Assembly (NCBI GenBank): GCA_947501685.1
Contig: CANMWQ010000003.1
Span: 62,001-126,000 of the forward strand
Length of the DNA stretch: 64,000 nt
From: an uncultured Litoreibacter sp.
Lineage (GTDB): Bacteria; Pseudomonadota; Alphaproteobacteria; Rhodobacterales; Rhodobacteraceae
Direction of reading: 5' to 3'
Positions 1 to 64,000 of this stretch are shown here, one piece after another (the stretch's first letter is position 1; each line of letters opens with the position of its first letter). The notes under the pieces were generated by a model. It saw nothing but the letters and a program-made list of their open reading frames with translations. It was not told the DNA's origin and ran no database searches. Made by a program: the position numbers and the translations under genes.

Positions 1-1085
1 TGCTGTTTGACTGCCACAAGACCGCTGGCTTTGTGGTCGAGCGGCTCAAGGAATTCGGGATCACCGAGATCCATGAAAACATCGCCACCTCCGGTGTGGT
101 GGCCATCATTGAAGGGCAGGGTGCGGGCCCGACCATTGGCCTGCGCGCGGATATGGATGCGCTGCCGATCCTAGAGGCCACGGGGGCGGAGCATGCCTCA
201 ACAGTGGAGGGCAAAATGCATGCCTGCGGGCATGACGGGCATACGACAATGCTCTTGGGGGCCGCGCGCTATCTGGCGGAAACGCGGAATTTTGCCGGCC
301 GCGTCGCGCTGATCTTTCAGCCCGCCGAGGAGGGCGGCGGCGGCGCGGGCGTGATGGTGGAGGAGGGCATTATGGATCGGTTCGACATTGCGTCCGTCTA
401 TGCGCTGCACAATATGCCGGGGGAGGCGGCGGGGTCGTTCTACACCACGCCGGGCCCGATCATGGCGGCGGCGGACACGTTTCACATCCATATCACCGGC
501 AAGGGCGGGCATGGGGCCTATCCCGATGATTGCAAGGACCCGATCGTGGCGGGGCTTGGCATTTGCAACGCGCTGCAAACCATCGTGTCACGCGACCGCA
601 AGGGGCTGGACGAGCTGGTGGTCTCCGTCACGCAATTTCACAGCGGGACCACGGATAATGTGATCCCGGACACGGCCTATCTCAACGGCACGGTGCGAAC
701 TTTTGATTTGGGCGTGCAGGACATGGTGATTGCGCGGATGCAGGCGATTTGCGACGGCCATGCGGCGGCCTACGGGGTCGAGGTGCGGTTCGCGTTCGAG
801 AAGGGCTATCCGCCGACGATCAACCATGCGCGCGAGGCCGGGTTTGCCGCAGATGTCGCGCGCGAGATTGCAGGCGAGGCGTTGGTGCGAGACGATGCCA
901 GCCCTGAGATGGGGGCGGAGGATTTTGCCTATATGCTGCAAGCCCGCCCCGGGGCCTATCTGTTTATCGGGCAGGGCGAGGGGGCGGGGCTGCATCACCC
1001 GGAATATGATTTCAACGATGAGGTAGCCCCCATTGGGGCGAGCTTCTTTGCGCGGTTGGTGGAGACCGCGCAACCGGTTGATTGA
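1..1085 (+). CDS. M20 family amidohydrolase (hippurate hydrolase-like), 5' truncated
   Basis: Metal-dependent hydrolase of N-acyl amino acids or related amides (M20D, HipO/AbgB/IAA-amidohydrolase type). The reading frame is open from base 3 (LFDCHKTAGFVVERL), so the true start lies outside the window and about 360 residues are visible. Family landmarks are ADMDALP, the metal-binding HACGHDGH, PAEEGGGGA, and late in the protein PEMGAEDFAY and LHHPEYDFND. The order is catalytic domain, lid domain, catalytic domain, as expected. A GTG at 33 is in frame but lies inside a conserved segment, so it is not the start. The exact substrate cannot be read from the sequence. A hairpin-bearing repeat follows the stop codon. 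Confidence 0.9.
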   Translation, partial: LFDCHKTAGFVVERLKEFGITEIHENIATSGVVAIIEGQGAGPTIGLRADMDALPILEATGAEHASTVEGKMHACGHDGHTTMLLGAARYLAETRNFAGRVALIFQPAEEGGGGAGVMVEEGIMDRFDIASVYALHNMPGEAAGSFYTTPGPIMAAADTFHIHITGKGGHGAYPDDCKDPIVAGLGICNALQTIVSRDRKGLDELVVSVTQFHSGTTDNVIPDTAYLNGTVRTFDLGVQDMVIARMQAICDGHAAAYGVEVRFAFEKGYPPTINHAREAGFAADVAREIAGEALVRDDASPEMGAEDFAYMLQARPGAYLFIGQGEGAGLHHPEYDFNDEVAPIGASFFARLVETAQPVD

Positions 1086-1093
1086 CTTTGGGA

Positions 1094-1148
1094 GGGGGCT
1101 CTGCCCCCGCGCTGCGCGCCCCCCGGAGTATTTTTAAAGCAGTGATGG
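1094..1148 (+). repeat. Interspersed intergenic repeat: GGGGGC hairpin plus GAGTATTTTT-AAGC box
   Basis: Perfect hairpin GGGGGC-TCT-GCCCCC at 1094-1108, then a GC-rich spacer, then GAGTATTTTTAAAGC at 1126-1140. Very similar boxes recur at 17799-17820 (opposite strand) and 47314-47337, and the hairpin part recurs twice at 15803-15850. It lies between the convergent amidohydrolase and ycaQ genes, so it may act as a terminator or be a small dispersed element. Confidence 0.6.
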
Positions 1149-1149
1149 A

Positions 1150-2352
1150 TTAACTGCGGAGCCAGTCTTGGGCGAAACTGATCTGGGTGCTTTTGCTGAG
1201 CTTAGCCGTACGCTCGATGGCGGTCTGGAGCCGTGCGAGGCGGTGTTTGCCGAATTTCACGCCGGGCTCTGGCCAGAAGGCGCGCACAGTCATTAGGCCG
1301 GTGGCGCTGTCGCATGTCATGTCGATGCGGCCGATGAGCTGGTCCTTTTCCAGCACCGGGAAGACGTAATAGCCGTATTGGCGTTTGGCCTCGGGCACGA
1401 AGACCTCGATGCGGTAGTGAAAGCCAAAGAGCCGCTCCGCGCGGGTGCGGTCGCGCAGGGCGGGATCAAATGGCGACAGGATGCGGGTCATGTCGGGCGG
1501 CTTGGGTGTTGCCAACCGCACCTCGATACCTGCGAAGGCGAGGCTTTTGCGGATCTGGCCGTCTGCGCCCTCGATCTCGATCTCTTGCAATATCCCAGAG
1601 GCCAACCCTTTGGTGCACCAGTCGCGGGCCTCCTCTTTGGTGACCAGCTCCCAGAACTTGGCGATTTCGCCGGAGGTGCCAAAGCCCAGCCTGCTGAGAG
1701 CGGCGTGGCAGGCCCAGTCCACTGTCTCTTCCAGTTCCGTTTCGCGGGCCAGCACATCCGCCGGGATCACGCGTTCGGTCAGGTCGTAATATTTGCGAAA
1801 CCCTTGGCGGTGGCACACCGACAAGGCGCCCGCGCGCCACAGATATTCCAGCGCGGTTTTCGATGGGTGCCAGTCCCACCAGCCGCCCGAGCCGCGTTTC
1901 TCATCTGTGCCCACATCCGCCGAGCAGCAGGGGCCGTGGGCCGCAATTTGCTCCAGCACCGCGTCGAATTTCTGCTCGAACCCGTCGCGCCGCCAATTCT
2001 TGAAATTGTCCTTCAGCTTGGCTGCGCTGCGGGTCATTTTGTGCCGCCAATGGGGGAAGAACTCCATCGCGATCATTGAGGCGTCATGCGTCCAGTGCTC
2101 AAACCCCTGCCGTTGCCCGAAGGCCACCCGGTCCAGCGCGCCTTGCCGGTAGCTTTGCCGCCGCGCATGCAGGATCATGTGATGGGCGCGGGCCACAGTG
2201 TTGATACTGTCGAGCTGCACAAAGCCCAGCTGATGCACCAGCCCGGCCAGATCCGCGCCTGTGCCGCTCCCGCTGGGGCGCGTCCCAAGCGCGTGGCGTT
2301 CGAGAAAGATCGCGCGGGCTTGGGCGTTGGTCAGGCGCAGGAGATTGCTCAT
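1150..2352 (-). CDS. ycaQ: YcaQ-like winged-helix DNA glycosylase
   Basis: Member of the HTH_42/YcaQ (AlkX/AlkZ) family, whose studied members excise bases at DNA interstrand crosslinks. The family QxD catalytic motif is present early in the protein as FVQLDSINTV, followed by ARAHHMIL. The downstream FEHWTHDASM and LFGFHYRIEVFVP segments also match the family. Start chosen at MSNLLRLTNAQAR (2352; 400 aa). Longer in-frame extensions run into the promoter of the divergent SDR gene and have no family resemblance. The gene is divergent from the SDR/monooxygenase operon and convergent with the amidohydrolase. Family assignment is firm; substrate specificity is inferred. Confidence 0.8.
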   Translation of the reverse strand: MSNLLRLTNAQARAIFLERHALGTRPSGSGTGADLAGLVHQLGFVQLDSINTVARAHHMILHARRQSYRQGALDRVAFGQRQGFEHWTHDASMIAMEFFPHWRHKMTRSAAKLKDNFKNWRRDGFEQKFDAVLEQIAAHGPCCSADVGTDEKRGSGGWWDWHPSKTALEYLWRAGALSVCHRQGFRKYYDLTERVIPADVLARETELEETVDWACHAALSRLGFGTSGEIAKFWELVTKEEARDWCTKGLASGILQEIEIEGADGQIRKSLAFAGIEVRLATPKPPDMTRILSPFDPALRDRTRAERLFGFHYRIEVFVPEAKRQYGYYVFPVLEKDQLIGRIDMTCDSATGLMTVRAFWPEPGVKFGKHRLARLQTAIERTAKLSKSTQISFAQDWLRS

Positions 2353-2437
2353 CATAAGATAATGCGCCAGCGGGGTCTTTCGCGCCACCCGTAACCTGTT
2401 AAAACCGATGCAACACAACAATAAGGTCGGAAAGATC

Positions 2438-3193
2438 ATGGATCAGGTGGTGGCATTGGTGAGCGGCGGGGCCTCCGGGCTTGGGGCGGCTACGGCGCGG
2501 GCCATTGTCGGCGCGGGCGGCAGGGTCGTCATGCTGGACCGCGATGCGACCAAAGGCGAGGCCTTGGCGGCGGAACTGGGGGAGGCCGCGCGGTTTGCGC
2601 TGGCCGACGTGACCGACGAGGCCTCTTTGCAGACGGCGCGGGACTGGGCTTTGAGCCAATTCGGCCAGATCACCGCCGCCATCAGCTGCGCGGGCATCGC
2701 ATTCGCCGCCAAGACCGTGAGCCGCGACGGGGCGCATCCTTTGGACAGCTTTCAGCGCTCCATCGACATCAATCTGGTGGGCAGCTTCAACCTCGCCCGG
2801 CTGGCGGCCGAGGCGATGCAAGACAATACACCTGACGCAGACGGCCAGCGTGGGGTGATCATCCACACGGCCTCCGTGGCGGCCTATGAGGGGCAAAAGG
2901 GCCAGCCTGCTTACGCGGCGTCCAAGGGCGGTGTGGTTGGGATGGTGCTGCCCATGGCGCGCGATCTGGCGGATCAGGGCATTCGCGTCATGGCCATCGC
3001 GCCTGGGCTGTTTCTGACGCCGATGCTCGAAGGCCTGCCGGAGGCCGCGCAAGAGGCCTTGGCCCAGCAGCCGCTCTTTCCCAAACGCCTGGGCCGCCCC
3101 GAGGAGTTTGGCGCTATGGTCAACATGATCATCGCAAGCCCCTATTTGAACGGCTCAGTGATCCGGCTGGACGGAGGCATCAGGTTGCCATGA
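2438..3193 (+). CDS. Short-chain dehydrogenase, 3-hydroxyacyl-CoA dehydrogenase type II-like
   Basis: Classical SDR of 251 aa that oxidises a hydroxyl group with NAD. The Rossmann glycine motif GGASGLG sits near residue 11, and the catalytic YxxxK appears as YAASK in PAYAASKGGVVGM, preceded by the serine-bearing HTASVAAYEGQ. The C-terminus (IAPGLFLTPML, FPKRLGRPEEFG, GSVIRLDGGIRLP) resembles HSD10 and short-chain 3-hydroxyacyl-CoA dehydrogenases. Start chosen at ATG 2438 (MDQVVALVSGG). An in-frame ATG at 2408 would add ten residues with no family support. The stop overlaps the next gene by 4 bp, so the two are co-translated. Confidence 0.85.
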   Translation: MDQVVALVSGGASGLGAATARAIVGAGGRVVMLDRDATKGEALAAELGEAARFALADVTDEASLQTARDWALSQFGQITAAISCAGIAFAAKTVSRDGAHPLDSFQRSIDINLVGSFNLARLAAEAMQDNTPDADGQRGVIIHTASVAAYEGQKGQPAYAASKGGVVGMVLPMARDLADQGIRVMAIAPGLFLTPMLEGLPEAAQEALAQQPLFPKRLGRPEEFGAMVNMIIASPYLNGSVIRLDGGIRLP

Positions 3194-4377
3194 AAGCGGT
3201 TGTTGTCGGCGCAGGGATTGGCGGGCTGGCCGCGGGGCTGGCGCTCAGCCGTGTGGGCTGGGAGGTCACGGTGCTCGAGCAGGCCGAGGAACTGTCAGAG
3301 GTCGGCGCAGGCCTGCAAATCAGCCCCAATGGCACCAAGGTGCTGGAGGCGCTGAACCTGATGGAGGCGCTTGCGCCGCTGTGTTTTGAGCCGGAGTTCA
3401 TCCGCCTGTCGATGTGCCGCACAGGGCGCAAGATTTTTGAGCTGCCCATGAAGGGCTATGCTGAAAACCGCTGGGGCGCGAAATATCTGCATGTGCACCG
3501 CGCCGATCTGCACCGAGTGCTGGCCGAGCGCCTTGCCCATGCCACGGGCGGGGAGATCAGGACCGGGGCCAAGGTCACGGGCTACGTGCGCGAGCGCGGC
3601 GGGGCGAGTGTCTATCTGGAAGATGGCAGCCGCGTTTTTGGCGATCTGGTGATTGGCGCGGACGGGGTGCATTCGGCCATTCGTGGGCAGATGACGGGCT
3701 CCGAGCGGGCGCGGTTCACGGGCTATGTGGCGTGGCGCGCGACTGTGCCGGTCTCCGTGCTGAAAGAGGACGCGCCGGGGCCGGGGGCCTGCGTTTGGGC
3801 AGGTGCCGGGCGGCATGCGGTCACCACGCGGATACGCGGCGGAGATCTGGTCAATTTCGTGGGCATCGTTGCTGAGGACAGCTTTCAGGAAGAGGGCTGG
3901 GACCTCACCGGCCGCCGCTCGGAGGCCTTCGCCGCCTTTAAGGGCTTTGTGCCGCAGGTCACCAGCATCTTGCATACCGCGCGGGAGCTGAACCGCTGGG
4001 CTTTGTTTGATCGCCCGCCTTTGGGCGCGTGGTCCGACGGCCCCGTGGGGCTTTTGGGGGATGCGGCGCATCCGATGGTGCCCTCTATGGCGCAAGGCGC
4101 GGTGCAAGCCCTCGAAGACGCGTGGGTGCTGGCCGAATGCGTCTCCAGCGGCAAGGATGTGGCCGAGGGGCTGTCGCGCTACTTTGAGCGACGGCGCAGC
4201 CGGACGGGGCGGATCCAACAGCGCTCCATGGAAAATCTCGAGCTGTTTCACAAAGGCGGCGCGTTGCAATCGCTGCTCACCTACGCACCAATTTGGGCCG
4301 CTGCGCGGCTGAGCCCCGCGCTGATCCATGCGCGGCAGGATTGGATCTACGCGCCGGACGTCACCAAAGGCGGCTAG
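3190..4377 (+). CDS. FAD-dependent aromatic-ring monooxygenase (salicylate hydroxylase-like)
   Basis: Class A flavoprotein monooxygenase of 395 aa, probably an NAD(P)H-dependent hydroxylase of an aromatic acid. The N-terminal ADP-binding fold is VVGAGIGGLAAGLALSRVGWEVTVLEQ-like (GxGxxG near residue 7). The DG motif is LVIGADGVHSAIR. The C-terminal FAD-binding GD motif is LLGDAAHPMVPSMAQGAVQALEDAWVLA. It starts on an ATGA overlap with the SDR gene, forming a two-gene operon. That pairing suggests catabolism of an aromatic or acyl compound, but the substrate is unknown. Salicylate 1-hydroxylase and 3-hydroxybenzoate 6-hydroxylase are equally possible relatives. Confidence 0.85.
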   Translation: MKAVVVGAGIGGLAAGLALSRVGWEVTVLEQAEELSEVGAGLQISPNGTKVLEALNLMEALAPLCFEPEFIRLSMCRTGRKIFELPMKGYAENRWGAKYLHVHRADLHRVLAERLAHATGGEIRTGAKVTGYVRERGGASVYLEDGSRVFGDLVIGADGVHSAIRGQMTGSERARFTGYVAWRATVPVSVLKEDAPGPGACVWAGAGRHAVTTRIRGGDLVNFVGIVAEDSFQEEGWDLTGRRSEAFAAFKGFVPQVTSILHTARELNRWALFDRPPLGAWSDGPVGLLGDAAHPMVPSMAQGAVQALEDAWVLAECVSSGKDVAEGLSRYFERRRSRTGRIQQRSMENLELFHKGGALQSLLTYAPIWAAARLSPALIHARQDWIYAPDVTKGG

Positions 4378-4493
4378 GGTGCACGGCGTGCCGCAGGGTG
4401 AGGTCACATAACGCTTGGGCCGCATTAGGCCTTTGGAAATGCGCGTGCGCCCGTTACACAGAAGAAAAACAAGAGCAAAATTCGGGGGACACC

Positions 4494-5678
4494 ATGCTTA
4501 CGTCAATCATCTCATTCGGGGTCATACTGGCCTTCGTGCTGGTCATATTCTGTACCATCAAATGGTGGAACCTGCCGCTCACGGGCGTGACGCCGGTGCC
4601 GCTTTTCACCTTCATCGCCATTTTGTTCACCTCGGGGCTCGATGTCGGGCTGATCATGTTCCCGCTCGCCTTCGACTACCCGCTCTACGCCGACACCGCG
4701 ACAGAGCCCGCCTATGCGTTCACCAACCCGCTGGCGCTTGAGTTCGGGTTTTGGGGCTTTTTGATCTGGGCATTTTACTTCCTGACGACCTTCTATTTCT
4801 GCGCCATTGAGCCGCGCGTGGGCTTTTTCAAAATCCCGGCGGTCAAGCTGCTGAATAACCTCGTGATCATCACCACCTGCGCCTTCACCGGGGCGTTGTT
4901 CCTGATCTACATGCCTTACTACATTGCCGAGGTCGGCGACGGGGAGACCATCCTGCCGGTCTTCTACCTGATCTGTTTCCTTGTCATCCTGATCGCGGCC
5001 TTCAGCTCCACGGACCTGAAATTCGTGAAGCTTCTGTCAGTCAGCTCCTCGTTTTTGTTCTTCGCGCTGATCGTCTACATGTTCCTCAACGCAGGGATGA
5101 GCGTCGGCGATTTGGCCTCCACCTCCAGCAATATTGGCGGCTATTTTGCCAATATCCACAAATTCATCATCCCGCTGACGGAGTATCACGAGTTCTACCT
5201 GTTCTGGTGGTTCGCATGGTCGATCATGATCGGGCAATTCGTCAGCCGCTTTGTGGGCGGGCTGAAGACGTGGCAGCTGCTGGCAGCCCTTCTGGTCTTC
5301 CCCTCCATCCCTCTCGCGCTGTGGTTCTCGGTGCTGTATTACTACCACCTCAACGGGATCGGCACGGCGGGTTTGCCAAACTGGGCGATGACCGTCGTGG
5401 GGATCGTGTTTGTGATCAACTCCTTTGACTCGCTGATCCGGCTCTACACCGACAACCTGAACCTGACGGCGGAGCGGTTCGGCACCGCCTCCTACGTGCT
5501 GGCCAATGCCGTTGGCCTCTTTGTGCTGACGCTGCTGTTTCAAAGCCAGTGGCTGCAAATCCAATGGGTCGGCACGGTCGTGATCGGGATCTACCTGTTG
5601 GCCTTGGCGTATATGTTCTTCGTGAAACGCGACAAGCTGTCCAAGCTCGATGGCAATCCCGTCATCGCGGCGGAGTGA
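4494..5678 (+). CDS. Compact, divergent BCCT-like membrane transporter
   Basis: Hydrophobic protein of 394 aa with about ten predicted membrane segments. It has echoes of the betaine/choline/carnitine transporter family: LFTSGLDVGLIMFPLAFDYPLY at the TM3 glycine-rich position, LEFGFWGFLIWAFY at the HWG..PWAIY position, and FWWFAWSIMIGQFVSRFVGG at the TM8 W-rich signature. It is about 100 residues shorter than usual BCCT proteins, and the canonical GMGIG stretch reads GLDVG. Start chosen at ATG 4494 with an upstream GGGGGA ribosome site; longer in-frame extensions have no membrane or family character. It lies 116 bp after the monooxygenase gene. Substrate unknown. Confidence 0.65.
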   Translation: MLTSIISFGVILAFVLVIFCTIKWWNLPLTGVTPVPLFTFIAILFTSGLDVGLIMFPLAFDYPLYADTATEPAYAFTNPLALEFGFWGFLIWAFYFLTTFYFCAIEPRVGFFKIPAVKLLNNLVIITTCAFTGALFLIYMPYYIAEVGDGETILPVFYLICFLVILIAAFSSTDLKFVKLLSVSSSFLFFALIVYMFLNAGMSVGDLASTSSNIGGYFANIHKFIIPLTEYHEFYLFWWFAWSIMIGQFVSRFVGGLKTWQLLAALLVFPSIPLALWFSVLYYYHLNGIGTAGLPNWAMTVVGIVFVINSFDSLIRLYTDNLNLTAERFGTASYVLANAVGLFVLTLLFQSQWLQIQWVGTVVIGIYLLALAYMFFVKRDKLSKLDGNPVIAAE

Positions 5679-5685
5679 GCCTTTA

Positions 5686-5717
5686 TTGGTCCTGCCCGCG
5701 TCTGCGGGCGGGGCCAA
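5686..5717. terminator. Strong hairpin between convergent genes
   Basis: Inverted repeat with 14 paired positions (two G-T wobbles) and loop GTCT: the left arm is 5686-5699 (core GCCCGC) and the right arm 5704-5717 (core GCGGGC). It sits between the BCCT-like gene and glk. No long T-run follows on either strand, so efficiency as an intrinsic terminator is uncertain. Confidence 0.6.
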
Positions 5718-5726
5718 AACCCAGAC

Positions 5727-6698
5727 CTAGCGGTTTTGCAGATAGGTGGCGCAGCCTGTAAGGGCGGCGTAGTCATCCTCGATCACATGGACGGCAAAGT
5801 TCTGCATGAAGCCTGCAAAACGCCCCTTGTCGCGGAAGGCCGCCAGAAAGCCCAACGCGTCGAAATGCGCGGAGAAAGCCCGCGCGACGCCGCCCGCAAA
5901 ATAGACCCCGCCAAAGGGCAGCTGGATCAGCGACAGGTTGCCCGACACGGTGCCCAGCATGCGCACGAACATCTGGGCCGCCTCGCGCGCCACAGGGTCG
6001 GAGCCATCCTCAAAACTCTTCATGATCTGGGCCGCCGATTTCTCCGTGGGCGTGCCGGCTTTCTCTGACAGCCACAGGTAGCAGCGCTCAAAGCCACGGC
6101 CCGAGAGCATGTCCTCCACGGCTGGAAACCCATGCGCGGTCTCGAAATAGCGGATCAGCGCCAGCTCTTCTTCGGCCCGTACAGGCAGGTTGGCATGGCC
6201 CGCCTCGGAGGCCGGGACAAACCGCCCGCCGGGGGTCTCGTAAACAGGCGCGATGTTGAACCCGGTGCCGACGCCCACGACCAGCTTGGTGGCATTGGCA
6301 TCCGGCGCGGCGGGCCCATCAACCAATGTGCGCACGGAGCCCTCCGCCAGCCGCCCAATGGCGTGGCCCTGCGCTTGGAGGTCATTCAGGATCGCGACCT
6401 GTTCGGCTTGGCTGGCACGCGCGAGGGCGGGCTCGTCGATCTCCCAGTTGAGATTGGTCAGCGTGCCGCGCCCGTCTTTGACGGGGCCTGCCAAAGCGAC
6501 GCAGGCGGCTTTGCAATCGACGCCGTCCTCCATGGCAATATAGGTGCGCAGCACCGATTCCAGCCCGGCATGTTTGGCGTTTTCAAACCGATGCACGGTG
6601 CCGGTCAGCAACCGCTCGCCCTCCGCCAGTGCCACACGTGTGTTGGTGCCCCCAATATCTGCGACAAGGGAGTAGGTGTTGGCGGGGTGTTTGCTCAT
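5727..6698 (-). CDS. glk: Glucokinase
   Basis: ATP-dependent glucokinase (Glk, PF02685 type), 323 aa, converting glucose to glucose-6-phosphate. The N-terminal phosphate-binding motif is LVADIGGTNTRVAL, followed by ACVALAGPVKDG, LTNLNWEID, VAILNDLQAQGHAI and the glycine-rich VGVGTGFNIAPV. The EAGHANLP segment and FAGGVARAF near the C-terminus also fit. It is the last gene of an aglR-bglA-glk unit (12 bp after bglA), so it phosphorylates glucose released by the glucosidases encoded on either side. The product feeds zwf-pgl and edd-eda, both encoded in this window. Confidence 0.93.
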   Translation of the reverse strand: MSKHPANTYSLVADIGGTNTRVALAEGERLLTGTVHRFENAKHAGLESVLRTYIAMEDGVDCKAACVALAGPVKDGRGTLTNLNWEIDEPALARASQAEQVAILNDLQAQGHAIGRLAEGSVRTLVDGPAAPDANATKLVVGVGTGFNIAPVYETPGGRFVPASEAGHANLPVRAEEELALIRYFETAHGFPAVEDMLSGRGFERCYLWLSEKAGTPTEKSAAQIMKSFEDGSDPVAREAAQMFVRMLGTVSGNLSLIQLPFGGVYFAGGVARAFSAHFDALGFLAAFRDKGRFAGFMQNFAVHVIEDDYAALTGCATYLQNR

Positions 6699-6710
6699 GG
6701 GTAGGTGTCC

Positions 6711-8024
6711 TTACTCAGCCAGCGCGCGGGCTATCGCGTAATAGGAGGCTTTTGGGCTGCGCTCAAGGGTCTCGAAATCCACATGGATCAGCCCGAAGCG
6801 TTTCTCATAGCCCAGGGCCCATTCGTAATTGTCCAGCAGCGACCAGAACGTGTAGCCGCGCAGGTTGGCCCCGTCTCTGATGGCGGTCTTGCACGCCGCA
6901 AGATGGCTGTCGAGATAGGCCATCCGCTCCACGTCGTCGCGCCCAACCGTGTCGGCGTTGGACATGCCATTCTCGGTGACGAAAAGCGGCAGGCCCTTGG
7001 TGTAATTCTGCTCCACCCAGACCAGAAGCTGGTGCAGTCCTTCGGGGTAGATCTCCCAGCCCATCTGGGTCTTGGGCAGCGGCCCGTCGATATAGTCATA
7101 AGAGGGCCACGCGCCGTCATTCGCGCCGATCAGCTTGCGGGTGTAGTAATTCAGCCCGAACCAGTCGAGTTTCTGGCCGATCAGGTCGAAATCATCCTGC
7201 CAGCCTTTTGGCATATGAGGGGCCAGCCCCTCCATGACGTCCTGAGGGTAGGCCCCCTGAAACAGCCCGCCAATGAAGAAGCGGTTGTAGATGCCGTCAT
7301 AAAGCTGCGCCGCGGCGGCGGCGGCGGGGCTGCTATCGGCGGGCAGGGAGGCCTCGAAATTGCACACGGCACCGACATTCTGAACGCCCAGCGCCCGCAT
7401 CGCCTGCACCGATCGCCCATGCGCGGTCAACACATGGTGCATCGCATGGGCCGCCGCACGGATGTCGCGCAGGCCGGGGGCGTGGTGGCCCTCGAAATGG
7501 CTCAGCCAGCCGACGCACCACGGCTCGTTGATGGGGGCTGCCGAAAACACCCGGTCGCCGATCCGCTCCATCACCACAGTGGTAAAATCGCCAAACCAAT
7601 GGGCAATGTCGGGGTTGCGCCAACCGCCCAGATCGGCCAGCGCCACGGGCAGTTCCCAATGATAGAGCGTCGCCTGCGGCTTGAGGCCCCGCTCCAACAT
7701 CGCGTCGACCAGCCGGTCATAAAAATCCAGGCCTTCGGCATTTACCGCGCCGCGCCCTTCGGGCATCACCCGCGCCCATGAGGTCGAGAAGCGGTAGGCG
7801 TCCAGCCCCATGTCGCGGGCCAGATCAAGGTCTTCCTCGAAGCGGTTATAGTGGTCGCAGGCCAGCTGGCCATGTTCCGCGCGCACCACATTGCCGGGGG
7901 TGGCGGCGAATGTGTCCCAATGGGTTTTGCCCGCGCCGCCAAACCCGTGGCCCTCAATCTGGTAGGAAGATGTGGCGGCAGAAAAGAGGAACCCTTGCGG
8001 GAAGTCGGAGCGGGAGAAATCCAT
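6711..8024 (-). CDS. bglA: GH1 beta-glucosidase
   Basis: Cytoplasmic family 1 glycoside hydrolase of 437 aa (no signal peptide), hydrolysing beta-glucosides. The N-terminal signature is FPQGFLFSAATSSYQIEG. The acid/base glutamate lies in PINEPWCVGW and the nucleophile in FVTENGMSN. The sugar-binding WSLLDNYEWALGYEKRFGL follows near the C-terminus. It starts 3 bp after the aglR stop and is followed by glk, so the three genes are probably one transcript. It extends the alpha-glucoside operon opposite to beta-linked sugars, although no separate beta-glucoside transporter is seen here. Confidence 0.93.
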   Translation of the reverse strand: MDFSRSDFPQGFLFSAATSSYQIEGHGFGGAGKTHWDTFAATPGNVVRAEHGQLACDHYNRFEEDLDLARDMGLDAYRFSTSWARVMPEGRGAVNAEGLDFYDRLVDAMLERGLKPQATLYHWELPVALADLGGWRNPDIAHWFGDFTTVVMERIGDRVFSAAPINEPWCVGWLSHFEGHHAPGLRDIRAAAHAMHHVLTAHGRSVQAMRALGVQNVGAVCNFEASLPADSSPAAAAAAQLYDGIYNRFFIGGLFQGAYPQDVMEGLAPHMPKGWQDDFDLIGQKLDWFGLNYYTRKLIGANDGAWPSYDYIDGPLPKTQMGWEIYPEGLHQLLVWVEQNYTKGLPLFVTENGMSNADTVGRDDVERMAYLDSHLAACKTAIRDGANLRGYTFWSLLDNYEWALGYEKRFGLIHVDFETLERSPKASYYAIARALAE

Positions 8025-8027
8025 TTT

Positions 8028-9083
8028 CTATGCTTTCGGAGACTTGGAAACAGCGTCGCGGTTCGGGGCAGGGCCGGTGGATTGGCCCACGACCAGCTCG
8101 GCCTCCCACAGCTCTGCCACGGGGCCTGCATCGGGGTCCTTGATAAGGCTGATCAACAGCTCTGCGCAGCGGCGGCCCGCGTCGCGCACAGAGGACCTTG
8201 TGGCGGTGAAAATCGGCTCGCCCGCGCCGTTGGGCATGTAGGAAATCGCGTCGTCAAAGCAGATGATCGACACGTCCTTGCCCACGCTCATGCCGCGCTC
8301 CTCGATGGCGCGGCGGACGCCAAGCGCGGAAATGATGGAGGAGGCGATGAAGGCCGTCGGCGCGTCATCCATGGCCAGCAGCTCTTTGGTGACGGCGTGC
8401 CCGTAAGGCTCCGTCATCTCGTCAGAGCGCATGATGGCCGGGTCCAGCGCAATCCCTGCGGCGCGCAGGGCATCCTCATAGCCCTCCCGGCGGCGGCGCG
8501 CGAAATCCATCCGCTCCAACCCGTTGATCAGCGCAATGCGGCGATGTCCGAGATCAAGCAGAAACTCCGTGGCGCGGCCAAAGGCGCGGGTGTTGTTGAC
8601 GTCGAGATAATTATAGGGCGTGCCCACATCCGTCGCGCGGCCATGCACAAAGAAGGGCATGTCGAGCTCTTGCAGCAGCGCAATCCTCGGATCGTCGCGC
8701 GTCGGCCCGTGCACGATCACCCCGTCGACGGAGCCCTTTTGCGCCAGTTCCGAATAGGCCTGCACCTCGTCATGATCATTCACCACCGACAAGAGCATGT
8801 CATAGCCATGTTTGGCATAGACCTCACCCGCGCCCGCAATGAAATCTGCGAACACCACGTTGACCATCTCATGCTGGGTCGAGAAGGGGATCACATGCCC
8901 GATCTGCATCGACTTGCCCGTGGCCAGCGATTGTGCTCTCTGGCTGGGGCGATACTGGTGCGCTTCGGCAAAGTCCTGAACGCGTTTGCGCGTGGCCTCG
9001 CTGACCTCCGGATAGCCGTTCAGCGCGCGGCTGACCGTCGTTTGGGACAGGCCCAACTGTTCCGAAAGTTCACGTAAATTCAT
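8028..9083 (-). CDS. aglR: LacI-family regulator of the alpha-glucoside operon
   Basis: LacI/GalR regulator of 351 aa. The N-terminal helix-turn-helix is MNLRELSEQLGLSQTTVSRALNG with hinge AHQYRPSQRAQSLATG, followed by a periplasmic-binding-protein-like effector domain. An in-frame GTG-type start at 9116 would add MKPQSALVRRK and place a palindromic operator (9096-9107) inside the coding region. ATG 9083, at the normal start of the DNA-binding domain, is therefore preferred. Position and orientation opposite aglE match Sinorhizobium aglR. It probably represses both divergent units and its own transcription. Confidence 0.88.
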   Translation of the reverse strand: MNLRELSEQLGLSQTTVSRALNGYPEVSEATRKRVQDFAEAHQYRPSQRAQSLATGKSMQIGHVIPFSTQHEMVNVVFADFIAGAGEVYAKHGYDMLLSVVNDHDEVQAYSELAQKGSVDGVIVHGPTRDDPRIALLQELDMPFFVHGRATDVGTPYNYLDVNNTRAFGRATEFLLDLGHRRIALINGLERMDFARRRREGYEDALRAAGIALDPAIMRSDEMTEPYGHAVTKELLAMDDAPTAFIASSIISALGVRRAIEERGMSVGKDVSIICFDDAISYMPNGAGEPIFTATRSSVRDAGRRCAELLISLIKDPDAGPVAELWEAELVVGQSTGPAPNRDAVSKSPKA

Positions 9084-9095
9084 CTTGCGTCGCAC

Positions 9096-9107
9096 CAAAG
9101 CGCTTTG
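9096..9107. promoter_or_regulatory. Probable AglR operator 1 (CAAAGCGCTTTG)
   Basis: Perfect 12-bp palindrome of LacI type with central CG, 13 bp upstream of the chosen aglR start. It matches the core of the 9249-9262 site and suggests autoregulation. Confidence 0.7.
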
Positions 9108-9131
9108 AGGTTTCAAGGGAATTGGTAAAGA

Positions 9132-9143
9132 GGAAAGCGCTGC
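9132..9143. promoter_or_regulatory. Weak AglR-like half operator
   Basis: GGAAAGCGCTGC contains AAAGCGCT, the left part of the two full palindromes nearby, but its right arm is degenerate. It could be an auxiliary site for looping between operators 1 and 3. Confidence 0.4.
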
Positions 9144-9158
9144 GGGTCAAAGGGCCAA

Positions 9159-9175
9159 TTCCCAAATTGTGGGAA
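9159..9175. promoter_or_regulatory. Inverted repeat TTCCCA-N5-TGGGAA in the aglR/aglE divergent promoter
   Basis: Perfect 6-bp arms with a 5-bp spacer, unlike the AAAGCGCTTT operators. A similar arm (TTCCCAAACTG) recurs at 9269-9279. It may bind a second regulator; identity unknown. Confidence 0.4.
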
Positions 9176-9248
9176 AATGTCCGAATTCTATGCTGGATGC
9201 TGTAGTTTTTATTGACAGCTCGGCGGCTGTCGGTCACGGTCACGTCAT

Positions 9249-9262
9249 CCAAAGCGCTTTGG
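9249..9262. promoter_or_regulatory. Probable AglR operator 3 (CCAAAGCGCTTTGG)
   Basis: Perfect 14-bp palindrome 67 bp upstream of aglE. It is the longest of the three AAAGCGCT sites in the 246-bp divergent promoter region. A TTGACA hexamer lies at 9212-9217, but no convincing -10 box was found at a fixed spacing. Confidence 0.75.
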
Positions 9263-9329
9263 GTGCGATTCCCAAACTGCCAAGATAAGATGCGGCGTGT
9301 GCTGATGCGCCACCAAAGGGAGAGACTTC

Positions 9330-10685
9330 ATGAAAAACCAAATTTTTACAGCCGCAGCGGCTCTGGCGCTGATGAGCACGACGGCTCTGGCGGATGGCCA
9401 TCTACCGTTCGCGCCGGGCGAGGGGGCGTTTAGCTGGGACAGCTACACCGCTTTTGCCGAGGCCAATGACTTCGCGGGTCAGACGGTGACCATCACCGGA
9501 CCGTGGACCGGCAATGAGAAAGAAAAATTCGACGCCGTCGTCGCCTATTTCGCCGAAGCCACTGGCGCGACCGTTAATTATTCCGGTTCCGACAGCTTCG
9601 AGCAGGATATCGTTGTGTCCGCCCGTGCGGGCTCTGCGCCGAACCTCGCCGTGTTCCCGCAGCCCGGTCTGGCCGCCGATATGGCCAGCCAAGGCCTGCT
9701 GACACCGCTGCCCGAGGGCACCTCTGACTGGGTCGCCGAAAACTTCGCCGCTGGCCAGTCCTGGGTTGATCTGGGCACCTATGCGGATGCCGATGGCACT
9801 GATCAGATGTATGGCATGTTCTACCGCGTCGACCTGAAATCGCTGGTTTGGTACTCGCCGGAGGCGTTTGACGAAGCGGGCTTCGACATCCCCACCACTA
9901 TGGAAGAGCTGAAAGCCCTGACGCAGCAAATCGCCGATGGCGGCGAGACGCCTTGGTGCATCGGTCTGGGCTCGGGTGCAGCCACCGGCTGGCCTGCGAC
10001 CGACTGGGTCGAGGACATGATGCTGCGCACAAACTCGCCTGCGGATTACGACGCATGGGTTGCCAATGAGATGAAGTTCGACGACCCCAAAGTGGTCGCG
10101 GCCATCGAGGAATTTGGCTTCTTCGCGCGCAATGACGCCTTTGTGGATGGCGGCGCGTCTGCCGTGGCCAACACGGATTTCCGTGACAGCCCGACAGGCC
10201 TGTTTGAAATTCCGCCGAAATGCTACATGCACCGTCAGGCCTCCTTCATTCCGGCCTTCTTCCCAGAGGGCACCACGGTCGGCGAGGACGTAGATTTCTT
10301 CTACTTCCCAGCTTACGCGGAAAAGGATCTGGGCGCGCCGGTGCTGGGTGCGGGGACGCTGTTCTCCATCACCAACCCGTCGGATGCGACCACGGCCTTC
10401 CTTGAGTTCCTGAAGCTGCCCATCGCGCATGAAGCATGGATGGCACAGGGCGGATTCCTGACCGCGCATGCGGGCGTCAACCTGGAGACCTACTCCGAAG
10501 ACAGCCTGCGCGCGCAAGGTAAAATCCTGCAAGATGCGACGACATTCCGGTTTGACGCATCCGACTTGATGCCTGCCGAAATCGGCGCGGGCGCTTTCTG
10601 GACCGGCATGGTGGATTACGCCACCGGCGCCTCCGCCCAAGACGTGGCCAAAGGCATCCAGGACCGCTGGGACGCTTTGAACTAA
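9330..10685 (+). CDS. aglE: Alpha-glucoside ABC transporter substrate-binding protein
   Basis: Periplasmic binding protein of 451 aa (family 1 solute-binding fold) for alpha-glucosides such as maltose, sucrose or trehalose. A signal peptide is obvious: MKNQIFTAAAALALMSTTALA, cut before DGHLPF. Mature landmarks include VTITGPWTGNEKEKFDAV and FRDSPTGLFEIPPKCYMHRQ. The start has a GAGAG ribosome site. It is the first gene of aglEFGAK, divergent from aglR and preceded by palindromic operators. Gene order matches the Sinorhizobium agl operon, which is the main basis for the specific name. Confidence 0.92.
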   Translation: MKNQIFTAAAALALMSTTALADGHLPFAPGEGAFSWDSYTAFAEANDFAGQTVTITGPWTGNEKEKFDAVVAYFAEATGATVNYSGSDSFEQDIVVSARAGSAPNLAVFPQPGLAADMASQGLLTPLPEGTSDWVAENFAAGQSWVDLGTYADADGTDQMYGMFYRVDLKSLVWYSPEAFDEAGFDIPTTMEELKALTQQIADGGETPWCIGLGSGAATGWPATDWVEDMMLRTNSPADYDAWVANEMKFDDPKVVAAIEEFGFFARNDAFVDGGASAVANTDFRDSPTGLFEIPPKCYMHRQASFIPAFFPEGTTVGEDVDFFYFPAYAEKDLGAPVLGAGTLFSITNPSDATTAFLEFLKLPIAHEAWMAQGGFLTAHAGVNLETYSEDSLRAQGKILQDATTFRFDASDLMPAEIGAGAFWTGMVDYATGASAQDVAKGIQDRWDALN

Positions 10686-10770
10686 GCACCCAGAAAAGAT
10701 ATCGGCCCCGGCGCGCATTTGCGGCGGGGCCATCCGGAGAAAAAGTCGGCCGTTCGGGGAGGAACCAGCC

Positions 10771-11751
10771 ATGTCACCCATCGTCCAAGGCCTTTTGACA
10801 ATTGTGATCGGCGTCGGCGGCTGCGTGGGGTATTTCTACGCCTCCAACCTGATCCTCGACAAAGTTATATTCCCGATCCAAGCCAAGAACCCCGGCCGCA
10901 ACATCAACCGCGCCAATATGGTGCGCCCTTGGTTGTTCCTGTTCCCGGCCATGTTCGCGCTGTCGCTCTATTTGCTTTACCCCGTCGTCGGCTCTTTCTG
11001 GCGGTCGCTCTTTAACCGCGCGGGCGACGAGTTCATTGGCCTTGGCAACTACGCCTCGCTGGCCGCGGACAGCACGTTTCAAACCGCGTTTTTGAACAAC
11101 CTGCTGTGGATGCTTGTTGTGCCCGCCGCCTCCACCTTTCTGGGGCTGCTGGTGGCGCAGCTGACCGACCGCATCAGATGGGGCAATATCGCGAAATCGC
11201 TGATCTTCATGCCGATGGCGATCTCCTTTGTGGGGGCGTCGCTGATCTGGAAATTCGTCTATGCCAACAATCCCGACATTGGCCTGATCAACGCCATCCG
11301 CTTTGCCTTCGGGGCCACGGAAACGCTTGATGTGCTGCAATTGCGGTTCTGGAACAACTTCTTTCTGATGGCCATTCTGATCTGGATCCAGACGGGGTTT
11401 GCCATGGTGATCCTGTCGGCGGCTCTCAGAGGCATCCCCGAGGAAACCATTGAGGCCGCGATCATTGACGGCGCCAACCCGTTCGAGATCTTCTTCAAGA
11501 TCAAGGTCCCGCAAATCATGGGCACCATCGTCGTGGTCTGGACCACGATCACCATCCTCGTGCTGAAAGTGTTCGACATTGTCTACACGATGACGGGGGG
11601 CAATTTCGGCACGGAGATCCTGCCCTCCTACATGATGAGCTACATGTTCCGCGATGACGGGCGCGCCACGGCTGTGGCCTTCGTGATCATGCTGATCGTG
11701 CTGCCGGTGATGATCTGGAACATCCGGCAAGCCCGTCAGGAAATGAAGTAA
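10771..11751 (+). CDS. aglF: Alpha-glucoside ABC transporter permease 1
   Basis: Inner-membrane permease of 326 aa of the MalF/UgpA type. An N-terminal membrane segment (VQGLLTIVIGVGGCVGYFYASNLI) is followed by a cytoplasmic linker and six core segments. The EAA loop that docks the ATPase is EETIEAAIIDGANPFEIFFKIKVP. It lies between aglE and aglG, with an 85-bp gap to aglE that contains no obvious gene, and partners AglG and AglK. Confidence 0.92.
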   Translation: MSPIVQGLLTIVIGVGGCVGYFYASNLILDKVIFPIQAKNPGRNINRANMVRPWLFLFPAMFALSLYLLYPVVGSFWRSLFNRAGDEFIGLGNYASLAADSTFQTAFLNNLLWMLVVPAASTFLGLLVAQLTDRIRWGNIAKSLIFMPMAISFVGASLIWKFVYANNPDIGLINAIRFAFGATETLDVLQLRFWNNFFLMAILIWIQTGFAMVILSAALRGIPEETIEAAIIDGANPFEIFFKIKVPQIMGTIVVVWTTITILVLKVFDIVYTMTGGNFGTEILPSYMMSYMFRDDGRATAVAFVIMLIVLPVMIWNIRQARQEMK

Positions 11752-11778
11752 TGGCCCGCGACTGGACAGGAGCAAATT

Positions 11779-12900
11779 ATGGATAATATTGCAGGCACAA
11801 AGTCCTCGCTCACATGGGCCGTTCATCTGTCGGTCGCGTTGTTGGTTATCATCTGGCTGGTGCCGACGGTGGGGCTGATGGTCTCCAGCTTTCGGGATCG
11901 CGACCAGATCACCGCCTCGGGCTGGTGGCTGTCGCCACTGCCGGTGACGCAGAACTTCGCCGTGAAGGCGGAGGGCGACCCGGTGGAGCGCGACGGGCTG
12001 TTCGTCCTCGAAGGCAATGTCTTTGGCGAGGGCTCCGGCACGGTCTCGGAATTTGGCGGTCGCCGCGCGGCCCCAACCGAGTTCGCCACCGGAGAGACAG
12101 GCACGCTGACCCGCGACCGCACGCTGAGCGTGCAGGCGGATGGCTCCTATACCTACACCTCGCCTGCCGAGATCAAACGCGCGCCCTCGATCTATTTTGC
12201 CTCCGAGACGCCGCCCGAGTTTTCGCTGGGCAATTATGAGCAAATCTTCAGCTCGGCGGGCATGGACCGGGCCTTTATCAACACGCTGACGGTGACGATC
12301 CCGGCCACGATCATCCCCATTCTGATCGCCGCTTTTGCGGCCTATGCGCTTGCGTGGATGGAGTTTCCGGGCAGGGGGTTGCTTATCGCCATGGTGGTGG
12401 GCCTTCTGGTCGTGCCGCTGCAACTGGCGCTGGTGCCGATGCTGAAGCTGCACAATGCGATGGGGGTGGGGCAGAGCTTTCTTGGCATCTGGATGGCCCA
12501 TACCGGCTTTGGGCTGCCGCTGGCGATTTACCTGCTCAGAAACTACATGGTCGGCCTGCCGCGCGATATTATTGAAAGCGCCAAGGTGGACGGGGCCACG
12601 GATTTTCAGGTCTTCACCAAGATCGTGCTGCCTTTGAGCTTTCCGGCGCTCGCAAGCTTCGCGATCTTTCAATTCCTGTGGACATGGAATGATCTGCTGG
12701 TCGCCAAAGTCTTCCTGCCATCGAATTCTGAATCCTGGGTGATGACCGTCAAAATTGCCGATGACCTTCTGGGCTCGCGCGGCGGCGACTGGGGCATTCT
12801 GGCGGCGGCGGCCTTCGTCTCCATCGGGGTGCCGCTGCTCGTGTTCTTCACCATGCAACGCTATCTGGTGCGCGGCCTTCTGGCCGGTTCCGTCAAATAA
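11779..12900 (+). CDS. aglG: Alpha-glucoside ABC transporter permease 2 with large periplasmic insert
   Basis: Inner-membrane permease of 373 aa, MalG type, partner of AglF. The first membrane segment is near residues 12-36. A hydrophilic stretch from about 45 to 150 follows before the core membrane segments, making the protein roughly 80 residues longer than MalG. The insert is beta-rich in appearance (SVQADGSYTYTSPAE) and probably periplasmic. The EAA loop is DIIESAKVDGATDFQVFTKIVLP. The gene lies 27 bp after aglF with an AGGAG ribosome site. Confidence 0.92.
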   Translation: MDNIAGTKSSLTWAVHLSVALLVIIWLVPTVGLMVSSFRDRDQITASGWWLSPLPVTQNFAVKAEGDPVERDGLFVLEGNVFGEGSGTVSEFGGRRAAPTEFATGETGTLTRDRTLSVQADGSYTYTSPAEIKRAPSIYFASETPPEFSLGNYEQIFSSAGMDRAFINTLTVTIPATIIPILIAAFAAYALAWMEFPGRGLLIAMVVGLLVVPLQLALVPMLKLHNAMGVGQSFLGIWMAHTGFGLPLAIYLLRNYMVGLPRDIIESAKVDGATDFQVFTKIVLPLSFPALASFAIFQFLWTWNDLLVAKVFLPSNSESWVMTVKIADDLLGSRGGDWGILAAAAFVSIGVPLLVFFTMQRYLVRGLLAGSVK

Positions 12901-12926
12901 AAACTCTTTACGTAGAGACCTCCGCT

Positions 12927-14609
12927 ATGACCCAACAAGACCCCAAACTGGTGACCCAAGCCAAAACCGCCGAGGATTGGTGGCGTGGTGCGGTGATCTA
13001 CCAGATCTATCCGCGCTCTTATCAAGACAGCAATGGCGACGGGATCGGCGATCTGCTGGGCATCACCCAGCGGCTGCCCTATATCCGCTCGCTGGGCGTG
13101 GACGCGATCTGGATCTCGCCGTTCTTTACGTCTCCGATGAAAGATTTCGGCTATGACGTCAGCGATTATTGCGATGTCGACCCGATGTTCGGTCAGCTCA
13201 GCGATTTCGACGCTTTGGTGGAAACCGCGCATCAGCTGGGCCTGAAGGTGATGATTGATCTGGTGCTGTCGCACACGTCGGATCAGCACCCGTGGTCGCT
13301 GGAAAGCGCGCGCAGCCGCGACAATGACAAGGCCAATTGGTATGTCTGGGCCGACCCCAAACCCGACGGCACGCCGCCCAACAATTGGCTATCCATCTTT
13401 GGCGGCCCCGCATGGACATGGGAGCCGCGCCGCGAGCAGTATTTCCTGCACAACTTCCTGTCTTCGCAGCCCGATCTGAACTTCCACGAGCCTGCGGTGC
13501 AAGACGCTTTGCTGGACGTGACGCGCTTCTGGCTGGACCGCGGCGTCGACGGCTTCCGCCTCGACACGATCAACTTCTACTTCGCCGACAAGGCGCTCAG
13601 GGACAATCCGGCACTACCGCCCGAGGCCCGGAACGCCACCATCGCGCCTTCCGTAAATCCCTATAACCACCAGGAACATCTGTACTCCAAAAACCAGCCC
13701 GAGAATATCGACTTCCTCAAACGGTTCCGGGCGCTGCTGGACAAATATCCGGGCCGCGCCGCTGTGGGCGAGGTGGGCGACGCGCAGCGCGGGTTGGAGT
13801 TGCTGGGCGAGTATACGTCCGGGTCGGACCGCATCCATATGTGCTACGCGTTCGAGTTTCTGTCCAAAGACCTGCTGACCGCCGCCCGCGTGGTCGAGGT
13901 GCTGAACCGTCTTGACGAGGCAGCCCCTGAGGGCTGGGCCTGCTGGGCGTTTTCCAACCACGATGTGATGCGCCATGTCAGCCGCTGGAACCTGACGCCT
14001 GCGGCCAAGCGCCTCTATCTGACCATGCTGATGAGCCTGCGCGGCTCGGCTTGTCTGTATCAAGGCGAGGAGCTGGGCCTGCCCGAGGCGGATGTGGCCT
14101 TTGAGGATTTGCAAGACCCTTACGGCATCACCTTCTGGCCCGAGTTCAAAGGCCGCGACGGCTGCCGCACGCCGATGGTCTGGGAACCGTCCAACCAGAA
14201 TGGCGGCTTTTCGGAGACGCAGCCGTGGCTGCCTGTCAGCTCCGAGCATCTGTCGCGCAATGTCACCGATCAAGAGGCCGACCCCGGCGCGCCCCTGCAT
14301 CACTACCGCCGCGCCATTGGCTTTCGCCGCGCGCATCCCGCGCTGATCCATGGCGCGCATGAGGCGTTGTCCGCCCAAGGCGACGTTCTGAGTTTTATCC
14401 GCACTGGGTCAAGCGAGCGGATTTTCTGTGCGTTCAACCTGTCCGACACGCCGTCCATCATCGAGATGCCGCCCACTGAAAACGGGGGCGACTGGCACCC
14501 GATCGGGGCCGAACTTGGCGTCACCGGGCCTGCCGAGGACGGCAAGCTGCATCTGGGCCCGTGGCAACCTTGCTTTGCGCTCGACATGTCTCATAGGGAA
14601 GGGAGCTGA
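12927..14609 (+). CDS. aglA: GH13 alpha-glucosidase
   Basis: Cytoplasmic alpha-glucosidase of 560 aa that splits imported alpha-glucosides into glucose. The GH13 landmarks are VIYQIYPRSYQDSNGDGIGD near the start, the nucleophile Asp213 in DGFRLDTIN, the acid/base Glu282 in AVGEVGD, and Asp346 in SNHDVMR. There is no signal peptide, consistent with hydrolysis after ABC uptake. It sits 26 bp after aglG and 3 bp before aglK, the agl order known from Sinorhizobium. Oligo-1,6-glucosidase or sucrose hydrolase activity cannot be excluded. Confidence 0.92.
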   Translation: MTQQDPKLVTQAKTAEDWWRGAVIYQIYPRSYQDSNGDGIGDLLGITQRLPYIRSLGVDAIWISPFFTSPMKDFGYDVSDYCDVDPMFGQLSDFDALVETAHQLGLKVMIDLVLSHTSDQHPWSLESARSRDNDKANWYVWADPKPDGTPPNNWLSIFGGPAWTWEPRREQYFLHNFLSSQPDLNFHEPAVQDALLDVTRFWLDRGVDGFRLDTINFYFADKALRDNPALPPEARNATIAPSVNPYNHQEHLYSKNQPENIDFLKRFRALLDKYPGRAAVGEVGDAQRGLELLGEYTSGSDRIHMCYAFEFLSKDLLTAARVVEVLNRLDEAAPEGWACWAFSNHDVMRHVSRWNLTPAAKRLYLTMLMSLRGSACLYQGEELGLPEADVAFEDLQDPYGITFWPEFKGRDGCRTPMVWEPSNQNGGFSETQPWLPVSSEHLSRNVTDQEADPGAPLHHYRRAIGFRRAHPALIHGAHEALSAQGDVLSFIRTGSSERIFCAFNLSDTPSIIEMPPTENGGDWHPIGAELGVTGPAEDGKLHLGPWQPCFALDMSHREGS

Positions 14610-14612
14610 CCC

Positions 14613-15731
14613 ATGGCTGATCTCAAACTCACTGATGTTGGTAAGAAATACGGCGGCACGGTTGAGGTCCTCAAGGACATCAATCTGGATATTCAGACCG
14701 GCGAGCTGATTGTTTTTGTCGGCCCCTCGGGCTGCGGCAAATCCACGCTTTTGCGGATGATCGCGGGGCTGGAGAAGATCACAGCGGGCGAGCTGAAAAT
14801 TGACGGCGAGGTGATGAATGACGTCCCCCCCGCCCAGCGCGGCATCGCGATGGTGTTCCAAAGTTACGCGCTTTACCCGCATATGACGGTGCGCGACAAC
14901 ATGTCCTTCGCGCTGAAGCTGGCCAAGAAAACGCCCGCCGAGATTGACGCCGCCATCAACCGCGCGGCCTCCGTGTTGCAGCTGGAGGAATATCTCGACC
15001 GGTTGCCCAAAGCGCTGTCGGGCGGGCAACGCCAACGCGTGGCCATCGGGCGCTCCATCGTGCGGGACCCGAAAGTGTATCTGTTCGACGAGCCGCTTTC
15101 CAATCTGGACGCGGGCCTGCGGGTCGCCACACGGATCGAGATCGCACAGCTCAAGGAGTCGATGCCGAACTCCACGATGATCTACGTGACCCATGATCAG
15201 GTGGAGGCGATGACTCTGGCCTCCCGCATAGTGGTGCTTGATGCGCTGAAAGACAATAATTACAGCCATTCCATCGCCCAAGTGGGCACCCCGCTGGAGC
15301 TTTATGAGACCCCCGAAAACGAGTTTGTCGCGCGGTTCATCGGCTCGCCCTCCATGAACCTTTTGCCCGGCAAGATCGTCAGCACGGGGAAAGTCACCGG
15401 CGTGACGCTGGAGCATGGGGCAGGGACCATCATGGCCAATATCCCCACCGAGGACAGCGACAAGGGCCGCGCCGTCAATGTCGGCATCCGCCCCGAAGAC
15501 ATGGTCGAGACCGACGCCGCCGACCACGCCTTCAGCGGCGCGCTGGAAGTGACGGAACGCTTGGGCGAGGTGACGCAATTCTACTTCAAACCAGTGGCCG
15601 AGGGGGCCGCCCCGGTGATTGCCAAGCTCGCGGGCATCCATAGAGGCCAGCGCGGAACCACCATGACCATGACCGCCGACCCCGCCAAGCTGCACCTCTT
15701 TGCCGACGGCAAATCGCTGCTGTATCGCTAA
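14613..15731 (+). CDS. aglK: Alpha-glucoside ABC transporter ATPase
   Basis: MalK/UgpC-type ATPase of 372 aa. Walker A is GPSGCGKST, the signature LSGGQRQRVAIGRSIVRDP, Walker B VYLFDEPLSNLD, and the switch histidine lies in YVTHDQVEAM. The C-terminal third is a TOBE regulatory domain (VNVGIRPEDMV). It energises AglFG. It is the last gene of the agl operon, followed by a run of hairpins before edd. Confidence 0.93.
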   Translation: MADLKLTDVGKKYGGTVEVLKDINLDIQTGELIVFVGPSGCGKSTLLRMIAGLEKITAGELKIDGEVMNDVPPAQRGIAMVFQSYALYPHMTVRDNMSFALKLAKKTPAEIDAAINRAASVLQLEEYLDRLPKALSGGQRQRVAIGRSIVRDPKVYLFDEPLSNLDAGLRVATRIEIAQLKESMPNSTMIYVTHDQVEAMTLASRIVVLDALKDNNYSHSIAQVGTPLELYETPENEFVARFIGSPSMNLLPGKIVSTGKVTGVTLEHGAGTIMANIPTEDSDKGRAVNVGIRPEDMVETDAADHAFSGALEVTERLGEVTQFYFKPVAEGAAPVIAKLAGIHRGQRGTTMTMTADPAKLHLFADGKSLLYR

Positions 15732-15750
15732 CTCTGGTCTTAGTGGTCGA

Positions 15751-15850
15751 CATGCCTGCGGCATGCCGATCCGCGCGCGCCGCGGAGCGGCGCGCGACTG
15801 CGTGGGGCTCTGCCCCAAACAGGACCTTTACTTGGGGCTCTGCCCCAAAC
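15751..15850 (+). repeat. Four consecutive hairpins between aglK and edd
   Basis: Perfect inverted repeats in a row: CATGCC-TGC-GGCATG (15751-15765), CGCGCGCCG-5-CGGCGCGCG (15774-15796), TGGGGC-TCT-GCCCCA (15803-15817) and TTGGGGC-TCT-GCCCCAA (15832-15848). The last two lie in an 18-bp direct repeat with 30-bp period and match the hairpin of the interspersed element at 1094. It probably separates agl and edd-eda transcription. Confidence 0.65.
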
Positions 15851-15896
15851 CCCGGGATATTTCCAAACATGGAAAGATGAGGGAAAAAGGCTGGAC

Positions 15897-15910
15897 TGTT
15901 AGCGCTAACA
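15897..15910. promoter_or_regulatory. LacI-type operator upstream of edd (TGTTAGCGCTAACA)
   Basis: Perfect 14-bp palindrome 33 bp before the edd start. A copy with a single change (TGTTACCGCTAACA) lies 39 bp before zwf at 36992-37005. The central CG and arms are typical of LacI-family operators and differ from the AglR sites, implying a separate regulator of glucose catabolism. Confidence 0.7.
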
Positions 15911-15943
15911 AGCCTAGATGAGCGGTAACGCAGGAGAAGCCTC

Positions 15944-17749
15944 ATGTCCCTAAACCCTCGCATCGAAGACGTCACCGCCCGGATCATCAAACGCTCTGAG
16001 CAAAGCCGCAAAACCTATCTGTCTCGCATGGCCCAGGCCGCGGAAGAAGGCCCGCGCCGCGGCCACCTAACCTGTGGCAACCAGGCCCATGCCTATGCGG
16101 CCATGGCGGGGGACAAGGACGCGCTGGTGGCCGAACAGGCGCCCAATCTGGGGATCGTGACCAGTTATAACGACATGCTGTCTGCGCATCAGCCATTCGA
16201 GACCTACCCGCAAAAGATCAAGGCCACGGCACGCGCGGCGGGCGGCACGGCTCAGGTCGCAGGCGGGGTTCCTGCGATGTGCGACGGGGTCACCCAAGGC
16301 CAGGTCGGCATGGAGCTGAGCCTGTTTTCGCGCGACGTTATCGCGCTGTCAGCAGGCGTGGCGCTGAGCCACAACACGTTTGATGCCGCGGTCTATCTTG
16401 GTGTCTGCGACAAGATTGTCCCCGGCCTGATCATTGCCGCCGCCACTTTCGGCTATTTGCCGGGTATTTTCATCCCCGCAGGCCCGATGACCTCTGGCAT
16501 CCCGAATGACGAGAAAACCGCCGTGCGCAAGCGCTTCGCCAAGGGCGAATGTGACCGTGCAGAGCTGATGGCTGCTGAGATGGCCTCTTACCACGGCCCC
16601 GGCACCTGCACCTTCTATGGCACTGCCAATACCAACCAGATGTTGATGGAGTTCATGGGGCTGCATCTGCCCGGTGCCAGCTTCGTCAATCCGGGCTCCG
16701 AGATGCGCGACGCGCTGACCGATGCCGCCAGCCAACGGGCGCTGCAAATCACCAAGCTGGGCAATGATTACCGCCCCGTTTGCGACATTCTTGACGAGCG
16801 GACTTTCGTCAACGGGCTGGTCGGGCTGATGGCCACGGGCGGCTCGACCAATCTGATCATCCACATCATCGCCATGGCGCGGGCGGCGGGTGTGCTTTTG
16901 GATCTGCAAGACCTCTCGGATATCTCGGATGCCACGCCCTTGATGGCGCGGGTCTACCCCAACGGGCTGGCCGATGTGAACCATTTCCACGCCGCAGGGG
17001 GCTTGGGCTATATGATCGGGGAGCTGCTGAGCTCGGGCCATTTGCATCCGGACACGATGACGGTGCATGGCAATGGGCTGAAAGACTACCACGCGGAGCC
17101 GCAGCTGAAAGACGGCACGCTGTCTTGGGGCAAAGGGGCGACCAAGTCGGAAAACGAAAAGATTTTGCGCCCCGTCGGCAATCCGTTCAGCGAGGATGGC
17201 GGGCTCAAGCAACTCACTGGCAATCTGGGTCGCGCCGTGATCAAGACCTCCGCCGTGGACCCGGACCGCCATATCATCGAGGCCCCCGCGCGGGTCTTCT
17301 CCACACAAACGGAGGTCAAGGAGGCCTGGCGCGCCCATAAGCTGGACCGTGACTGCGTCATCGTGGTGCGCTTTCAGGGCCCCAAGGCCAATGGCATGCC
17401 GGAGCTGCACGGGCTGACGCCCACGCTCTCTGTGCTGCAAGATCGCGGATTCAACGTGGCGCTGGTCACGGATGGCCGCATGTCGGGCGCGTCGGGCAAA
17501 GTGCCTGCTGCGATTCATGTCTCGCCGGAGGCGCTGGATGGCGGGCTGATCTCGAAAATTCAGGACGGAGACATGATCCGCGTGGACGCTGTGAAAGGCA
17601 CGATCAACGTGCTGACCGAAGGCGTGGAAGACCGCGCCGCCGCCACCCCGGATCTCAGCGATAATGGCCATGGCATCGGCCGCGAGCTGTTTGACAGCTT
17701 CCGCCAAAATGTCGGCCGGGCCGATCAGGGGGCGGGGGTCGTCGTCTAA
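15944..17749 (+). CDS. edd: Phosphogluconate dehydratase
   Basis: Entner-Doudoroff dehydratase of 601 aa converting 6-phosphogluconate to KDPG; a member of the IlvD/Edd Fe-S dehydratase family. Recognisable segments are [47 protein letters not shown], and the C-terminal [22 protein letters not shown]. Cysteines in PAMCDG and GVCDK fit Fe-S cluster ligation. The GGAGAA-type ribosome site precedes ATG 15944. It is followed by eda 109 bp downstream and preceded by a palindromic operator shared with zwf. Confidence 0.95.
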
Positions 17750-17798
17750 ACAGCCCACCACAGCCCCAATCGTTTGAACATCGCGCCACGCCCCCCTA

Positions 17799-17830
17799 TC
17801 ATTGCTTCAAAAATACTCCCGCCGGAGGCT
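17799..17830 (-). repeat. Interspersed GAGTATTTTTGAAGCAATGA element
   Basis: Read on the minus strand, GGGAGTATTTTTGAAGCAATGA matches 47314-47334 almost exactly and 1126-1146 with two changes. It lies in the edd-eda spacer, so the eda coding region cannot begin at the upstream in-frame ATG 17802. Confidence 0.6.
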
Positions 17831-17858
17831 CCGACCTCTGCCAAAAGGAACACCTGAC

Positions 17859-18497
17859 ATGACCCCTCTCGCCGCCAGCCAAAAAGCTCTCGAGATCTGC
17901 AATCTCGCCCCGATCGTGCCCGTGCTGGTGGTCGATGATCCTGCTCATGGCGCGCCGCTGGCCCGCGCGTTGGTCGCGGGCGGTCTGCCGGCCCTCGAGG
18001 TCACGTTGCGCACCCCCGCAGCCCTAGAGGTCATCGCGGAGATGGCGAAGGTCGCGGGCGGGGTTGTTGGCGCCGGCACGCTTTTGACCCCCGACGATGT
18101 GGTCGCCGCCAAAGAGGCAGGGGCCACGTTCGGGGTCTCCCCCGGTGCCACGGACCGGTTGCTGGACGCGTGCGAGGCGCATGAGCTGCCGCTCTTGCCG
18201 GGTGCTGCCACAGCGTCGGAGGCCATGGCGCTGTTCGAGCGCGGCTATTCCATGCTGAAATTCTTCCCCGCCGAGGCCTCAGGCGGCGCGCCTGCGCTCA
18301 AAGCCATCGGTGCGCCCATCCCGCAGATCAGCTTTTGCCCCACGGGCGGCGTGTCGTTGAAGAATGCAATGGATTATCTCAGCCTGCCCAATGTGGTCTG
18401 CGCAGGTGGCTCTTGGGTCGCGCCCAAGGACAAAATGCTGTCAGGCGATTGGGACGGTATCGAGGCGCTCGCCCGCGCCGCCGCCGCCCTCACGTAG
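17859..18497 (+). CDS. eda: KDPG aldolase
   Basis: 2-keto-3-deoxy-6-phosphogluconate aldolase of 212 aa, cleaving KDPG to pyruvate and glyceraldehyde-3-phosphate. Family landmarks are PVLVVDDPAHGAPLARAL, LEVTLRTPAALEVI, GAGTLLTPDDV, the GATFGVSPGATD segment, and the Schiff-base lysine in MLKFFPAEASGG. Start chosen at ATG 17859, 8 bp after AAAAGGAA. An in-frame ATG at 17802 falls in a dispersed repeat and adds an unrelated basic peptide. It ends on a perfect hairpin that overlaps its stop codon. Confidence 0.94.
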   Translation: MTPLAASQKALEICNLAPIVPVLVVDDPAHGAPLARALVAGGLPALEVTLRTPAALEVIAEMAKVAGGVVGAGTLLTPDDVVAAKEAGATFGVSPGATDRLLDACEAHELPLLPGAATASEAMALFERGYSMLKFFPAEASGGAPALKAIGAPIPQISFCPTGGVSLKNAMDYLSLPNVVCAGGSWVAPKDKMLSGDWDGIEALARAAAALT

Positions 18498-18517
18498 GGT
18501 GGGTTTCCAACCCACCC
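18497..18517. terminator. Hairpin overlapping the eda stop codon
   Basis: Perfect 9-bp stem GGGTGGGTT-TCC-AACCCACCC beginning at the last base of the eda TAG. It sits between convergent eda and the mttB homologue. A related AACCCACC arm follows at 18523-18530. No T-run follows on the plus strand. Confidence 0.55.
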
Positions 18518-18544
18518 AAAGCCAACCCACCTAAAACCACCCCC

Positions 18545-20104
18545 TCACAGCAAAATCGTAAACCGCTCCCGCAGCGCCAAATCCAGCATCGGGTCAAAGG
18601 CAGAGGGGGCTGGCGCGGCCAGCATCGCCTCCTTCTTCGCCGTCGCGTTGACCAGCAGGTCCGGCTTGTCCTTCTCCGCCCATTCCTTGGGCGATGTCCG
18701 GTCGCCCAGCTCGGGGTAGACGTAATTCTTCTCCATCAGGCTCAGCGTCTGCGCGGTGCCCAGATAATGCCCCGGTCCGGGGCCGCCATCGGGGCCAATA
18801 CAGGTGGCGCGGATCTCTTCCAGCCCCAGCGTGTCATCCGTGACCTCGATGCCGCGCACGCAGCGCTGCGCTTGGCCGATCACGTCATTTCCAAGGATCA
18901 GCGACTCGTGGCAGAACCCCAGCAAGGAGGCATGCATGCCCGCTGCCTCATAGACCATGTTCAGCCCGGACAGCCCGGCCATCACGTTGGAGCACATCTG
19001 CTCCCAGCCCGCCTGCATGTCGGGCAATTTCGCGTCGGACGCGCCCGCAGCCGCCCCGCCGGGCAGCCCGTAAAACTGGTGCATCTGCGCGCAGCCCGCC
19101 GTTAGCAAGGCCTGCTCGCCGGAGCCCACGGACATCGCCCCGGTGCGTAAATCCAACCCGAAAGGCCATGTCCCAAACACCGCCGGATGGCCCGGCATGA
19201 TCGCGTTCACATAAACGATGCCCGCCAGGCATTCCGCCACCGCCTGCACAATCGCGCCCGCAATCGTGGGCGGCGCGGTGGCGCCTGCCATGCCCGCGCT
19301 CAAAAGCAGGATCGGCATGCCCGCCTTGATGCAGTCTTCCATGACCAAACAGGCGTCGGTGGCGAATTTCATTGGGGGGACCACGAAGCAGTTGGTGTTC
19401 GACACGAAAGGCCGCTCCCGCCACTTGTCCTCTCCACCCGCAATCATATGCAGCATCTCGATGCAGTCAGGCACGAAGGCGGCCTCCGTGAAGGAGGTGC
19501 CCACATGTTTCGCCGTGCCGCTGGTGCAGGCATAGACCGTGTTCAAGTCCATCAATGCGTTATCCGTGATATCGCGGCACACCATCGGGCGTTGCAGGAA
19601 ATGGATATTGTCCAGCTGGTCGGCAATCCTTGCTGCATCAAACAGGTCCTGCACCGTGCTTTCGCGGTACTCGCGCCCATGCACGTCCACCATATGCACG
19701 GCGGCGCCTGCCGTGCCGTAATGCACGCGGGTGCCCGACAGGTCCATGTCATTGGCCGGGTCGCGGCCATAGAGCGTGACGTCTCGCGCGGCTTTGGCGA
19801 GCATATCCTCGACCAGCGCGCGCGGAAATCTCAGCCGCCCATCATCACCCAAGACAGCGCCTGCGCGGGTCATATACTCGATGCCGGAGGGTGGCGCGTC
19901 GGCCAGCCCGATCTCTTCCAAGGCGCGCAGCGCGGTCTCGTGAATGCGGGCGATCTCCGCGTCGCTGAGTGGCTTATAGAGCCCGCCTGACATGCCGGGC
20001 CGGATGGAGCGTTGGTCCTCGGAAGGCGGGGCTGCGCGCAACGCATGGCGGGCGGCGCGGCCACCGGAGCGGCGGGCGGAGGATGTGCGGATCTGTTCTG
20101 TCAT
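18545..20104 (-). CDS. Non-pyrrolysine MttB-family methyltransferase
   Basis: Trimethylamine-methyltransferase (MttB) superfamily protein of 519 aa. Studied non-pyrrolysine members demethylate quaternary amines such as glycine betaine, passing the methyl group to a corrinoid protein. No in-frame TAG interrupts it. Landmarks are RVHYGTAGAAVHMVD, KHVGTSFTEAAFVPDC, GATAPPTIAGAIVQAVAE and the C-terminal ALRERFTILL. Start chosen at ATG 20104 behind GAGG; an upstream extension to 20221 has no family similarity. No corrinoid protein is adjacent, but methyl-H4folate methyltransferase and RACo genes lie at 41-45 kb. The real substrate is unknown. Confidence 0.8.
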   Translation of the reverse strand: MTEQIRTSSARRSGGRAARHALRAAPPSEDQRSIRPGMSGGLYKPLSDAEIARIHETALRALEEIGLADAPPSGIEYMTRAGAVLGDDGRLRFPRALVEDMLAKAARDVTLYGRDPANDMDLSGTRVHYGTAGAAVHMVDVHGREYRESTVQDLFDAARIADQLDNIHFLQRPMVCRDITDNALMDLNTVYACTSGTAKHVGTSFTEAAFVPDCIEMLHMIAGGEDKWRERPFVSNTNCFVVPPMKFATDACLVMEDCIKAGMPILLLSAGMAGATAPPTIAGAIVQAVAECLAGIVYVNAIMPGHPAVFGTWPFGLDLRTGAMSVGSGEQALLTAGCAQMHQFYGLPGGAAAGASDAKLPDMQAGWEQMCSNVMAGLSGLNMVYEAAGMHASLLGFCHESLILGNDVIGQAQRCVRGIEVTDDTLGLEEIRATCIGPDGGPGPGHYLGTAQTLSLMEKNYVYPELGDRTSPKEWAEKDKPDLLVNATAKKEAMLAAPAPSAFDPMLDLALRERFTILL

Positions 20105-20342
20105 GGGGACCTCAAAGGGCAGGGGGCAGGGAAATAGGGGCTCAGAGCCCTCTAAGGTCTGCCCCGCGCCGCGCGTCCGCGCCGCGCACCAATGGTGCGG
20201 TTGACCAGACATGTTTTGCACCGAGGTCTCTGCACTGCGCTCTCCCAGACGCTGCTTCTGCGCCCAGATTTGAGGCAGGCCGCCGCCCGGTCTGTTCCAT
20301 TTGCGTCATAACGGTCTGTTTGCGGCATGGCTCACGAGGGCG

Positions 20343-21422
20343 CTACCAGCTGCCAGACCCACCCCCACCAGACGAGCCACCGCCGCCAAACCCGCCGCCC
20401 CCACCGCTGCCACTGCCCCCAAAGCCGCTGCGCGCATTGCCCTCAACCTTGCGCGACAACGGCACGAATTCCTTGGCCGTGTGGTCGCAATTGGCACAAT
20501 GGTGATCAATCCGCGCTTCACCTGCGGAGGTGTAGCTCGGCGTAAGAACGACGGTCCGCGTGGCCTCGGACGTGTGGTAGCCACAGTTGTCGCATGCGCT
20601 TCTCTTTGAAAACAGGCGCGGGAAGGATTTGACGGTCGTATGGCCGTCATGGTTGCACACCCACACACGGTGATCTTTTGACTTGATGCGCTCCTCGGTG
20701 ATCTGGCCGGGGGCAAGGTGCTGCTTTTCCTGGACATTACCCAAAACAAACATGCGCCGTCCGCATTCAGGGCAGCTGCGTGGCAGCGTTTTCTGCCCAA
20801 GCCGTACCCCAAACAGCCCAAGAAGCGCGGTCAGTGGCAGGGCCAGAACAACGCCAACCGCCGCCAGAAACGCGCTCATCGGAGAGCGCGCCTTCAGCGC
20901 GTCAAACTGCTCCCGAACCGTGGGCTCCGGCAGGGCTGCATCCAGCCGCAGCCGTTCCAGACTGGCGGCGGTGCCTTCCAAAACCCCTTGCTCAATCTGC
21001 CCGGTCCGGAAGGAGGGCAGAATAATGCTGTCAATGATCCGCTTGGCCACGCCGTCAAACCGCGCCCGAAACCCGGAGCCAAGTGCTATCCGGATCCGCC
21101 GATCTTCGACGGCGACCAGCATCAAGATCCCGTCATTGCGCTCCGCATTGCCGACGCCCCAATGGTTGAACAGGTCCTTGGCGAATTTCTCGATCGTGTG
21201 GTTGTCGGTGTAGCTGTTCACCTTGTCGATGGTCACGATCGTCATCTCGTGACCCCGTTCCGCGCGGGCGGCTTGCAGCATCTCCTCCAGCTGCGCTTCG
21301 GTCTCCGGCGACAGCACATTGGCAAAGTCATTCACATAGATCGACTGCCAATCGGGCAGGTCCTGCGCCGCTCCGGGCAGGGCCCAAAACACCAGCGCAA
21401 GCGCATAGAGAACCGCCCTCAT
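20343..21422 (-). CDS. TPM-domain membrane protein with zinc-ribbon-like segments
   Basis: Protein of 359 aa. A signal peptide (MRAVLYALALVFWALPGAAQ) is followed by a TPM/YgcG domain (IYVNDFANVLSPETEAQLEEML to about residue 165). A membrane segment (AFLAAVGVVLALPLTALLGLFG) leads to a cytoplasmic part with CxxC pairs (CPECGRR, CDNCGYH, CANCDH) that may bind zinc. The C-terminus is Gly/Ser-rich and ends GSGSW, as in many TPM proteins. It overlaps the PEP-mutase-like gene by 4 bp. TPM proteins are linked to membrane or photosystem maintenance; function here is unknown. Confidence 0.75.
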   Translation of the reverse strand: MRAVLYALALVFWALPGAAQDLPDWQSIYVNDFANVLSPETEAQLEEMLQAARAERGHEMTIVTIDKVNSYTDNHTIEKFAKDLFNHWGVGNAERNDGILMLVAVEDRRIRIALGSGFRARFDGVAKRIIDSIILPSFRTGQIEQGVLEGTAASLERLRLDAALPEPTVREQFDALKARSPMSAFLAAVGVVLALPLTALLGLFGVRLGQKTLPRSCPECGRRMFVLGNVQEKQHLAPGQITEERIKSKDHRVWVCNHDGHTTVKSFPRLFSKRSACDNCGYHTSEATRTVVLTPSYTSAGEARIDHHCANCDHTAKEFVPLSRKVEGNARSGFGGSGSGGGGGFGGGGSSGGGGSGSW

Positions 21423-22225
21423 GACGGCGCACCTTTCGCCAGAAACGCATCGACCTTGCCTCCTGACATGGCCGCCTGCAACCCGGTGAAATCGCCGCCC
21501 AAGACGTCCTGCGCTGTCTCGATCATCGCCCTATGCGTCACCCGCGCCAGAGCCGAGCCCAGCGATATTCGCGCCACCCCGGCGGCGGCAAATTCCGCGT
21601 AACTGTGCTTGGTGATCGGCCCCGCCGCCAGCACGTTCACGGGCTTGCTGGTCGCCGCCACGATCCGTTTCAACGCAATCAAGTCGGGCGGCAGCGGCAC
21701 GTAAATCCCATCCGCCCCCGCCGCGTCAAAGGCCTGCACGCGCCGGATCGCCTCCTCCATGTCATAGCCGCCGGTCATCACCCCGTCCGCCCGCGCCACG
21801 AAGAAGAAATCACCGCTCAGGCTGCGCGCCGCCGCACTCGCTGCCCGCACGCGCTCCACGGCCAGATCAAAGTCATAGACTCGCTCCGACGCGCCAATCG
21901 TGTCCTCGATGCAAATCCCTGCCAGACCAATTTCGCCCGACAGGCGCACCGTCTCTGCGCAGGTCTCGGGGTCGGGGCCAAACCCGTCCTCAAAGTCCCC
22001 CGAGACCGGCACATCCACCGCCGTCATCAGGTCTTGCGCATGGGCCAAATGATCGTCGCGTGACACATGGCCCCCATCCGGCAGCCCGCGCGTAAACGCA
22101 TAGGCCGCCGAGGAGGTCGCAATCGCCTTGGCCCCCAATCCCGCCAGCACGCGGGCCGAGCCCATGTCCCAGGCATTGGCCAAAACAAAGGGCTGACCGG
22201 GCTTGTGAAGGTCCCTGAAACTCAT
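21419..22225 (-). CDS. Isocitrate lyase/PEP mutase superfamily enzyme
   Basis: Protein of 268 aa with the PEP mutase/isocitrate lyase barrel, acting on C-C or P-C bonds of carboxylates. Motifs include FVLANAWDMGSARVLAGLGAKAIATSS-like opening, PVSGDFEDGFG, AGICIEDTIG and ADGIYVPLPPDL. The usual lyase active-site KKCGH is absent, so it belongs to the broad 2-methylisocitrate lyase-like/oxaloacetate decarboxylase group. Start at ATG 22225 overlaps the aminotransferase stop by 4 bp, and its stop overlaps the TPM gene by 4 bp. Three genes are therefore translationally coupled. Confidence 0.8.
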   Translation of the reverse strand: MSFRDLHKPGQPFVLANAWDMGSARVLAGLGAKAIATSSAAYAFTRGLPDGGHVSRDDHLAHAQDLMTAVDVPVSGDFEDGFGPDPETCAETVRLSGEIGLAGICIEDTIGASERVYDFDLAVERVRAASAAARSLSGDFFFVARADGVMTGGYDMEEAIRRVQAFDAAGADGIYVPLPPDLIALKRIVAATSKPVNVLAAGPITKHSYAEFAAAGVARISLGSALARVTHRAMIETAQDVLGGDFTGLQAAMSGGKVDAFLAKGAPS

Positions 22226-23394
22226 GCTGCCAGCTCCTTTGCAAAAGTTAATATCGTGGTCAGCGCCGCCTCGAACGCCGCATCCTCCACGGTCATCGCC
22301 ACCCGAAGATGGCCCGCCGCCGCCGCGCCAAAGCTCTCGCCCGGCATCACCGCGATGCGGTGCGTGTCCAGAAGCCGGTTGGCAAACTCTTCCCCGGACA
22401 GCCCCGTCGCGCGGCAATCGAGCATCAGATACATCGCGCCCCCGGACGGCACCAGCTTAACCACGTTTTGTCCCGCCAAAAGCCCCTGCGCCAGCCTGCG
22501 CCGTCGCTCGAACGGAGCCCCCACACGGCTCTCCAACTCAGGCCCCTCTTTCAGCGCAAAAAGCGCCGCGTCCTGAATATATCCTGGCACGCCATAGGTC
22601 GTATGGGTCGCGAGATTAACCATATGCTCGATCACCTCCGCAGGCCCCGCGACCCAGCCCACGCGGCTGCCGGTCATCGCGTGGCTTTTCGACATGGACC
22701 CCACCACAAGCGTGCGCGCGGCCATCCCCTCCATCGCCCGAGGGCTCAGATGCGCGCCCTCCCAGACCTGCGTGTCATAGACCTCGTCCGAGATGCACCA
22801 CAGATCAAAATCGCAGCACGCCCGCGCGATCCCCTCGACCGTTGGGCGGTCATAGACCACGCCCGTCGGGTTATTCGGCGTGTTTACCAAGATCGACCGC
22901 GCGCCCTCAGCCTGTTCGGCAATATCCGCATAGCTCGGCTGAAACGCCGCCTCAGGCCGGGTCATCACCACGCGCGGCACCGCGCTCGCACCCCGGATCG
23001 TGCCGGGGTAGGTGGCGTAATAGGGGTCACAATAGAGCGCCACGTCGCCCGCGTCACACAGCGCCATATGCGCCGCAAACAGCCCCGCCTGACCGCCCGG
23101 CGTGATCACGATACTGTCCCGGGTGGTCGCCACGCCCGTCCGCTGCGTTAACCTTAATGCCACCGCATCGCGCAACGCCGCGACACCCGGCACGCTGGCA
23201 TATCCGGTATGGCCCGACATGGCCGCCGCGTTCATCGCGGCCAGAATGGTAGGGTCGGTGCGGATGTCATGCTCCCCGATGGTCAGCTCCGTCACGGGCT
23301 CGCCCGCGTTAACCATAGCGCGCGCCCGATAAAACACGTCCCACCCGTCCGAGCCGCCCCCGTTCAGCCCCTCAATCCTGTTCGATACCTGCAT
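22222..23394 (-). CDS. PLP-dependent class I/II aminotransferase
   Basis: Aspartate-aminotransferase fold enzyme of 390 aa. Landmarks are GYASVPGVAALRDAVA, ILVNTPNNPTGVVYD, the ISDEVYDTQVW segment, and the PLP-binding lysine in GSMSKSHAMTGSRVGWVAG. Start chosen at ATG 23394 (MQVSNRIEGL); the in-frame extension to 23445 has no family match. First gene of a coupled three-gene operon with the PEP-mutase-like and TPM proteins. Divergent from the cysS leader. Substrate not predictable. Confidence 0.85.
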   Translation of the reverse strand: MQVSNRIEGLNGGGSDGWDVFYRARAMVNAGEPVTELTIGEHDIRTDPTILAAMNAAAMSGHTGYASVPGVAALRDAVALRLTQRTGVATTRDSIVITPGGQAGLFAAHMALCDAGDVALYCDPYYATYPGTIRGASAVPRVVMTRPEAAFQPSYADIAEQAEGARSILVNTPNNPTGVVYDRPTVEGIARACCDFDLWCISDEVYDTQVWEGAHLSPRAMEGMAARTLVVGSMSKSHAMTGSRVGWVAGPAEVIEHMVNLATHTTYGVPGYIQDAALFALKEGPELESRVGAPFERRRRLAQGLLAGQNVVKLVPSGGAMYLMLDCRATGLSGEEFANRLLDTHRIAVMPGESFGAAAAGHLRVAMTVEDAAFEAALTTILTFAKELAA

Positions 23395-23495
23395 GACGCA
23401 CTCCGTCTTTTGCCGGATGGAGCCAGCCCGCGCCCGCGAAGTCAAACCGCAATTGGTGATTGTTTCAATCAGCCCGCCGGGCTACAAGATACCCC

Positions 23496-23540
23496 ATGAC
23501 CAAGACCTGCATCATCATTTGCTGCTGCATTACCATCTGA
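23496..23540 (+). CDS. Cys/Ile-rich leader peptide upstream of cysS
   Basis: A 14-codon ORF, MTKTCIIICCCITI, ending in TGA 83 bp before the cysS start. It holds four TGC cysteine codons (three consecutive) and five isoleucine codons. Downstream lie cysS, which loads tRNA-Cys, and citramalate synthase, an isoleucine-pathway enzyme. The composition is what a ribosome-stalling attenuation leader for these two amino acids would look like. The ribosome site is weak. A small hairpin (CTGAG-ACAT-CTCAG, 23537-23550) overlaps the stop codon. Expression is inferred, not shown. Confidence 0.55.
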   Translation: MTKTCIIICCCITI

Positions 23541-23549
23541 GACATCTCA

Positions 23550-23597
23550 GGCGGGTCTTAACCATTTTCATCACATGTTGAGTTTGCTAAGCCCGCC
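23550..23597 (+). promoter_or_regulatory. Long inverted repeat after the leader peptide
   Basis: GGCGGG-t-CTTA (23550-23560) pairs with TAAG-CCCGCC (23588-23597): ten pairs with one bulged T and a 27-nt loop. An earlier AGCCCGCC (23471-23478) could compete for the same GGCGGG. No U-tract follows, so control may be Rho-dependent or translational rather than by an intrinsic terminator. Confidence 0.45.
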
Positions 23598-23622
23598 GCA
23601 CCCCCTGCGCGCGTGAGGCCCC

Positions 23623-25098
23623 ATGACCATCCAGCTCTACAACACTGCGACCCGCTCGAAACAGGAGCTCACCCCCATCGAGCCCGGCTGCGTCAGCATG
23701 TATGTCTGTGGGCCCACCGTCTATGATCGCGCCCATCTGGGCAATGCCCGCGCGGTGGTTGTCTTCGATATGCTCTACCGCCTGTTGCGCCATGAATATG
23801 GTTCGGATGCAGTGACTTACGTGCGGAACTTCACAGATGTGGATGACAAGATCAACGCCCGTGCCGCAGAGACGGGCCGCGATATTTCCGACATCACCGC
23901 CGAGACGACGCAGTGGTTTCTTGACGATATGGCCGCCATCGGCGCGCTCGAGCCAAACGAGATGCCACGTGCCACCGCTTACGTGCCGCATATGGTTAAG
24001 ATGATCGAAGGTCTGATCGAAAAGGGCCATGCTTACGCTGCAGAGGGCCACGTCCTCTTTAAGGTTCGCTCCTATGATGATTACGGAAAATTAAGCGGTC
24101 GCAGCGTCGATGATATGCTCGCCGGTGCCCGCGTCGAGGTGGCCCCCTACAAAGAAGACCCGATGGATTTCGTCCTCTGGAAACCCTCCTCAGATGACAT
24201 CCCCGGCTGGGACAGTCCCTGGGGCCGAGGCCGCCCCGGCTGGCACATCGAATGCTCCGCCATGGCCTATGAGCTGCTCGGAGACCGCTTCGACATCCAC
24301 GGCGGCGGCAACGACCTGACCTTCCCCCACCACGAAAACGAAATCGCGCAGTCAAAATGCGCAGGCCACGGTTTCGCAAACATCTGGATGCATAACGAGA
24401 TGCTACAGGTCGAAGGCAAGAAAATGTCTAAAAGCCTCGGCAATTTCTTTACTGTCAGGCAAGTTCTCGACGGAACCGCTCCACTCCTGCAGAGAAAGAT
24501 GTCGGGCAATGCGGTCAGGATTTCATTTTTATTGTCTCATTACCGGCAGGTAATGGACTTCGGAGTTGAGCGACGTCATGAGGCTGAAGCTATTATATCG
24601 AGTTTTGCAAAAGCGCTTGGTCGCGCCGGAGAGGAGATAAGAAATAGCCTCGTCGCTTCCGAAGAATTAGTTGACCAGCAAGTCGTCGAATTCTTGGCTG
24701 ACGACCTAGACGTACCGAAGGCGATCAAGCATTTACAGACGACTGTTAAGTCCCTGCCGACAGAATTGGATCTCCGAGTTTCAGAAATAGAGCGGTTGTA
24801 CTCAACGTTGACATTGCTTCTTGGCGTCGATTTGAAGGAAAGCCCCATCGCAATCGACAGTGCTCGAAATACCGACGAATTACGAGGTGTAATCTTCAGA
24901 GCAATTGGACAAGTTGATGTAATTGCGACGATTGCGCAACGGATAGACCAAGCACGAGCTTCCAAGAATTTCAACTTGGCGGATCGGCTGAAAGCAGAAC
25001 TTCAAGAGGCGGGAATTGAAGTGCGTGTAACTCCAGAAGGAACAAAAACTGTCCGTACAGAGAACTTCGACCCGAGCAAACTGGAGGACTTCAAATGA
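23623..25098 (+). CDS. cysS: Cysteinyl-tRNA synthetase, with a compositionally distinct C-terminal half
   Basis: Class I synthetase of 491 aa attaching cysteine to tRNA-Cys. The HIGH-type motif is HLGN (38-41) in [14 protein letters not shown]. Zinc-ligand segments are [18 protein letters not shown] and [20 protein letters not shown] is at 267-271. The C-terminal helical domain is complete, and the frame is open throughout. Hand-counted GC of 24481-25080 is 288/600 (48%), against 65% and 72% in two sampled 60-bp lines of the first half (23641, 24181). Recombination with a foreign copy is therefore likely. It starts after a Cys/Ile leader and ends on an ATGA overlap with a tiny ORF. Confidence 0.95.
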
Positions 25099-25256
25099 TC
25101 CCCTCCACCCGTCATCCCCGCGAAAGCGGGGACCTCGCTGTTCAGCGCGCTAACCGTTACCAAACCCCTACCAAAACCACCCCCAAAGTTTTGTCCCATT
25201 TTGGGGAAACGCCCAAAATGTTTTGTCCCAAAATGTCCCAAAAGGCCGCGTTATGA
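25095..25256 (+). CDS. Candidate 53-codon ORF coupled to cysS and cimA
   Basis: Its ATG overlaps the cysS stop (ATGA), and its own TGA overlaps the cimA start (ATGA). The frame is open across the whole 154-bp spacer. The predicted 53-aa peptide is basic (starts [13 protein letters not shown], ends MSQKAAL) and crosses a REP-like palindrome and the cimA hairpin region. Coding is uncertain. It may be only a translated spacer that keeps ribosomes moving from cysS to cimA, or a chance opening. Confidence 0.25.
25111..25136 (+). repeat. REP-like palindrome (GTCATCCCCGCGAAAGCGGGG)
   Basis: Stem CCCCGC (25116-25121), GAAA loop, GCGGGG (25126-25131), preceded by GTCAT and followed by ACCTC. This is the widely dispersed proteobacterial GTCATCCCCGCG..GCGGGGA-type palindrome. 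It lies just beyond the low-GC end of cysS. Confidence 0.65.
25172..25243 (+). promoter_or_regulatory. Alternative-hairpin region before citramalate synthase
   Basis: CATTTTGGG (25197-25205) can pair perfectly with CCCAAAATG at 25212-25220 or with a second copy at 25227-25235; a third partial copy, CCCAAAA, starts at 25237. CAAAAC (25172-25177) can also pair with GTTTTG (25188-25193). The first hairpin is followed directly by TTTTG. Mutually exclusive stems right before cimA suggest attenuation or control of cimA translation. Confidence 0.45.
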
Positions 25257-26869
25257 CCAAAGAGCGCCTCTCCCTCTTCGACACCACGCTGCGTGACGGG
25301 AACCAGACCCAGGGCGTGCAATTCTCCGCCTCTGAAAAGGTACAGATCGCCCAGATTTTGGACCAGATTGGCCTTGATTATATCGAAGCAGGCTGGCCCG
25401 GCGCGAACCCGACCGACACGGAGTTCTTCGCGCAACCCCCTGTTACAAAAGCAAAAATGACGGCCTTTGGGATGACCAAACGGGCAGGGCGCTCCGCTGA
25501 AAACGATGACGTGCTCGCCGTCGTTATGAACGCCAACACGGCTGCGGTTTGCCTTGTCGGCAAGACACATGATTTCCACGTCAAGACCGCTCTGGGCATC
25601 TCGCTGGAAGAGAATATTGAAAATATTTCTCAATCTTTCAAACACATAGCCGCTAATAATCGCGAAGCCATCTTCGACGCCGAGCATTTTTTCGACGGCT
25701 ACAAGGCCAATCCCGACTACGCCTTGCAAGCCATCCACGCCGCCTTCGACGCCGGCACCCGCTGGATTGCCCTGTGCGACACCAATGGTGGCACCTTGCC
25801 GTCCGAAATTAGTGATATAGTACAACAGGTTATCGCCTCTGGCATACCCGGAAGCCATGTCGCGATCCACACGCATAATGACACCGAAAATGCCGTCGCG
25901 GGCAGCCTTGCGGCCATTGATGCCGGGGCGCGGCAAGTGCAAGGCACGCTCAACGGTCTGGGCGAGCGCTGCGGCAATGCCAACCTGACCTCAATTATCC
26001 CAACTTTACTGTTAAAACAACGCTATAGGGAGCGTTTCGAATGTGGAGTTTCGGAAGAAAACCTGCATCTTCTGACCCTCGCTAGCCGCAAATTGGACGA
26101 CATTCTGAACCGCGTCCCCAACAAACACGCAGCCTATGTCGGTGCTTCGGCCTTCGCGCATAAATCCGGGCTGCATGCCTCGGCCATTTTGAAGGACCCA
26201 AGCACCTATGAACATGTCGATCCGGCATTGGTCGGCAACACCCGGATCGTGCCGATGTCCAATCAGGCGGGGCAGTCTAACCTACGGAAAAGGTTGACGG
26301 AAATGGGGGTTGAGGTCTCTGACAAAACAGCTCTGCCGCGCATTTTGGAGCGCATCAAACAGGCCGAAGAGCAGGGCTATAGCTACGACACGGCGCAGGC
26401 CTCTTTCGAGCTTTTGGCGCGGGACGAGCTGGGCTTGATCCCCAATTTCTTCGAGGTGAAGCGCTACAAGGTCACCGTGGAGCGCCGGAAAAACAAGTAT
26501 AACCAGATGGTTAGCCTGTCCGAGGCAATGGTCGTCGTGAAAGTCGGCGGCAAAAAGATGCTCTCTGTCAGTGAAAGCATGGACGCTGACGGTTCTGACC
26601 GCGGCCCGGTGAATGCGCTGTCCAAGGCGCTCGCCAAGGATTTGGGGCCGTATTCGGCGATCCTTGAGGACATGCATCTTGTTGATTTCAAAGTCAGAAT
26701 TACCCAAGGCGGGACGGAGGCCGTCACCCGTGTGATCATCGACAGCGCTGACGGCGCGGGCCGTCTCTGGTCGACCGTGGGCGTGTCGCCCAACATTGTT
26801 GACGCCAGTTTCGAGGCGCTTTTGGACGCGATCAACTGGAAACTCATTCAGGAGGGCGCCAAGGCATGA
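25253..26869 (+). CDS. cimA: (R)-citramalate synthase
   Basis: Acyltransferase of 538 aa of the isopropylmalate/citramalate synthase family. It condenses pyruvate and acetyl-CoA to citramalate, the first step of the threonine-independent isoleucine route. The barrel opens LFDTTLRDGNQTQGVQFS with metal-binding aspartate, then YIEAGWPGANPTD, and HTHNDTENAVAGS. The C-terminal LeuA-type regulatory domain ends near FEALLDAINWKL. The overall form is the TIGR00977 citramalate synthase class rather than LeuA. Start at ATG 25253 overlaps a small upstream ORF. It follows cysS and overlaps the next gene by 4 bp. Confidence 0.9.
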   Translation: MTKERLSLFDTTLRDGNQTQGVQFSASEKVQIAQILDQIGLDYIEAGWPGANPTDTEFFAQPPVTKAKMTAFGMTKRAGRSAENDDVLAVVMNANTAAVCLVGKTHDFHVKTALGISLEENIENISQSFKHIAANNREAIFDAEHFFDGYKANPDYALQAIHAAFDAGTRWIALCDTNGGTLPSEISDIVQQVIASGIPGSHVAIHTHNDTENAVAGSLAAIDAGARQVQGTLNGLGERCGNANLTSIIPTLLLKQRYRERFECGVSEENLHLLTLASRKLDDILNRVPNKHAAYVGASAFAHKSGLHASAILKDPSTYEHVDPALVGNTRIVPMSNQAGQSNLRKRLTEMGVEVSDKTALPRILERIKQAEEQGYSYDTAQASFELLARDELGLIPNFFEVKRYKVTVERRKNKYNQMVSLSEAMVVVKVGGKKMLSVSESMDADGSDRGPVNALSKALAKDLGPYSAILEDMHLVDFKVRITQGGTEAVTRVIIDSADGAGRLWSTVGVSPNIVDASFEALLDAINWKLIQEGAKA

Positions 26870-27636
26870 GCCTTGAGGCCTGCAAGGAACTGGTGCGTGC
26901 GGGTGATCCAGATCGCTATGAGGTCACCGTCTTAGCCCCTGAAAACGTTCAGAAAGTCCTCTGGCCGCTTTACGCGTTCAATGTCGAGGTGACCCGCGCG
27001 CCTTGGGTCACGCAAGAGCCAATGATCGCCGAGATCCGCCTGCAATGGTGGCGCGACGCTTTGTCCGAGATCCGCGAAGGCAAACAGGTCCGCTCCCATG
27101 CGGTCACGGTGCCTCTGGCCGAGATACTGGACCCCGAAGGGGCCATGGTGCTCGACAAACTCGTCGAAGCCCGCGCATGGGATATATACGCCGATGCGTT
27201 TCCCAATCGCGAGAGCTTTGATGCCTATATCGACGCGACCTATGGCAACCTGATCTGGACCGCTGCACGGCTTATTGCACCTGAGGCGGAAGAAAAAATC
27301 ATCCGCAAATTCGCCTATGGCTGCGGGATCGCGGCGATGCTGCGGGCCACGGCGCGGCTCAAATCCATGGGGCGCAGTCCACTGTTTGATGACAATGTCA
27401 CTGCGTTTCACAAATTGGCCAGGCACGGGTTTTTCAACATGAATTACGCCATCAGGGCGCGCAAGAGCCTGCCTAAATCGCTTGAGCCTTTGCTGATGTC
27501 AGGTTGGAACGCGTTCCCGACTTTCATTTCCGTGCGTCACAACGCGCAAAGAATTTACGAGCACGGTTTCACGCAAAGCGAGTTTTCGCGGCGCTACCGG
27601 ATCTTGAAGCTCAGCCTCTTTGGGTGGTGGCGCTAG
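26866..27636 (+). CDS. Squalene/phytoene-synthase-fold protein lacking Asp-rich motifs
   Basis: Protein of 256 aa with the all-helical squalene/phytoene synthase fold (VLWPLYAFNVEVTRAPW, IAEIRLQWWRDALSEI, YGNLIWTAARLI). The catalytic DxxxD motifs are missing: the first reads NVEVTR where DDxxD is expected, and the later position reads MLRATARLKSMG instead of NILRDxxED. It therefore resembles NDUFAF6-like non-catalytic members, one of which is a mitochondrial complex I assembly factor. ATGA overlap with cimA; its stop codon shares CTAG with the convergent MFS gene. Confidence 0.75.
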   Translation: MSLEACKELVRAGDPDRYEVTVLAPENVQKVLWPLYAFNVEVTRAPWVTQEPMIAEIRLQWWRDALSEIREGKQVRSHAVTVPLAEILDPEGAMVLDKLVEARAWDIYADAFPNRESFDAYIDATYGNLIWTAARLIAPEAEEKIIRKFAYGCGIAAMLRATARLKSMGRSPLFDDNVTAFHKLARHGFFNMNYAIRARKSLPKSLEPLLMSGWNAFPTFISVRHNAQRIYEHGFTQSEFSRRYRILKLSLFGWWR

Positions 27637-28865
27637 GCCGCGCGGCGGCGTTCCACGATCAGCCAGACCAGCGCGCCGCCGGCCAAGGCCAGGAATGGCC
27701 CCATAGCGTAGTTGACGGCGTTCCAACCCTCAACGGGCGTGCCGCCGGAGCAGTTCATCAGCCCGCCGGATGCCAGCGAGGCCACGGTGACGCAGCCAAA
27801 GACCAGTGCGTCGTTCAGGCCCTGGATGCGGCCGCGCTCTGACGGGGCGTGGGAGCTGGCGAGCAATGTGGTTGCCCCGATGAAGCCGAAATTCCAGCCA
27901 AGGCCCAGCAAGATCAGCGCGCCGTAGAAATTGGTTAGCTCAACCCCGGACAGCGCCACGCCGCCCGCAAAGGCCAATATAACAAGGCCCGCGCCGATGA
28001 TCTTTTCGACGCCAAAGCGTGCGATCAGGTGGCCAGTGAAGAAAGACGGCGCGAACATCGCCAGCACATGGGCGGAGACGATGTCATTGGCGTTGTCATT
28101 GGTAAAGCCGCAGCCGACCACGGCCAATGGCGTCGAGGTCATCACCAAGTTCATCAGCGAATAGGCGACCATGGCGCAGATGATGGCGACGATGATGCGC
28201 GGGTCCTTTAACAGCTCCATCTTGCTGCGCGCCGCCTTGGTGCCCACTGCGATGGCCGTGTCCACCTTGCCGGGCAAATCAAGCGCGAAAAACAAGAACA
28301 GGCCCACCAGATTCAGCACGACGACGGCAGCGTAGGTGCCGAAAAACGGGATCATCCAGGCCTCCATCACGCCCTTGTTCAGCTGAGGGCCGACGATGGC
28401 AGACAGCAAGCCCCCGGCCATGACGTAGGAGATGGCCTTGGGTTTGAAGCTGTCCGACGCCAGATCGGTCGCGGCGAAGCGGTAGAAGCCCTGTGCGGAC
28501 ATGTAGATGCCGGTCAGGTAGCTGCCGGCCAGCAGGGTCAGGAAAGAGCCGATATAGAGCCCGTAGGCGGCGACAGCGGCCCCGGCGGCCCCGGCCAGTG
28601 CGCCGAGGATAAAGCCCGCCCGGCGGCCGTTTTTTTGCATATACGGACTGATCCACGGAGCCGTGGTCATGGAGCCAAACACGATCATGGAGATCGGCAG
28701 CGTCGCCAGACAGGGGTTCGTCGACAACATGTTGCCCGCCAGCCCGCCTGTTACGAAAATCATCGGCATTTGCGCGCCAAGGATCGCTTGGGCCAGAACC
28801 AGCACGATTACATTACGTTTGGCGCGGCGGTCATCCGTGTCGAGGGTGGGGACGAAATCTGTCAT
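27633..28865 (-). CDS. MFS transporter
   Basis: Inner-membrane permease of 410 aa with about 12 hydrophobic segments. A short basic N-terminus (TDDRRAKRN) precedes the first segment. The loop PYMQKNGRRAGFILGALAG fits the MFS motif A position after TM2, and SERGRIQGLNDALVFG fits the equivalent loop in the second half. It is 27 bp downstream of cobB on the same strand, so it may belong to the cobA-cobB transcript. Substrate unknown. The stop shares CTAG with the convergent squalene-synthase-fold gene. Confidence 0.85.
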   Translation of the reverse strand: MTDFVPTLDTDDRRAKRNVIVLVLAQAILGAQMPMIFVTGGLAGNMLSTNPCLATLPISMIVFGSMTTAPWISPYMQKNGRRAGFILGALAGAAGAAVAAYGLYIGSFLTLLAGSYLTGIYMSAQGFYRFAATDLASDSFKPKAISYVMAGGLLSAIVGPQLNKGVMEAWMIPFFGTYAAVVVLNLVGLFLFFALDLPGKVDTAIAVGTKAARSKMELLKDPRIIVAIICAMVAYSLMNLVMTSTPLAVVGCGFTNDNANDIVSAHVLAMFAPSFFTGHLIARFGVEKIIGAGLVILAFAGGVALSGVELTNFYGALILLGLGWNFGFIGATTLLASSHAPSERGRIQGLNDALVFGCVTVASLASGGLMNCSGGTPVEGWNAVNYAMGPFLALAGGALVWLIVERRRAA

Positions 28866-28892
28866 GGGGTCTGCCCTACGCCTCGGGGCTGA

Positions 28893-30164
28893 TCATGGCA
28901 AGACGCGGTCGATAATATGGGCAAATGAGCCGGACACGCGGCCTTGCACCAAGCCCATCGGGGGCAGAGACGTGCCCTCCGCGTCCTTGGCGTCAAAAAG
29001 CGGTGGGCCGTCGGCTTTCAGCGTGGTGGCGTAGTGGAACTCATGGCCCTTATATTGGCCTTGGAATGGACCTGTTGCGGCGGACAGGTCGCGGTAACCC
29101 AGATGCAGCTTGCGTTTGGCAAAGCTGGTTTGAAGCGGCAGCAGACCGGCCATCTCATGGGGGGTGCCATCCGCATCGGTCAGGCTTTCTCCAAGGGCCA
29201 TGTAGCCACCGCATTCTCCATAAATATCAGTGCTCTGCGCGGCGTTCCTCAAGCCTTCTATAAAATTGTCTGCTTTTGCCAGGGTGGCGGCGTGCAGCTC
29301 CGGATATCCGCCGGGCAGGAAGATCAGGTCGGCGCTTGGAATGCGGTCATTGGCCAGCGGTGAAAACAGGCTCATCGTGACCCCGGCCTGCACCCATTCC
29401 CGGATCAGATGCGGGTAGCAAAAGGAAAACGCTTGATCATGGGCAATGGCGATGTGACGCCGGTTTGGCGGAACGGGGCGCAGGCCGACTGGCTTGGGTA
29501 GCGGCGCGGTGAGGCGCAAGAGCGCGTCGATATCCACCTCCTCGCTGATCTGTGCCGCAGCGGCATCAAGAAAGCCTTCGAGATTGTCATGCTCGCCTGC
29601 TTGCACCAAGCCAAGATGCCGCGAGGGGGTAGCGAGCTCTGGGTCGCGTGTGACAACACCCAAAACGGGAATATCAAGCGAGGACAATGCTTTGCGGACC
29701 ATTCTTGCATGTCTCGGACTGCCGATTTTATTCAGGATAACCCCTGCGACCCGGACCTCCGGGTCAAACCCCGCAAAGCCCGCGACGATGGGCGCTACGG
29801 ATTGCGCGATGTGGGAGGCGTCGACGACCAAAACAACCGGCAGGCGCAGCAGGCGCGCGAGGTCCGCAACCGCGCCTTTGCCGTCAGGGGGTGCTCCGTC
29901 AAACAGGCCCATTGCGCCCTCGATAACTAGCAGATCATCGCCGGAGGCCAGCTCCCGGATGCGGTCAGGCGACATGGCCCAAGCATCTAGATTAACGCAA
30001 GGCTGGCCACAGGCGGCTTCGTGAAATTTCGGGTCGATATAGTCGGGGCCGGATTTCGCGCCGCGCACCTGTATGCCGCGATCGCGCAAGGCGCGCAGGA
30101 GGCCCAGTGTCACGGTGGTTTTGCCGCTGCCAGAAGACGGTGCCGCGATGATCAGGCCGGGCAT
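28893..30164 (-). CDS. cobB: Cobyrinate a,c-diamide synthase
   Basis: Glutamine-dependent amidotransferase of 423 aa that amidates two side chains of the corrin ring (CobB/CbiA type). The N-terminal P-loop is IIAAPSSGSGKTTVTLGLLRAL, followed by KSGPDYIDPKFHEAA. The C-terminal type 1 glutaminase domain has the nucleophilic cysteine in YGECGGYMALG and the histidine in KGHEFHYA. Start chosen at ATG 30164 (MPGLIIAAPS); an upstream extension to 30260 overlaps cobA. It follows cobA by 13 bp. Confidence 0.93.
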   Translation of the reverse strand: MPGLIIAAPSSGSGKTTVTLGLLRALRDRGIQVRGAKSGPDYIDPKFHEAACGQPCVNLDAWAMSPDRIRELASGDDLLVIEGAMGLFDGAPPDGKGAVADLARLLRLPVVLVVDASHIAQSVAPIVAGFAGFDPEVRVAGVILNKIGSPRHARMVRKALSSLDIPVLGVVTRDPELATPSRHLGLVQAGEHDNLEGFLDAAAAQISEEVDIDALLRLTAPLPKPVGLRPVPPNRRHIAIAHDQAFSFCYPHLIREWVQAGVTMSLFSPLANDRIPSADLIFLPGGYPELHAATLAKADNFIEGLRNAAQSTDIYGECGGYMALGESLTDADGTPHEMAGLLPLQTSFAKRKLHLGYRDLSAATGPFQGQYKGHEFHYATTLKADGPPLFDAKDAEGTSLPPMGLVQGRVSGSFAHIIDRVLP

Positions 30165-30177
30165 GCCGGGGCCTTCG

Positions 30178-31029
30178 TCATGCGCTTTCCGCAGGTCTGC
30201 CGCGCCCCAGCGGGTCCAGCGCCCGTGGGGGCGTGCCGTCAAGCATGGTTTGCCAATCAAGCACCTGACGCATCATCACGGAACGCCCGACGCAGATAAT
30301 GGCAGGCGGCTCAAAGCCATGGGCGGCAATGTCGGCAACGCAGGTGGCAAGCGTGGTTTCCAAAACGCGCTGCTCAGGCGTGGTGGCGGTGGTGACCACG
30401 GCGACGGGCTCCGAGCCATTGCGCCCGGCAGCCATCAGCTCAGCGGCGATCCGCGCGATATGTTTCATGCCCATATAGATGACGATCACCTGACTGCCGC
30501 GTGCAATGGCCGGCCAATCGAGCGTGCCCGTCGCATTGCCGGATTGATCGTGCCCCGTGACAAAGGTCACCGATTGGTTGACGTCGCGATGGGTGACAGG
30601 GATGCCCGCATAGGCCAACCCACCGATGCCTGCGCTGATGCCGGGGATGATGCGGATGGGCACGCCATGTTGCACGAGGCTTTGCGCCTCCTCGCCGCCA
30701 CGGCCAAAGACAAACGGATCGCCACCTTTCAACCGCAGCACACGTTTGCCTTGGCGGGCCAGCTCGACGAGCCGGAGCGAGATGTCACGTTGCTTGGCCG
30801 AAGGTTTGCCGCCACGTTTGCCGGCATATTCGTGCAGCGCCTGCGGGGCCCAATCCAGAATGCTCTCCTGCACCAGCGCGTCATAGATCACCACATCCGC
30901 CTGCCGCAGCGCGTTGAGCGCGTGCAGGGTCAAGAGCCCGGGGTCGCCGGGTCCGGCGCCACACAGCCAGACCCAGCCGGGTTCAAGCATGGGCCAGTTG
31001 TGGGCCGGAAATGGGATCGAGTCGGTCAT
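30178..31029 (-). CDS. cobA: Uroporphyrinogen-III C-methyltransferase
   Basis: SAM-dependent methyltransferase of 283 aa making precorrin-2 at the entry to cobalamin (and siroheme) synthesis. Landmarks are VWLCGAGPGDPGLLTLHAL, the RLKGGDPFVFGRGGEE motif, PGISAGIGGLAYAGIPVTHRD and IYMGMKHI. Start at ATG 31029. The frame extends to 31485, but that portion is antisense to cbiD and has no similarity. Divergent from cbiD across 97 bp, in which no cobalamin riboswitch was recognised. Confidence 0.94.
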   Translation of the reverse strand: MTDSIPFPAHNWPMLEPGWVWLCGAGPGDPGLLTLHALNALRQADVVIYDALVQESILDWAPQALHEYAGKRGGKPSAKQRDISLRLVELARQGKRVLRLKGGDPFVFGRGGEEAQSLVQHGVPIRIIPGISAGIGGLAYAGIPVTHRDVNQSVTFVTGHDQSGNATGTLDWPAIARGSQVIVIYMGMKHIARIAAELMAAGRNGSEPVAVVTTATTPEQRVLETTLATCVADIAAHGFEPPAIICVGRSVMMRQVLDWQTMLDGTPPRALDPLGRGRPAESA

Positions 31030-31126
31030 GTCCCCAATATGCCCGCGCCGTGCCGCGCTGAAAAGCGAAACCACGACGCAAGATGGGTCATTGGCGGCGC
31101 GAAATTTGCCTCTATAGTCCCGCGTC

Positions 31127-32182
31127 ATGACCAACGACCCCGCAACACGCCTGCGCCGAGGCTGGACCACCGGCGCCTGCGCCACGGCTGCCACCAAGGC
31201 GGCGTTGCAGATGCTGTGGGGCGGGGATGTGCCCGCGACGGTGTCGATCACCTTGCCGAAAGGAGAGCAGCCGGTTTTTGCGCTGCATGACGCGTCGAGC
31301 GGCGCGGGCTGGGCGCAGGTGGCGATTGAAAAAGACGCGGGCGACGACCCCGACGTGACGCATGGCGCGATCATAGAGGCGCGGGTGGAGGCCTCAAAGG
31401 GTGGTGTCGTGTTCAAGGCGGGCGAGGGGGTTGGCCGTGTGACCAAGCCGGGCCTGCCGATTGCAACGGGTGAGCCCGCCATCAACCCGGTGCCGCGCCA
31501 GCTGATGCAGGACGTGGTGGCCGAGATGGCCGCATATTATGGCCAGCTTGCGGACGTCACGATCACCATCTCCGTGCGGGACGGCGCGGCTTTGGCGTTG
31601 AAGACATGGAACCCCAGGTTGGGTATTGAAGGCGGCTTGTCGATCCTTGGCACCACCGGCGTGGTACGCCCGTTTTCCTGTGCGGCCTGGATCGCGTCGA
31701 TCCACCGGGGCATTGATGTGGCGCGGGCCACGCAGACGGCGCATGTGGCGGGGTGCACCGGGGCCACAAGCGAAGCGGTGGTGCAAAAGCTGTACGGGCT
31801 GCCGGATCACGCGATGCTGGATATGGGCGATTTCGTCGGCGGCTTGATGAAATATCTGAAGAAAAACCCGGTGGCACGGATTACCATCGGCGGCGGGATT
31901 GGCAAGATGACCAAGCTGGCTCAGGGCGCGCGGGATTTGCACTCAAAGCGCTCGCAGGTAGATTTTGCAGCCCTCGGGGATATGGCCGTGGCCGCCGGTT
32001 TGCCCGATACGCGCGACGCCAACACTGCGTTGGAGGCGTTGGAGCGCGCGGGGCCGGAGCTGGCGCGCTTGGTGGCGGAAACCGCGCGTGAGCAGGTCTG
32101 CGAGATGCTTTCGGGGGGCGAGATCGCTGTCGATACCGTGGTGATCGACCGGGCGGGCACAATCATGGGGCGCGCGGGTTGA
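31127..32182 (+). CDS. cbiD: Cobalt-precorrin-5B C1-methyltransferase
   Basis: Corrin-ring C1 methyltransferase of 351 aa. The family opening LRRGWTTGACATAATKAAL is present, followed by DVTIT, FSCAAWIASIHRGIDVAR and RITIGGGIGKMTKLAQG. CbiD is classically part of the oxygen-independent pathway, whereas the co-located cobA, cobB and cobK names come from aerobic producers. Its stop overlaps the cobK start (TGATG). Confidence 0.93.
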   Translation: MTNDPATRLRRGWTTGACATAATKAALQMLWGGDVPATVSITLPKGEQPVFALHDASSGAGWAQVAIEKDAGDDPDVTHGAIIEARVEASKGGVVFKAGEGVGRVTKPGLPIATGEPAINPVPRQLMQDVVAEMAAYYGQLADVTITISVRDGAALALKTWNPRLGIEGGLSILGTTGVVRPFSCAAWIASIHRGIDVARATQTAHVAGCTGATSEAVVQKLYGLPDHAMLDMGDFVGGLMKYLKKNPVARITIGGGIGKMTKLAQGARDLHSKRSQVDFAALGDMAVAAGLPDTRDANTALEALERAGPELARLVAETAREQVCEMLSGGEIAVDTVVIDRAGTIMGRAG

Positions 32183-32919
32183 TGCGGATTTTGCTGCTTG
32201 CTGGCACCGGAGAGGCGGCGGAGCTGGCTCGTCTGTTGAGTGATGCAGGGCATGAGGTGACCAGTTCGCTGGCCGGGGTCACGCGGTCTCCAAAGGCTTT
32301 GGCGGGGCAGGTGCGCAGCGGTGGGTTTGGTGGCGATGCGGGGTTTGAGGCCTGGCTTGAGGCGCATCAACCTGAGCTGGTGATTGACGCCACGCATCCC
32401 TTTGCGGCGCGTGTGTCACGGCGCAGTGCGCGGATTTGCGACAAGCTGGGAGTGAGATATCTTCAACTCCTCCGCCCGCCTTGGCCGGTTCTGCCGGAGC
32501 GGCAGCAGCATGAGGTGGCCTGCGTCGCGGAGGCGCGTGCCTTGGTGCCAACCGGCTCGGTCGTGTTTTTGGCGACAGGCCGCCAGACGCTGGACAGCTT
32601 TGGGGGTTTCAGCGATTGCCATCTGATTTGCCGCCAGATTGAGCCGCCGGAGGGACCATTTCCCTTTCCAAATGGCGCATTTCGGATTGGGCGGCCTCCG
32701 TTCTCTGTTGAGGATGAGGTGGCATTGTTCGAAGAACTGGACGTGGATTGGTTGATCGTGAAAAACGCGGGCGGAGCGGCGTCTTATTCCAAGATCGAGG
32801 CCGCAGGGCAGTTGGGGATCCCTGTGATCTTTCTGGCCCGGCCCCAGCAACCAGATGCCGAACGGGTGGCGCATATTCAGGACGTCATGGATTGGGTCGC
32901 GCGCCATGCGGATCATTAA
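32182..32919 (+). CDS. cobK: Precorrin-6A / cobalt-precorrin-6A reductase
   Basis: NAD(P)H-dependent reductase of 245 aa reducing the corrin macrocycle. It opens RILLLAGTGEAAELARLL, with VIDATHPFAARVS, RYLQLLRPPWP and VFLATGRQTLDSF, and has DWLIVKNAGGAASYSKIEAA near the end. All are CobK/CbiJ landmarks. Start at ATG 32182 overlaps the cbiD stop. The end overlaps the glycosylase start by 14 bp, so the three are one transcript. Confidence 0.9.
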   Translation: MRILLLAGTGEAAELARLLSDAGHEVTSSLAGVTRSPKALAGQVRSGGFGGDAGFEAWLEAHQPELVIDATHPFAARVSRRSARICDKLGVRYLQLLRPPWPVLPERQQHEVACVAEARALVPTGSVVFLATGRQTLDSFGGFSDCHLICRQIEPPEGPFPFPNGAFRIGRPPFSVEDEVALFEELDVDWLIVKNAGGAASYSKIEAAGQLGIPVIFLARPQQPDAERVAHIQDVMDWVARHADH

Positions 32920-33529
32920 GGGGGAGGCCGACGTGGCCGAAGGGGCCCTGTGGTTGTCTGAGACCCACCCTTATTTTGCGCAGATCCTGCCCGACATGAC
33001 GCCCTTGCCCTTGCGCCTGCGCCCGGACGGGTTCGGGCAGCTTTTGGGGGCGATCGTGGGCCAGCAGGTCAGCACGGCCTCGGCTGCGGCGATCATCGCC
33101 AAGCTGGATGCGGCAGGGTTTCTGGAGGAGGGCGCCGTGGCGCGTGCCTCTGAGGAGGAGCTCAGAGCCTGCGGCCTGTCGCGCCAGAAAATCCGCTACG
33201 CCCAAGAGCTGGCCCGCGCCCGGATCGACTACGCCGCCTTGCGCGAGGCGGACAGCGCTGCGGTGGTCAAGACCCTGACCGCCGTTCCGGGCATTGGGGC
33301 GTGGACGGCGGAGATCTATGCGATGTTCTCGCTGGGCCATGCAGATGTCTTCGCCCCTGGCGATCTGGCGCTGCAAATCGCGGCGCAGGACATGCTGGGG
33401 TTAGAGGGGCGCCCGAGCGAAAAACAGCTGCGCCTTATTGCCCAAGACTGGAGCCCGTGGAGGTCCGTTGCGGCCCGCGCGCTCTTTGCCTATTACCGGG
33501 TGATCAAAGGACGAGAAGGGCTGGCGTAA
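32906..33529 (+). CDS. DNA-3-methyladenine glycosylase II (AlkA type)
   Basis: HhH-GPD superfamily base-excision glycosylase of 207 aa, without the extra N-terminal domain of E. coli AlkA. The helix-hairpin-helix GPD core is LTAVPGIGAWTAEIYAM, with the catalytic aspartate in DVFAPGDLALQ. QLLGAIVGQQVSTASAAAI forms the first helical region. Start at ATG 32906 inside the cobK end. Coupling to cobK is probably positional rather than functional. Confidence 0.88.
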   Translation: MRIIKGEADVAEGALWLSETHPYFAQILPDMTPLPLRLRPDGFGQLLGAIVGQQVSTASAAAIIAKLDAAGFLEEGAVARASEEELRACGLSRQKIRYAQELARARIDYAALREADSAAVVKTLTAVPGIGAWTAEIYAMFSLGHADVFAPGDLALQIAAQDMLGLEGRPSEKQLRLIAQDWSPWRSVAARALFAYYRVIKGREGLA

Positions 33530-33530
33530 C

Positions 33531-34202
33531 ATGGCACGGACATTGGAAGGGGGCCGCAAGGCCTCGAAATCGGGCGAGGTCAGCTCGGTGGTGATTTTTC
33601 TGCATGGCTACGGGGCAGATGGCTCGGATCTGTTGGGTCTCGCGGACCCTTTGGCGGAGCATTTGCCCGACACGGTCTTTTACGCGCCCAACGCGCCGGA
33701 GCGCTGCATCGGCAACCCGATGGGCTATCAGTGGTTCCCGATCCCGTGGATTGACGGATCATCGGAAGAAGAAGCCGAGACCGGGATACTGGCCGCCGCA
33801 GATGATCTGAATGCCTATCTCGACAGCGTCATGGTCGATGAGGACGTGATGCCCGAGCAGGTTGTTGTGCTGGGCTTTTCGCAAGGTACGATGATGGCGC
33901 TGCATGTGCTGCCACGCCGCGAAGACCCGGTGGCGGGGATTGTCGGCATCTCTGGTCGCTTGATGCGTCCTGAGCTGTTGACCGATGAGGCGCTGAGCAA
34001 GCCTCCGGTGCTGCTGATCCACGGCGACGAGGATGAGGTGGTGCCGCCGATCTCCATGCCCGAGGCGGGGGACGCGCTGCAAGCGGCGGGGTTTGAGGTG
34101 TTTGGCCATGTCATGAAAGGCACCGGCCATGGCATTGCGCCGGACGGGCTGGGTGTGGCGCTGAGCTTTATCGGCAAGCAGTTCAATATTGATCTGGGGT
34201 AG
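33531..34202 (+). CDS. Alpha/beta-hydrolase (phospholipase/carboxylesterase family)
   Basis: Serine esterase of 223 aa. The oxyanion-hole region is VIFLHGYGADGSDL, the nucleophile lies in VLGFSQGTMMALH, the aspartate in LIHGDEDEVVPP and the histidine in KGTGHGIAPDGL, so the triad is complete. No signal peptide, so it is likely cytoplasmic. It begins one base after the glycosylase stop. Relatives are carboxylesterase 2 / acyl-protein-thioesterase-like enzymes; substrate unknown. Confidence 0.87.
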   Translation: MARTLEGGRKASKSGEVSSVVIFLHGYGADGSDLLGLADPLAEHLPDTVFYAPNAPERCIGNPMGYQWFPIPWIDGSSEEEAETGILAAADDLNAYLDSVMVDEDVMPEQVVVLGFSQGTMMALHVLPRREDPVAGIVGISGRLMRPELLTDEALSKPPVLLIHGDEDEVVPPISMPEAGDALQAAGFEVFGHVMKGTGHGIAPDGLGVALSFIGKQFNIDLG

Positions 34203-34279
34203 CGTTAGCGACTGCGGCAAAGCGGCCACATAGCGGGGGTTGTCAGATGCAAACCACGATATATAGTTTGGTTTAAGCG

Positions 34280-34299
34280 AGGGCAGGAGGTCCTGCCCT
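34280..34299. promoter_or_regulatory. 20-bp palindrome upstream of the HNH gene
   Basis: AGGGCAGGA-GG-TCCTGCCCT, 9-bp perfect arms, 41 bp before the HNH start in a 137-bp spacer. It could be an operator for a dimeric regulator or a hairpin ending the upstream transcript. No T-run follows. Confidence 0.4.
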
Positions 34300-34339
34300 G
34301 AGGCTGCCACAGCCGTACAGGGCGGGAGAGACTGCGCGC

Positions 34340-34936
34340 ATGAAAGACCAGCCAAATTCTGATTTTCGCCACGATTTCGTGCGCGAGCCCGGCGGGTTGA
34401 AACACAATCCGGCCCTGGTGCTGAATGCCGATTACCGCCCGCTTTCTTATTACCCTCTGTCGCTCTGGACGTGGCAGGAGGCCGTAAAGGCCGCGTTTCT
34501 GGACCGGGTAACGATCTTGTCCGAATATGAAGAGGTTGTGCGGTCGCCGACGACGGAAATTCGTATCCCGTCGGTGGTGGTGCTGAAAGACTATGTCAAA
34601 CCGCAGCGCAAGGTGGCGTTTACGCGGTTCAACTTGTTCCTGCGCGACGAGTTTTGCTGTCAATATTGCGGCTCGCGCGGGGAGCTGACCTTTGACCACG
34701 TGTTGCCGCGCGCCCGTGGCGGGGTGACCAGCTGGGAAAATGTTGTTGCGGCCTGCTCGACCTGCAACCTGCGCAAAGGCTCGAAACTGCTGAAGACCTC
34801 TGGCATGTCGTTGCGCAAACCGCCGCGCAAGCCGGGCTCTGAAGAGCTGCGCAATATGGGGCGGAAATTCCCGCCGAACCATTTGCATGAGGCGTGGATT
34901 GACTTCCTCTACTGGGACGCCGAACTTCAGGAATGA
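34340..34936 (+). CDS. HNH endonuclease family protein
   Basis: Protein of 198 aa with a C-terminal-half HNH module: CQYCGSRGELTFDHVLPRARGG, then N in TSWENVVAACSTCNLRKG. Two CxxC pairs form the zinc site and FDHV carries the catalytic histidine. The N-terminal half (PALVLNADYRPLSYYPLSLWTWQEAVKAA) is typical of the widespread chromosomal HNH proteins of unknown role, not of restriction or phage enzymes. Its stop overlaps the ureohydrolase start (ATGA). Confidence 0.87.
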   Translation: MKDQPNSDFRHDFVREPGGLKHNPALVLNADYRPLSYYPLSLWTWQEAVKAAFLDRVTILSEYEEVVRSPTTEIRIPSVVVLKDYVKPQRKVAFTRFNLFLRDEFCCQYCGSRGELTFDHVLPRARGGVTSWENVVAACSTCNLRKGSKLLKTSGMSLRKPPRKPGSEELRNMGRKFPPNHLHEAWIDFLYWDAELQE

Positions 34937-35889
34937 GCGATTTTTTCCATCCGGTTGCGGGCACCGTCTTGCCGCGTTTCGCAGGTGTGCCGACCTTTAT
35001 GCGGCTGCCTTACCTGACATCTGATCACCCGCGTTTGAGTGAGGTGGAGCTGGGCTTTTACGGCATGCCTTGGGATGGCGGCACGTCGAACCGCCCCGGC
35101 GCGCGGCATGGGCCTCGGGCCTTGCGCGATGCGACCACCATGATCCGCGCCCAGCACCCGGTCAGCAATATACGGCCTTTTGAGGCGATGAACTGCGCCG
35201 ATCTGGGCGACGTTCAGATCAACCCGGTGGAGCAGGACAGCTCGCTGGCCGCGATGACGAAATTCGTGTCCGAAATGTTGGCCCGCGGCACGCGGCCTTT
35301 TGGGGTCGCGGGGGATCACCTGTGCACGCTGCCTGTCTTGCGCGCGATTGCTGAAAGCGGCACCAAGCCTGCGTTGCTGCTCTATGACAGCCATACGGAT
35401 CTGTTCCCGCCCTATTTTGGTAGCCCGGTTCTGACCCATGGGAACCCGTTTCGGATGGCGGTGGAGGAGGGGCTGATTGATTGCGAGCGCTCCGTCATGA
35501 TCGGGATGCGTGGCACCATGTATGATGCGGATGACCGCGAGTTTGGGGCCAAGCATGGGATCACGATCATCCCGATGCATGAGGCGTTTGAAGCGGGGCT
35601 TGTGGCCACGGTTGAGCGGGCCAAAGCGATCATCGGCGACGCGCCCACATATTTCAGCTTCGACATTGATTTCATCGACCCCGCTTTTGCGCCCGGAACG
35701 GGCACGCCGGAGGTGGGTGGGCCGACCAGTGCGCAAACGCTGGATATGATCCGCGCAGCCCAAGGCCTGAACTTTATCGGCGCGGATCTGGTCGAAGTGT
35801 CACCGCCCTTTGACAATGGCGGGATCACCGCGTGGCTGGGGGCCTCTGTGATGTTCGAGATGCTGTGCCTCATGGCGCCGCAGGGCTAG
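34933..35889 (+). CDS. Ureohydrolase (agmatinase/guanidino-acid hydrolase family), copy 1
   Basis: Mn-dependent ureohydrolase of 318 aa that releases urea from agmatine or another guanidino compound. Metal ligands are in place: GDH in GVAGDHLCTLP, DSHTD in LLYDSHTDLF, and DIDFID in FSFDIDFIDPAFAPGTGTPEVGG. GDHS reads GDHL and the loop after DSHTD is longer than in copy 2 at 49.7 kb, suggesting a different substrate. ATGA overlap with the HNH gene; the stop shares CTAG with the convergent radical SAM gene. Confidence 0.87.
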   Translation: MSDFFHPVAGTVLPRFAGVPTFMRLPYLTSDHPRLSEVELGFYGMPWDGGTSNRPGARHGPRALRDATTMIRAQHPVSNIRPFEAMNCADLGDVQINPVEQDSSLAAMTKFVSEMLARGTRPFGVAGDHLCTLPVLRAIAESGTKPALLLYDSHTDLFPPYFGSPVLTHGNPFRMAVEEGLIDCERSVMIGMRGTMYDADDREFGAKHGITIIPMHEAFEAGLVATVERAKAIIGDAPTYFSFDIDFIDPAFAPGTGTPEVGGPTSAQTLDMIRAAQGLNFIGADLVEVSPPFDNGGITAWLGASVMFEMLCLMAPQG

Positions 35890-36845
35890 CCTGAACAGCT
35901 GGCCCCGCCGAGGACGCAGAATTTTGCGCAATGGGGGTGATTGAGCTGCACCGCGCCTTCGGCCTCCGCGAGGGTCTGGCCCAGCTCGAACTCCGCGTCA
36001 TAGGGCAGAAGCGTGCAGGCCAGCACGGCGGGTTTGTCCGCCCCGCGCCGTTTGACCACCATCCGGGAGGAGGCGCACATCAGAGCGTCGGGGGATTTGT
36101 CGAGGATGCCCCAACAGGCCGTTGTGATTTCCGGCACTTCGACATTGGTGTCCATTTCCGGAAATATCACTGTCATAGCGGGATCTTGCGCGTCGATCTT
36201 AAAGTTATGCTGGGCAAAAAGATCGGCAAAACCCGCGCGGGCGGCCTCTTGCGTTTCATCCCACATAGAGCGCCCGGCGACGGCCAGCTTGGCTCCTTGG
36301 TCGCGCAGCCAGATCATGCCTTCGATTGTCTTGTCGAATGCGCCGGACCCGCGTTCCTTGTCGTGCAATGTCTCCGACCAATGGTCGAGCGAGACCCGGA
36401 AGGTGATCTTGCCGCCGAACTCTGTGATCAGCTCTGATAGGCCAGCGCGCACGGATTTGCGCATCATCGGGCGCATGGCGTTGGTCAGGATCAGCACCTC
36501 GTAGCCACGCTCCAACGCTGCGCGGGTCATGGCGTTCATCTCGGGGTTCATATAGGGCTCGCCACCGGTAAAGGCGATCTCGCGCACACCCCATTTGCGG
36601 GTTTCAAGCTGGTCGAGATAGTCAGCGACCTCCGCGCTCGTCAGGTAGACCAAGGCGTCATTGGTGGGCGAGGACAGGATATAGCAGTTGGTGCATTCGA
36701 TGTTGCACAGCGTCCCGGTGTTGAACCACAGCGTTTGCGGGTTGCTCAATGCGACGCTGGCGCGGGGCTCGCCCCTTGAGGTCACCAGCGGGTCCTGGAA
36801 CTTGCCCTGATTGGCAGTGGCGGCCTGGTTCACTTGGTCTTTCAT
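35886..36845 (-). CDS. Radical SAM protein with extra C-terminal cysteines
   Basis: Radical SAM enzyme of 319 aa. The [4Fe-4S] motif is CNIECTNCY (CxxxCxxC), with AFTGGEPYMNPEM as the SAM-binding GGE motif. A cysteine-rich end (HCAKFCVLGGASC) suggests a SPASM-like auxiliary cluster, typical of peptide or protein modifiers. Start chosen at ATG 36845 behind GGAG; an extension to 36899 has no support. Divergent from zwf and convergent with the ureohydrolase. No precursor peptide gene was seen nearby, and the substrate is unknown. Confidence 0.8.
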   Translation of the reverse strand: MKDQVNQAATANQGKFQDPLVTSRGEPRASVALSNPQTLWFNTGTLCNIECTNCYILSSPTNDALVYLTSAEVADYLDQLETRKWGVREIAFTGGEPYMNPEMNAMTRAALERGYEVLILTNAMRPMMRKSVRAGLSELITEFGGKITFRVSLDHWSETLHDKERGSGAFDKTIEGMIWLRDQGAKLAVAGRSMWDETQEAARAGFADLFAQHNFKIDAQDPAMTVIFPEMDTNVEVPEITTACWGILDKSPDALMCASSRMVVKRRGADKPAVLACTLLPYDAEFELGQTLAEAEGAVQLNHPHCAKFCVLGGASCSG

Positions 36846-36991
36846 CTGGTCGCTCCGAGATAGGTCACAGCGGGTGTAAAGTGTGCGTGACAGAAACAAA
36901 AGACCCTCTGGGATAGCTAACGGGAGTGTGATTGTTTGCCCTCAATGACACTCATGCTAGACATTCGGCAGGCGGGAAATTAAGCACGGGC

Positions 36992-37005
36992 TGTTACCGC
37001 TAACA
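36992..37005. promoter_or_regulatory. LacI-type operator upstream of zwf (TGTTACCGCTAACA)
   Basis: Matches the perfect palindrome before edd at 13 of 14 positions. It ends 39 bp before the zwf start, a position suited to repression. It links zwf-pgl-pgi and edd-eda into one predicted regulon. Confidence 0.65.
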
Positions 37006-37044
37006 TTGCGTGCATGTCGCGCCCCACGAAGGACAGATGTCGCT

Positions 37045-38499
37045 ATGGTTTCTCGCATTATTCCGGTCGAGCCGTTTGATTTGGTGATCTTTGGGGGGAC
37101 GGGCGACCTGGCGCGCCGCAAAATCTTGCCGGGGCTCTATCGCCGATTCTGCGCGGGGCAAATGCCCGACGATGCGCGGGTGATCGGGGCGGCACGCGGC
37201 GATCTCAGCGATGATGATTTCCGCGACATGGTCGGCGCGGCGATCGAGGAATTCGTCCCCAAGGACCGCCGGGACGCCAAGACCATAAAGGAATTCATCA
37301 GCAGGCTGCATTTTGTCACCGTTGACGCCAAGGGCACGGATGGCTGGGATGCATTGGCAAAGCTGGTGCGCAAGGATGTGGTGCAGGCGTTCTATTTCTC
37401 CGTCGGCCCGTCGCTCTTTGGCGATCTGGCCACGCGGCTGCACAAACATAAGATTGCCAACGCGGAGGCCCGGCTGGTTGTCGAAAAGCCCTTTGGCCGC
37501 GATCTGGAAACCGCGAAAGCGCTGAACGCGGTGCTGGCGAGCAGTTTTGACGAAGGGCAGATTTACCGTATCGACCATTATTTGGGCAAAGAAACCGTGC
37601 AGAACCTGATGGCCGTGCGCTTTGCCAATGTTCTGTTCGAGCCGCTGTGGAACGCGCAATATATCGACCATGTGCAGATCACTGTTGCGGAGACGGTCAG
37701 CGTGGACGGGCGCGGGGCTTACTATGACAAGTCGGGCGCGATGCGGGATATGGTGCAAAACCATTTGATGCAGCTGTTGTGTTTGACGGCGATGGAGCCT
37801 CCATCGCGGTTTGATCCTGATGCGGTGCGCGACGAAAAGCTGAAGGTGATCCGGGCTTTGGACGCGGTGCCAGTCGAGAATATCGTGCGCGGCCAATACG
37901 GGCCCGGTGACGATGTGGAGGGCTATGTCGAGCATTCCGAGAACCCCGACACCAAGACGGAGAGTTTCATCGCGATGAAGGTCGATATCTCCAACTGGCG
38001 CTGGAAGGGCACGCCGTTTTACCTGCGCACCGGCAAGCGGCTGAAAGCGCGCATGTCTGAGATCGTTATCACCTTCAAAGAGACGCCCCATTCGATTTTT
38101 GGCGAAGATGCAGGCAGCCATGCCAATGTGCTGACCATCCGCTTGCAGCCTGACGAGGGGATGGATTTGCGCGTCACCATCAAGGAGCCGGGGCCGGGCG
38201 GTATGCGGCTGGTTGATGTGCCGCTGGATATGACCTTTGCCGACGCGCTTGGGCCCGAGGCGGAGGACGTGCCGGATGCCTATGAGCGCCTGATCATGGA
38301 TGTCATTCGCGGCAACCAGACTTTGTTTATGCGCGGTGACGAGGTGGAGGCCGCATGGGCCTGGACCGATCCGATCATCGCGGGCTGGACGGAACGCGGC
38401 GACAGGCCGCAAAGCTATGAGCCGGGCAGCTTTGGCCCGGAAGATGCGTTGATGCTGCTGCACCGCGACGGGCGTAGATGGAGGGAGATCCGCAAATGA
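37045..38499 (+). CDS. zwf: Glucose-6-phosphate 1-dehydrogenase
   Basis: NADP-linked dehydrogenase of 484 aa, glucose-6-phosphate to 6-phosphogluconolactone. The coenzyme motif is VIFGGTGDLARRK, and the active-site RIDHYLGKE starts at residue 174 followed by TVQNLMAVRFAN. FYLRTGKRL lies in the C-terminal half. Start chosen at ATG 37045 behind GAAGGA; the in-frame extension to 37006 has no family support. First gene of zwf-pgl-pgi with 4-bp overlaps throughout; operator at 36992. Confidence 0.95.
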   Translation: MVSRIIPVEPFDLVIFGGTGDLARRKILPGLYRRFCAGQMPDDARVIGAARGDLSDDDFRDMVGAAIEEFVPKDRRDAKTIKEFISRLHFVTVDAKGTDGWDALAKLVRKDVVQAFYFSVGPSLFGDLATRLHKHKIANAEARLVVEKPFGRDLETAKALNAVLASSFDEGQIYRIDHYLGKETVQNLMAVRFANVLFEPLWNAQYIDHVQITVAETVSVDGRGAYYDKSGAMRDMVQNHLMQLLCLTAMEPPSRFDPDAVRDEKLKVIRALDAVPVENIVRGQYGPGDDVEGYVEHSENPDTKTESFIAMKVDISNWRWKGTPFYLRTGKRLKARMSEIVITFKETPHSIFGEDAGSHANVLTIRLQPDEGMDLRVTIKEPGPGGMRLVDVPLDMTFADALGPEAEDVPDAYERLIMDVIRGNQTLFMRGDEVEAAWAWTDPIIAGWTERGDRPQSYEPGSFGPEDALMLLHRDGRRWREIRK

Positions 38500-39161
38500 A
38501 ATTTGTCGAATATGCCGACCGTGACATGCTGATGATCGACCTTGCGCAACATCTGGCAGGCGAGCTGAACGAATGCCTGATGACGCATGAGCATGCCAGC
38601 TTTGCTGTCCCCGGCGGCACCACGCCCGGCCCGGTCTTTGACGCGCTTTGTGCAGCTGATCTTGATTGGGCACGGGTGCATGTGATGCCCAGTGACGAGC
38701 GCTGGGTGGATGAAAGCTCTGAGCGGTCCAACGCCCGGTTGATCAAGTCGCGGCTGCTGACGGACCGGGCCGCGCGCGCTCAGTTCGTGCCGTTCTTTGT
38801 CCCCGGCCAAGAAGCCGAGGCGGCAATGGAAGGGCTGTCCAAGACGCTGGCCCCGGAGCTGCCGATCTCCATCCTGTTGCTGGGGATGGGGGCGGATATG
38901 CACACGGCCTCGCTGTTTCCGGGTGCGGCCGAACTGGATGAGGCGCTCAGCACGCAAGCCCCCGTCATGGCCATTCACCCCGAAGGGCAGGAGACCCGCG
39001 TGACCCTGACCGCAAAGGCGCTGAGCGGCGCGATGAACACCCATATTCTGATCACCGGCGACGATAAACGCGCGGCGTTGGATCGCGCGATGACCCTTGA
39101 CGCGCATCAGGCCCCGGTCAAAACAGTGCTGGCAAACGCAACAGTGCATTGGGCGGCATGA
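38496..39161 (+). CDS. pgl: 6-phosphogluconolactonase
   Basis: Lactonase of 221 aa (DevB/SOL type) hydrolysing 6-phosphogluconolactone. Landmarks are SFAVPGGTTPGPVFDAL, RVHVMPSDERWVDE, SERSNARLI and LLLGMGADMHTASLFPG. Start at ATG 38496 overlaps the zwf stop (ATGA); its own stop overlaps the pgi start. Confidence 0.94.
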   Translation: MKFVEYADRDMLMIDLAQHLAGELNECLMTHEHASFAVPGGTTPGPVFDALCAADLDWARVHVMPSDERWVDESSERSNARLIKSRLLTDRAARAQFVPFFVPGQEAEAAMEGLSKTLAPELPISILLLGMGADMHTASLFPGAAELDEALSTQAPVMAIHPEGQETRVTLTAKALSGAMNTHILITGDDKRAALDRAMTLDAHQAPVKTVLANATVHWAA

Positions 39162-40762
39162 TGGAAAAAGCAATCTGGGACGAATTGAAACGCATCGCGG
39201 CCACGCGGCCTGTCATCGCGGAGTTGTTCGCCAAGGATGAGGGCCGGGCGCAGGCCTTTTCCGTCAGTTATGACGAGATGCTCTTGGATTTCTCCAAGAC
39301 CCAGATCACCGGCGAGACGCAGGACTTCCTGCTCTCCATGGCCAAGTCGGCGGATGTTGAAGGCAGGCGCGACGCGATGTTTTCCGGCGCGCGGATCAAC
39401 GAGACCGAGGACCGCGCCGTGCTGCACACGCTGCTGCGCCATATGGGCGATGGCCCTGCGGGGGTGGACAAGAAAGAGCTGAGTGAAGTGCGGCGGATCC
39501 GGGCAGAGATGGCCTCTTTCGCGGCTTCGGTGCGGGATGGCGGTTTCAAGGGGCAGGGCGGCAAGATCACGGATGTGATCAATATCGGCATCGGCGGCTC
39601 TGACCTTGGCCCGGCCATGGCCACGCTGGCGCTTGCGCCCTTTCATGACGGGCCGCGGCTGCATTTCGTCTCCAATGTCGATGGCGCGGATCTGGCGGAC
39701 ACGTTGAAGGGCCTCGACCCGGCGACAACGCTGGTGATTGTCGCCTCCAAGACCTTCACAACGATTGAAACCATGACCAATGCGCGCAGCGCGTTTGAGT
39801 GGATGAACAAGGTCGTGGATCAGCCCGGCGCGCAGTTTGCCGCCGTTTCCACCGCCGAGGAAAAGACGGCGGATTTCGGCATCGACAGCGCGCGGGTCTT
39901 CGGGTTCGAGGATTGGGTTGGCGGGCGTTATTCGGTTTGGGGTCCTATCGGGCTGTCGCTGATGATCGCCATTGGACCGGAGGCGTTTGACGCGTTTCTG
40001 GACGGTGGCTGGGCGATGGATCGGCATTTTCAGGACGCGCCGCTGTCCGAGAACATGCCGGTGCTTCTGGCGCTGGTCGGGCTGTGGCACAATCAGGGCT
40101 GCGGCCATGCGACCCGCGCTGTGCTGCCCTATGACAACCGCTTGTCCCGGCTGCCTGCTTACCTGCAACAGCTGGAAATGGAGAGCAACGGCAAGTCCGT
40201 CGCGATGGATGGCAGCGATCTGCCGGTCAATTCCGGCCCCGTGGTCTGGGGCGAGCCCGGCACCAATGGGCAACATGCGTTCTACCAGCTGATCCACCAA
40301 GGCACGCGGGTGATCCCTTGCGAGTTTATGGTGGCCAAAGCGGGCCACGAAGACGATCTGGCGCATCACCATGCGCTGCTTGTCGCCAATTGTCTTGCGC
40401 AGTCAGAGGCGTTGATGGTGGGCCGCTCCCTTGAAGAGGCCACCGCGATCATGGCTGCCAAAGGGCTTGAAGGTGCGGAGCTGGAGCGGCAGGCGCGGCA
40501 TCGGGTCTTCCCCGGCAACCGGCCTTCGACCACGCTCGTCTACCCCAAGCTGACGCCATATGTTTTGGGCCAGATCATCGCGCTTTATGAGCACCGGGTG
40601 TTTGTCGAAGGGGTCATCCTTGGCATTAACTCCTATGATCAATGGGGCGTTGAGCTGGGCAAGGAACTTGCCAATGCGCTGACGCCGATCCTTGAGGGGA
40701 CGGAAAGCGACGCGGCCAAGGACGGCTCGACACGGATGCTGTTGGGGTATTTGCGCGGCTAG
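39158..40762 (+). CDS. pgi: Glucose-6-phosphate isomerase
   Basis: Isomerase of 534 aa interconverting glucose-6-phosphate and fructose-6-phosphate. Landmarks are INIGIGGSDLGPAMA, VIVASKTFTTIETM, the signature VGGRYSVWGPIGLSL, GEPGTNGQHAFYQLIHQGT with the catalytic histidine, and a C-terminal NSYDQWGVELGK. It starts ATGATG on the pgl stop, so either 39158 or 39161 may be used. Its placement lets fructose-6-phosphate recycle into the ED route. The stop shares CTAG with the convergent thioesterase. Confidence 0.95.
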   Translation: MMEKAIWDELKRIAATRPVIAELFAKDEGRAQAFSVSYDEMLLDFSKTQITGETQDFLLSMAKSADVEGRRDAMFSGARINETEDRAVLHTLLRHMGDGPAGVDKKELSEVRRIRAEMASFAASVRDGGFKGQGGKITDVINIGIGGSDLGPAMATLALAPFHDGPRLHFVSNVDGADLADTLKGLDPATTLVIVASKTFTTIETMTNARSAFEWMNKVVDQPGAQFAAVSTAEEKTADFGIDSARVFGFEDWVGGRYSVWGPIGLSLMIAIGPEAFDAFLDGGWAMDRHFQDAPLSENMPVLLALVGLWHNQGCGHATRAVLPYDNRLSRLPAYLQQLEMESNGKSVAMDGSDLPVNSGPVVWGEPGTNGQHAFYQLIHQGTRVIPCEFMVAKAGHEDDLAHHHALLVANCLAQSEALMVGRSLEEATAIMAAKGLEGAELERQARHRVFPGNRPSTTLVYPKLTPYVLGQIIALYEHRVFVEGVILGINSYDQWGVELGKELANALTPILEGTESDAAKDGSTRMLLGYLRG

Positions 40763-41253
40763 GCTTTGCTCGCGCCGTCGCGGGTGATGAAGGTGGAGGT
40801 GACCTCCTCACTCAGCGGCTTTTTCGCGCCGGTCGCGGCGTCTAGCTGCACCAGCACGGAGCTGCCCGTGGCTTGCAGGCCCTGATCCGTCCAGACGGCA
40901 TAGTCCATCACCCAAGATGTGTTGCGAAAGCTCGAGGTGCGGCCGGTGACCATGTAATCCTGACCAAAGACCATCTCCTTGATGAACTCGGCTGTGATTG
41001 ATTTCAGCACGATCCGTGGGCTGGCGGGGCCGTAATCCGACAGGCCGTAATCGCGCAAATAGGAGATGCGGAAGGTCTCGAACCAGCGCAGATAAGCGGT
41101 GTGATTGACATGGTGCAGCGCGTCAATCTCGCCAAAACGCACCCGGTCGGCGGTGCCATAGCTCCACGGCGGGGGGATGCCCATCGCGCGCAAGTCGTCT
41201 GTATAAGTCGCTGTGTGATACTTCATGCCCGCCGCATAAGAGATATGGCGCAT
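40759..41253 (-). CDS. 4HBT-fold acyl-CoA thioesterase
   Basis: Hotdog-fold thioesterase of 164 aa (YbgC/4-hydroxybenzoyl-CoA thioesterase group). The conserved segment VRFGEIDALHHVNHTAYLRWFE carries the catalytic-type aspartate and the HVN motif; SITAEFIKEMVFGQDYMVTGR follows. A second start at ATG 41226 (MKYHTATYT) is equally plausible and gives 155 aa. It lies downstream of tRNA-Gly on the same strand. Acyl-CoA substrate unknown. Confidence 0.8.
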   Translation of the reverse strand: MRHISYAAGMKYHTATYTDDLRAMGIPPPWSYGTADRVRFGEIDALHHVNHTAYLRWFETFRISYLRDYGLSDYGPASPRIVLKSITAEFIKEMVFGQDYMVTGRTSSFRNTSWVMDYAVWTDQGLQATGSSVLVQLDAATGAKKPLSEEVTSTFITRDGASKA

Positions 41254-41285
41254 GAGTGCAATCAGGGGATGAGTTGCGTTGATTT

Positions 41286-41359
41286 TGGAGCGGGTAACGG
41301 GAATTGAACCCGTAACTTAAGCTTGGGAAGCTCGCGTGATACCTTTTCACCATACCCGC
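41286..41359 (-). tRNA. tRNA-Gly (anticodon CCC)
   Basis: Full cloverleaf on the minus strand: acceptor GCGGGTA/TACCCGC, D stem GTGA/TCAC, anticodon loop TTCCCAA with CCC at 41325-41327, T stem ACGGG/CCCGT with loop TTCAATT, discriminator T, and encoded CCA at 41286-41288. The outermost anticodon-stem pair (27-43) is C-A, not paired. Total 74 nt with CCA. It reads GGG codons. Confidence 0.93.
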
Positions 41360-41416
41360 TCGGTGACGCCTGAAATAGGGGCGGTGCGCGCCAGCGTCAA
41401 GCGTCTATCGGCGGGC

Positions 41417-43450
41417 TCAACCGCGTCTGCGCCGCCTGCGACCGCCGCCGCTACCATCCCCGCCGCCTGTGTTGAAATTGACCTGTGGCAGGGTGACCAC
41501 GGTGTTGAGGATCGGGAAAGGGTCAGCGGAGTTGGGGATGGCGGAGGCGTTGACGAAATGCTCCTGAAAGCGCGGCTCAATCGCGGTTTCGATCTTGTGG
41601 ATGTCACGCACGGTCTGCTCGATCTCCGTACGGGCCTCTTTGTTCAAAAGGGCGATGCGCGCGCCGGTGCCCGCCGCGTTGCCTGCCGATGTGACCCGGT
41701 CCAAAGGGCAGTCGGGGATCATGCCCAGCAGCATCGCGTGTTTGGGGGAGATATGCGCGCCAAACGCGCCTGCCAGCACCACCCGGTCCACAACGTCCGT
41801 GCCGAATTTATCCATGAGAAGGCGCGCGCCTGAATAGAGCGCGGCCTTGGCCATCTGGATCTCGCGAATGTCGCGATTGGTGACGGTGATTTGGCGCTCG
41901 CTATCCTGCCAGACCAGATAGGAATGGGTGCGCCCGTCGAGAAAACACCGCTCCGTCCCGGTCTGCTCTGGGGAGCCGATCAGGCCGGGGCCATCGACAA
42001 GGCCTGCCAGTCGCATCTCCGCCACCAGCTCGATGATGCCAGAGCCACAAATGCCTGTAACACCAGTGGCTTGGATGGCGTCTTTGAAGCCGTCCTCGTC
42101 GGACCACAGCTCGCAGCCGATGACCTGAAAGCGGGGCTCTTTGGTGACGGGATCAATCTCCACATGTTCAATCGCGCCGGGGGCTGCGCGCTGCCCAGAG
42201 GAGATCTGTGCGCCCTCAAAAGCAGGCCCGGTGGGCGAGGAGCAGGCCAGCACTTTCTCCGTGTTGCCGAGCAGGATTTCGGCATTGGTGCCTACGTCCA
42301 CGACAAGGACCAAAGTGTCGGACTTGTTTGGTTCCTCCGACAGCGCCACAGCCGCCGCATCCGCGCCGACATGGCCCGCGATGCAGGGAAGAATATAGGC
42401 CTGAGCGGTGCTGGCGAGGGTCAAGTCCAACTCCTGTGCGGGCAGGGAGACGGCATCAGAGGTGGCCAGCGCAAAAGGCGCCTGACCCAGCTCGTACGGG
42501 TCGATGCCCAGAAACAGGTGGTGCATCACCGGATTGCACACGAAGACCGCGTCAAAGATCAGTGATTTGTCGATTTCCGCCTCGGCGGCGACCTGGGTGA
42601 AGAGCGCATTCATGCCCTCGCGCACGGCGGCGGTCATTTCCTCCGCGCCGCCGGGGTTCATCATCGAATAGCTGACCCGGCTCATCAGGTCCTCGCCAAA
42701 GCGAATTTGCGGGTTCATCAGCCCGGAGGAGGCCACAACCTCCCCCGTGCGCAGATCGCACAGATGCCCCGCGATGGTGGTGGAGCCCAGATCCACGGCC
42801 ATCCCGTAGACGGAGCCCTCGTAATAGCCCGGCCAGATTTGCAGGATATGGGGCAGGTTGCCGTCGCGGCTGTGATGCACGGCGCAGGTGATTTTCCACT
42901 CGCCTTTGCGCAGAGCAGGCTGCAATTGGGTGAGAATAGACAGATCCGCCTTGACGTCCTCGATGCCCCATTCGGTTTGCAGAGCATGTGTCAGCCGTTG
43001 TAGGTCGCCCGACGGGTCATGCATGTCGGGCTCCTGCACCTCGACATAATAAAGCCGGATGGCCGGATCGAGCGTGATATCGCGTGCCTCGACACGTTTG
43101 CGGACCACTTGCTTATGGACCTGACTGGTCTCGGGCACGTCGATGACAATGTCGCCCTGCACCGTGGCCTGACAGCCCAGACGACGACCCTTGGGCAGGC
43201 CGCGCTTGTCGTCATAGCGCTGCTCGACACTATTCCACTCAGACAGCGCGTCCTTCTCGACGGTGACGCCATGTTTCGGGAAATCGCCAAACGAGGGCTG
43301 GACCTGACATTTCGAGCAAATCCCGCGCCCGCCGCACACCGAGTCCAGATCGACGCCAAGCTGGCGTGCGGCGGTCAGAACAGGGGTGCCAATGGGGAAA
43401 TGGCCGCGCTTTCCAGACGGGGTGAAGATCACGAGGGGATCAGTGGCCAT
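41417..43450 (-). CDS. RACo-type reductive activator of corrinoid proteins
   Basis: Protein of 677 aa. An N-terminal [2Fe-2S] ferredoxin domain (VCGGRGICSKCQ plus the later CQATVQG cysteine) and a linker lead to an ASKHA ATPase-like domain (YGMAVDLGSTTIAGHL, VLVVDVGTNAEILLG, GICGSGIIELVAEM, VVLAGAFGAHI). Known relatives use ATP to reduce Co(II) back to Co(I) in corrinoid methyltransferase systems. The tail is Gly-rich and ends in RRRRRRG, echoed in the upstream methyltransferase. Last gene of the 45.9-41.4 kb operon. Confidence 0.87.
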   Translation of the reverse strand: MATDPLVIFTPSGKRGHFPIGTPVLTAARQLGVDLDSVCGGRGICSKCQVQPSFGDFPKHGVTVEKDALSEWNSVEQRYDDKRGLPKGRRLGCQATVQGDIVIDVPETSQVHKQVVRKRVEARDITLDPAIRLYYVEVQEPDMHDPSGDLQRLTHALQTEWGIEDVKADLSILTQLQPALRKGEWKITCAVHHSRDGNLPHILQIWPGYYEGSVYGMAVDLGSTTIAGHLCDLRTGEVVASSGLMNPQIRFGEDLMSRVSYSMMNPGGAEEMTAAVREGMNALFTQVAAEAEIDKSLIFDAVFVCNPVMHHLFLGIDPYELGQAPFALATSDAVSLPAQELDLTLASTAQAYILPCIAGHVGADAAAVALSEEPNKSDTLVLVVDVGTNAEILLGNTEKVLACSSPTGPAFEGAQISSGQRAAPGAIEHVEIDPVTKEPRFQVIGCELWSDEDGFKDAIQATGVTGICGSGIIELVAEMRLAGLVDGPGLIGSPEQTGTERCFLDGRTHSYLVWQDSERQITVTNRDIREIQMAKAALYSGARLLMDKFGTDVVDRVVLAGAFGAHISPKHAMLLGMIPDCPLDRVTSAGNAAGTGARIALLNKEARTEIEQTVRDIHKIETAIEPRFQEHFVNASAIPNSADPFPILNTVVTLPQVNFNTGGGDGSGGGRRRRRRG

Positions 43451-43507
43451 GTGATCTTCCTTTGATCAAAGAGATATCCCTAGTATCAGTCATTTACGCA
43501 GCGATGC

Positions 43508-44599
43508 TCATCCACGACGTCTGCGCCCACCAGTCCGACCTGCACGCCCACCACGCGCGGCCGCTTCGGTGCCATCCGCGTTGCGCGGCTTGTTGAAGGT
43601 GATCCATGCCGCGCCTGAGGGGTCATTGTCGGTCAGGAAGTTGGCGGCGCGGATGGCCTCCATCTCCTTGCCGGGTTGCGGCTTGGTCGAGCCCAGCCCG
43701 GTGAGCTGCGCGAACAGCTCCATGTCGATATCGTCGGGGATGATGAAGCCTGCGGCCAGTAGGGCCTCCCGCTTTTCGGCCAGCTTCTTGGGGCCAACAG
43801 GCAGGGCGACCGGATTCATGATGGCGGAGGTCATCCCGGCAGTCATGGCCATGGGCAGGAAGGCGTTGTTGATGCCGTGCCGATTGGGCAGCCCGAAGGA
43901 GATGTTGGACGCGCCGCAGGTGGTGTTGACGCCCAGCTCCTCGCGCAGGCGGCGCACAAGGGTGAAGACCTGCAATCCGGCTGTGCCCATGGCGCCGATG
44001 GGCATGACCAGCGGGTCAACCACGATGTCATGCGCGGGAATGCCGTGATCCGCTGCGCGCTCAACGATCTTCTTGGCGACGGCGAAACGCACGTCCGGAT
44101 CCTCGGAAATGCCGGTGTCGTCATTGGAAATGGCCACGACCGGCACGTTGTATTTCTTGACCAGCGGCAGCACCAGTTCTAGCCGCTCTTCCTCCCCCGT
44201 GACGGAGTTCAGCAAGGGGCGGCCTTCAGCGGCGGCGAGGCCGTTTTCCAGCGCGCCGGGCACTGAGCTGTCGATGCACAGCGGGATGTCGGAGACTTTC
44301 TGCACCCGCTCCACCAGCTCTTTCATCAAGGTGGGCTCGACAAAGTTGTTGTCGGCGTAGCGCGGGTCTTCGGCCATCTTGTTGGAGAAAACCGCGCCGG
44401 AGTTGATATCCAGCACATTGGCCCCGGCGGCGGTTTGCGCGATCGCGTCGGCCTCCACACGGGAATAGTCGCCGCGCTCCAGCTCCTCGTTGAGGATTTT
44501 GCGCCCCGTCGGGTTGATCCGCTCGCCGATGACGCAGAAGGGTTCGTCAAAGCCGATGATGACCGTTTTTGTTTTAGATTCCAGTACCGTGCGGGTCAT
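43508..44599 (-). CDS. Methyltetrahydrofolate:corrinoid methyltransferase (MtgA/MtvA-like)
   Basis: Pterin-binding TIM-barrel enzyme of 363 aa, dihydropteroate-synthase fold. Landmarks are CVIGERINPTGRKI, ANVLDINSGAVF, PLCIDSSVPGALENGL, LLNSVTGEEERLE and GASNISFGLPNRHGINNAFL. Relatives pass methyl groups between a corrinoid protein and tetrahydrofolate. After the barrel there is an unusual basic tail (RGGRAGRTGGRRRRG). It is 12 bp after the MetF-like gene and 57 bp before the RACo gene. Confidence 0.88.
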   Translation of the reverse strand: MTRTVLESKTKTVIIGFDEPFCVIGERINPTGRKILNEELERGDYSRVEADAIAQTAAGANVLDINSGAVFSNKMAEDPRYADNNFVEPTLMKELVERVQKVSDIPLCIDSSVPGALENGLAAAEGRPLLNSVTGEEERLELVLPLVKKYNVPVVAISNDDTGISEDPDVRFAVAKKIVERAADHGIPAHDIVVDPLVMPIGAMGTAGLQVFTLVRRLREELGVNTTCGASNISFGLPNRHGINNAFLPMAMTAGMTSAIMNPVALPVGPKKLAEKREALLAAGFIIPDDIDMELFAQLTGLGSTKPQPGKEMEAIRAANFLTDNDPSGAAWITFNKPRNADGTEAAARGGRAGRTGGRRRRG

Positions 44600-44611
44600 T
44601 GTTGATCTTTC

Positions 44612-45550
44612 TTATGTCTGTGCTGGAACCGCGGCAGAGCCGCCATTCTCGATGGCCCAATTGGCATTGGTTTTGATGCCGCCCAAGGGGAAGAAATGGA
44701 CGCTTTCGATGTTGAATTCAGGATGCGTAGCCTTGTGGGCGGCCAGCTCGGCTAGCACCTCAGTGGGCTCATAGGGCAGCAGCAGCTTGGTCACATCCAT
44801 GGCGCGCTTTTGCAGCACTTTCAGGGAGGGGCCGACGCCGCAGGCAATGGCGAACTTGATCAGTGTTTGCAGCTTGGCGGGCCCGGCAATGCCGATATGA
44901 ATGGGCAGGTCAATGCCCGCCGCCTTGATACTGTCGGCCCAGGCGATGATCGGCTTGGCCTCAAAGGCGAATTGCGTCGCCAGCGCCATTTTTGCATCCG
45001 TCCGTTCAGAGAATTTCTGTTTCCAGACAAGCGCTTCTGAGACGTTCTTCGTCGAGCCATCGGGGTCAATATCGCGGTTGCCCTCGGGGTGGCCGGCGAC
45101 ATGCAGCCGGGTGAAACCGGCCTTGTCAAAGAGCCCGGTCTCCAAAAGCTGCATGGAGCTGTCAAACCCGCCATGCGGCTTGTCCACGCCCCCCGCCAGA
45201 AGCAGCGCCTGTTTGACATCCGCCTCGCCTTGGTAGCGCGCGATCCAGTCGGCCAGCACGGCCTCGTCCTTGATGATCCGCGCGGGGAAATGCGGCATAA
45301 CGTGGAAGCCGTCCTTGGCCAGACGCGCGGCCGTGGCGACCATGTCCTCGATGGGGGTGCCTTCGATATGGGCGATGTAGACGCGGGTGCCTTGGGGCAG
45401 CAACGCGCGGAAGTCTTCGACCTTTTCGGCGGTGCGGGGCATCACCTCGATGGAGTAGCCCTGCAAGAAGGCCTCGATCTCAGGGTTCAGCTCTGGCGCG
45501 CTTGCGGCACTTTTCTTGAAATTCAGCAATCCCATCAGCTTATCCTTCAT
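44612..45550 (-). CDS. Methylenetetrahydrofolate reductase-like protein
   Basis: Protein of 312 aa with the MTHFR flavin barrel (VEVMPRTAEKVEDF-type opening, VYIAHIEGTPIEDM, FHVMPHFPARII, LLLAGGVDKPHGGF, LHVAGHPEGN). It would interconvert methylene- and methyl-H4folate, connecting the corrinoid methyltransferase to the folate pool. It diverges from housekeeping MetF in length and motifs. Start at 45550 or at ATG 45535 (MGLLNFKKSA). It lies 5 bp after the small first gene of the operon. Confidence 0.82.
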   Translation of the reverse strand: MKDKLMGLLNFKKSAASAPELNPEIEAFLQGYSIEVMPRTAEKVEDFRALLPQGTRVYIAHIEGTPIEDMVATAARLAKDGFHVMPHFPARIIKDEAVLADWIARYQGEADVKQALLLAGGVDKPHGGFDSSMQLLETGLFDKAGFTRLHVAGHPEGNRDIDPDGSTKNVSEALVWKQKFSERTDAKMALATQFAFEAKPIIAWADSIKAAGIDLPIHIGIAGPAKLQTLIKFAIACGVGPSLKVLQKRAMDVTKLLLPYEPTEVLAELAAHKATHPEFNIESVHFFPLGGIKTNANWAIENGGSAAVPAQT

Positions 45551-45555
45551 GCGTG

Positions 45556-45855
45556 TCAGCTGTCATGGCCGTCATTGGCGATCAGCGCTTTGATCTTCTC
45601 TGCGTCGTATTCCTGTTCCAGCCGGGCCGCTTCGGCTTTTGCGACCTCATCCGGGTCGCCATCGACACTGTAGGGGGCGGCTTTGCGCCAAGAGGCCATA
45701 TAGGCGTCGTCATCTTTGGCCCCCACTTTCATGGCGCAGCGGTCAATCGCCTGCTCGAACCGCTCTGCCAGCGGGGCTTTGGAGCCGCGACGGCCTTTGC
45801 CGACAATGACCTGCGCTGGGATATCGCGCCAGTAAACTATGGTAACATCGGGCAT
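45556..45855 (-). CDS. Small conserved protein of the virulence-factor family
   Basis: Protein of 99 aa (MPDVTIVYWRDIPAQVIVGKG, then FEQAIDRCAMKVGAKDDDAYMASWR, acidic end). It matches the small conserved family historically labelled virulence factor, usually found beside MetF-like and methyltransferase genes in Rhodobacteraceae. Its role is unknown; the context suggests an accessory of the corrinoid one-carbon system. Start at ATG 45855; an in-frame extension to 46152 runs through the divergent promoter and is not supported. The 273-bp gap to ppx holds no recognised gene or riboswitch. Confidence 0.75.
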   Translation of the reverse strand: MPDVTIVYWRDIPAQVIVGKGRRGSKAPLAERFEQAIDRCAMKVGAKDDDAYMASWRKAAPYSVDGDPDEVAKAEAARLEQEYDAEKIKALIANDGHDS

Positions 45856-46128
45856 TCGGGGCGTCCCTGAGTTGTAGTGGTCGTTGGCTGAGCCTAGCCG
45901 GAATTGCGGCCGCATGACGCCGGATTTCGACAGGTTTCGTTCTATGAGCGACTGTCCCCTCTTAGCGCGGCGTGAAAGGCGCGAAAAGACAGGCGCGACC
46001 CAGAAGTTTTCACGACGTTTATGAGCCGCATTTGGGCGCATGCGAGGTGGAGGCAGTTCACAATGCTTGCGCGGCGGCCAGCCTGCGCCTAGGCTGGGGC
46101 CAACCAAAGATTGAGAGGCCCGACTGGT

Positions 46129-47259
46129 ATGGCGAAGCAGCCGCCAAAACATGCGGGCAGTCCTGTGAGACCTGTTGCGGCCCCCGGCCGTGCGGCGCGT
46201 TCTGCCGACAAACCTGATCCGGCCGACCTTTATGCGGCGCTGGACCTAGGGACGAACTCATGTCGCATGCTCATTGCGCAGCCCAAGGGCAGCCAGTTTC
46301 ACGTCGTGGACAGCTTTTCCAAATCCGTGCAGCTGGGCGCGGGGCTGGAGGCGTCGGGGCAATTATCGCGGGCGTCGATGGCACGCACGGTCGGGGCGCT
46401 GAAGATTTGCCAGAAAAAGCTGCGTCACCATTCGGTCAAGCGGATGCGCCTTGTGGCCACGGAGGCCTGCCGCCGGGCGAGCAATTCCGACGAGTTCATC
46501 AAACTGGTGACCCGCGAGACCGGGCTGAACCTCGAAATTATCATGCCGGAGGAGGAGGCCCGTTTGGCCGTGATCTCCTGCGCGCCGCTGGTCTCCGTGA
46601 AGACTGAGCAATTGCTGGTGGTCGATATCGGCGGCGGCTCGACAGAGCTGGTGTGGATTGACCTCTCCCGCGTGCCGCGCGTTGACCGTCCGCGCGCGAT
46701 CATGCGGCTGCATACCGGGTTTGACCCTGAGGAGAGCGGTTTTCCGGCAGCCAAGGTCGTGGATTGGATCTCGGTGCCACTGGGCGTGGCCACGCTGCGC
46801 GACCAGTTCAGCGATGTGGATGACGACGCGGCGCAATTTGCGCTGATGAGTTGGTTCTTTGAAGAGAACCTGGCCGAGTTCACGCCCTATCAAGACACAG
46901 ATCAGGTGCGCGAAGGGTTTCAGATCGTGGGCACTTCGGGGACCGTCACGACCGTGGCCGCGTCGCATCTGGGACTGCGGCGCTATGACCGCAACAAGGT
47001 GGACGGGCTACGGATGACCTCCGATCAGATTGATCATGTGATCCAAGGCTATCTGCATCTGGGCCCCGAGGGACGCCGCGATGACCCGCGCATTGGCCGC
47101 GACCGGCATGCGCTTATCATGTCGGGGGCCGCGATTTTGCAGGCTTTGCTGCGGATCTGGCCCACGGACCGGCTGTCCGTGGCGGATCGCGGGCTGCGCG
47201 AGGGGCTGCTCTATGCGCAAATGTCCTCCGACGGGGTTCTGGAGGAAGGGCCTTACTAG
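46129..47259 (+). CDS. ppx: Exopolyphosphatase / pppGpp phosphohydrolase
   Basis: Ppx/GppA family phosphatase of 376 aa with the ASKHA fold. After a Pro/Ala-rich N-terminus come LYAALDLGTNSCRMLIAQ, LVATEACRRASNSDEF, LLVVDIGGGSTELVWID and IVGTSGTVTTVAA. It degrades polyphosphate and/or pppGpp. Start chosen at ATG 46129 (MAKQPPKH); TTG 46111 is also in frame. Divergent from the one-carbon operon; followed by rlmE after 86 bp containing a dispersed repeat. Confidence 0.88.
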   Translation: MAKQPPKHAGSPVRPVAAPGRAARSADKPDPADLYAALDLGTNSCRMLIAQPKGSQFHVVDSFSKSVQLGAGLEASGQLSRASMARTVGALKICQKKLRHHSVKRMRLVATEACRRASNSDEFIKLVTRETGLNLEIIMPEEEARLAVISCAPLVSVKTEQLLVVDIGGGSTELVWIDLSRVPRVDRPRAIMRLHTGFDPEESGFPAAKVVDWISVPLGVATLRDQFSDVDDDAAQFALMSWFFEENLAEFTPYQDTDQVREGFQIVGTSGTVTTVAASHLGLRRYDRNKVDGLRMTSDQIDHVIQGYLHLGPEGRRDDPRIGRDRHALIMSGAAILQALLRIWPTDRLSVADRGLREGLLYAQMSSDGVLEEGPY

Positions 47260-47313
47260 GCGCTTTTCAAGGCTGGCCTTCGCGATTGTGGAGAGGTAGG
47301 GACGCTGCGCGGC

Positions 47314-47337
47314 GAGTATTTTTGAAGCAATGATGGG
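47314..47337 (+). repeat. Interspersed GAGTATTTTTGAAGCAATGA element
   Basis: GAGTATTTTTGAAGCAATGATGGGG directly before rlmE, matching the 1126 and 17799 copies. Here it ends 9 bp before the rlmE start, so the element may contribute to the leader of that gene. Confidence 0.6.
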
Positions 47338-47345
47338 GCGAGACC

Positions 47346-48080
47346 ATGGCCAGATCACCGACCGGCCCGAAAGGCACCAAGGGGCGCAACACATCGGGGC
47401 GCGGGCAGCGCGATCTGACGGTGAAGGTGAAGACCGCACGGGGGCGCAAGCTGTCCTCGACCCTGTGGTTGCAACGCCAGCTCAATGACCCTTATGTCAA
47501 ACGCGCACGGGCCGAGGGGATGCGTGGAAGAGCAGCGTATAAGATACTGGAAACAGACGACAAATACCGCTTCCTTGTGCCGGGTGCGCGGGTCGTTGAT
47601 CTGGGCTGTGCGCCGGGGGGATGGTGTCAGGTGGCCTCCACCCGCGTGAACGCGTTGGGGGAGCGTGCGGGCAAGAAGGTCGGTACCGTGCTGGGCATTG
47701 ACCTGCAGGAGGTGGAGCCGATTGCGGGCTGCGAGATCCATGTACTCGATTTTCTGGATGAGGGCGCTGATGAGCAGGTCAAAACGTGGCTCGGCGGCAA
47801 GGCCGATGTGGTGATGAGCGACATGGCGGCGGCCTCCTCCGGGCATAAGCAGACGGACCATTTGCGGATCATGGCCCTGTGCGAGGCGGCGGCGTATTTC
47901 TCCTTCGACGTTTTGGAGGAAGGCGGGGTCTTCGTGGCCAAGGTTTTGGCCGGTGGCGCGGAGGGGGATTTGCAGAAAGTGCTGAAGCAGAAATTCACCA
48001 CGGTCGCGAATTTCAAGCCGGGGGCCAGCAGGCAGGACAGTTCTGAAAAATTCGTTGTAGCGCAAGGGTTTCGTGGGTGA
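47346..48080 (+). CDS. rlmE: 23S rRNA (uridine-2'-O)-methyltransferase RlmE
   Basis: FtsJ/RrmJ-type enzyme of 244 aa methylating U2552 of 23S rRNA. The N-terminal basic extension (residues 1-40) precedes [16 protein letters not shown], the SAM motif [15 protein letters not shown], the catalytic aspartate in [14 protein letters not shown] and the lysine in FVAKVLAGG. Longer than E. coli RrmJ mainly at the N-terminus. Its stop overlaps the next start (GTGA). Confidence 0.92.
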
Positions 48081-49273
48081 CACTCATGTCAGATGCGCCG
48101 CACCGGGACCTGTGCACCGATTGCGGGGTGTCACGCATGGAGGATCCCAAGCGCTGCGGACGGGCATGCCAGTTTATCGCGCCGGATTACCCTCGGCTTG
48201 AGGCGCAGGTGCATGGCCGGGCGCGGGATGCCGCGCGGCCGGATGAGCTGCATTTCGGGCCGTTCAAACGCATGCTGCGGGCAGAGATGAAGGTGCCTGC
48301 CGAGGGGGCGCAGTGGACGGGGATTACCACCTCCATTGGCGCGCGTCTGTTGCAGGCGGACAAGGTGGATGCGGTCTTGTGCATGGGGCCAGACCCGGAT
48401 GACAGCTGGCGGCCACGCCCCATGCTGGTCACCACGGCTGAGGGCATGGCCGAGGCGCGCGGTATGCGGATGGGCTACGCGCCGCTTTTGGCCTTGCTGG
48501 AGCCCGCGGTGGCCGCCGGACACAGGCGGATTGCTGTGATTGGCATTCCCTGTCAGGTCTACGCGCTGCGCGCGTTGGAGGCGGAGCTTGGTTTGGAGCG
48601 GCTTTATGTGATCGGCACGCCCTGTTCGGACAACACCACGACGGAGGCGTTTCACGACTTTCTGGCGCTGTTGTCGGACGCGCCCGAGACCGTCACCTAT
48701 CTGGAATTTCGTGCCGATTACCATGTCGAGCTGCGCTTTGCGGATGGCTCCGAGCAGTTGATCCCGTTCTTGCAATTGCCGATTTCCAAATTGCCGCCGG
48801 ATTTCTTTCCGCTGACCTGCCGGACCTGCGTGGATTACACCAATGTGTTGGCCGATATCACCGTGGGCTATATGGGCGGGCAGGGTGCGCAGTGGCTGCT
48901 CGTGCGCAACGCGCGTGGCGAGGAGCTGTTGGAGCTTTTGGGTGATGATGTGCGCCTGTCCGAGCCCGGAACTGCGGGCAAGCGGGCGGGGGCTGTGAAG
49001 GGTTTTGTCGAGAACACCAAGCTGGCCGCCGGGGGCTTACCGCTCAGACGCATGCCCGATTGGCTGCGGCCCATTGTGAGTTGGATACAGCCGCGTTTTG
49101 GGCCTCGAGGGCTGGAATTTGCGCGGGCGCGGCTCGAGATGAAGGCGGCGGAAACCATTTTGCATCTGCGCCGCCAAGAGCCGCGCCGGATGAAGCATAT
49201 GGTGCCGGATCATGTGTGGGATATTGCGGCCCCTTATGGATTGCGCCCCGAGGATGGCGAGCGCAAAGACTAG
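48077..49273 (+). CDS. FrhB/FdhB-like iron-sulfur flavoprotein
   Basis: Protein of 398 aa of the coenzyme F420 hydrogenase beta-subunit family. The N-terminal cysteines are CTDCG...RCGRACQF; the FrhB core has [24 protein letters not shown] and [20 protein letters not shown]. The family includes divinyl- and hydroxymethyl-chlorophyll reductases (BciB, HCAR) as well as F420 enzymes. No F420 or photosynthesis gene lies nearby, so the role is open. Start is GTG 48077 (GTGA overlap with rlmE) or ATG 48086. The stop shares CTAG with the convergent UPF0178 gene. Confidence 0.78.
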
Positions 49274-49725
49274 GTGCTGCGTCTGAGACGTTGAAGCTCT
49301 CGATCCAGCGCATTGAGGAATTGCGAGCGGTCCTTGCCCGAGAACGGCGCGGGTCCCCCAGTTTGCTCCAATCCGGCACGCAGGTCCGCCATGATTGCGC
49401 GGGTGGCGATCGCGCCGCCGATATTTGAGCTGTTGAACGGCTTGCCATTGGGGGCGAGCACCGTGGCACCTGCCTCGATGCAGCGCCCGGCCAGCAAGAT
49501 ATCTGCTGTCACAACAAGGCCGCTCGGTGTCGCGTTCTCCGCGATCCAGTCATCGGCGGCGTCGAACCCGTCGGAGACCACTTTCATGCTCAGCAAAGGG
49601 TGGTCTGGCAGGCGCAAATAGGCGTTGGCCACCAAGGTGACGGGGGTGTTGACGCGGTAGGCGGTTTTGAAGATTTCTTCCTTCACCGGGCAGGCGTCGG
49701 CGTCGACCAGAATATGGACGCTCAT
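49270..49725 (-). CDS. UPF0178 / YaiI-YqxD family protein
   Basis: Conserved protein of 151 aa with a PIN-like/NYN-type nuclease fold opening: ILVDADACPVKEEIFKTA, then VVSDGFDAADDWIAE, GLVVTADILLAGRCIEAGA and NSSNIGGAIATRA. Function is unestablished; conserved acidic residues hint at a metal-dependent nuclease. It overlaps the ureohydrolase stop by 4 bp and is probably co-transcribed with it. Confidence 0.88.
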   Translation of the reverse strand: MSVHILVDADACPVKEEIFKTAYRVNTPVTLVANAYLRLPDHPLLSMKVVSDGFDAADDWIAENATPSGLVVTADILLAGRCIEAGATVLAPNGKPFNSSNIGGAIATRAIMADLRAGLEQTGGPAPFSGKDRSQFLNALDRELQRLRRST

Positions 49726-50681
49726 GCAAAGCCCTTTTCGTGAAAGATGAAGCCCAGCAGGTTGAGCAGCACCTGAGCCGCCAGAATGCCGGTGCTGCCT
49801 GTTGGATCGTAATCTGGTGCCACCTCCACCAGATCAATGCCCACGATCTCGTGGCGCTTGGCGACCTGCTGGAGCAGCTCCAGCACATCGTAATAGAGAA
49901 AGCCGCCATGGCTGGGCGTGCCGGTGCCGGGCGCGATAGAGGGGCAGAAGGCGTCAATGTCGATGGTGATATAAACGTGCGATTTTTCGGGGATACGCTG
50001 GGCCAGACCCTCCGGCCCGATCTCGCGGCATTGGCGCACAGACAGAATGTCGGACCCCATGGCGCGCGCATCCGCGTAGCCCTCCTTGGCGGTGGAGCTG
50101 ACATTGCGGATGCCCAGCTGGGTCAGCCCGGCGACATAGGGTTTCTCCGCTGCGCGGCGCATCGGGTTGCCGTGGCCATTGCGGACGCCGTGGCGCTCAT
50201 CCACGAAATCCAGATGCGCATCGATTTGCAGGATGTGGATGTCGCCGTGGTCGTCAAAGGCGTTGATGCAAGGGATATTGACCGAATGATCGCCGCCGAT
50301 TGTGACGGGGAGGGCTCCGGCCTTCAGCGCGGCCCTGACGCCCGCCTCGATGCCCTTATGCGAGCCGTCCGTGTCGGTGTGGATGATATCGGCGTCGCCC
50401 ATATCAACGATCCGCACGGAGGCCGGCAGGTAGGTCGCGTCATCCTCATGGTCATAGGCCCCCGCATGGCCAAAGCTGAATAGGGTGGAGGCCTCGCGCA
50501 CCGCACGTGGCCCAAATCGCGCGCCGGGGCGGTATTGCGTGCCGCCGTCAAAAGGCGCGCCCAGCACGGCCACATCGGCGTCGATCCTGGACCAGTCCTC
50601 GATGTAGGGCCGTTTGCCAAAGGTTGCGATCCCGACGAAAGGCAGGTTCAGCCGCCCCGTTTCATAGCCATGCCCGCTCAT
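49722..50681 (-). CDS. speB: Agmatinase-family ureohydrolase, copy 2
   Basis: Mn-dependent ureohydrolase of 319 aa. All canonical motifs are intact: TIGGDHSVNIP, LQIDAHLDFVDERHG and TIDIDAFCPSIAPGTGTPSHGGF, fitting agmatinase better than copy 1 at 34.9 kb. It converts agmatine to putrescine and urea, or acts on a related guanidino acid. First gene of a pair with the UPF0178 gene; divergent from guaB over 115 bp. Confidence 0.87.
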   Translation of the reverse strand: MSGHGYETGRLNLPFVGIATFGKRPYIEDWSRIDADVAVLGAPFDGGTQYRPGARFGPRAVREASTLFSFGHAGAYDHEDDATYLPASVRIVDMGDADIIHTDTDGSHKGIEAGVRAALKAGALPVTIGGDHSVNIPCINAFDDHGDIHILQIDAHLDFVDERHGVRNGHGNPMRRAAEKPYVAGLTQLGIRNVSSTAKEGYADARAMGSDILSVRQCREIGPEGLAQRIPEKSHVYITIDIDAFCPSIAPGTGTPSHGGFLYYDVLELLQQVAKRHEIVGIDLVEVAPDYDPTGSTGILAAQVLLNLLGFIFHEKGFA

Positions 50682-50754
50682 CTTGGTCCCTCCGCTCGTG
50701 GTGCAATCGTGCTAAAGCACAAAATCCACCCTTTCGCATCCGCAGATTTCGTGA

Positions 50755-52248
<1,494 letters not shown>

Positions 52249-52261
52249 TGAGGTTTGGCTG

Positions 52262-53449
52262 ATGACCCCTGCGGCGCGGCTCTCTGCGGCGATAGAGGTG
52301 CTCGATCTATATTTGACGGGCACCCCGCTTGAGAAAGCCCTGACCAATTGGGCGCGTCGCTCACGCTTTGCGGGTTCTAAGGACCGCGCGGCGCTGCGTG
52401 ACATCGTGTTTGGCTGCGTCCGGCGACGGGCCAGCCTGTTTCATGCCTCAGATGCGCGCTCGGGCCGGGGGCTGGTAGCTGGTTTCGCCGCGATTGACGC
52501 CTCCCGTGCGCAGGTTGAGGCGCTGTTCAGCGGCGAAGGACACGCGCCTGCGCCGTTGAGCGAGGCCGAGACGCAGGCCCTGTTTGGGCCGGAGCGTGCG
52601 CGCGACGCCGAGGCGGAGTATGATCTGCCCGCTTGGCTGATCCCGGATTTCGAGGCGTCGCTTGGGGCCGCCGCACTGGACGTCGCCCACAGGCTGCGCG
52701 ACCGCGCGCCGGTGTTTTTGCGCGTTAACCTGTCCCGTATGTCTCGCGCGGAGGCGGCGCGTCTGTTGGCCGAAGACGGCATCGCGACGGAGCCGCATAA
52801 GAGCGTCGCCACAGCGCTGCGCGTCACGGAAAACCCCCGCCGCGTCGCGCAAAACCCGCTTTATATGGATGGCGTGATCGAGCTTCAGGACGCCGCGTCG
52901 CAAGCTGTCTGTGCGGGGCTGCCAGAGGCTGAGAAGATGCTGGATTATTGTGCCGGGGGCGGCGGCAAGGTGCTGGCCTATGGGGCCCGCAGCACCGCCG
53001 CGCTTTTCGCCCATGACGCCAACCAAGCGCGTTTGGCGGACCTGTCCGAGCGGGCGCAGCGGGCTAAATTAACGGTAAAAACACTCACCACATCCGCATG
53101 TGATGCCGCGGGGCCATTCGATCTGGTTCTGGTCGACGCGCCCTGTTCCGGCACCGGAACATGGCGCCGCGCGCCTGAGGCCAAGTGGTCTTTGACCCCC
53201 GCCGATCTTAACGATCTTCTCGCGCTGCAGGCTGGTATTCTTGATCAAGCCGCCGATCTGGTGTCGAAGGGGGGCTGTCTGGCTTACGCGACCTGCTCTG
53301 TGCTCGATGCAGAAAATATGGAGCAAGTTCAGTCGTTTCTGGCGCGTCATTCAGAGTTTGAGCTGGTCCATCACGAGCGATTGCTGCCTTCTGAGGACGG
53401 TGACGGGTTTTTCGTCGCGCATTTGACAAAGCGCGGCACGGGCTCCTAA
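52262..53449 (+). CDS. rsmB: RsmB-family RNA (cytosine-5) methyltransferase
   Basis: NOL1/NOP2/Sun family enzyme of 395 aa, probably methylating C967 of 16S rRNA. An N-terminal NusB-like helical domain (residues 1-150) precedes the SAM region LDYCAGGGGKVLAYGA. The two conserved cysteines are in VDAPCSGTGTWRRAPE and AYATCSVLDAENMEQV. Start chosen at ATG 52262; an extension to 52202 lies within guaB. Confidence 0.88.
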   Translation: MTPAARLSAAIEVLDLYLTGTPLEKALTNWARRSRFAGSKDRAALRDIVFGCVRRRASLFHASDARSGRGLVAGFAAIDASRAQVEALFSGEGHAPAPLSEAETQALFGPERARDAEAEYDLPAWLIPDFEASLGAAALDVAHRLRDRAPVFLRVNLSRMSRAEAARLLAEDGIATEPHKSVATALRVTENPRRVAQNPLYMDGVIELQDAASQAVCAGLPEAEKMLDYCAGGGGKVLAYGARSTAALFAHDANQARLADLSERAQRAKLTVKTLTTSACDAAGPFDLVLVDAPCSGTGTWRRAPEAKWSLTPADLNDLLALQAGILDQAADLVSKGGCLAYATCSVLDAENMEQVQSFLARHSEFELVHHERLLPSEDGDGFFVAHLTKRGTGS

Positions 53450-53517
53450 GCTCTTAAAATAGTTCAGATTTTAAACATTAAGAGAAGATTAACGGTTTCG
53501 CTGGATAGTCTATTGAA

Positions 53518-55866
53518 TTGAAGTTGTTTGGAGTGCTCAGATTGGCAGAGGTTGCGGGGCCAGAAAATGTGCCGTCTGACGTATCGGGACCCTCGCATTT
53601 GCTCGGCAAGTCCCTGATATGGTGCGCGGTTTGCGTGCTTCTCATTGCTGTGCTGGTCCCTGAAACGTGGATGTCGCTGTCTTTCGCCGCCTTGGGTTTG
53701 CTTTGCGCCCTCGGTGCTCTGGGCGCGTCTTTTAGGCGCGGTAAGGGAGGGGCGGCAGGGCCCAGATCTGAGCTGAACGACCTGATTTTCCACGACGACC
53801 GCTCCGTTTTTATCACCGCCGCCACCGGCGAGGTGCTGACGCGCAACGCGGCCGCGCGCAAAACCTTCGGCGACGCCGGCGGCGATGTTTTAGAGCAGGT
53901 GATCAGCAAGCAATTGCCCAATCCAAGTGCCGTGATTTTTCGCCTGCAAGCAAAGGCGCTCAGGCTCAACGCTGCGCGCGAGGATATCGTCACCCGCAAT
54001 TCGCGCTTCATTGTCAGTGTCCATAAGCTGACAGAGGACCGGTATCTTTGGGCCCTCGAAGAGAATGCAGATCGTCTTCATCCAGGCCGAGGGGCCGATA
54101 AAGTCAGCCTACCTATGCTCACGGCCAGCGCGTCGGGTACGATCCTTTTCATGAATGAGGCCATGCGCCATCTCGCGGGGTCACGCGCCAAATCGGTGGA
54201 CCGCTTGTTCAAGACGGCGCCCACGCAGTCCGGCGAAAAACATAGCATCCTGACACAGGACGGCGAGAAGACCGTTCAAGTGATCATGGTGGAGGGTGCG
54301 GGCGGGCGCACCGAATATTTCCTGAACCCTGTTGATGAGAATGCCGACGACCCGCGTACGATTGGCAATTTTCTGATGCTAGAGGATTTCCCCGTCGCCC
54401 TGCTGCGGATGCGCCCTGATGGCAAGATTGAAGACGCAAACAAGCTGGCACGGGACCTGCTCAATGTCAGCAGCACACAAAATATGCTTCTGCCCGATCT
54501 GATCGGCGGGTTGGGGCGGCCAATCCTCGATTGGCTTGGCGACGCGGCGGAGGGGAAAGCCCTGCATCAGCCCGAGGTGATGCGCGCCCGCGAAGGCGAA
54601 GAAGAGCGGTATTTGCAGATGTCCTTGGGCCGGGTGCTGCAAGATGGCGAAGTGTCCTTGATCGCGATGGTCACCGATGCCACAGAGCTTAAGACCCTTG
54701 AGGCGCAGTTTGTGCAAAGCCAGAAAATGCAGGCCATTGGCCAATTGGCGGGCGGCGTCGCACATGATTTCAATAACTTGCTGACAGCTATTTCCGGGCA
54801 TTGCGACCTGCTGATGTTGCGCCATGATCCGGGCGATATGGATTACGGCGATCTGGAGCAGATCAATCAAAACGCAAATCGTGCAGCCTCCCTTGTCAGC
54901 CAGTTGCTGGCCTTCTCACGCAAGCAGAACCTCCAGCTTGAAGTGCTTGATATGCGCGACACGCTGTCCGACCTGACCCATCTGCTGAACCGGCTCGTGG
55001 GCGCGCAGATCTCGCTGAACCTGACGCATGACCCGCAATTGCAATCGGTGCGCGCGGATCGGCGGCAGCTTGAGCAGGTGATCATGAACCTGGTGGTCAA
55101 TGCGCGCGATGCGATGGATGGAAATGGGGGCGAAATTTCTATCGAGACGCGAAACGCCAAGCTGCAACGCGACCTCAAGCGCGACCGGGCGATTGTGCCG
55201 CGTGGGGACTATGTGGTCGTCAAAGTGCGTGACAATGGGATGGGCATCCCGTCAGAAAAACTCTCCAAGATTTTCGAGCCGTTCTTCACCACCAAACGCA
55301 CTGGGGAGGGGACCGGGCTTGGCCTGTCCACGGCCTACGGCATCGTCAAGCAGTCGGGTGGGTTCATCTTTGTGGATTCGATCCGAGGCAAAGGATCAGA
55401 ATTCACGATTTTCTTCCCGACCTATGACCGCCCCTCGCTCAGTGACGATAAGGCCGTGGCCGCAGCTCCGGTTGTAGATGTGGGCCCCGTGGATGGCATT
55501 GTCTTGTTGGTAGAAGACGAAGCCCCTGTGCGGGCCTTTGCCAGCCGCGCGCTGCAACTGCGCGGCTTCAAAGTGCTGGAAGCCGAGTCGGGCGAGGAGG
55601 CGTTGGAGGTTCTGAAAGACACCAAGACCCATGTGGATTTGGTGGTCTCGGACGTGGTCATGCCGGGCCTTGATGGGCCCAGCTGGGTAAAAGAGGCCCG
55701 CAAGACACGCCCCGACCTGAAGGTCGTGTTCGTCTCCGGCTACTCGGAAGAGAATTTCAGCGAGAACGAGTCGCATATCCCGAACTCGATCTTCCTGCCC
55801 AAACCGTTTTCATTGGACCAACTGACCTCGACGGTGCGGTCGCAATTGATCGGGCTGGCTGCCTGA
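53518..55866 (+). CDS. cckA: Hybrid histidine kinase CckA
   Basis: Membrane hybrid kinase of 782 aa, the upstream kinase of the alphaproteobacterial CtrA phosphorelay. Two membrane segments lie near residues 30-72 (LIWCAVCVLLIAVLVPE, SLSFAALGLLCALGALG), followed by PAS-like regions. The H box is QLAGGVAHDFNNLLTAISGH, the ATPase has NLVVNARDAM, VRDNGMGIP and GEGTGLGLSTAYGIV, and the receiver aspartate is in LVVSDVVMPGLDGP. The start is TTG 53518, with GTG 53533 as alternative. A stop-overlapping hairpin follows. Confidence 0.93.
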   Translation: MKLFGVLRLAEVAGPENVPSDVSGPSHLLGKSLIWCAVCVLLIAVLVPETWMSLSFAALGLLCALGALGASFRRGKGGAAGPRSELNDLIFHDDRSVFITAATGEVLTRNAAARKTFGDAGGDVLEQVISKQLPNPSAVIFRLQAKALRLNAAREDIVTRNSRFIVSVHKLTEDRYLWALEENADRLHPGRGADKVSLPMLTASASGTILFMNEAMRHLAGSRAKSVDRLFKTAPTQSGEKHSILTQDGEKTVQVIMVEGAGGRTEYFLNPVDENADDPRTIGNFLMLEDFPVALLRMRPDGKIEDANKLARDLLNVSSTQNMLLPDLIGGLGRPILDWLGDAAEGKALHQPEVMRAREGEEERYLQMSLGRVLQDGEVSLIAMVTDATELKTLEAQFVQSQKMQAIGQLAGGVAHDFNNLLTAISGHCDLLMLRHDPGDMDYGDLEQINQNANRAASLVSQLLAFSRKQNLQLEVLDMRDTLSDLTHLLNRLVGAQISLNLTHDPQLQSVRADRRQLEQVIMNLVVNARDAMDGNGGEISIETRNAKLQRDLKRDRAIVPRGDYVVVKVRDNGMGIPSEKLSKIFEPFFTTKRTGEGTGLGLSTAYGIVKQSGGFIFVDSIRGKGSEFTIFFPTYDRPSLSDDKAVAAAPVVDVGPVDGIVLLVEDEAPVRAFASRALQLRGFKVLEAESGEEALEVLKDTKTHVDLVVSDVVMPGLDGPSWVKEARKTRPDLKVVFVSGYSEENFSENESHIPNSIFLPKPFSLDQLTSTVRSQLIGLAA

Positions 55867-55879
55867 CCTGTTTTCAGGC
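55861..55879. terminator. Small hairpin between cckA and the sulfotransferase gene
   Basis: GCCTGA (55861-55866, containing the cckA stop) pairs with TCAGGC (55874-55879), loop CCTGTTT. It fills the whole gap between the convergent genes. Confidence 0.35.
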
Positions 55880-56494
55880 TTACCCGATTGAAAGAGGCCC
55901 CTCCGACAAGGCCGCGTGAATTTGGAAATCCAATGGATAGGCGCGGCGCAATTCCTGTTCCAGCTCATCAGATAAATTTACGGGCGTTGCAGCAGAAATG
56001 TTCCGCTTTTCGAGCTGAACTGGTTCACCCAGCCGGTTTTCCAGAAAGCGCACGAATATGGGCAAGTCCTCGAACTGAAACAGGTGCTGGACGAGCAATT
56101 CACCGTTGTCATCCGTCACGAACCGCCCTTGGGAGCCGAGGTCTGCGTAGGGCGGTCTGGTCTCGCCCAGATAGGCCTCGACGAATTGGTCAAAGCTCAA
56201 CCCGAATGTGCTGTTTGGATGGCCCTTCAAGATGTCGCGCTGCCGATACCGATACCAGCTCGACAACCAGCTGATCGGCTCGCGAAACACTGCGACCGTT
56301 TCCACTGGGCTCAGATCGCCCGGTTCGAACAGGGCGCGAAACCTGCGCTCGTACCGGCGGGCATTCGTGTGCTTCAGCCCTGGAGGGTCCCGCAGAATCA
56401 TCGAGGCCCGGTGCTGAAGCGCATGCTCAATCGAGGTCGTCCCGGTTTTGGGCACCGCAAGATAGGCCAGCCGCTCTTTGTAAAAAATCATCAT
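55880..56494 (-). CDS. Sulfotransferase-family protein
   Basis: Protein of 204 aa. The PAPS 5'-phosphosulfate-binding loop is YLAVPKTGTTSIEHAL near residue 11, and the 3'-phosphate-binding segment is VAVFREPISWLSSWYRYRQRD. The distal region (YADLGSQGRFVTDDNGELLVQHLFQFEDL) fits Roseobacter sulfotransferase-like proteins. Acceptor unknown. Convergent with cckA, divergent from recA. Confidence 0.75.
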   Translation of the reverse strand: MMIFYKERLAYLAVPKTGTTSIEHALQHRASMILRDPPGLKHTNARRYERRFRALFEPGDLSPVETVAVFREPISWLSSWYRYRQRDILKGHPNSTFGLSFDQFVEAYLGETRPPYADLGSQGRFVTDDNGELLVQHLFQFEDLPIFVRFLENRLGEPVQLEKRNISAATPVNLSDELEQELRRAYPLDFQIHAALSEGPLSIG

Positions 56495-56634
56495 CAGACT
56501 GCCCGGCCATATTCTTTTCGGTCTTTTCCAATGAAAACCCGGTTCTCAGTTCCGTATCAACCAATCTTTAACCAAGAGGCCCCAAAGATTTTTCAGAAAG
56601 ATATTGAACTGTTCTGCTTTTGGTCCCATAACGA

Positions 56635-56649
56635 GAACAAGAATAGAAC
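56635..56649. promoter_or_regulatory. LexA (SOS) box upstream of recA
   Basis: GAAC-N7-GAAC, which on the other strand reads GTTCTATTCTTGTTC, the alphaproteobacterial LexA direct repeat GTTC-N7-GTTC. It lies 50 bp before the recA start. Confidence 0.8.
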
Positions 56650-56699
56650 AAACGCGGTGATTGTTCCCGGAATGGGGACATGAAATAAGGGTTGGAACA

Positions 56700-57794
56700 A
56701 TGGCTACAGCAGAACTTTTGAACATGAGCAGCAAATCAGACAGCAACAAGCAAAAAGCGCTGGATTCGGCGCTTGCACAGATCGAGCGCCAGTTTGGCAA
56801 AGGCTCGATCATGAAGCTTGGTGATGAGAACGCGATACAGGAGATCGAGGCCACCTCGACCGGATCTCTCGGCCTTGATATCGCACTTGGCATAGGCGGG
56901 CTGCCGAAAGGTCGGATCGTCGAGATCTACGGCCCGGAAAGCTCTGGTAAAACCACGCTGACGCTGCATTGCGTCGCGGAAGAGCAAAAGAAAGGTGGGG
57001 TTTGCGCCTTTGTGGATGCGGAGCACGCGCTTGATCCGCAATATGCCAAGAAGCTTGGCGTGGATCTGGACGAGCTGTTGATCAGCCAGCCTGATACAGG
57101 CGAGCAGGCGCTCGAGATTGTCGACACGCTGGTGCGCTCCGGCGCGGTCAATATGATCGTCGTGGACTCGGTCGCGGCCCTGACGCCGAAATCCGAGCTG
57201 GAAGGCGATATGGGCGACAGCTCCGTTGGGGTTCATGCGCGGCTGATGAGCCAAGCGATGCGCAAGCTGACGGGTTCGATCTCACGCTCGAACTGTATGG
57301 TCATTTTTATCAACCAAATCCGGATGAAAATTGGGGTGATGTTTGGCTCTCCTGAGACGACAACGGGCGGCAATGCGCTGAAATTCTATTCCTCCGTACG
57401 GCTGGATATTCGCCGGATCGGTGCGATCAAGGACCGCGACGAGGTGGTCGGCAATGCGACCCGCGTTAAGGTGGTTAAGAACAAGGTGGCACCGCCGTTC
57501 AAACAGGTCGAATTTGACATCATGTATGGTGAGGGCATCTCGAAAATGGGTGAGCTGCTTGATCTTGGGGTCAAGGCTGGCGTGGTTGACAAATCCGGCG
57601 CGTGGTTCAGCTATGGCGACGAGCGGATCGGGCAAGGGCGTGAGAACGCCAAGAGCTTCCTGAAAGAGAACTCGCAGTTTGCCTTGGAGATTGAAGACAA
57701 GATTCGGGCAGCCCATGGTTTGGAATTCGACATGCCCGAAAAAGACGCCGATCTGGCATTGGTGGAAGATGAAGAGACGCCACCTGAGGAATAG
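56700..57794 (+). CDS. recA: RecA recombinase
   Basis: DNA-strand-exchange ATPase of 364 aa. Walker A is GPESSGKTT near residue 78, Walker [11 protein letters not shown], and loop L2 is [16 protein letters not shown]. The acidic tail ([13 protein letters not shown]) is typical. Start at ATG 56700 ([12 protein letters not shown]). It is preceded by a LexA box and followed by an intrinsic terminator. Confidence 0.97.
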
Positions 57795-57876
57795 TAAGTA
57801 GCCGCGTAATCGGTCGGAGACGGGCACTCTTGAAAGCTCCGGTTCTGCATCTTGCAGAGCTATAATACTCGGAAAA

Positions 57877-57905
57877 GGGCGGTCTCCCGGGGCCGTCCTT
57901 TTTTT
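57877..57905 (+). terminator. Intrinsic terminator downstream of recA
   Basis: Stem GGGCGGTC / GGCCGTCC (57877-57884 with 57891-57898, two wobbles), loop TCCCGG, followed by seven T. It ends the recA transcript before alaS. Confidence 0.85.
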
Positions 57906-58004
57906 GTGTCGCGCCGGGCCCGGACGTTCGGGTGCTGTGGACTATCGCCAGATGCGGCGATAAACCCGTCGGCAACCATAATTTAAGCGCAATGGACGTC
58001 CCCC

Positions 58005-60653
58005 ATGACCAGCCTGAACGACATCCGGTCCACCTTCCTGTCCTATTTTGAAAAGCACGGACATGCGGTCCAGCCGTCCAGCCCGCTTGTGCCACGCAAC
58101 GACCCGACGCTGATGTTTGTCAATTCAGGCATGGTGCAGTTCAAAAACCTGTTCACCGGGCTGGAAACACGCGACTATTCCCGCGCTACCACGGCGCAAA
58201 AATGCGTGCGGGCCGGGGGCAAGCATAATGATCTGGACAATGTCGGCTACACGGCGCGGCACCACACGTTTTTTGAAATGCTCGGCAATTTCAGCTTCGG
58301 CGATTATTTCAAGGAGGAGGCGATCCCCTTCGCGTGGAACCTGATCACCAAGGAATTCGGGATCGACAAGGACCGTTTGTCGGTGACGGTTTACCACACG
58401 GATGACGAGGCGTTCGACATTTGGAAAAAGCTCGGTGTTCCGGAAGAGCGGATTATCCGCATCGCGACCTCGGATAATTTCTGGCAAATGGGGCCGACGG
58501 GTCCTTGTGGGCCCTGTACTGAGATTTTCTATGATCATGGCGATCACATCTGGGGGGGGCCTCCGGGCTCGCCGGAGGAAGATGGCGACAGGTTCATCGA
58601 GATCTGGAACATCGTCTTCATGCAGAACGAGCAGTTCGAAGATGGCCCCATGCGGGCGCTGGACATGCAGTCGATCGACACCGGCATGGGGCTGGAACGC
58701 ATCGCGGCGCTGATGCAGGGCAGCCACGACAATTACGACACCGACCTGTTCAAAGCCTTGATCGAGGCCTCTGCCAATGCGTCAGGCGTTGACCCTTACG
58801 GCGATGAGAATGTGCATCACCGGGTAATTGCGGATCATTTGCGTTCCACGTCGTTTTTGATCGCGGATGGGGTGTTGCCGTCAAAAGACGGGCGGGGCTA
58901 TGTACTCCGCCGGATCATGCGCCGCGCCATGCGGCATGCGCATTTGCTGGGGGTGCAGGACCCGCTGATGTACCGGCTGGTGCCAGAACTGGTCACGCAG
59001 ATGGGCGCGGCCTATCCTGAATTGCGTCAGGCTCAACCGATGATCGAAGAGACCTTGCGCGCCGAGGAGACCCGCTTCCGCGAAACCCTCGACCGTGGCC
59101 TCAAGCTGCTGGATGACGAGCTGGACGGGATGCCGGAAGGAGCGGAGCTGTCGGGGACGTCAGCGTTCAAACTCTATGACACGTTTGGGTTCCCCCTGGA
59201 CCTGACGCAGGACGCGTTGCGCGAGAAGGGCCGCAGCGTGGATGTCGCCGGGTTTGATGCGGCGATGGAAGAGCAAAAAGCCAAGGCGCGCGCGTCCTGG
59301 TCCGGCTCCGGCGAGGCGGCGGATGCAACGGTTTGGTTCGACGTGGCTGACGCGCATGGGGCGACAGATTTTCTGGGCTATGACACGGAGCTGGCCGAGG
59401 GTCAGATCGTGGCGATCATCAAGGACGGCGTTCAGGTCGAGAAGGCCAACGCTGGCGAAGCCGTGCAGATCGCAACCAACCAGACGCCGTTCTATGCCGA
59501 AAGCGGCGGTCAGGTGGGCGACACGGGCGTGCTGAGGCTTGGCGACGCGACCGCGCGCGTGACAGAGACCCGCAAAACCGCCGATGTGTTCATCCATTTT
59601 GCCACAATTGAGTCAGGCACATTTAGCAAAGGCGACGGGGTCGAAATGGTCGTGGACCACGCCCGACGCAGCATGATCCGCGCCAACCACTCCGCCACGC
59701 ATTTGTTGCATGAGGCCTTGCGCGTGGCTTTGGGCGAGCATGTCGCGCAGCGGGGCTCGCTGAACGCGCCGGACAGATTGCGGTTTGATTTCAGCCACGG
59801 CAAGGCGCTTAGCCCGCAGGAACTCACCCGCATTGAGCAGGATGTGAACGCCTATATTCGCCAGAACAGCGCCGTGGAGACCCGGATCATGACGCCGGAT
59901 GCGGCGCGGGAACTGGGGGCACAAGCGCTCTTTGGAGAGAAATACGGCGACGAGGTGCGTGTTGTCTCCATGGGCCATGCGGAGACGGGCAAGGGCGCCG
60001 ATGGCCAGACCTATTCGCTGGAACTTTGCGGCGGGACACATGTCGCGCGCACGGGTGATATCGGTGCGTTTGTGGCGCTTGGCGACAGCGCGTCCTCCTC
60101 CGGGGTGCGCCGGATCGAGGCGCTGACGGGCGAAGCCGCTCTTGCCCATTTGCGGATGCAGGATACGCGTTTGGCGGACGTGGCCGCCGGTTTGAAAGCG
60201 CGCCCCGAAGACGTGCCGGAGCGCGTGAAAGCCTTGCAGGAAGAACGCCGAGCTTTGCAAAACGAAGTAGCGCAACTGCGCCGCGACGTGGCGATGGGCG
60301 GCGGTGCGGTTGAGGTCTCAGACAAAGATGTCGGCGGGGTCACCTTCGTGGCGCAGGCTTTGAGCGGTGTCAGCGGTAAGGACCTGCCCGCGATGATTGA
60401 TGAGCATAAAGCGCGCATTGGCTCTGGCGCGGTGCTGTTGATTGCCGACACAGGCGGCAAGGCCGCCGTGGCCGCAGGCGTCACGGCTGACCTGACGGAA
60501 ACTCTGTCAGCGGTGGATCTGGTCCGCGCGGCAGTGGCCGAACTGGGCGGCAAGGGCGGCGGTGGCCGTCCCGACATGGCGCAGGGCGGCGGCGCGGATG
60601 CAACGAATGCGGAGGCCGCAATCGCTGCGGCGCAAGCGGTCATAGAAGGATAA
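58005..60653 (+). CDS. alaS: Alanyl-tRNA synthetase
   Basis: Class II synthetase of 882 aa. The catalytic domain opens [16 protein letters not shown] with [36 protein letters not shown]-type motif 2 region and the GMGLERIA motif 3. The editing domain carries [11 protein letters not shown] and the zinc-binding [13 protein letters not shown]. The C-Ala domain ends Gly-rich ([16 protein letters not shown]). Followed by a DUF1330 gene after 7 bp. Confidence 0.96.
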
Positions 60654-60660
60654 CCCCCCC

Positions 60661-60951
60661 ATGCCAACGGCTCTTTGGATTGCCCATGTGAAGGTCACCG
60701 ACCCTGACAGCTACGCGAAATATGCAAAGCTCGCGACCGGGGCGATTGCCGCCCATGGCGGCGTGTTTCTGGCGCGCAATGGGACGTATGAACAGCTTGA
60801 GGGAAATGACCGCGCGCGCAATGTCGTGGCCCGTTTCCCCAGCCTTCAGGCGGCGCACGACTGCTACTATTCGCCCGCCTATCAAGAGGCGCTGAGCCAC
60901 GCGCGAGACGCCTCAGAGCGGGATCTGACGATCCTCGAAGAACTGGAATAG
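60661..60951 (+). CDS. DUF1330 family protein
   Basis: Small protein of 96 aa with the dimeric ferredoxin-like fold of DUF1330 (ALWIAHVKVTDPDSYAKYAKL, HGGVFLARNGTYEQLEG, VVARFPSLQAAHDCYYSPAYQEA). Function not established. It lies directly after alaS with only 7 bp between. Confidence 0.85.
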   Translation: MPTALWIAHVKVTDPDSYAKYAKLATGAIAAHGGVFLARNGTYEQLEGNDRARNVVARFPSLQAAHDCYYSPAYQEALSHARDASERDLTILEELE

Positions 60952-61055
60952 CGCGTTGCGAAATGTCGCAGTGAGGCAAGTTTTGTCGTCCGCTGGGCAA
61001 GAAACACGTGGCCGCGCGCGTCAGTCTTGAGCAAACAAGGCAAGGACCGCACGCC

Positions 61056-63467
61056 ATGAAAACCCATGCACAAGCCGTTGTCATCGGAGGCGGCGTCATT
61101 GGCTGCTCGATCCTCTATCACCTCACCAAGCTGGGCTGGAGCGATGTGGTGTTGCTGGAACGCGACGAGCTGACCTCTGGCTCCACTTGGCATGCGGCAG
61201 CCAATATTCACGGGCTGCACGACAATAACAACATCACCCGCATCCAGAATTACACTATGGATCTCTACAATGCGCTGGAAGCCGAGACGGGTCAAAGCTG
61301 CGGCGTGTTCCAGCCGGGCTCGCTCTATCTGGCCCAAACCGAGGCGCGTGAGCATCAGTTGCGTCTGCAAGCGGCCAAGGCCAAATATTACGGGCTGAAC
61401 TTTCACGAGGTAGACCGTGCAGAGGCCGAACGGCTGCACCCGCTGGTTGATTATGACGGTATCCGCTGCATCATGTTCGAGCCCTCGGGCGGCAATGTGG
61501 ACCCGAGCGGCGTTACCAACGCCTATGCCACCGGCGCGCGGCAAAACGGGGCGGAAATTTACCGCTTCACGCCGGTCACCGCGACAGATCAGCAAGCCGA
61601 TGGCACATGGGTGGTCAAGACGCCGAAGGGCGATATTGTCACCCCCGTCGTGGTCAATGCGGCAGGTCTCTGGGGGCGCGAGGTGGCCGCCTTGGCCGGG
61701 ATCACGCTGCCCTTGCAGCCGACGGAGCACCAGTATTTCGTGACTGAAACCATTGCGGAGGTCGCGGCGATGGACCGTCGCTTGCCCTCCGTGGCGGACC
61801 GGGATGGCGAATATTACCTGCGCCAAGAGGGGCAGGGGTTGCTGGTCGGGGCCTATGAAAAAGACCTGAAATTCTGGGCGGAAGACGGCACTCCGCAGGG
61901 CTTTGGCCATGAGCTCTTTGCCGATGATCTGGAGCGGATCGAGCCCAACATGATGCGCGCCATCGACCGGGTGCCGGTGATCGGATCAGCGGGCATCAAG
62001 CGGGTGATCAACGGCCCGATGATCTGGTCGCCTGACAGCAACGCGCTGTTCGGGCCGGTGCCCGAGCTGAAGGGCTATTTCTGCTGCAACGGCATCATTC
62101 CGGGTTTTTCGCAATCGGGTGGCTTGGGCTCGCTCAGCGCGGAATGGATCGTGACCGGGGAAGCACATCTCGACATGTTCCCGTGGGATATGGCGCGGTT
62201 TGGCGCATGGGCGGATGCCAAATTCACCAAGGCGCGGGTGGGCGATCAATATGCCAATCGCTTCTCCATCCATTTCCCCAATGAGGAACGCAGCGCGGGC
62301 CGTCCGGCGCGTACGCGGCCGATCTACGACATGCAGGCCAAGATGGGCGCGGTGTTCGGGCTGAATTACGGCTGGGAGCATCCGCTCTGGTTCGCGGACA
62401 CCCCCGGCCAGCAGGACACGAACGGCTTCACCCGACAAAACTGGTTCGAGCCAGTGGGCGCGGAGTGCCACATGCTGCGCGACCACGCGGGGATCATCGA
62501 CATCTCCAATTTTGCAAAATACAGCGTCACCGGGGCAGGGGCCGCCGATTGGCTCAACGCGATTTTCGCGAACACCATGCCCAAGGAAACGGGCCGATCT
62601 TGCCTGACGCCTCTCATCGGGGTGCGCGGCGGGATTGCCGGAGATTTCACCGTCACCAAGCTGGGGGAGGAAGATTTTCTCATCATCGGTTCCGGCATGG
62701 CGGAGCGCTACCATCTGCGGTTTTTCAACGCCGTGCCGCGCCCCGACAGCGTGATGTTCGAGAGCAAGACGAAAGCCATGTGCGGCTTCAACGTCGCGGG
62801 CCCAGAGAGCCGCGCACTGCTGGAGCGGCTGACAAACGCGTCGCTGGCAACGCCCGATTTCCCCTTCATGCGCAGCCAGAAGATCACCCTGGCGGGAGTT
62901 GATCTGGTGGCGCTCAGGGTCTCTTTTACCGGCGATCTTGGCTGGGAGCTGCATTGCCGAGCCGAAGACCAGATCAGGCTTTATGAGGCCTTGCTGGAGG
63001 CAGGCAAAGCCGTGGGGGCCGGGCCGGTTGGCTCGCGCGCGTTGATGTCATTGCGGGTTGAAAAGGGCTACGGCTCATGGAGCCGCGAATATTCCCCCGA
63101 ATACTGGCCGCAGGAGGTGGGGCTTGATCGGCTGATCAAGCTCGACAAGGAATTCCTGAACAAAGCCGCCTACATGGCCCTCAAGGACAACGCCCCGCGC
63201 GAGACATTGCAGATCGTCGAGGTACTGGAGCCGGGCAATGCTGACGCCAAAGGCGGGGAGCCGATCTTTTTGCCCGACGGCACCCCCGCGGGCCGCGTGA
63301 CCTCCGGCACCTATGGCTACAGCGTCGATAAGTCGCTGGCGCTGTGCTTTCTGAAAGGCGTGCAGCCGGGGGCCGAGGTCGACGTGATGATCCTTGGCCG
63401 CCCGCATCGCGGTGTCGTATTGGCAGAGCCCCCCTTCGATCCGAAAGGGATGAAGCTTAGGGCATAG
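61056..63467 (+). CDS. FAD oxidoreductase-GcvT fusion (dimethylglycine/sarcosine dehydrogenase-like)
   Basis: Protein of 803 aa. The N-terminal DAO domain opens AVVIGGGVIGCSILYHLTKLGW. LTSGSTWHAAANIHGLHDN holds the histidine that carries covalent FAD in dimethylglycine and sarcosine dehydrogenases. The C-terminal half is a tetrahydrofolate-binding GcvT domain (DHAGIIDISNFAKYSVTG, LGWELHCRAEDQIRLYEALLEAG, RALMSLRVEKGYGSW). It would oxidatively demethylate an N-methyl amine and hand formaldehyde to folate. Start at ATG 61056. Substrate assignment is by family. Confidence 0.87.
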   Translation: MKTHAQAVVIGGGVIGCSILYHLTKLGWSDVVLLERDELTSGSTWHAAANIHGLHDNNNITRIQNYTMDLYNALEAETGQSCGVFQPGSLYLAQTEAREHQLRLQAAKAKYYGLNFHEVDRAEAERLHPLVDYDGIRCIMFEPSGGNVDPSGVTNAYATGARQNGAEIYRFTPVTATDQQADGTWVVKTPKGDIVTPVVVNAAGLWGREVAALAGITLPLQPTEHQYFVTETIAEVAAMDRRLPSVADRDGEYYLRQEGQGLLVGAYEKDLKFWAEDGTPQGFGHELFADDLERIEPNMMRAIDRVPVIGSAGIKRVINGPMIWSPDSNALFGPVPELKGYFCCNGIIPGFSQSGGLGSLSAEWIVTGEAHLDMFPWDMARFGAWADAKFTKARVGDQYANRFSIHFPNEERSAGRPARTRPIYDMQAKMGAVFGLNYGWEHPLWFADTPGQQDTNGFTRQNWFEPVGAECHMLRDHAGIIDISNFAKYSVTGAGAADWLNAIFANTMPKETGRSCLTPLIGVRGGIAGDFTVTKLGEEDFLIIGSGMAERYHLRFFNAVPRPDSVMFESKTKAMCGFNVAGPESRALLERLTNASLATPDFPFMRSQKITLAGVDLVALRVSFTGDLGWELHCRAEDQIRLYEALLEAGKAVGAGPVGSRALMSLRVEKGYGSWSREYSPEYWPQEVGLDRLIKLDKEFLNKAAYMALKDNAPRETLQIVEVLEPGNADAKGGEPIFLPDGTPAGRVTSGTYGYSVDKSLALCFLKGVQPGAEVDVMILGRPHRGVVLAEPPFDPKGMKLRA

Positions 63468-63474
63468 GCAAACG

Positions 63475-64000
63475 CTAGCGCTCAGGGATCAGCCCCTTCG
63501 GACTGAACCGCAGCACCAAGAGGAGCACGAGCCCCATGGTTAGGAGCCGCATATGCGCCGCACTGTCGAGCAGGTGGTCTTTCAACCAATACCCGTCAGC
63601 CATACCCGCCGTGATCAGGTTCATCAGCGCCAGCCCCATCGGCTCGACCTGAACCCAGAGGAACCAGATCAGAAACCCGCCCAGAACGGCGCCGAAATTG
63701 TTGCCAGAGCCGCCAACGATCACCATCACCCAGATCAGGAACGTATAACGCAAAGGCTGGTAACTCGACGGGGTCAGCTGGCTGTCGAGCGTGGTCATCA
63801 TCGCGCCGGCCATGCCGCAGACCGCAGAGCCCAAGATAAACACCTGCAAATGGCGGCGGGTGACGTCCTTGCCCATGGCTTCGGCCGCGACCTCATTGTC
63901 ACGAATGGCCCGCAACATCCGGCCCCAAGGGGAGTTCCACGCGGTTTGCGCCAGCCAAAGCAGGATCAGCAGCACGACGGTGAAAAGCAGCGCGTATATG
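63475..64000 (-). CDS. Branched-chain amino-acid ABC permease (LivM-type), partial
   Basis: C-terminal 174 residues of an inner-membrane permease that runs off the window; the frame is open through base 64000, so the GTG at 63975 is not its start. The LivM signature is SPWGRMLRAIRDNEVAAEAMGKDV, followed by hydrophobic segments and the FSPKGLIPER ending. Together with the adjacent demethylase-like flavoprotein, the missing part may belong to an amino-acid or methylamine-uptake ABC system. Confidence 0.85.
   Translation of the reverse strand, partial: IYALLFTVVLLILLWLAQTAWNSPWGRMLRAIRDNEVAAEAMGKDVTRRHLQVFILGSAVCGMAGAMMTTLDSQLTPSSYQPLRYTFLIWVMVIVGGSGNNFGAVLGGFLIWFLWVQVEPMGLALMNLITAGMADGYWLKDHLLDSAAHMRLLTMGLVLLLVLRFSPKGLIPER

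Follow-up and report, generated by a model that had tools for sequence, protein, structure and literature searches.

In the window, i.e. the whole stretch of 64,000 nucleotides of DNA analysed here, the genes for cysteinyl-tRNA synthetase (cysS) and citramalate synthase (cimA) follow each other on the forward strand, and cysS is preceded by a short ORF rich in Cys and Ile codons, by predicted promoter elements and by inverted repeats. The features referred to below are the following.

23460..23484 (+): P1, predicted leader promoter with -35 TTGTTT (23460-23465) and -10 region GCTA (23481-23484)
23496..23540 (+): leader ORF MTKTCIIICCCITI, stop TGA, conserved in relatives
23532..23541 (+): segment A, the leader's last codons and stop, 5' arm of the stop hairpin, used in the A:B pairing tests
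23546..23560 (+): segment B, able to pair with A through CTCAG or with C through GGCGGG-t-CTTA, used in the pairing and covariation tests
23557..23569 (+): T-rich stretch behind B, possible terminator U-tract, compared by T fraction in leader loci
23564..23591 (+): predicted promoter P2 for cysS, -35 ATTTTC (23564-23569), -10 region TTGCTAAG, predicted +1 near 23600
23588..23597 (+): segment C, TAAGCCCGCC, complementary to B and used for covariation with B
23623..25098 (+): cysS, cysteinyl-tRNA synthetase (TIGR00435, 443.8 bits, cut-off 340, NCBIfam equivalog)
25095..25256 (+): 53-codon ORF between cysS and cimA, contains a dispersed repeat
25253..26869 (+): cimA, citramalate synthase of the isoleucine route (TIGR00977, 576.5 bits, cut-off 450, NCBIfam equivalog)
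26866..27636 (+): squalene/phytoene-synthase-like gene 3' of cimA (weak TIGR03465 match, below cut-off)

An initial annotation of this DNA had named the two genes and had pointed to a 14-codon ORF with four Cys and five Ile codons in front of cysS. Both gene identities are confirmed by scores above the equivalog cut-offs, and the ORF is indeed present: it begins with ATG, ends 82 nt before cysS, and has Cys at codons 5 and 9-11, including a run of three, and Ile at codons 6-8, 12 and 14, all Cys codons being TGC. The ORF between cysS and cimA, which had been counted as a further member of the operon, had to be abandoned. It has ATGA overlaps at both ends, but part of it is a GTCATCCCCGCGAAAGCGGGGACC-type dispersed intergenic repeat with five further partial matches elsewhere in the genome, there is no conserved counterpart in the cysS-cimA gap of relatives, where a single partial match (L003) was found, and it is probably not a gene. 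A direct overlap of the two genes is frequent in relatives, the gap being -4 to -1 nt at the 10th to 25th percentile, with a median of 78 nt (94 loci). A divergent gene for a PLP-dependent aminotransferase (22222-23379, minus strand) has its start region just 5' of the predicted leader promoter. The Rfam scan of the window gave a tRNA (41289-41359, minus strand) as the single match at gathering score, and the leader, where two sub-threshold matches occurred, is covered by no family.

Upstream regions of cysS were collected from the genomes of 148 relatives (142 with a cysS match), from 80 named contigs and from further stretches; three of the genomes (G005, G076, G100) each have a second, more distant cysS-like match. 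A leader was scored when an ATG ORF of 9-20 codons with at least four Cys plus Ile codons had its stop 40-200 nt before cysS. This finder was positive at 122 of the 142 Rhodobacteraceae loci in which cimA adjoins cysS, a set that includes a few species present in both collections (e.g. L004/L031). A chance ORF can be rejected, as 122 of 140 upstream regions from linked loci with 200 nt or more were positive, compared to 44 of 2800 dinucleotide (Markov) model sequences of the same regions and one of 140 antisense controls, and the window's level of at least nine Cys plus Ile codons is reached in 15 of the 140 real regions and in none of the 2800 model sequences. Twenty of the 142 loci lie below the threshold, including two with truncated upstream sequence (L093, L162), and the leader is therefore dispensable. 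The best match among the named contigs, L031 from Litoreibacter, has the leader MTKTCIIMCCCITI with the same spacing as in the window. In other alphaproteobacterial families, three of 24 cysS regions were positive (L175, L176, L181). While L175 has a single Ile, L176 (genome G141) and L181 (genome G146) have MLGSTFCIIDWIICDR and MSNAHTIFICPIICR, respectively, before a cysS that is linked to cimA, and the device may thus be older than the Rhodobacterales.

For the analysis of composition, 136 leaders were assembled from the 122 linked loci, nine contig-end or ambiguous loci, four split-contig loci and L181, with L211 and L213 removed by hand; they correspond to 129 distinct leader DNAs. In these, 31% of the residues are Ile and 23% Cys, with 2% Leu and 1% Val, a composition that partly reflects selection, as the leaders were picked by their Cys plus Ile content. 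At least two Ile occur in 128 and at least two Cys in 118 of the 129, which for Cys contrasts with 1.3% in CysS itself, albeit under the same selection. Counted from the stop, position -3 is Ile in 94%, -4 is Cys in 73%, -5 is Cys in 69% and -7 is Ile in 71%. The less-used Ile codon ATT is enriched, with 270 ATT to 216 ATC in leaders versus 250 to 1129 in cysS of the same loci, and 114 of the 270 ATT stand at -3; Cys is encoded by 328 TGC and 35 TGT. In close leader pairs (at most six bases apart; 54 pairs, which are non-independent), Ile codons show 41 synonymous and 26 non-synonymous differences, Cys codons eight and nine. Order of Cys and Ile and length differ among leaders, and the divergent leaders L153, L161 and L164 combine a single Cys with at least four Ile. 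The check which the initial annotation had proposed, a comparison of cysS upstream regions in Rhodobacteraceae for conserved Cys/Ile ORFs with synonymous drift, thus turned out in its favour.

Predicted promoters and competing RNA pairings

The predicted +1 of promoter P1 is the A of the leader ATG or adjacent to it. Two motifs are conserved 5' of this ATG, namely CTTGnC, which matches the place of the -35 element, and TGCTA, and 114 of the 136 loci could be anchored. Among 132 distinct sequences, TA occupies positions -12/-11 in 66 cases and -13/-12 in 35, together in 101, and each other position 5' of the leader in 0-6%. SD-like 4-mers precede the leader in only 11 of the 132, versus 126 of 136 for cysS. 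Given the conserved distance between -10 region and ATG and the usual spacing between -10 region and +1, the leader RNA would start at the AUG, and according to this predicted start the leader mRNA is probably leaderless. The initial annotation had suggested that an upstream AGCCCGCC can compete for GGCGGG. This sequence (23471-23478) is situated between the predicted -35 and -10 elements of P1 and should therefore be absent from the RNA, so that this competitor is dropped.

A second promoter-like element between leader and cysS consists of [AG]TTTCC, a spacer and TTGCTAAG, with exact spacing. TT is found exactly 21/20 nt before the TTGCTA-like box in 89 of 90 leader loci and in 18 of 21 leader-less loci that have the box, and with a slightly different pattern the box is detected in 89 of 135 leader loci and 22 of 41 loci without leader. 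We read this element as a putative promoter P2 that would be independent of the leader. Being downstream of it, P2 would bypass an attenuator, which counts against the model described below. A scan for E. coli-type sigma-70 promoters (23300-23700) found neither P1 nor P2. The P2 element is often retained where the leader has been lost, and the GC-rich CCCGCC after the box resembles a stringent-type discriminator.

The two inverted repeats are as the initial annotation had described them: CTGAG/CTCAG spans the leader stop (23537-23541/23546-23550), and GGCGGG-t-CTTA/TAAGCCCGCC connects 23550-23560 with 23588-23597. In tests on 129 loci, own partners beat swapped partners for A:B (z -11.9, 0/2000 permutations) and for B:C (z -9.9, 0/2000). 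The pairing of A with C is weak (z -2.4, 22/2000), the pairing of C with the RBS region (C:D) reaches z -4.7 with the own partner favoured in just 58% of the loci, and a pairing of B with the RBS region was rejected (z -0.6).

One position of B covaries with one of C. At the 114 loci that contain both xGCGGG and CCCGCy, the variable positions are G/C in 54, C/G in 37 and other in 23, and in independent pairs 7.1 of 8 change together when both sites are required to be G or C. In an alignment of 70 of the 136 leader loci, the covariation scores exceed those of shuffled alignments for A:B (0.124 versus 0.097, reached in 0/500 shuffles) and for B:C (0.110 versus 0.088, reached in 7/500), but two-sided changes are no more frequent than in shuffles (2 versus 2.3 for B:C, 3 versus 2.3 for A:B), and RNAalifold gave no consensus structure for the 70 sequences. 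In our opinion, the latter is due to a stop hairpin that occurs in two registers; the named A:B and B:C pairs were counted directly in place of the consensus.

The two pairings are predicted to compete. In partition-function folds (means of 129 loci), A:B has 5.5 pairs and B:C 3.3 without masking; when a ribosome is placed with its A site at one of the codons -5 to -1, these values shift to 0-1.8 for A:B and to 5.1-8.4 for B:C. Placing it on the stop codon abolishes A:B as well, with 2.3 pairs in B:C, and the model therefore needs a quick release. For the window alone, A:B disappears upon stalls at -4 to -1, where B:C has 0.3-0.5 pairs (2.1 at -1). A stall at -5 gives 10.5 pairs in B:C and leaves 4.7 in A:B, and stalls farther upstream likewise increase B:C, with A-B contacts remaining. 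The stop hairpin, with a mean of -10.7 kcal/mol and 3.7 T in the next 8 nt (the hairpin end being partly chosen for T), is a weak terminator. The terminator scan of the window found no canonical terminator, and the fold of the window is unremarkable (z -1.0). At -30..-23 of the P2 box, the T fraction is 0.49 in 89 leader loci versus 0.27 in 18 below-threshold loci (P 2e-5).

We consider it likely that this leader is a dual Cys/Ile ribosome-stalling attenuator, which would sense charged tRNA-Cys and tRNA-Ile and thereby control the cysS-cimA operon; the sensing step is suggested by conservation and by the gene losses described below. P1 would start the RNA at the leader's own AUG, and the leader would be translated without a ribosome-binding site, close behind the RNA polymerase. 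When Cys-tRNA and Ile-tRNA are plentiful, the ribosome would finish and depart, A would fold onto B, and this hairpin together with the T-rich stretch would diminish transcription into cysS and cimA, which would be co-transcribed. When either charged tRNA is short, the ribosome would stall on the conserved last codons (I-C-C-I-x) and cover A, so that the A:B hairpin would not form, transcription would continue, and B would pair with C. P2, 3' of the leader, would if active supply a basal cysS-cimA transcript. The role of B:C is the weakest part of the model. As the polymerase reaches C only beyond the T-rich stretch, B:C would form too late to counteract termination there by itself. It perhaps hinders the pairing of A with B in the completed transcript, or has an influence on stability or Rho.

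The same dual sensor could in principle have another output than intrinsic termination, either a translational one, in which B:C frees the cysS RBS, or a Rho-dependent one, and among the alternatives this one, albeit unlikely, has to be taken most seriously. It would agree with the result of the terminator scan and with the C:D signal, a stall at -5 leaves the RBS more open in 46% and less open in 16% of the 129 loci, and Rho has been proposed for actinobacterial Cys leaders (PMC1262725, excerpt). However, mean RBS access rises on masking only from 0.375 to at most 0.42 (129 loci), which makes RBS sequestration weak as the main output, the own C:D partner is favoured in little more than half of the loci, and a control at the cysS RBS would reach cimA only through coupling. 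The extra T-tract in leader loci argues against translational and Rho-dependent outputs alike.

Leader and cimA across the Rhodobacteraceae

cimA is present in 378 of 395 Rhodobacteraceae genomes of at least 95% completeness; two of the 17 cimA-less genomes (G248, G440) gave no cysS match. In 34 loci, no linked cimA was found in the fetched stretch. Four of these are distant (L106, L108, L109, L110), in eight the contig stops inside cysS or shortly behind it (L032, L053, L066, L079, L086, L210, L214, L224; all with leader), L215 is ambiguous (with leader), and two are duplicates (L212 = L123, L218 = L142); with these excluded, 19 loci were kept. L121, L129, L131 and L134, which are on split contigs or miss cimA at a contig end and are all finder-positive, belong to neither set.

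None of the 19 loci with cimA absent or elsewhere retains a Cys+Ile leader. L211 and L213, which belong to one genus, keep a Cys-only form, MDWICCLCRA; its three Cys and single Ile, a sum of 4, still satisfy the finder. In the other 17, no Cys leader is found although cysS stays. The genomes of this set that carry a genus code represent nine such codes, and at one locus (L221) a possible leader remnant, MTKQPASAQSFCSRR, can be seen. In a CysS tree (FastTree; 123 rows, 111 scored for both traits, L132 left out due to its short stretch), the Cys+Ile leader is present in 82 of 93 linked and in 0 of 18 unlinked rows when L211 and L213 are coded as lacking it. Linkage changes 11 times on this tree. 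Of nine independent pairs, a mean of 7.5 show the leader changing in the same sense as linkage, and none show the opposite (median P 0.016). With L211 and L213 coded as present, 7.3 pairs are for and 0.1 against, and with L215 additionally coded as unlinked, 7.1 and 0.1, at the same median P in both cases. The latter locus (genome G188) is a counter-example, as cimA is missing from the assembly and a leader, MGTAIRICGICITV, is present; on its contig, the sequence 3' of cysS consists of tandem copies of a long repeat, which continue until the contig breaks off.

The leader does not accompany a moved cimA: such a relocation was rejected, since at none of the three moved cimA loci a Cys/Ile leader is found in front of the gene. 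The gene that is normally located 3' of cimA was found in the cysS locus in 9 of 12 cimA-less loci searched. The C-terminal domain of threonine deaminase occurs in 28 of 30 genomes tested, cimA-bearing and cimA-less ones, and a loss of cimA therefore need not mean a loss of isoleucine synthesis.

Two genera are informative with respect to the individual codons. In the three genomes of genus g156, cimA is never beside cysS, and two of them (G191, G477) have no close cimA match at all. The ORFs at the place of the leader are MDWICCLCRA, MDWICCLCRA and MEWICCPC, with one Ile and three Cys, and the Cys codons are retained with synonymous changes. In the two genomes of genus g15, cimA is linked and the leaders are Ile-rich, with no Cys in G034 (MNAPNRIIGIIIGG) and one in G496 (MDAPNRLIGIIICG). 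Comparison of the sequences supports the view that the leader codons match the products of the operon, Cys with cysS and Ile with cimA.

Relation to known leaders and implications

The initial annotation had known of no description of a joint Cys/Ile leader for such an operon. A motif termed uORFC-8-2 is reportedly due to Brewer et al. 2021. The leader very probably is this published motif (PMC8632094), as indicated by place, order and codons, and the element as such can therefore not be regarded as undescribed. uORFC-8-2 comprises 145 examples, solely upstream of cysS in Rhodobacterales, each a short AUG ORF with tandem Cys codons and dominant UGC, accompanied by two stems and a U-run at the 3' end (intrinsic terminator), and ribosome-mediated attenuation by Cys was proposed for it (PMC8632094, excerpt). 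Both uORFC-8-2 and the window's leader lie directly 5' of cysS in Rhodobacterales, and both are AUG ORFs with tandem Cys codons that are mainly UGC/TGC. They differ in that the tandem Cys codons of uORFC-8-2 are usually at positions 14 and 15 (PMC8632094, excerpt) and those of the window at 9-11 of 14 codons, but the published numbering may run from another start codon. Moreover, the excerpt describes a 3' U-run, whereas the scan gave no terminator in the window; the family has a T-rich stretch at this place, and of the stems A:B is supported. Part of the published U-run may be the -35 element of P2, a reading that is qualified by the fact that T-richness just 5' of this element is confined to leader loci. 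In the main text of PMC8632094, 'isoleucine' and 'citramalate' have no occurrence, and its excerpts on the motif make no mention of a leaderless start, a second promoter or a loss together with cimA. The reading as a Cys attenuator is therefore already published. Within the literature searched, the novelty lies in the proposed part of isoleucine, in the predicted leaderless start and in the tie to cimA. The matches listed for the open-access papers searched included nothing else on a cysS-cimA leader or a Cys/Ile leader, nor a leader in which two unrelated amino acids are combined for an operon of synthetase and biosynthesis.

Could the leader sense only one of its two amino acids? An attenuator of cysS that responds to Cys alone, with Ile codons that are incidental or serve RNA pairing, corresponds to the published reading of uORFC-8-2 (PMC8632094, excerpt), and the frequent Cys at -5 and -4 as well as the Cys codons of the cimA-less g156 would agree with it. 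Nevertheless, Ile is the commonest leader residue and almost invariant at -3, the g15 leaders have no or one Cys with cimA in place, and outside g156 the 17 loci mentioned above show no Cys leader in spite of a retained cysS, which makes this explanation improbable. An attenuator of cimA that responds to Ile alone, with incidental Cys codons, is still harder to reconcile with the data. It would explain why the leader tracks cimA and why the g15 leaders as well as L153, L161 and L164 have no or one Cys, but not the two or more Cys in most leaders at 1.3% Cys in CysS (selection plays a part in this contrast), nor the Cys codons that g156 kept with synonymous changes after losing cimA. A functional Cys-rich peptide with a metal or redox role could account for the strong residue conservation and would have a precedent in the trans-acting peTrpL of S. 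meliloti (PMC7298713, excerpt), but is hardly credible in view of the variable Cys/Ile order and length, the loss of the leader with cimA, and the overlap of its stop with the supported A:B pairing.

The dual Cys/Ile attenuator is thus the reading that we prefer. From the version of the initial annotation, the undescribed status, the additional ORF and the upstream competitor have fallen, and the core is strengthened by the joint loss of Cys+Ile leader and cimA, the Cys-only ORFs of g156 and the Ile-rich leaders of g15.

Classical ribosome-mediated attenuators are known from trp, his, ilv and thr operons. The leader described here shares with them the short, amino-acid-rich ORF, RNA pairings that are predicted to be mutually exclusive, and the biosynthetic operon. 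Unlike these, it would deal with two amino acids of unrelated pathways, one of the genes encodes a tRNA synthetase, the hairpin overlaps the stop codon, and the terminator is weak. In ermC-type translational attenuators, a ribosome stalled on the leader frees B from A for pairing with C. The same exchange is predicted here, but the release of the RBS is weak. In case of mycobacterial ilvB1, the leader contains several amino acids of one family, and the stalled ribosome permits an antiterminator (PMC13236596, excerpt). In the present model, the ribosome itself would occupy the 5' arm of the hairpin. Actinobacterial poly-Cys leaders likewise have Cys runs near the stop and no clear terminator, but they contain Cys alone, precede cys and cbs operons rather than cysS, and belong to another phylum (PMC1262725, excerpt). 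For the Cys leader of M. smegmatis, translation attenuation is cited (PMC13236596, excerpt). The S. meliloti trpL/rnTrpL is also an alphaproteobacterial leader of 14 amino acids, and its RNA starts at the ATG and is leaderless, but it is concerned with Trp and with transcription attenuation of trpE(G), and it has known functions in trans (PMC7298713, excerpt).

Beyond this, we tentatively suggest that the leader may be a modular readout of operon content, i.e. a leaderless two-input sensor that couples Cys-tRNA supply to Ile synthesis. Upon loss of cimA, either the Ile codons would be stripped and the Cys codons kept, as in g156, or the leader would be discarded, while g15, which has cimA, would have kept Ile and dropped nearly all Cys. 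The short RNA from P1 and its peptide may also act in trans, similar to rnTrpL/peTrpL.

If the dual reading is correct, a single attenuator would monitor two amino acids from unrelated pathways, and the published cysteine-only reading of uORFC-8-2 would have to be revised. In Roseobacter denitrificans, 80% of the isoleucine flux passes through citramalate, and no cimA is annotated (PMC2749216, excerpt). We infer that the cysS-linked cimA is the natural candidate for this route, for which a regulated gene would thus be indicated. The loss of cimA in several lineages would be a natural experiment in which evolution reveals what leader codons stand for. A tRNA synthetase and a biosynthetic enzyme would then be driven together, throughout an order with common marine and phototrophic members.
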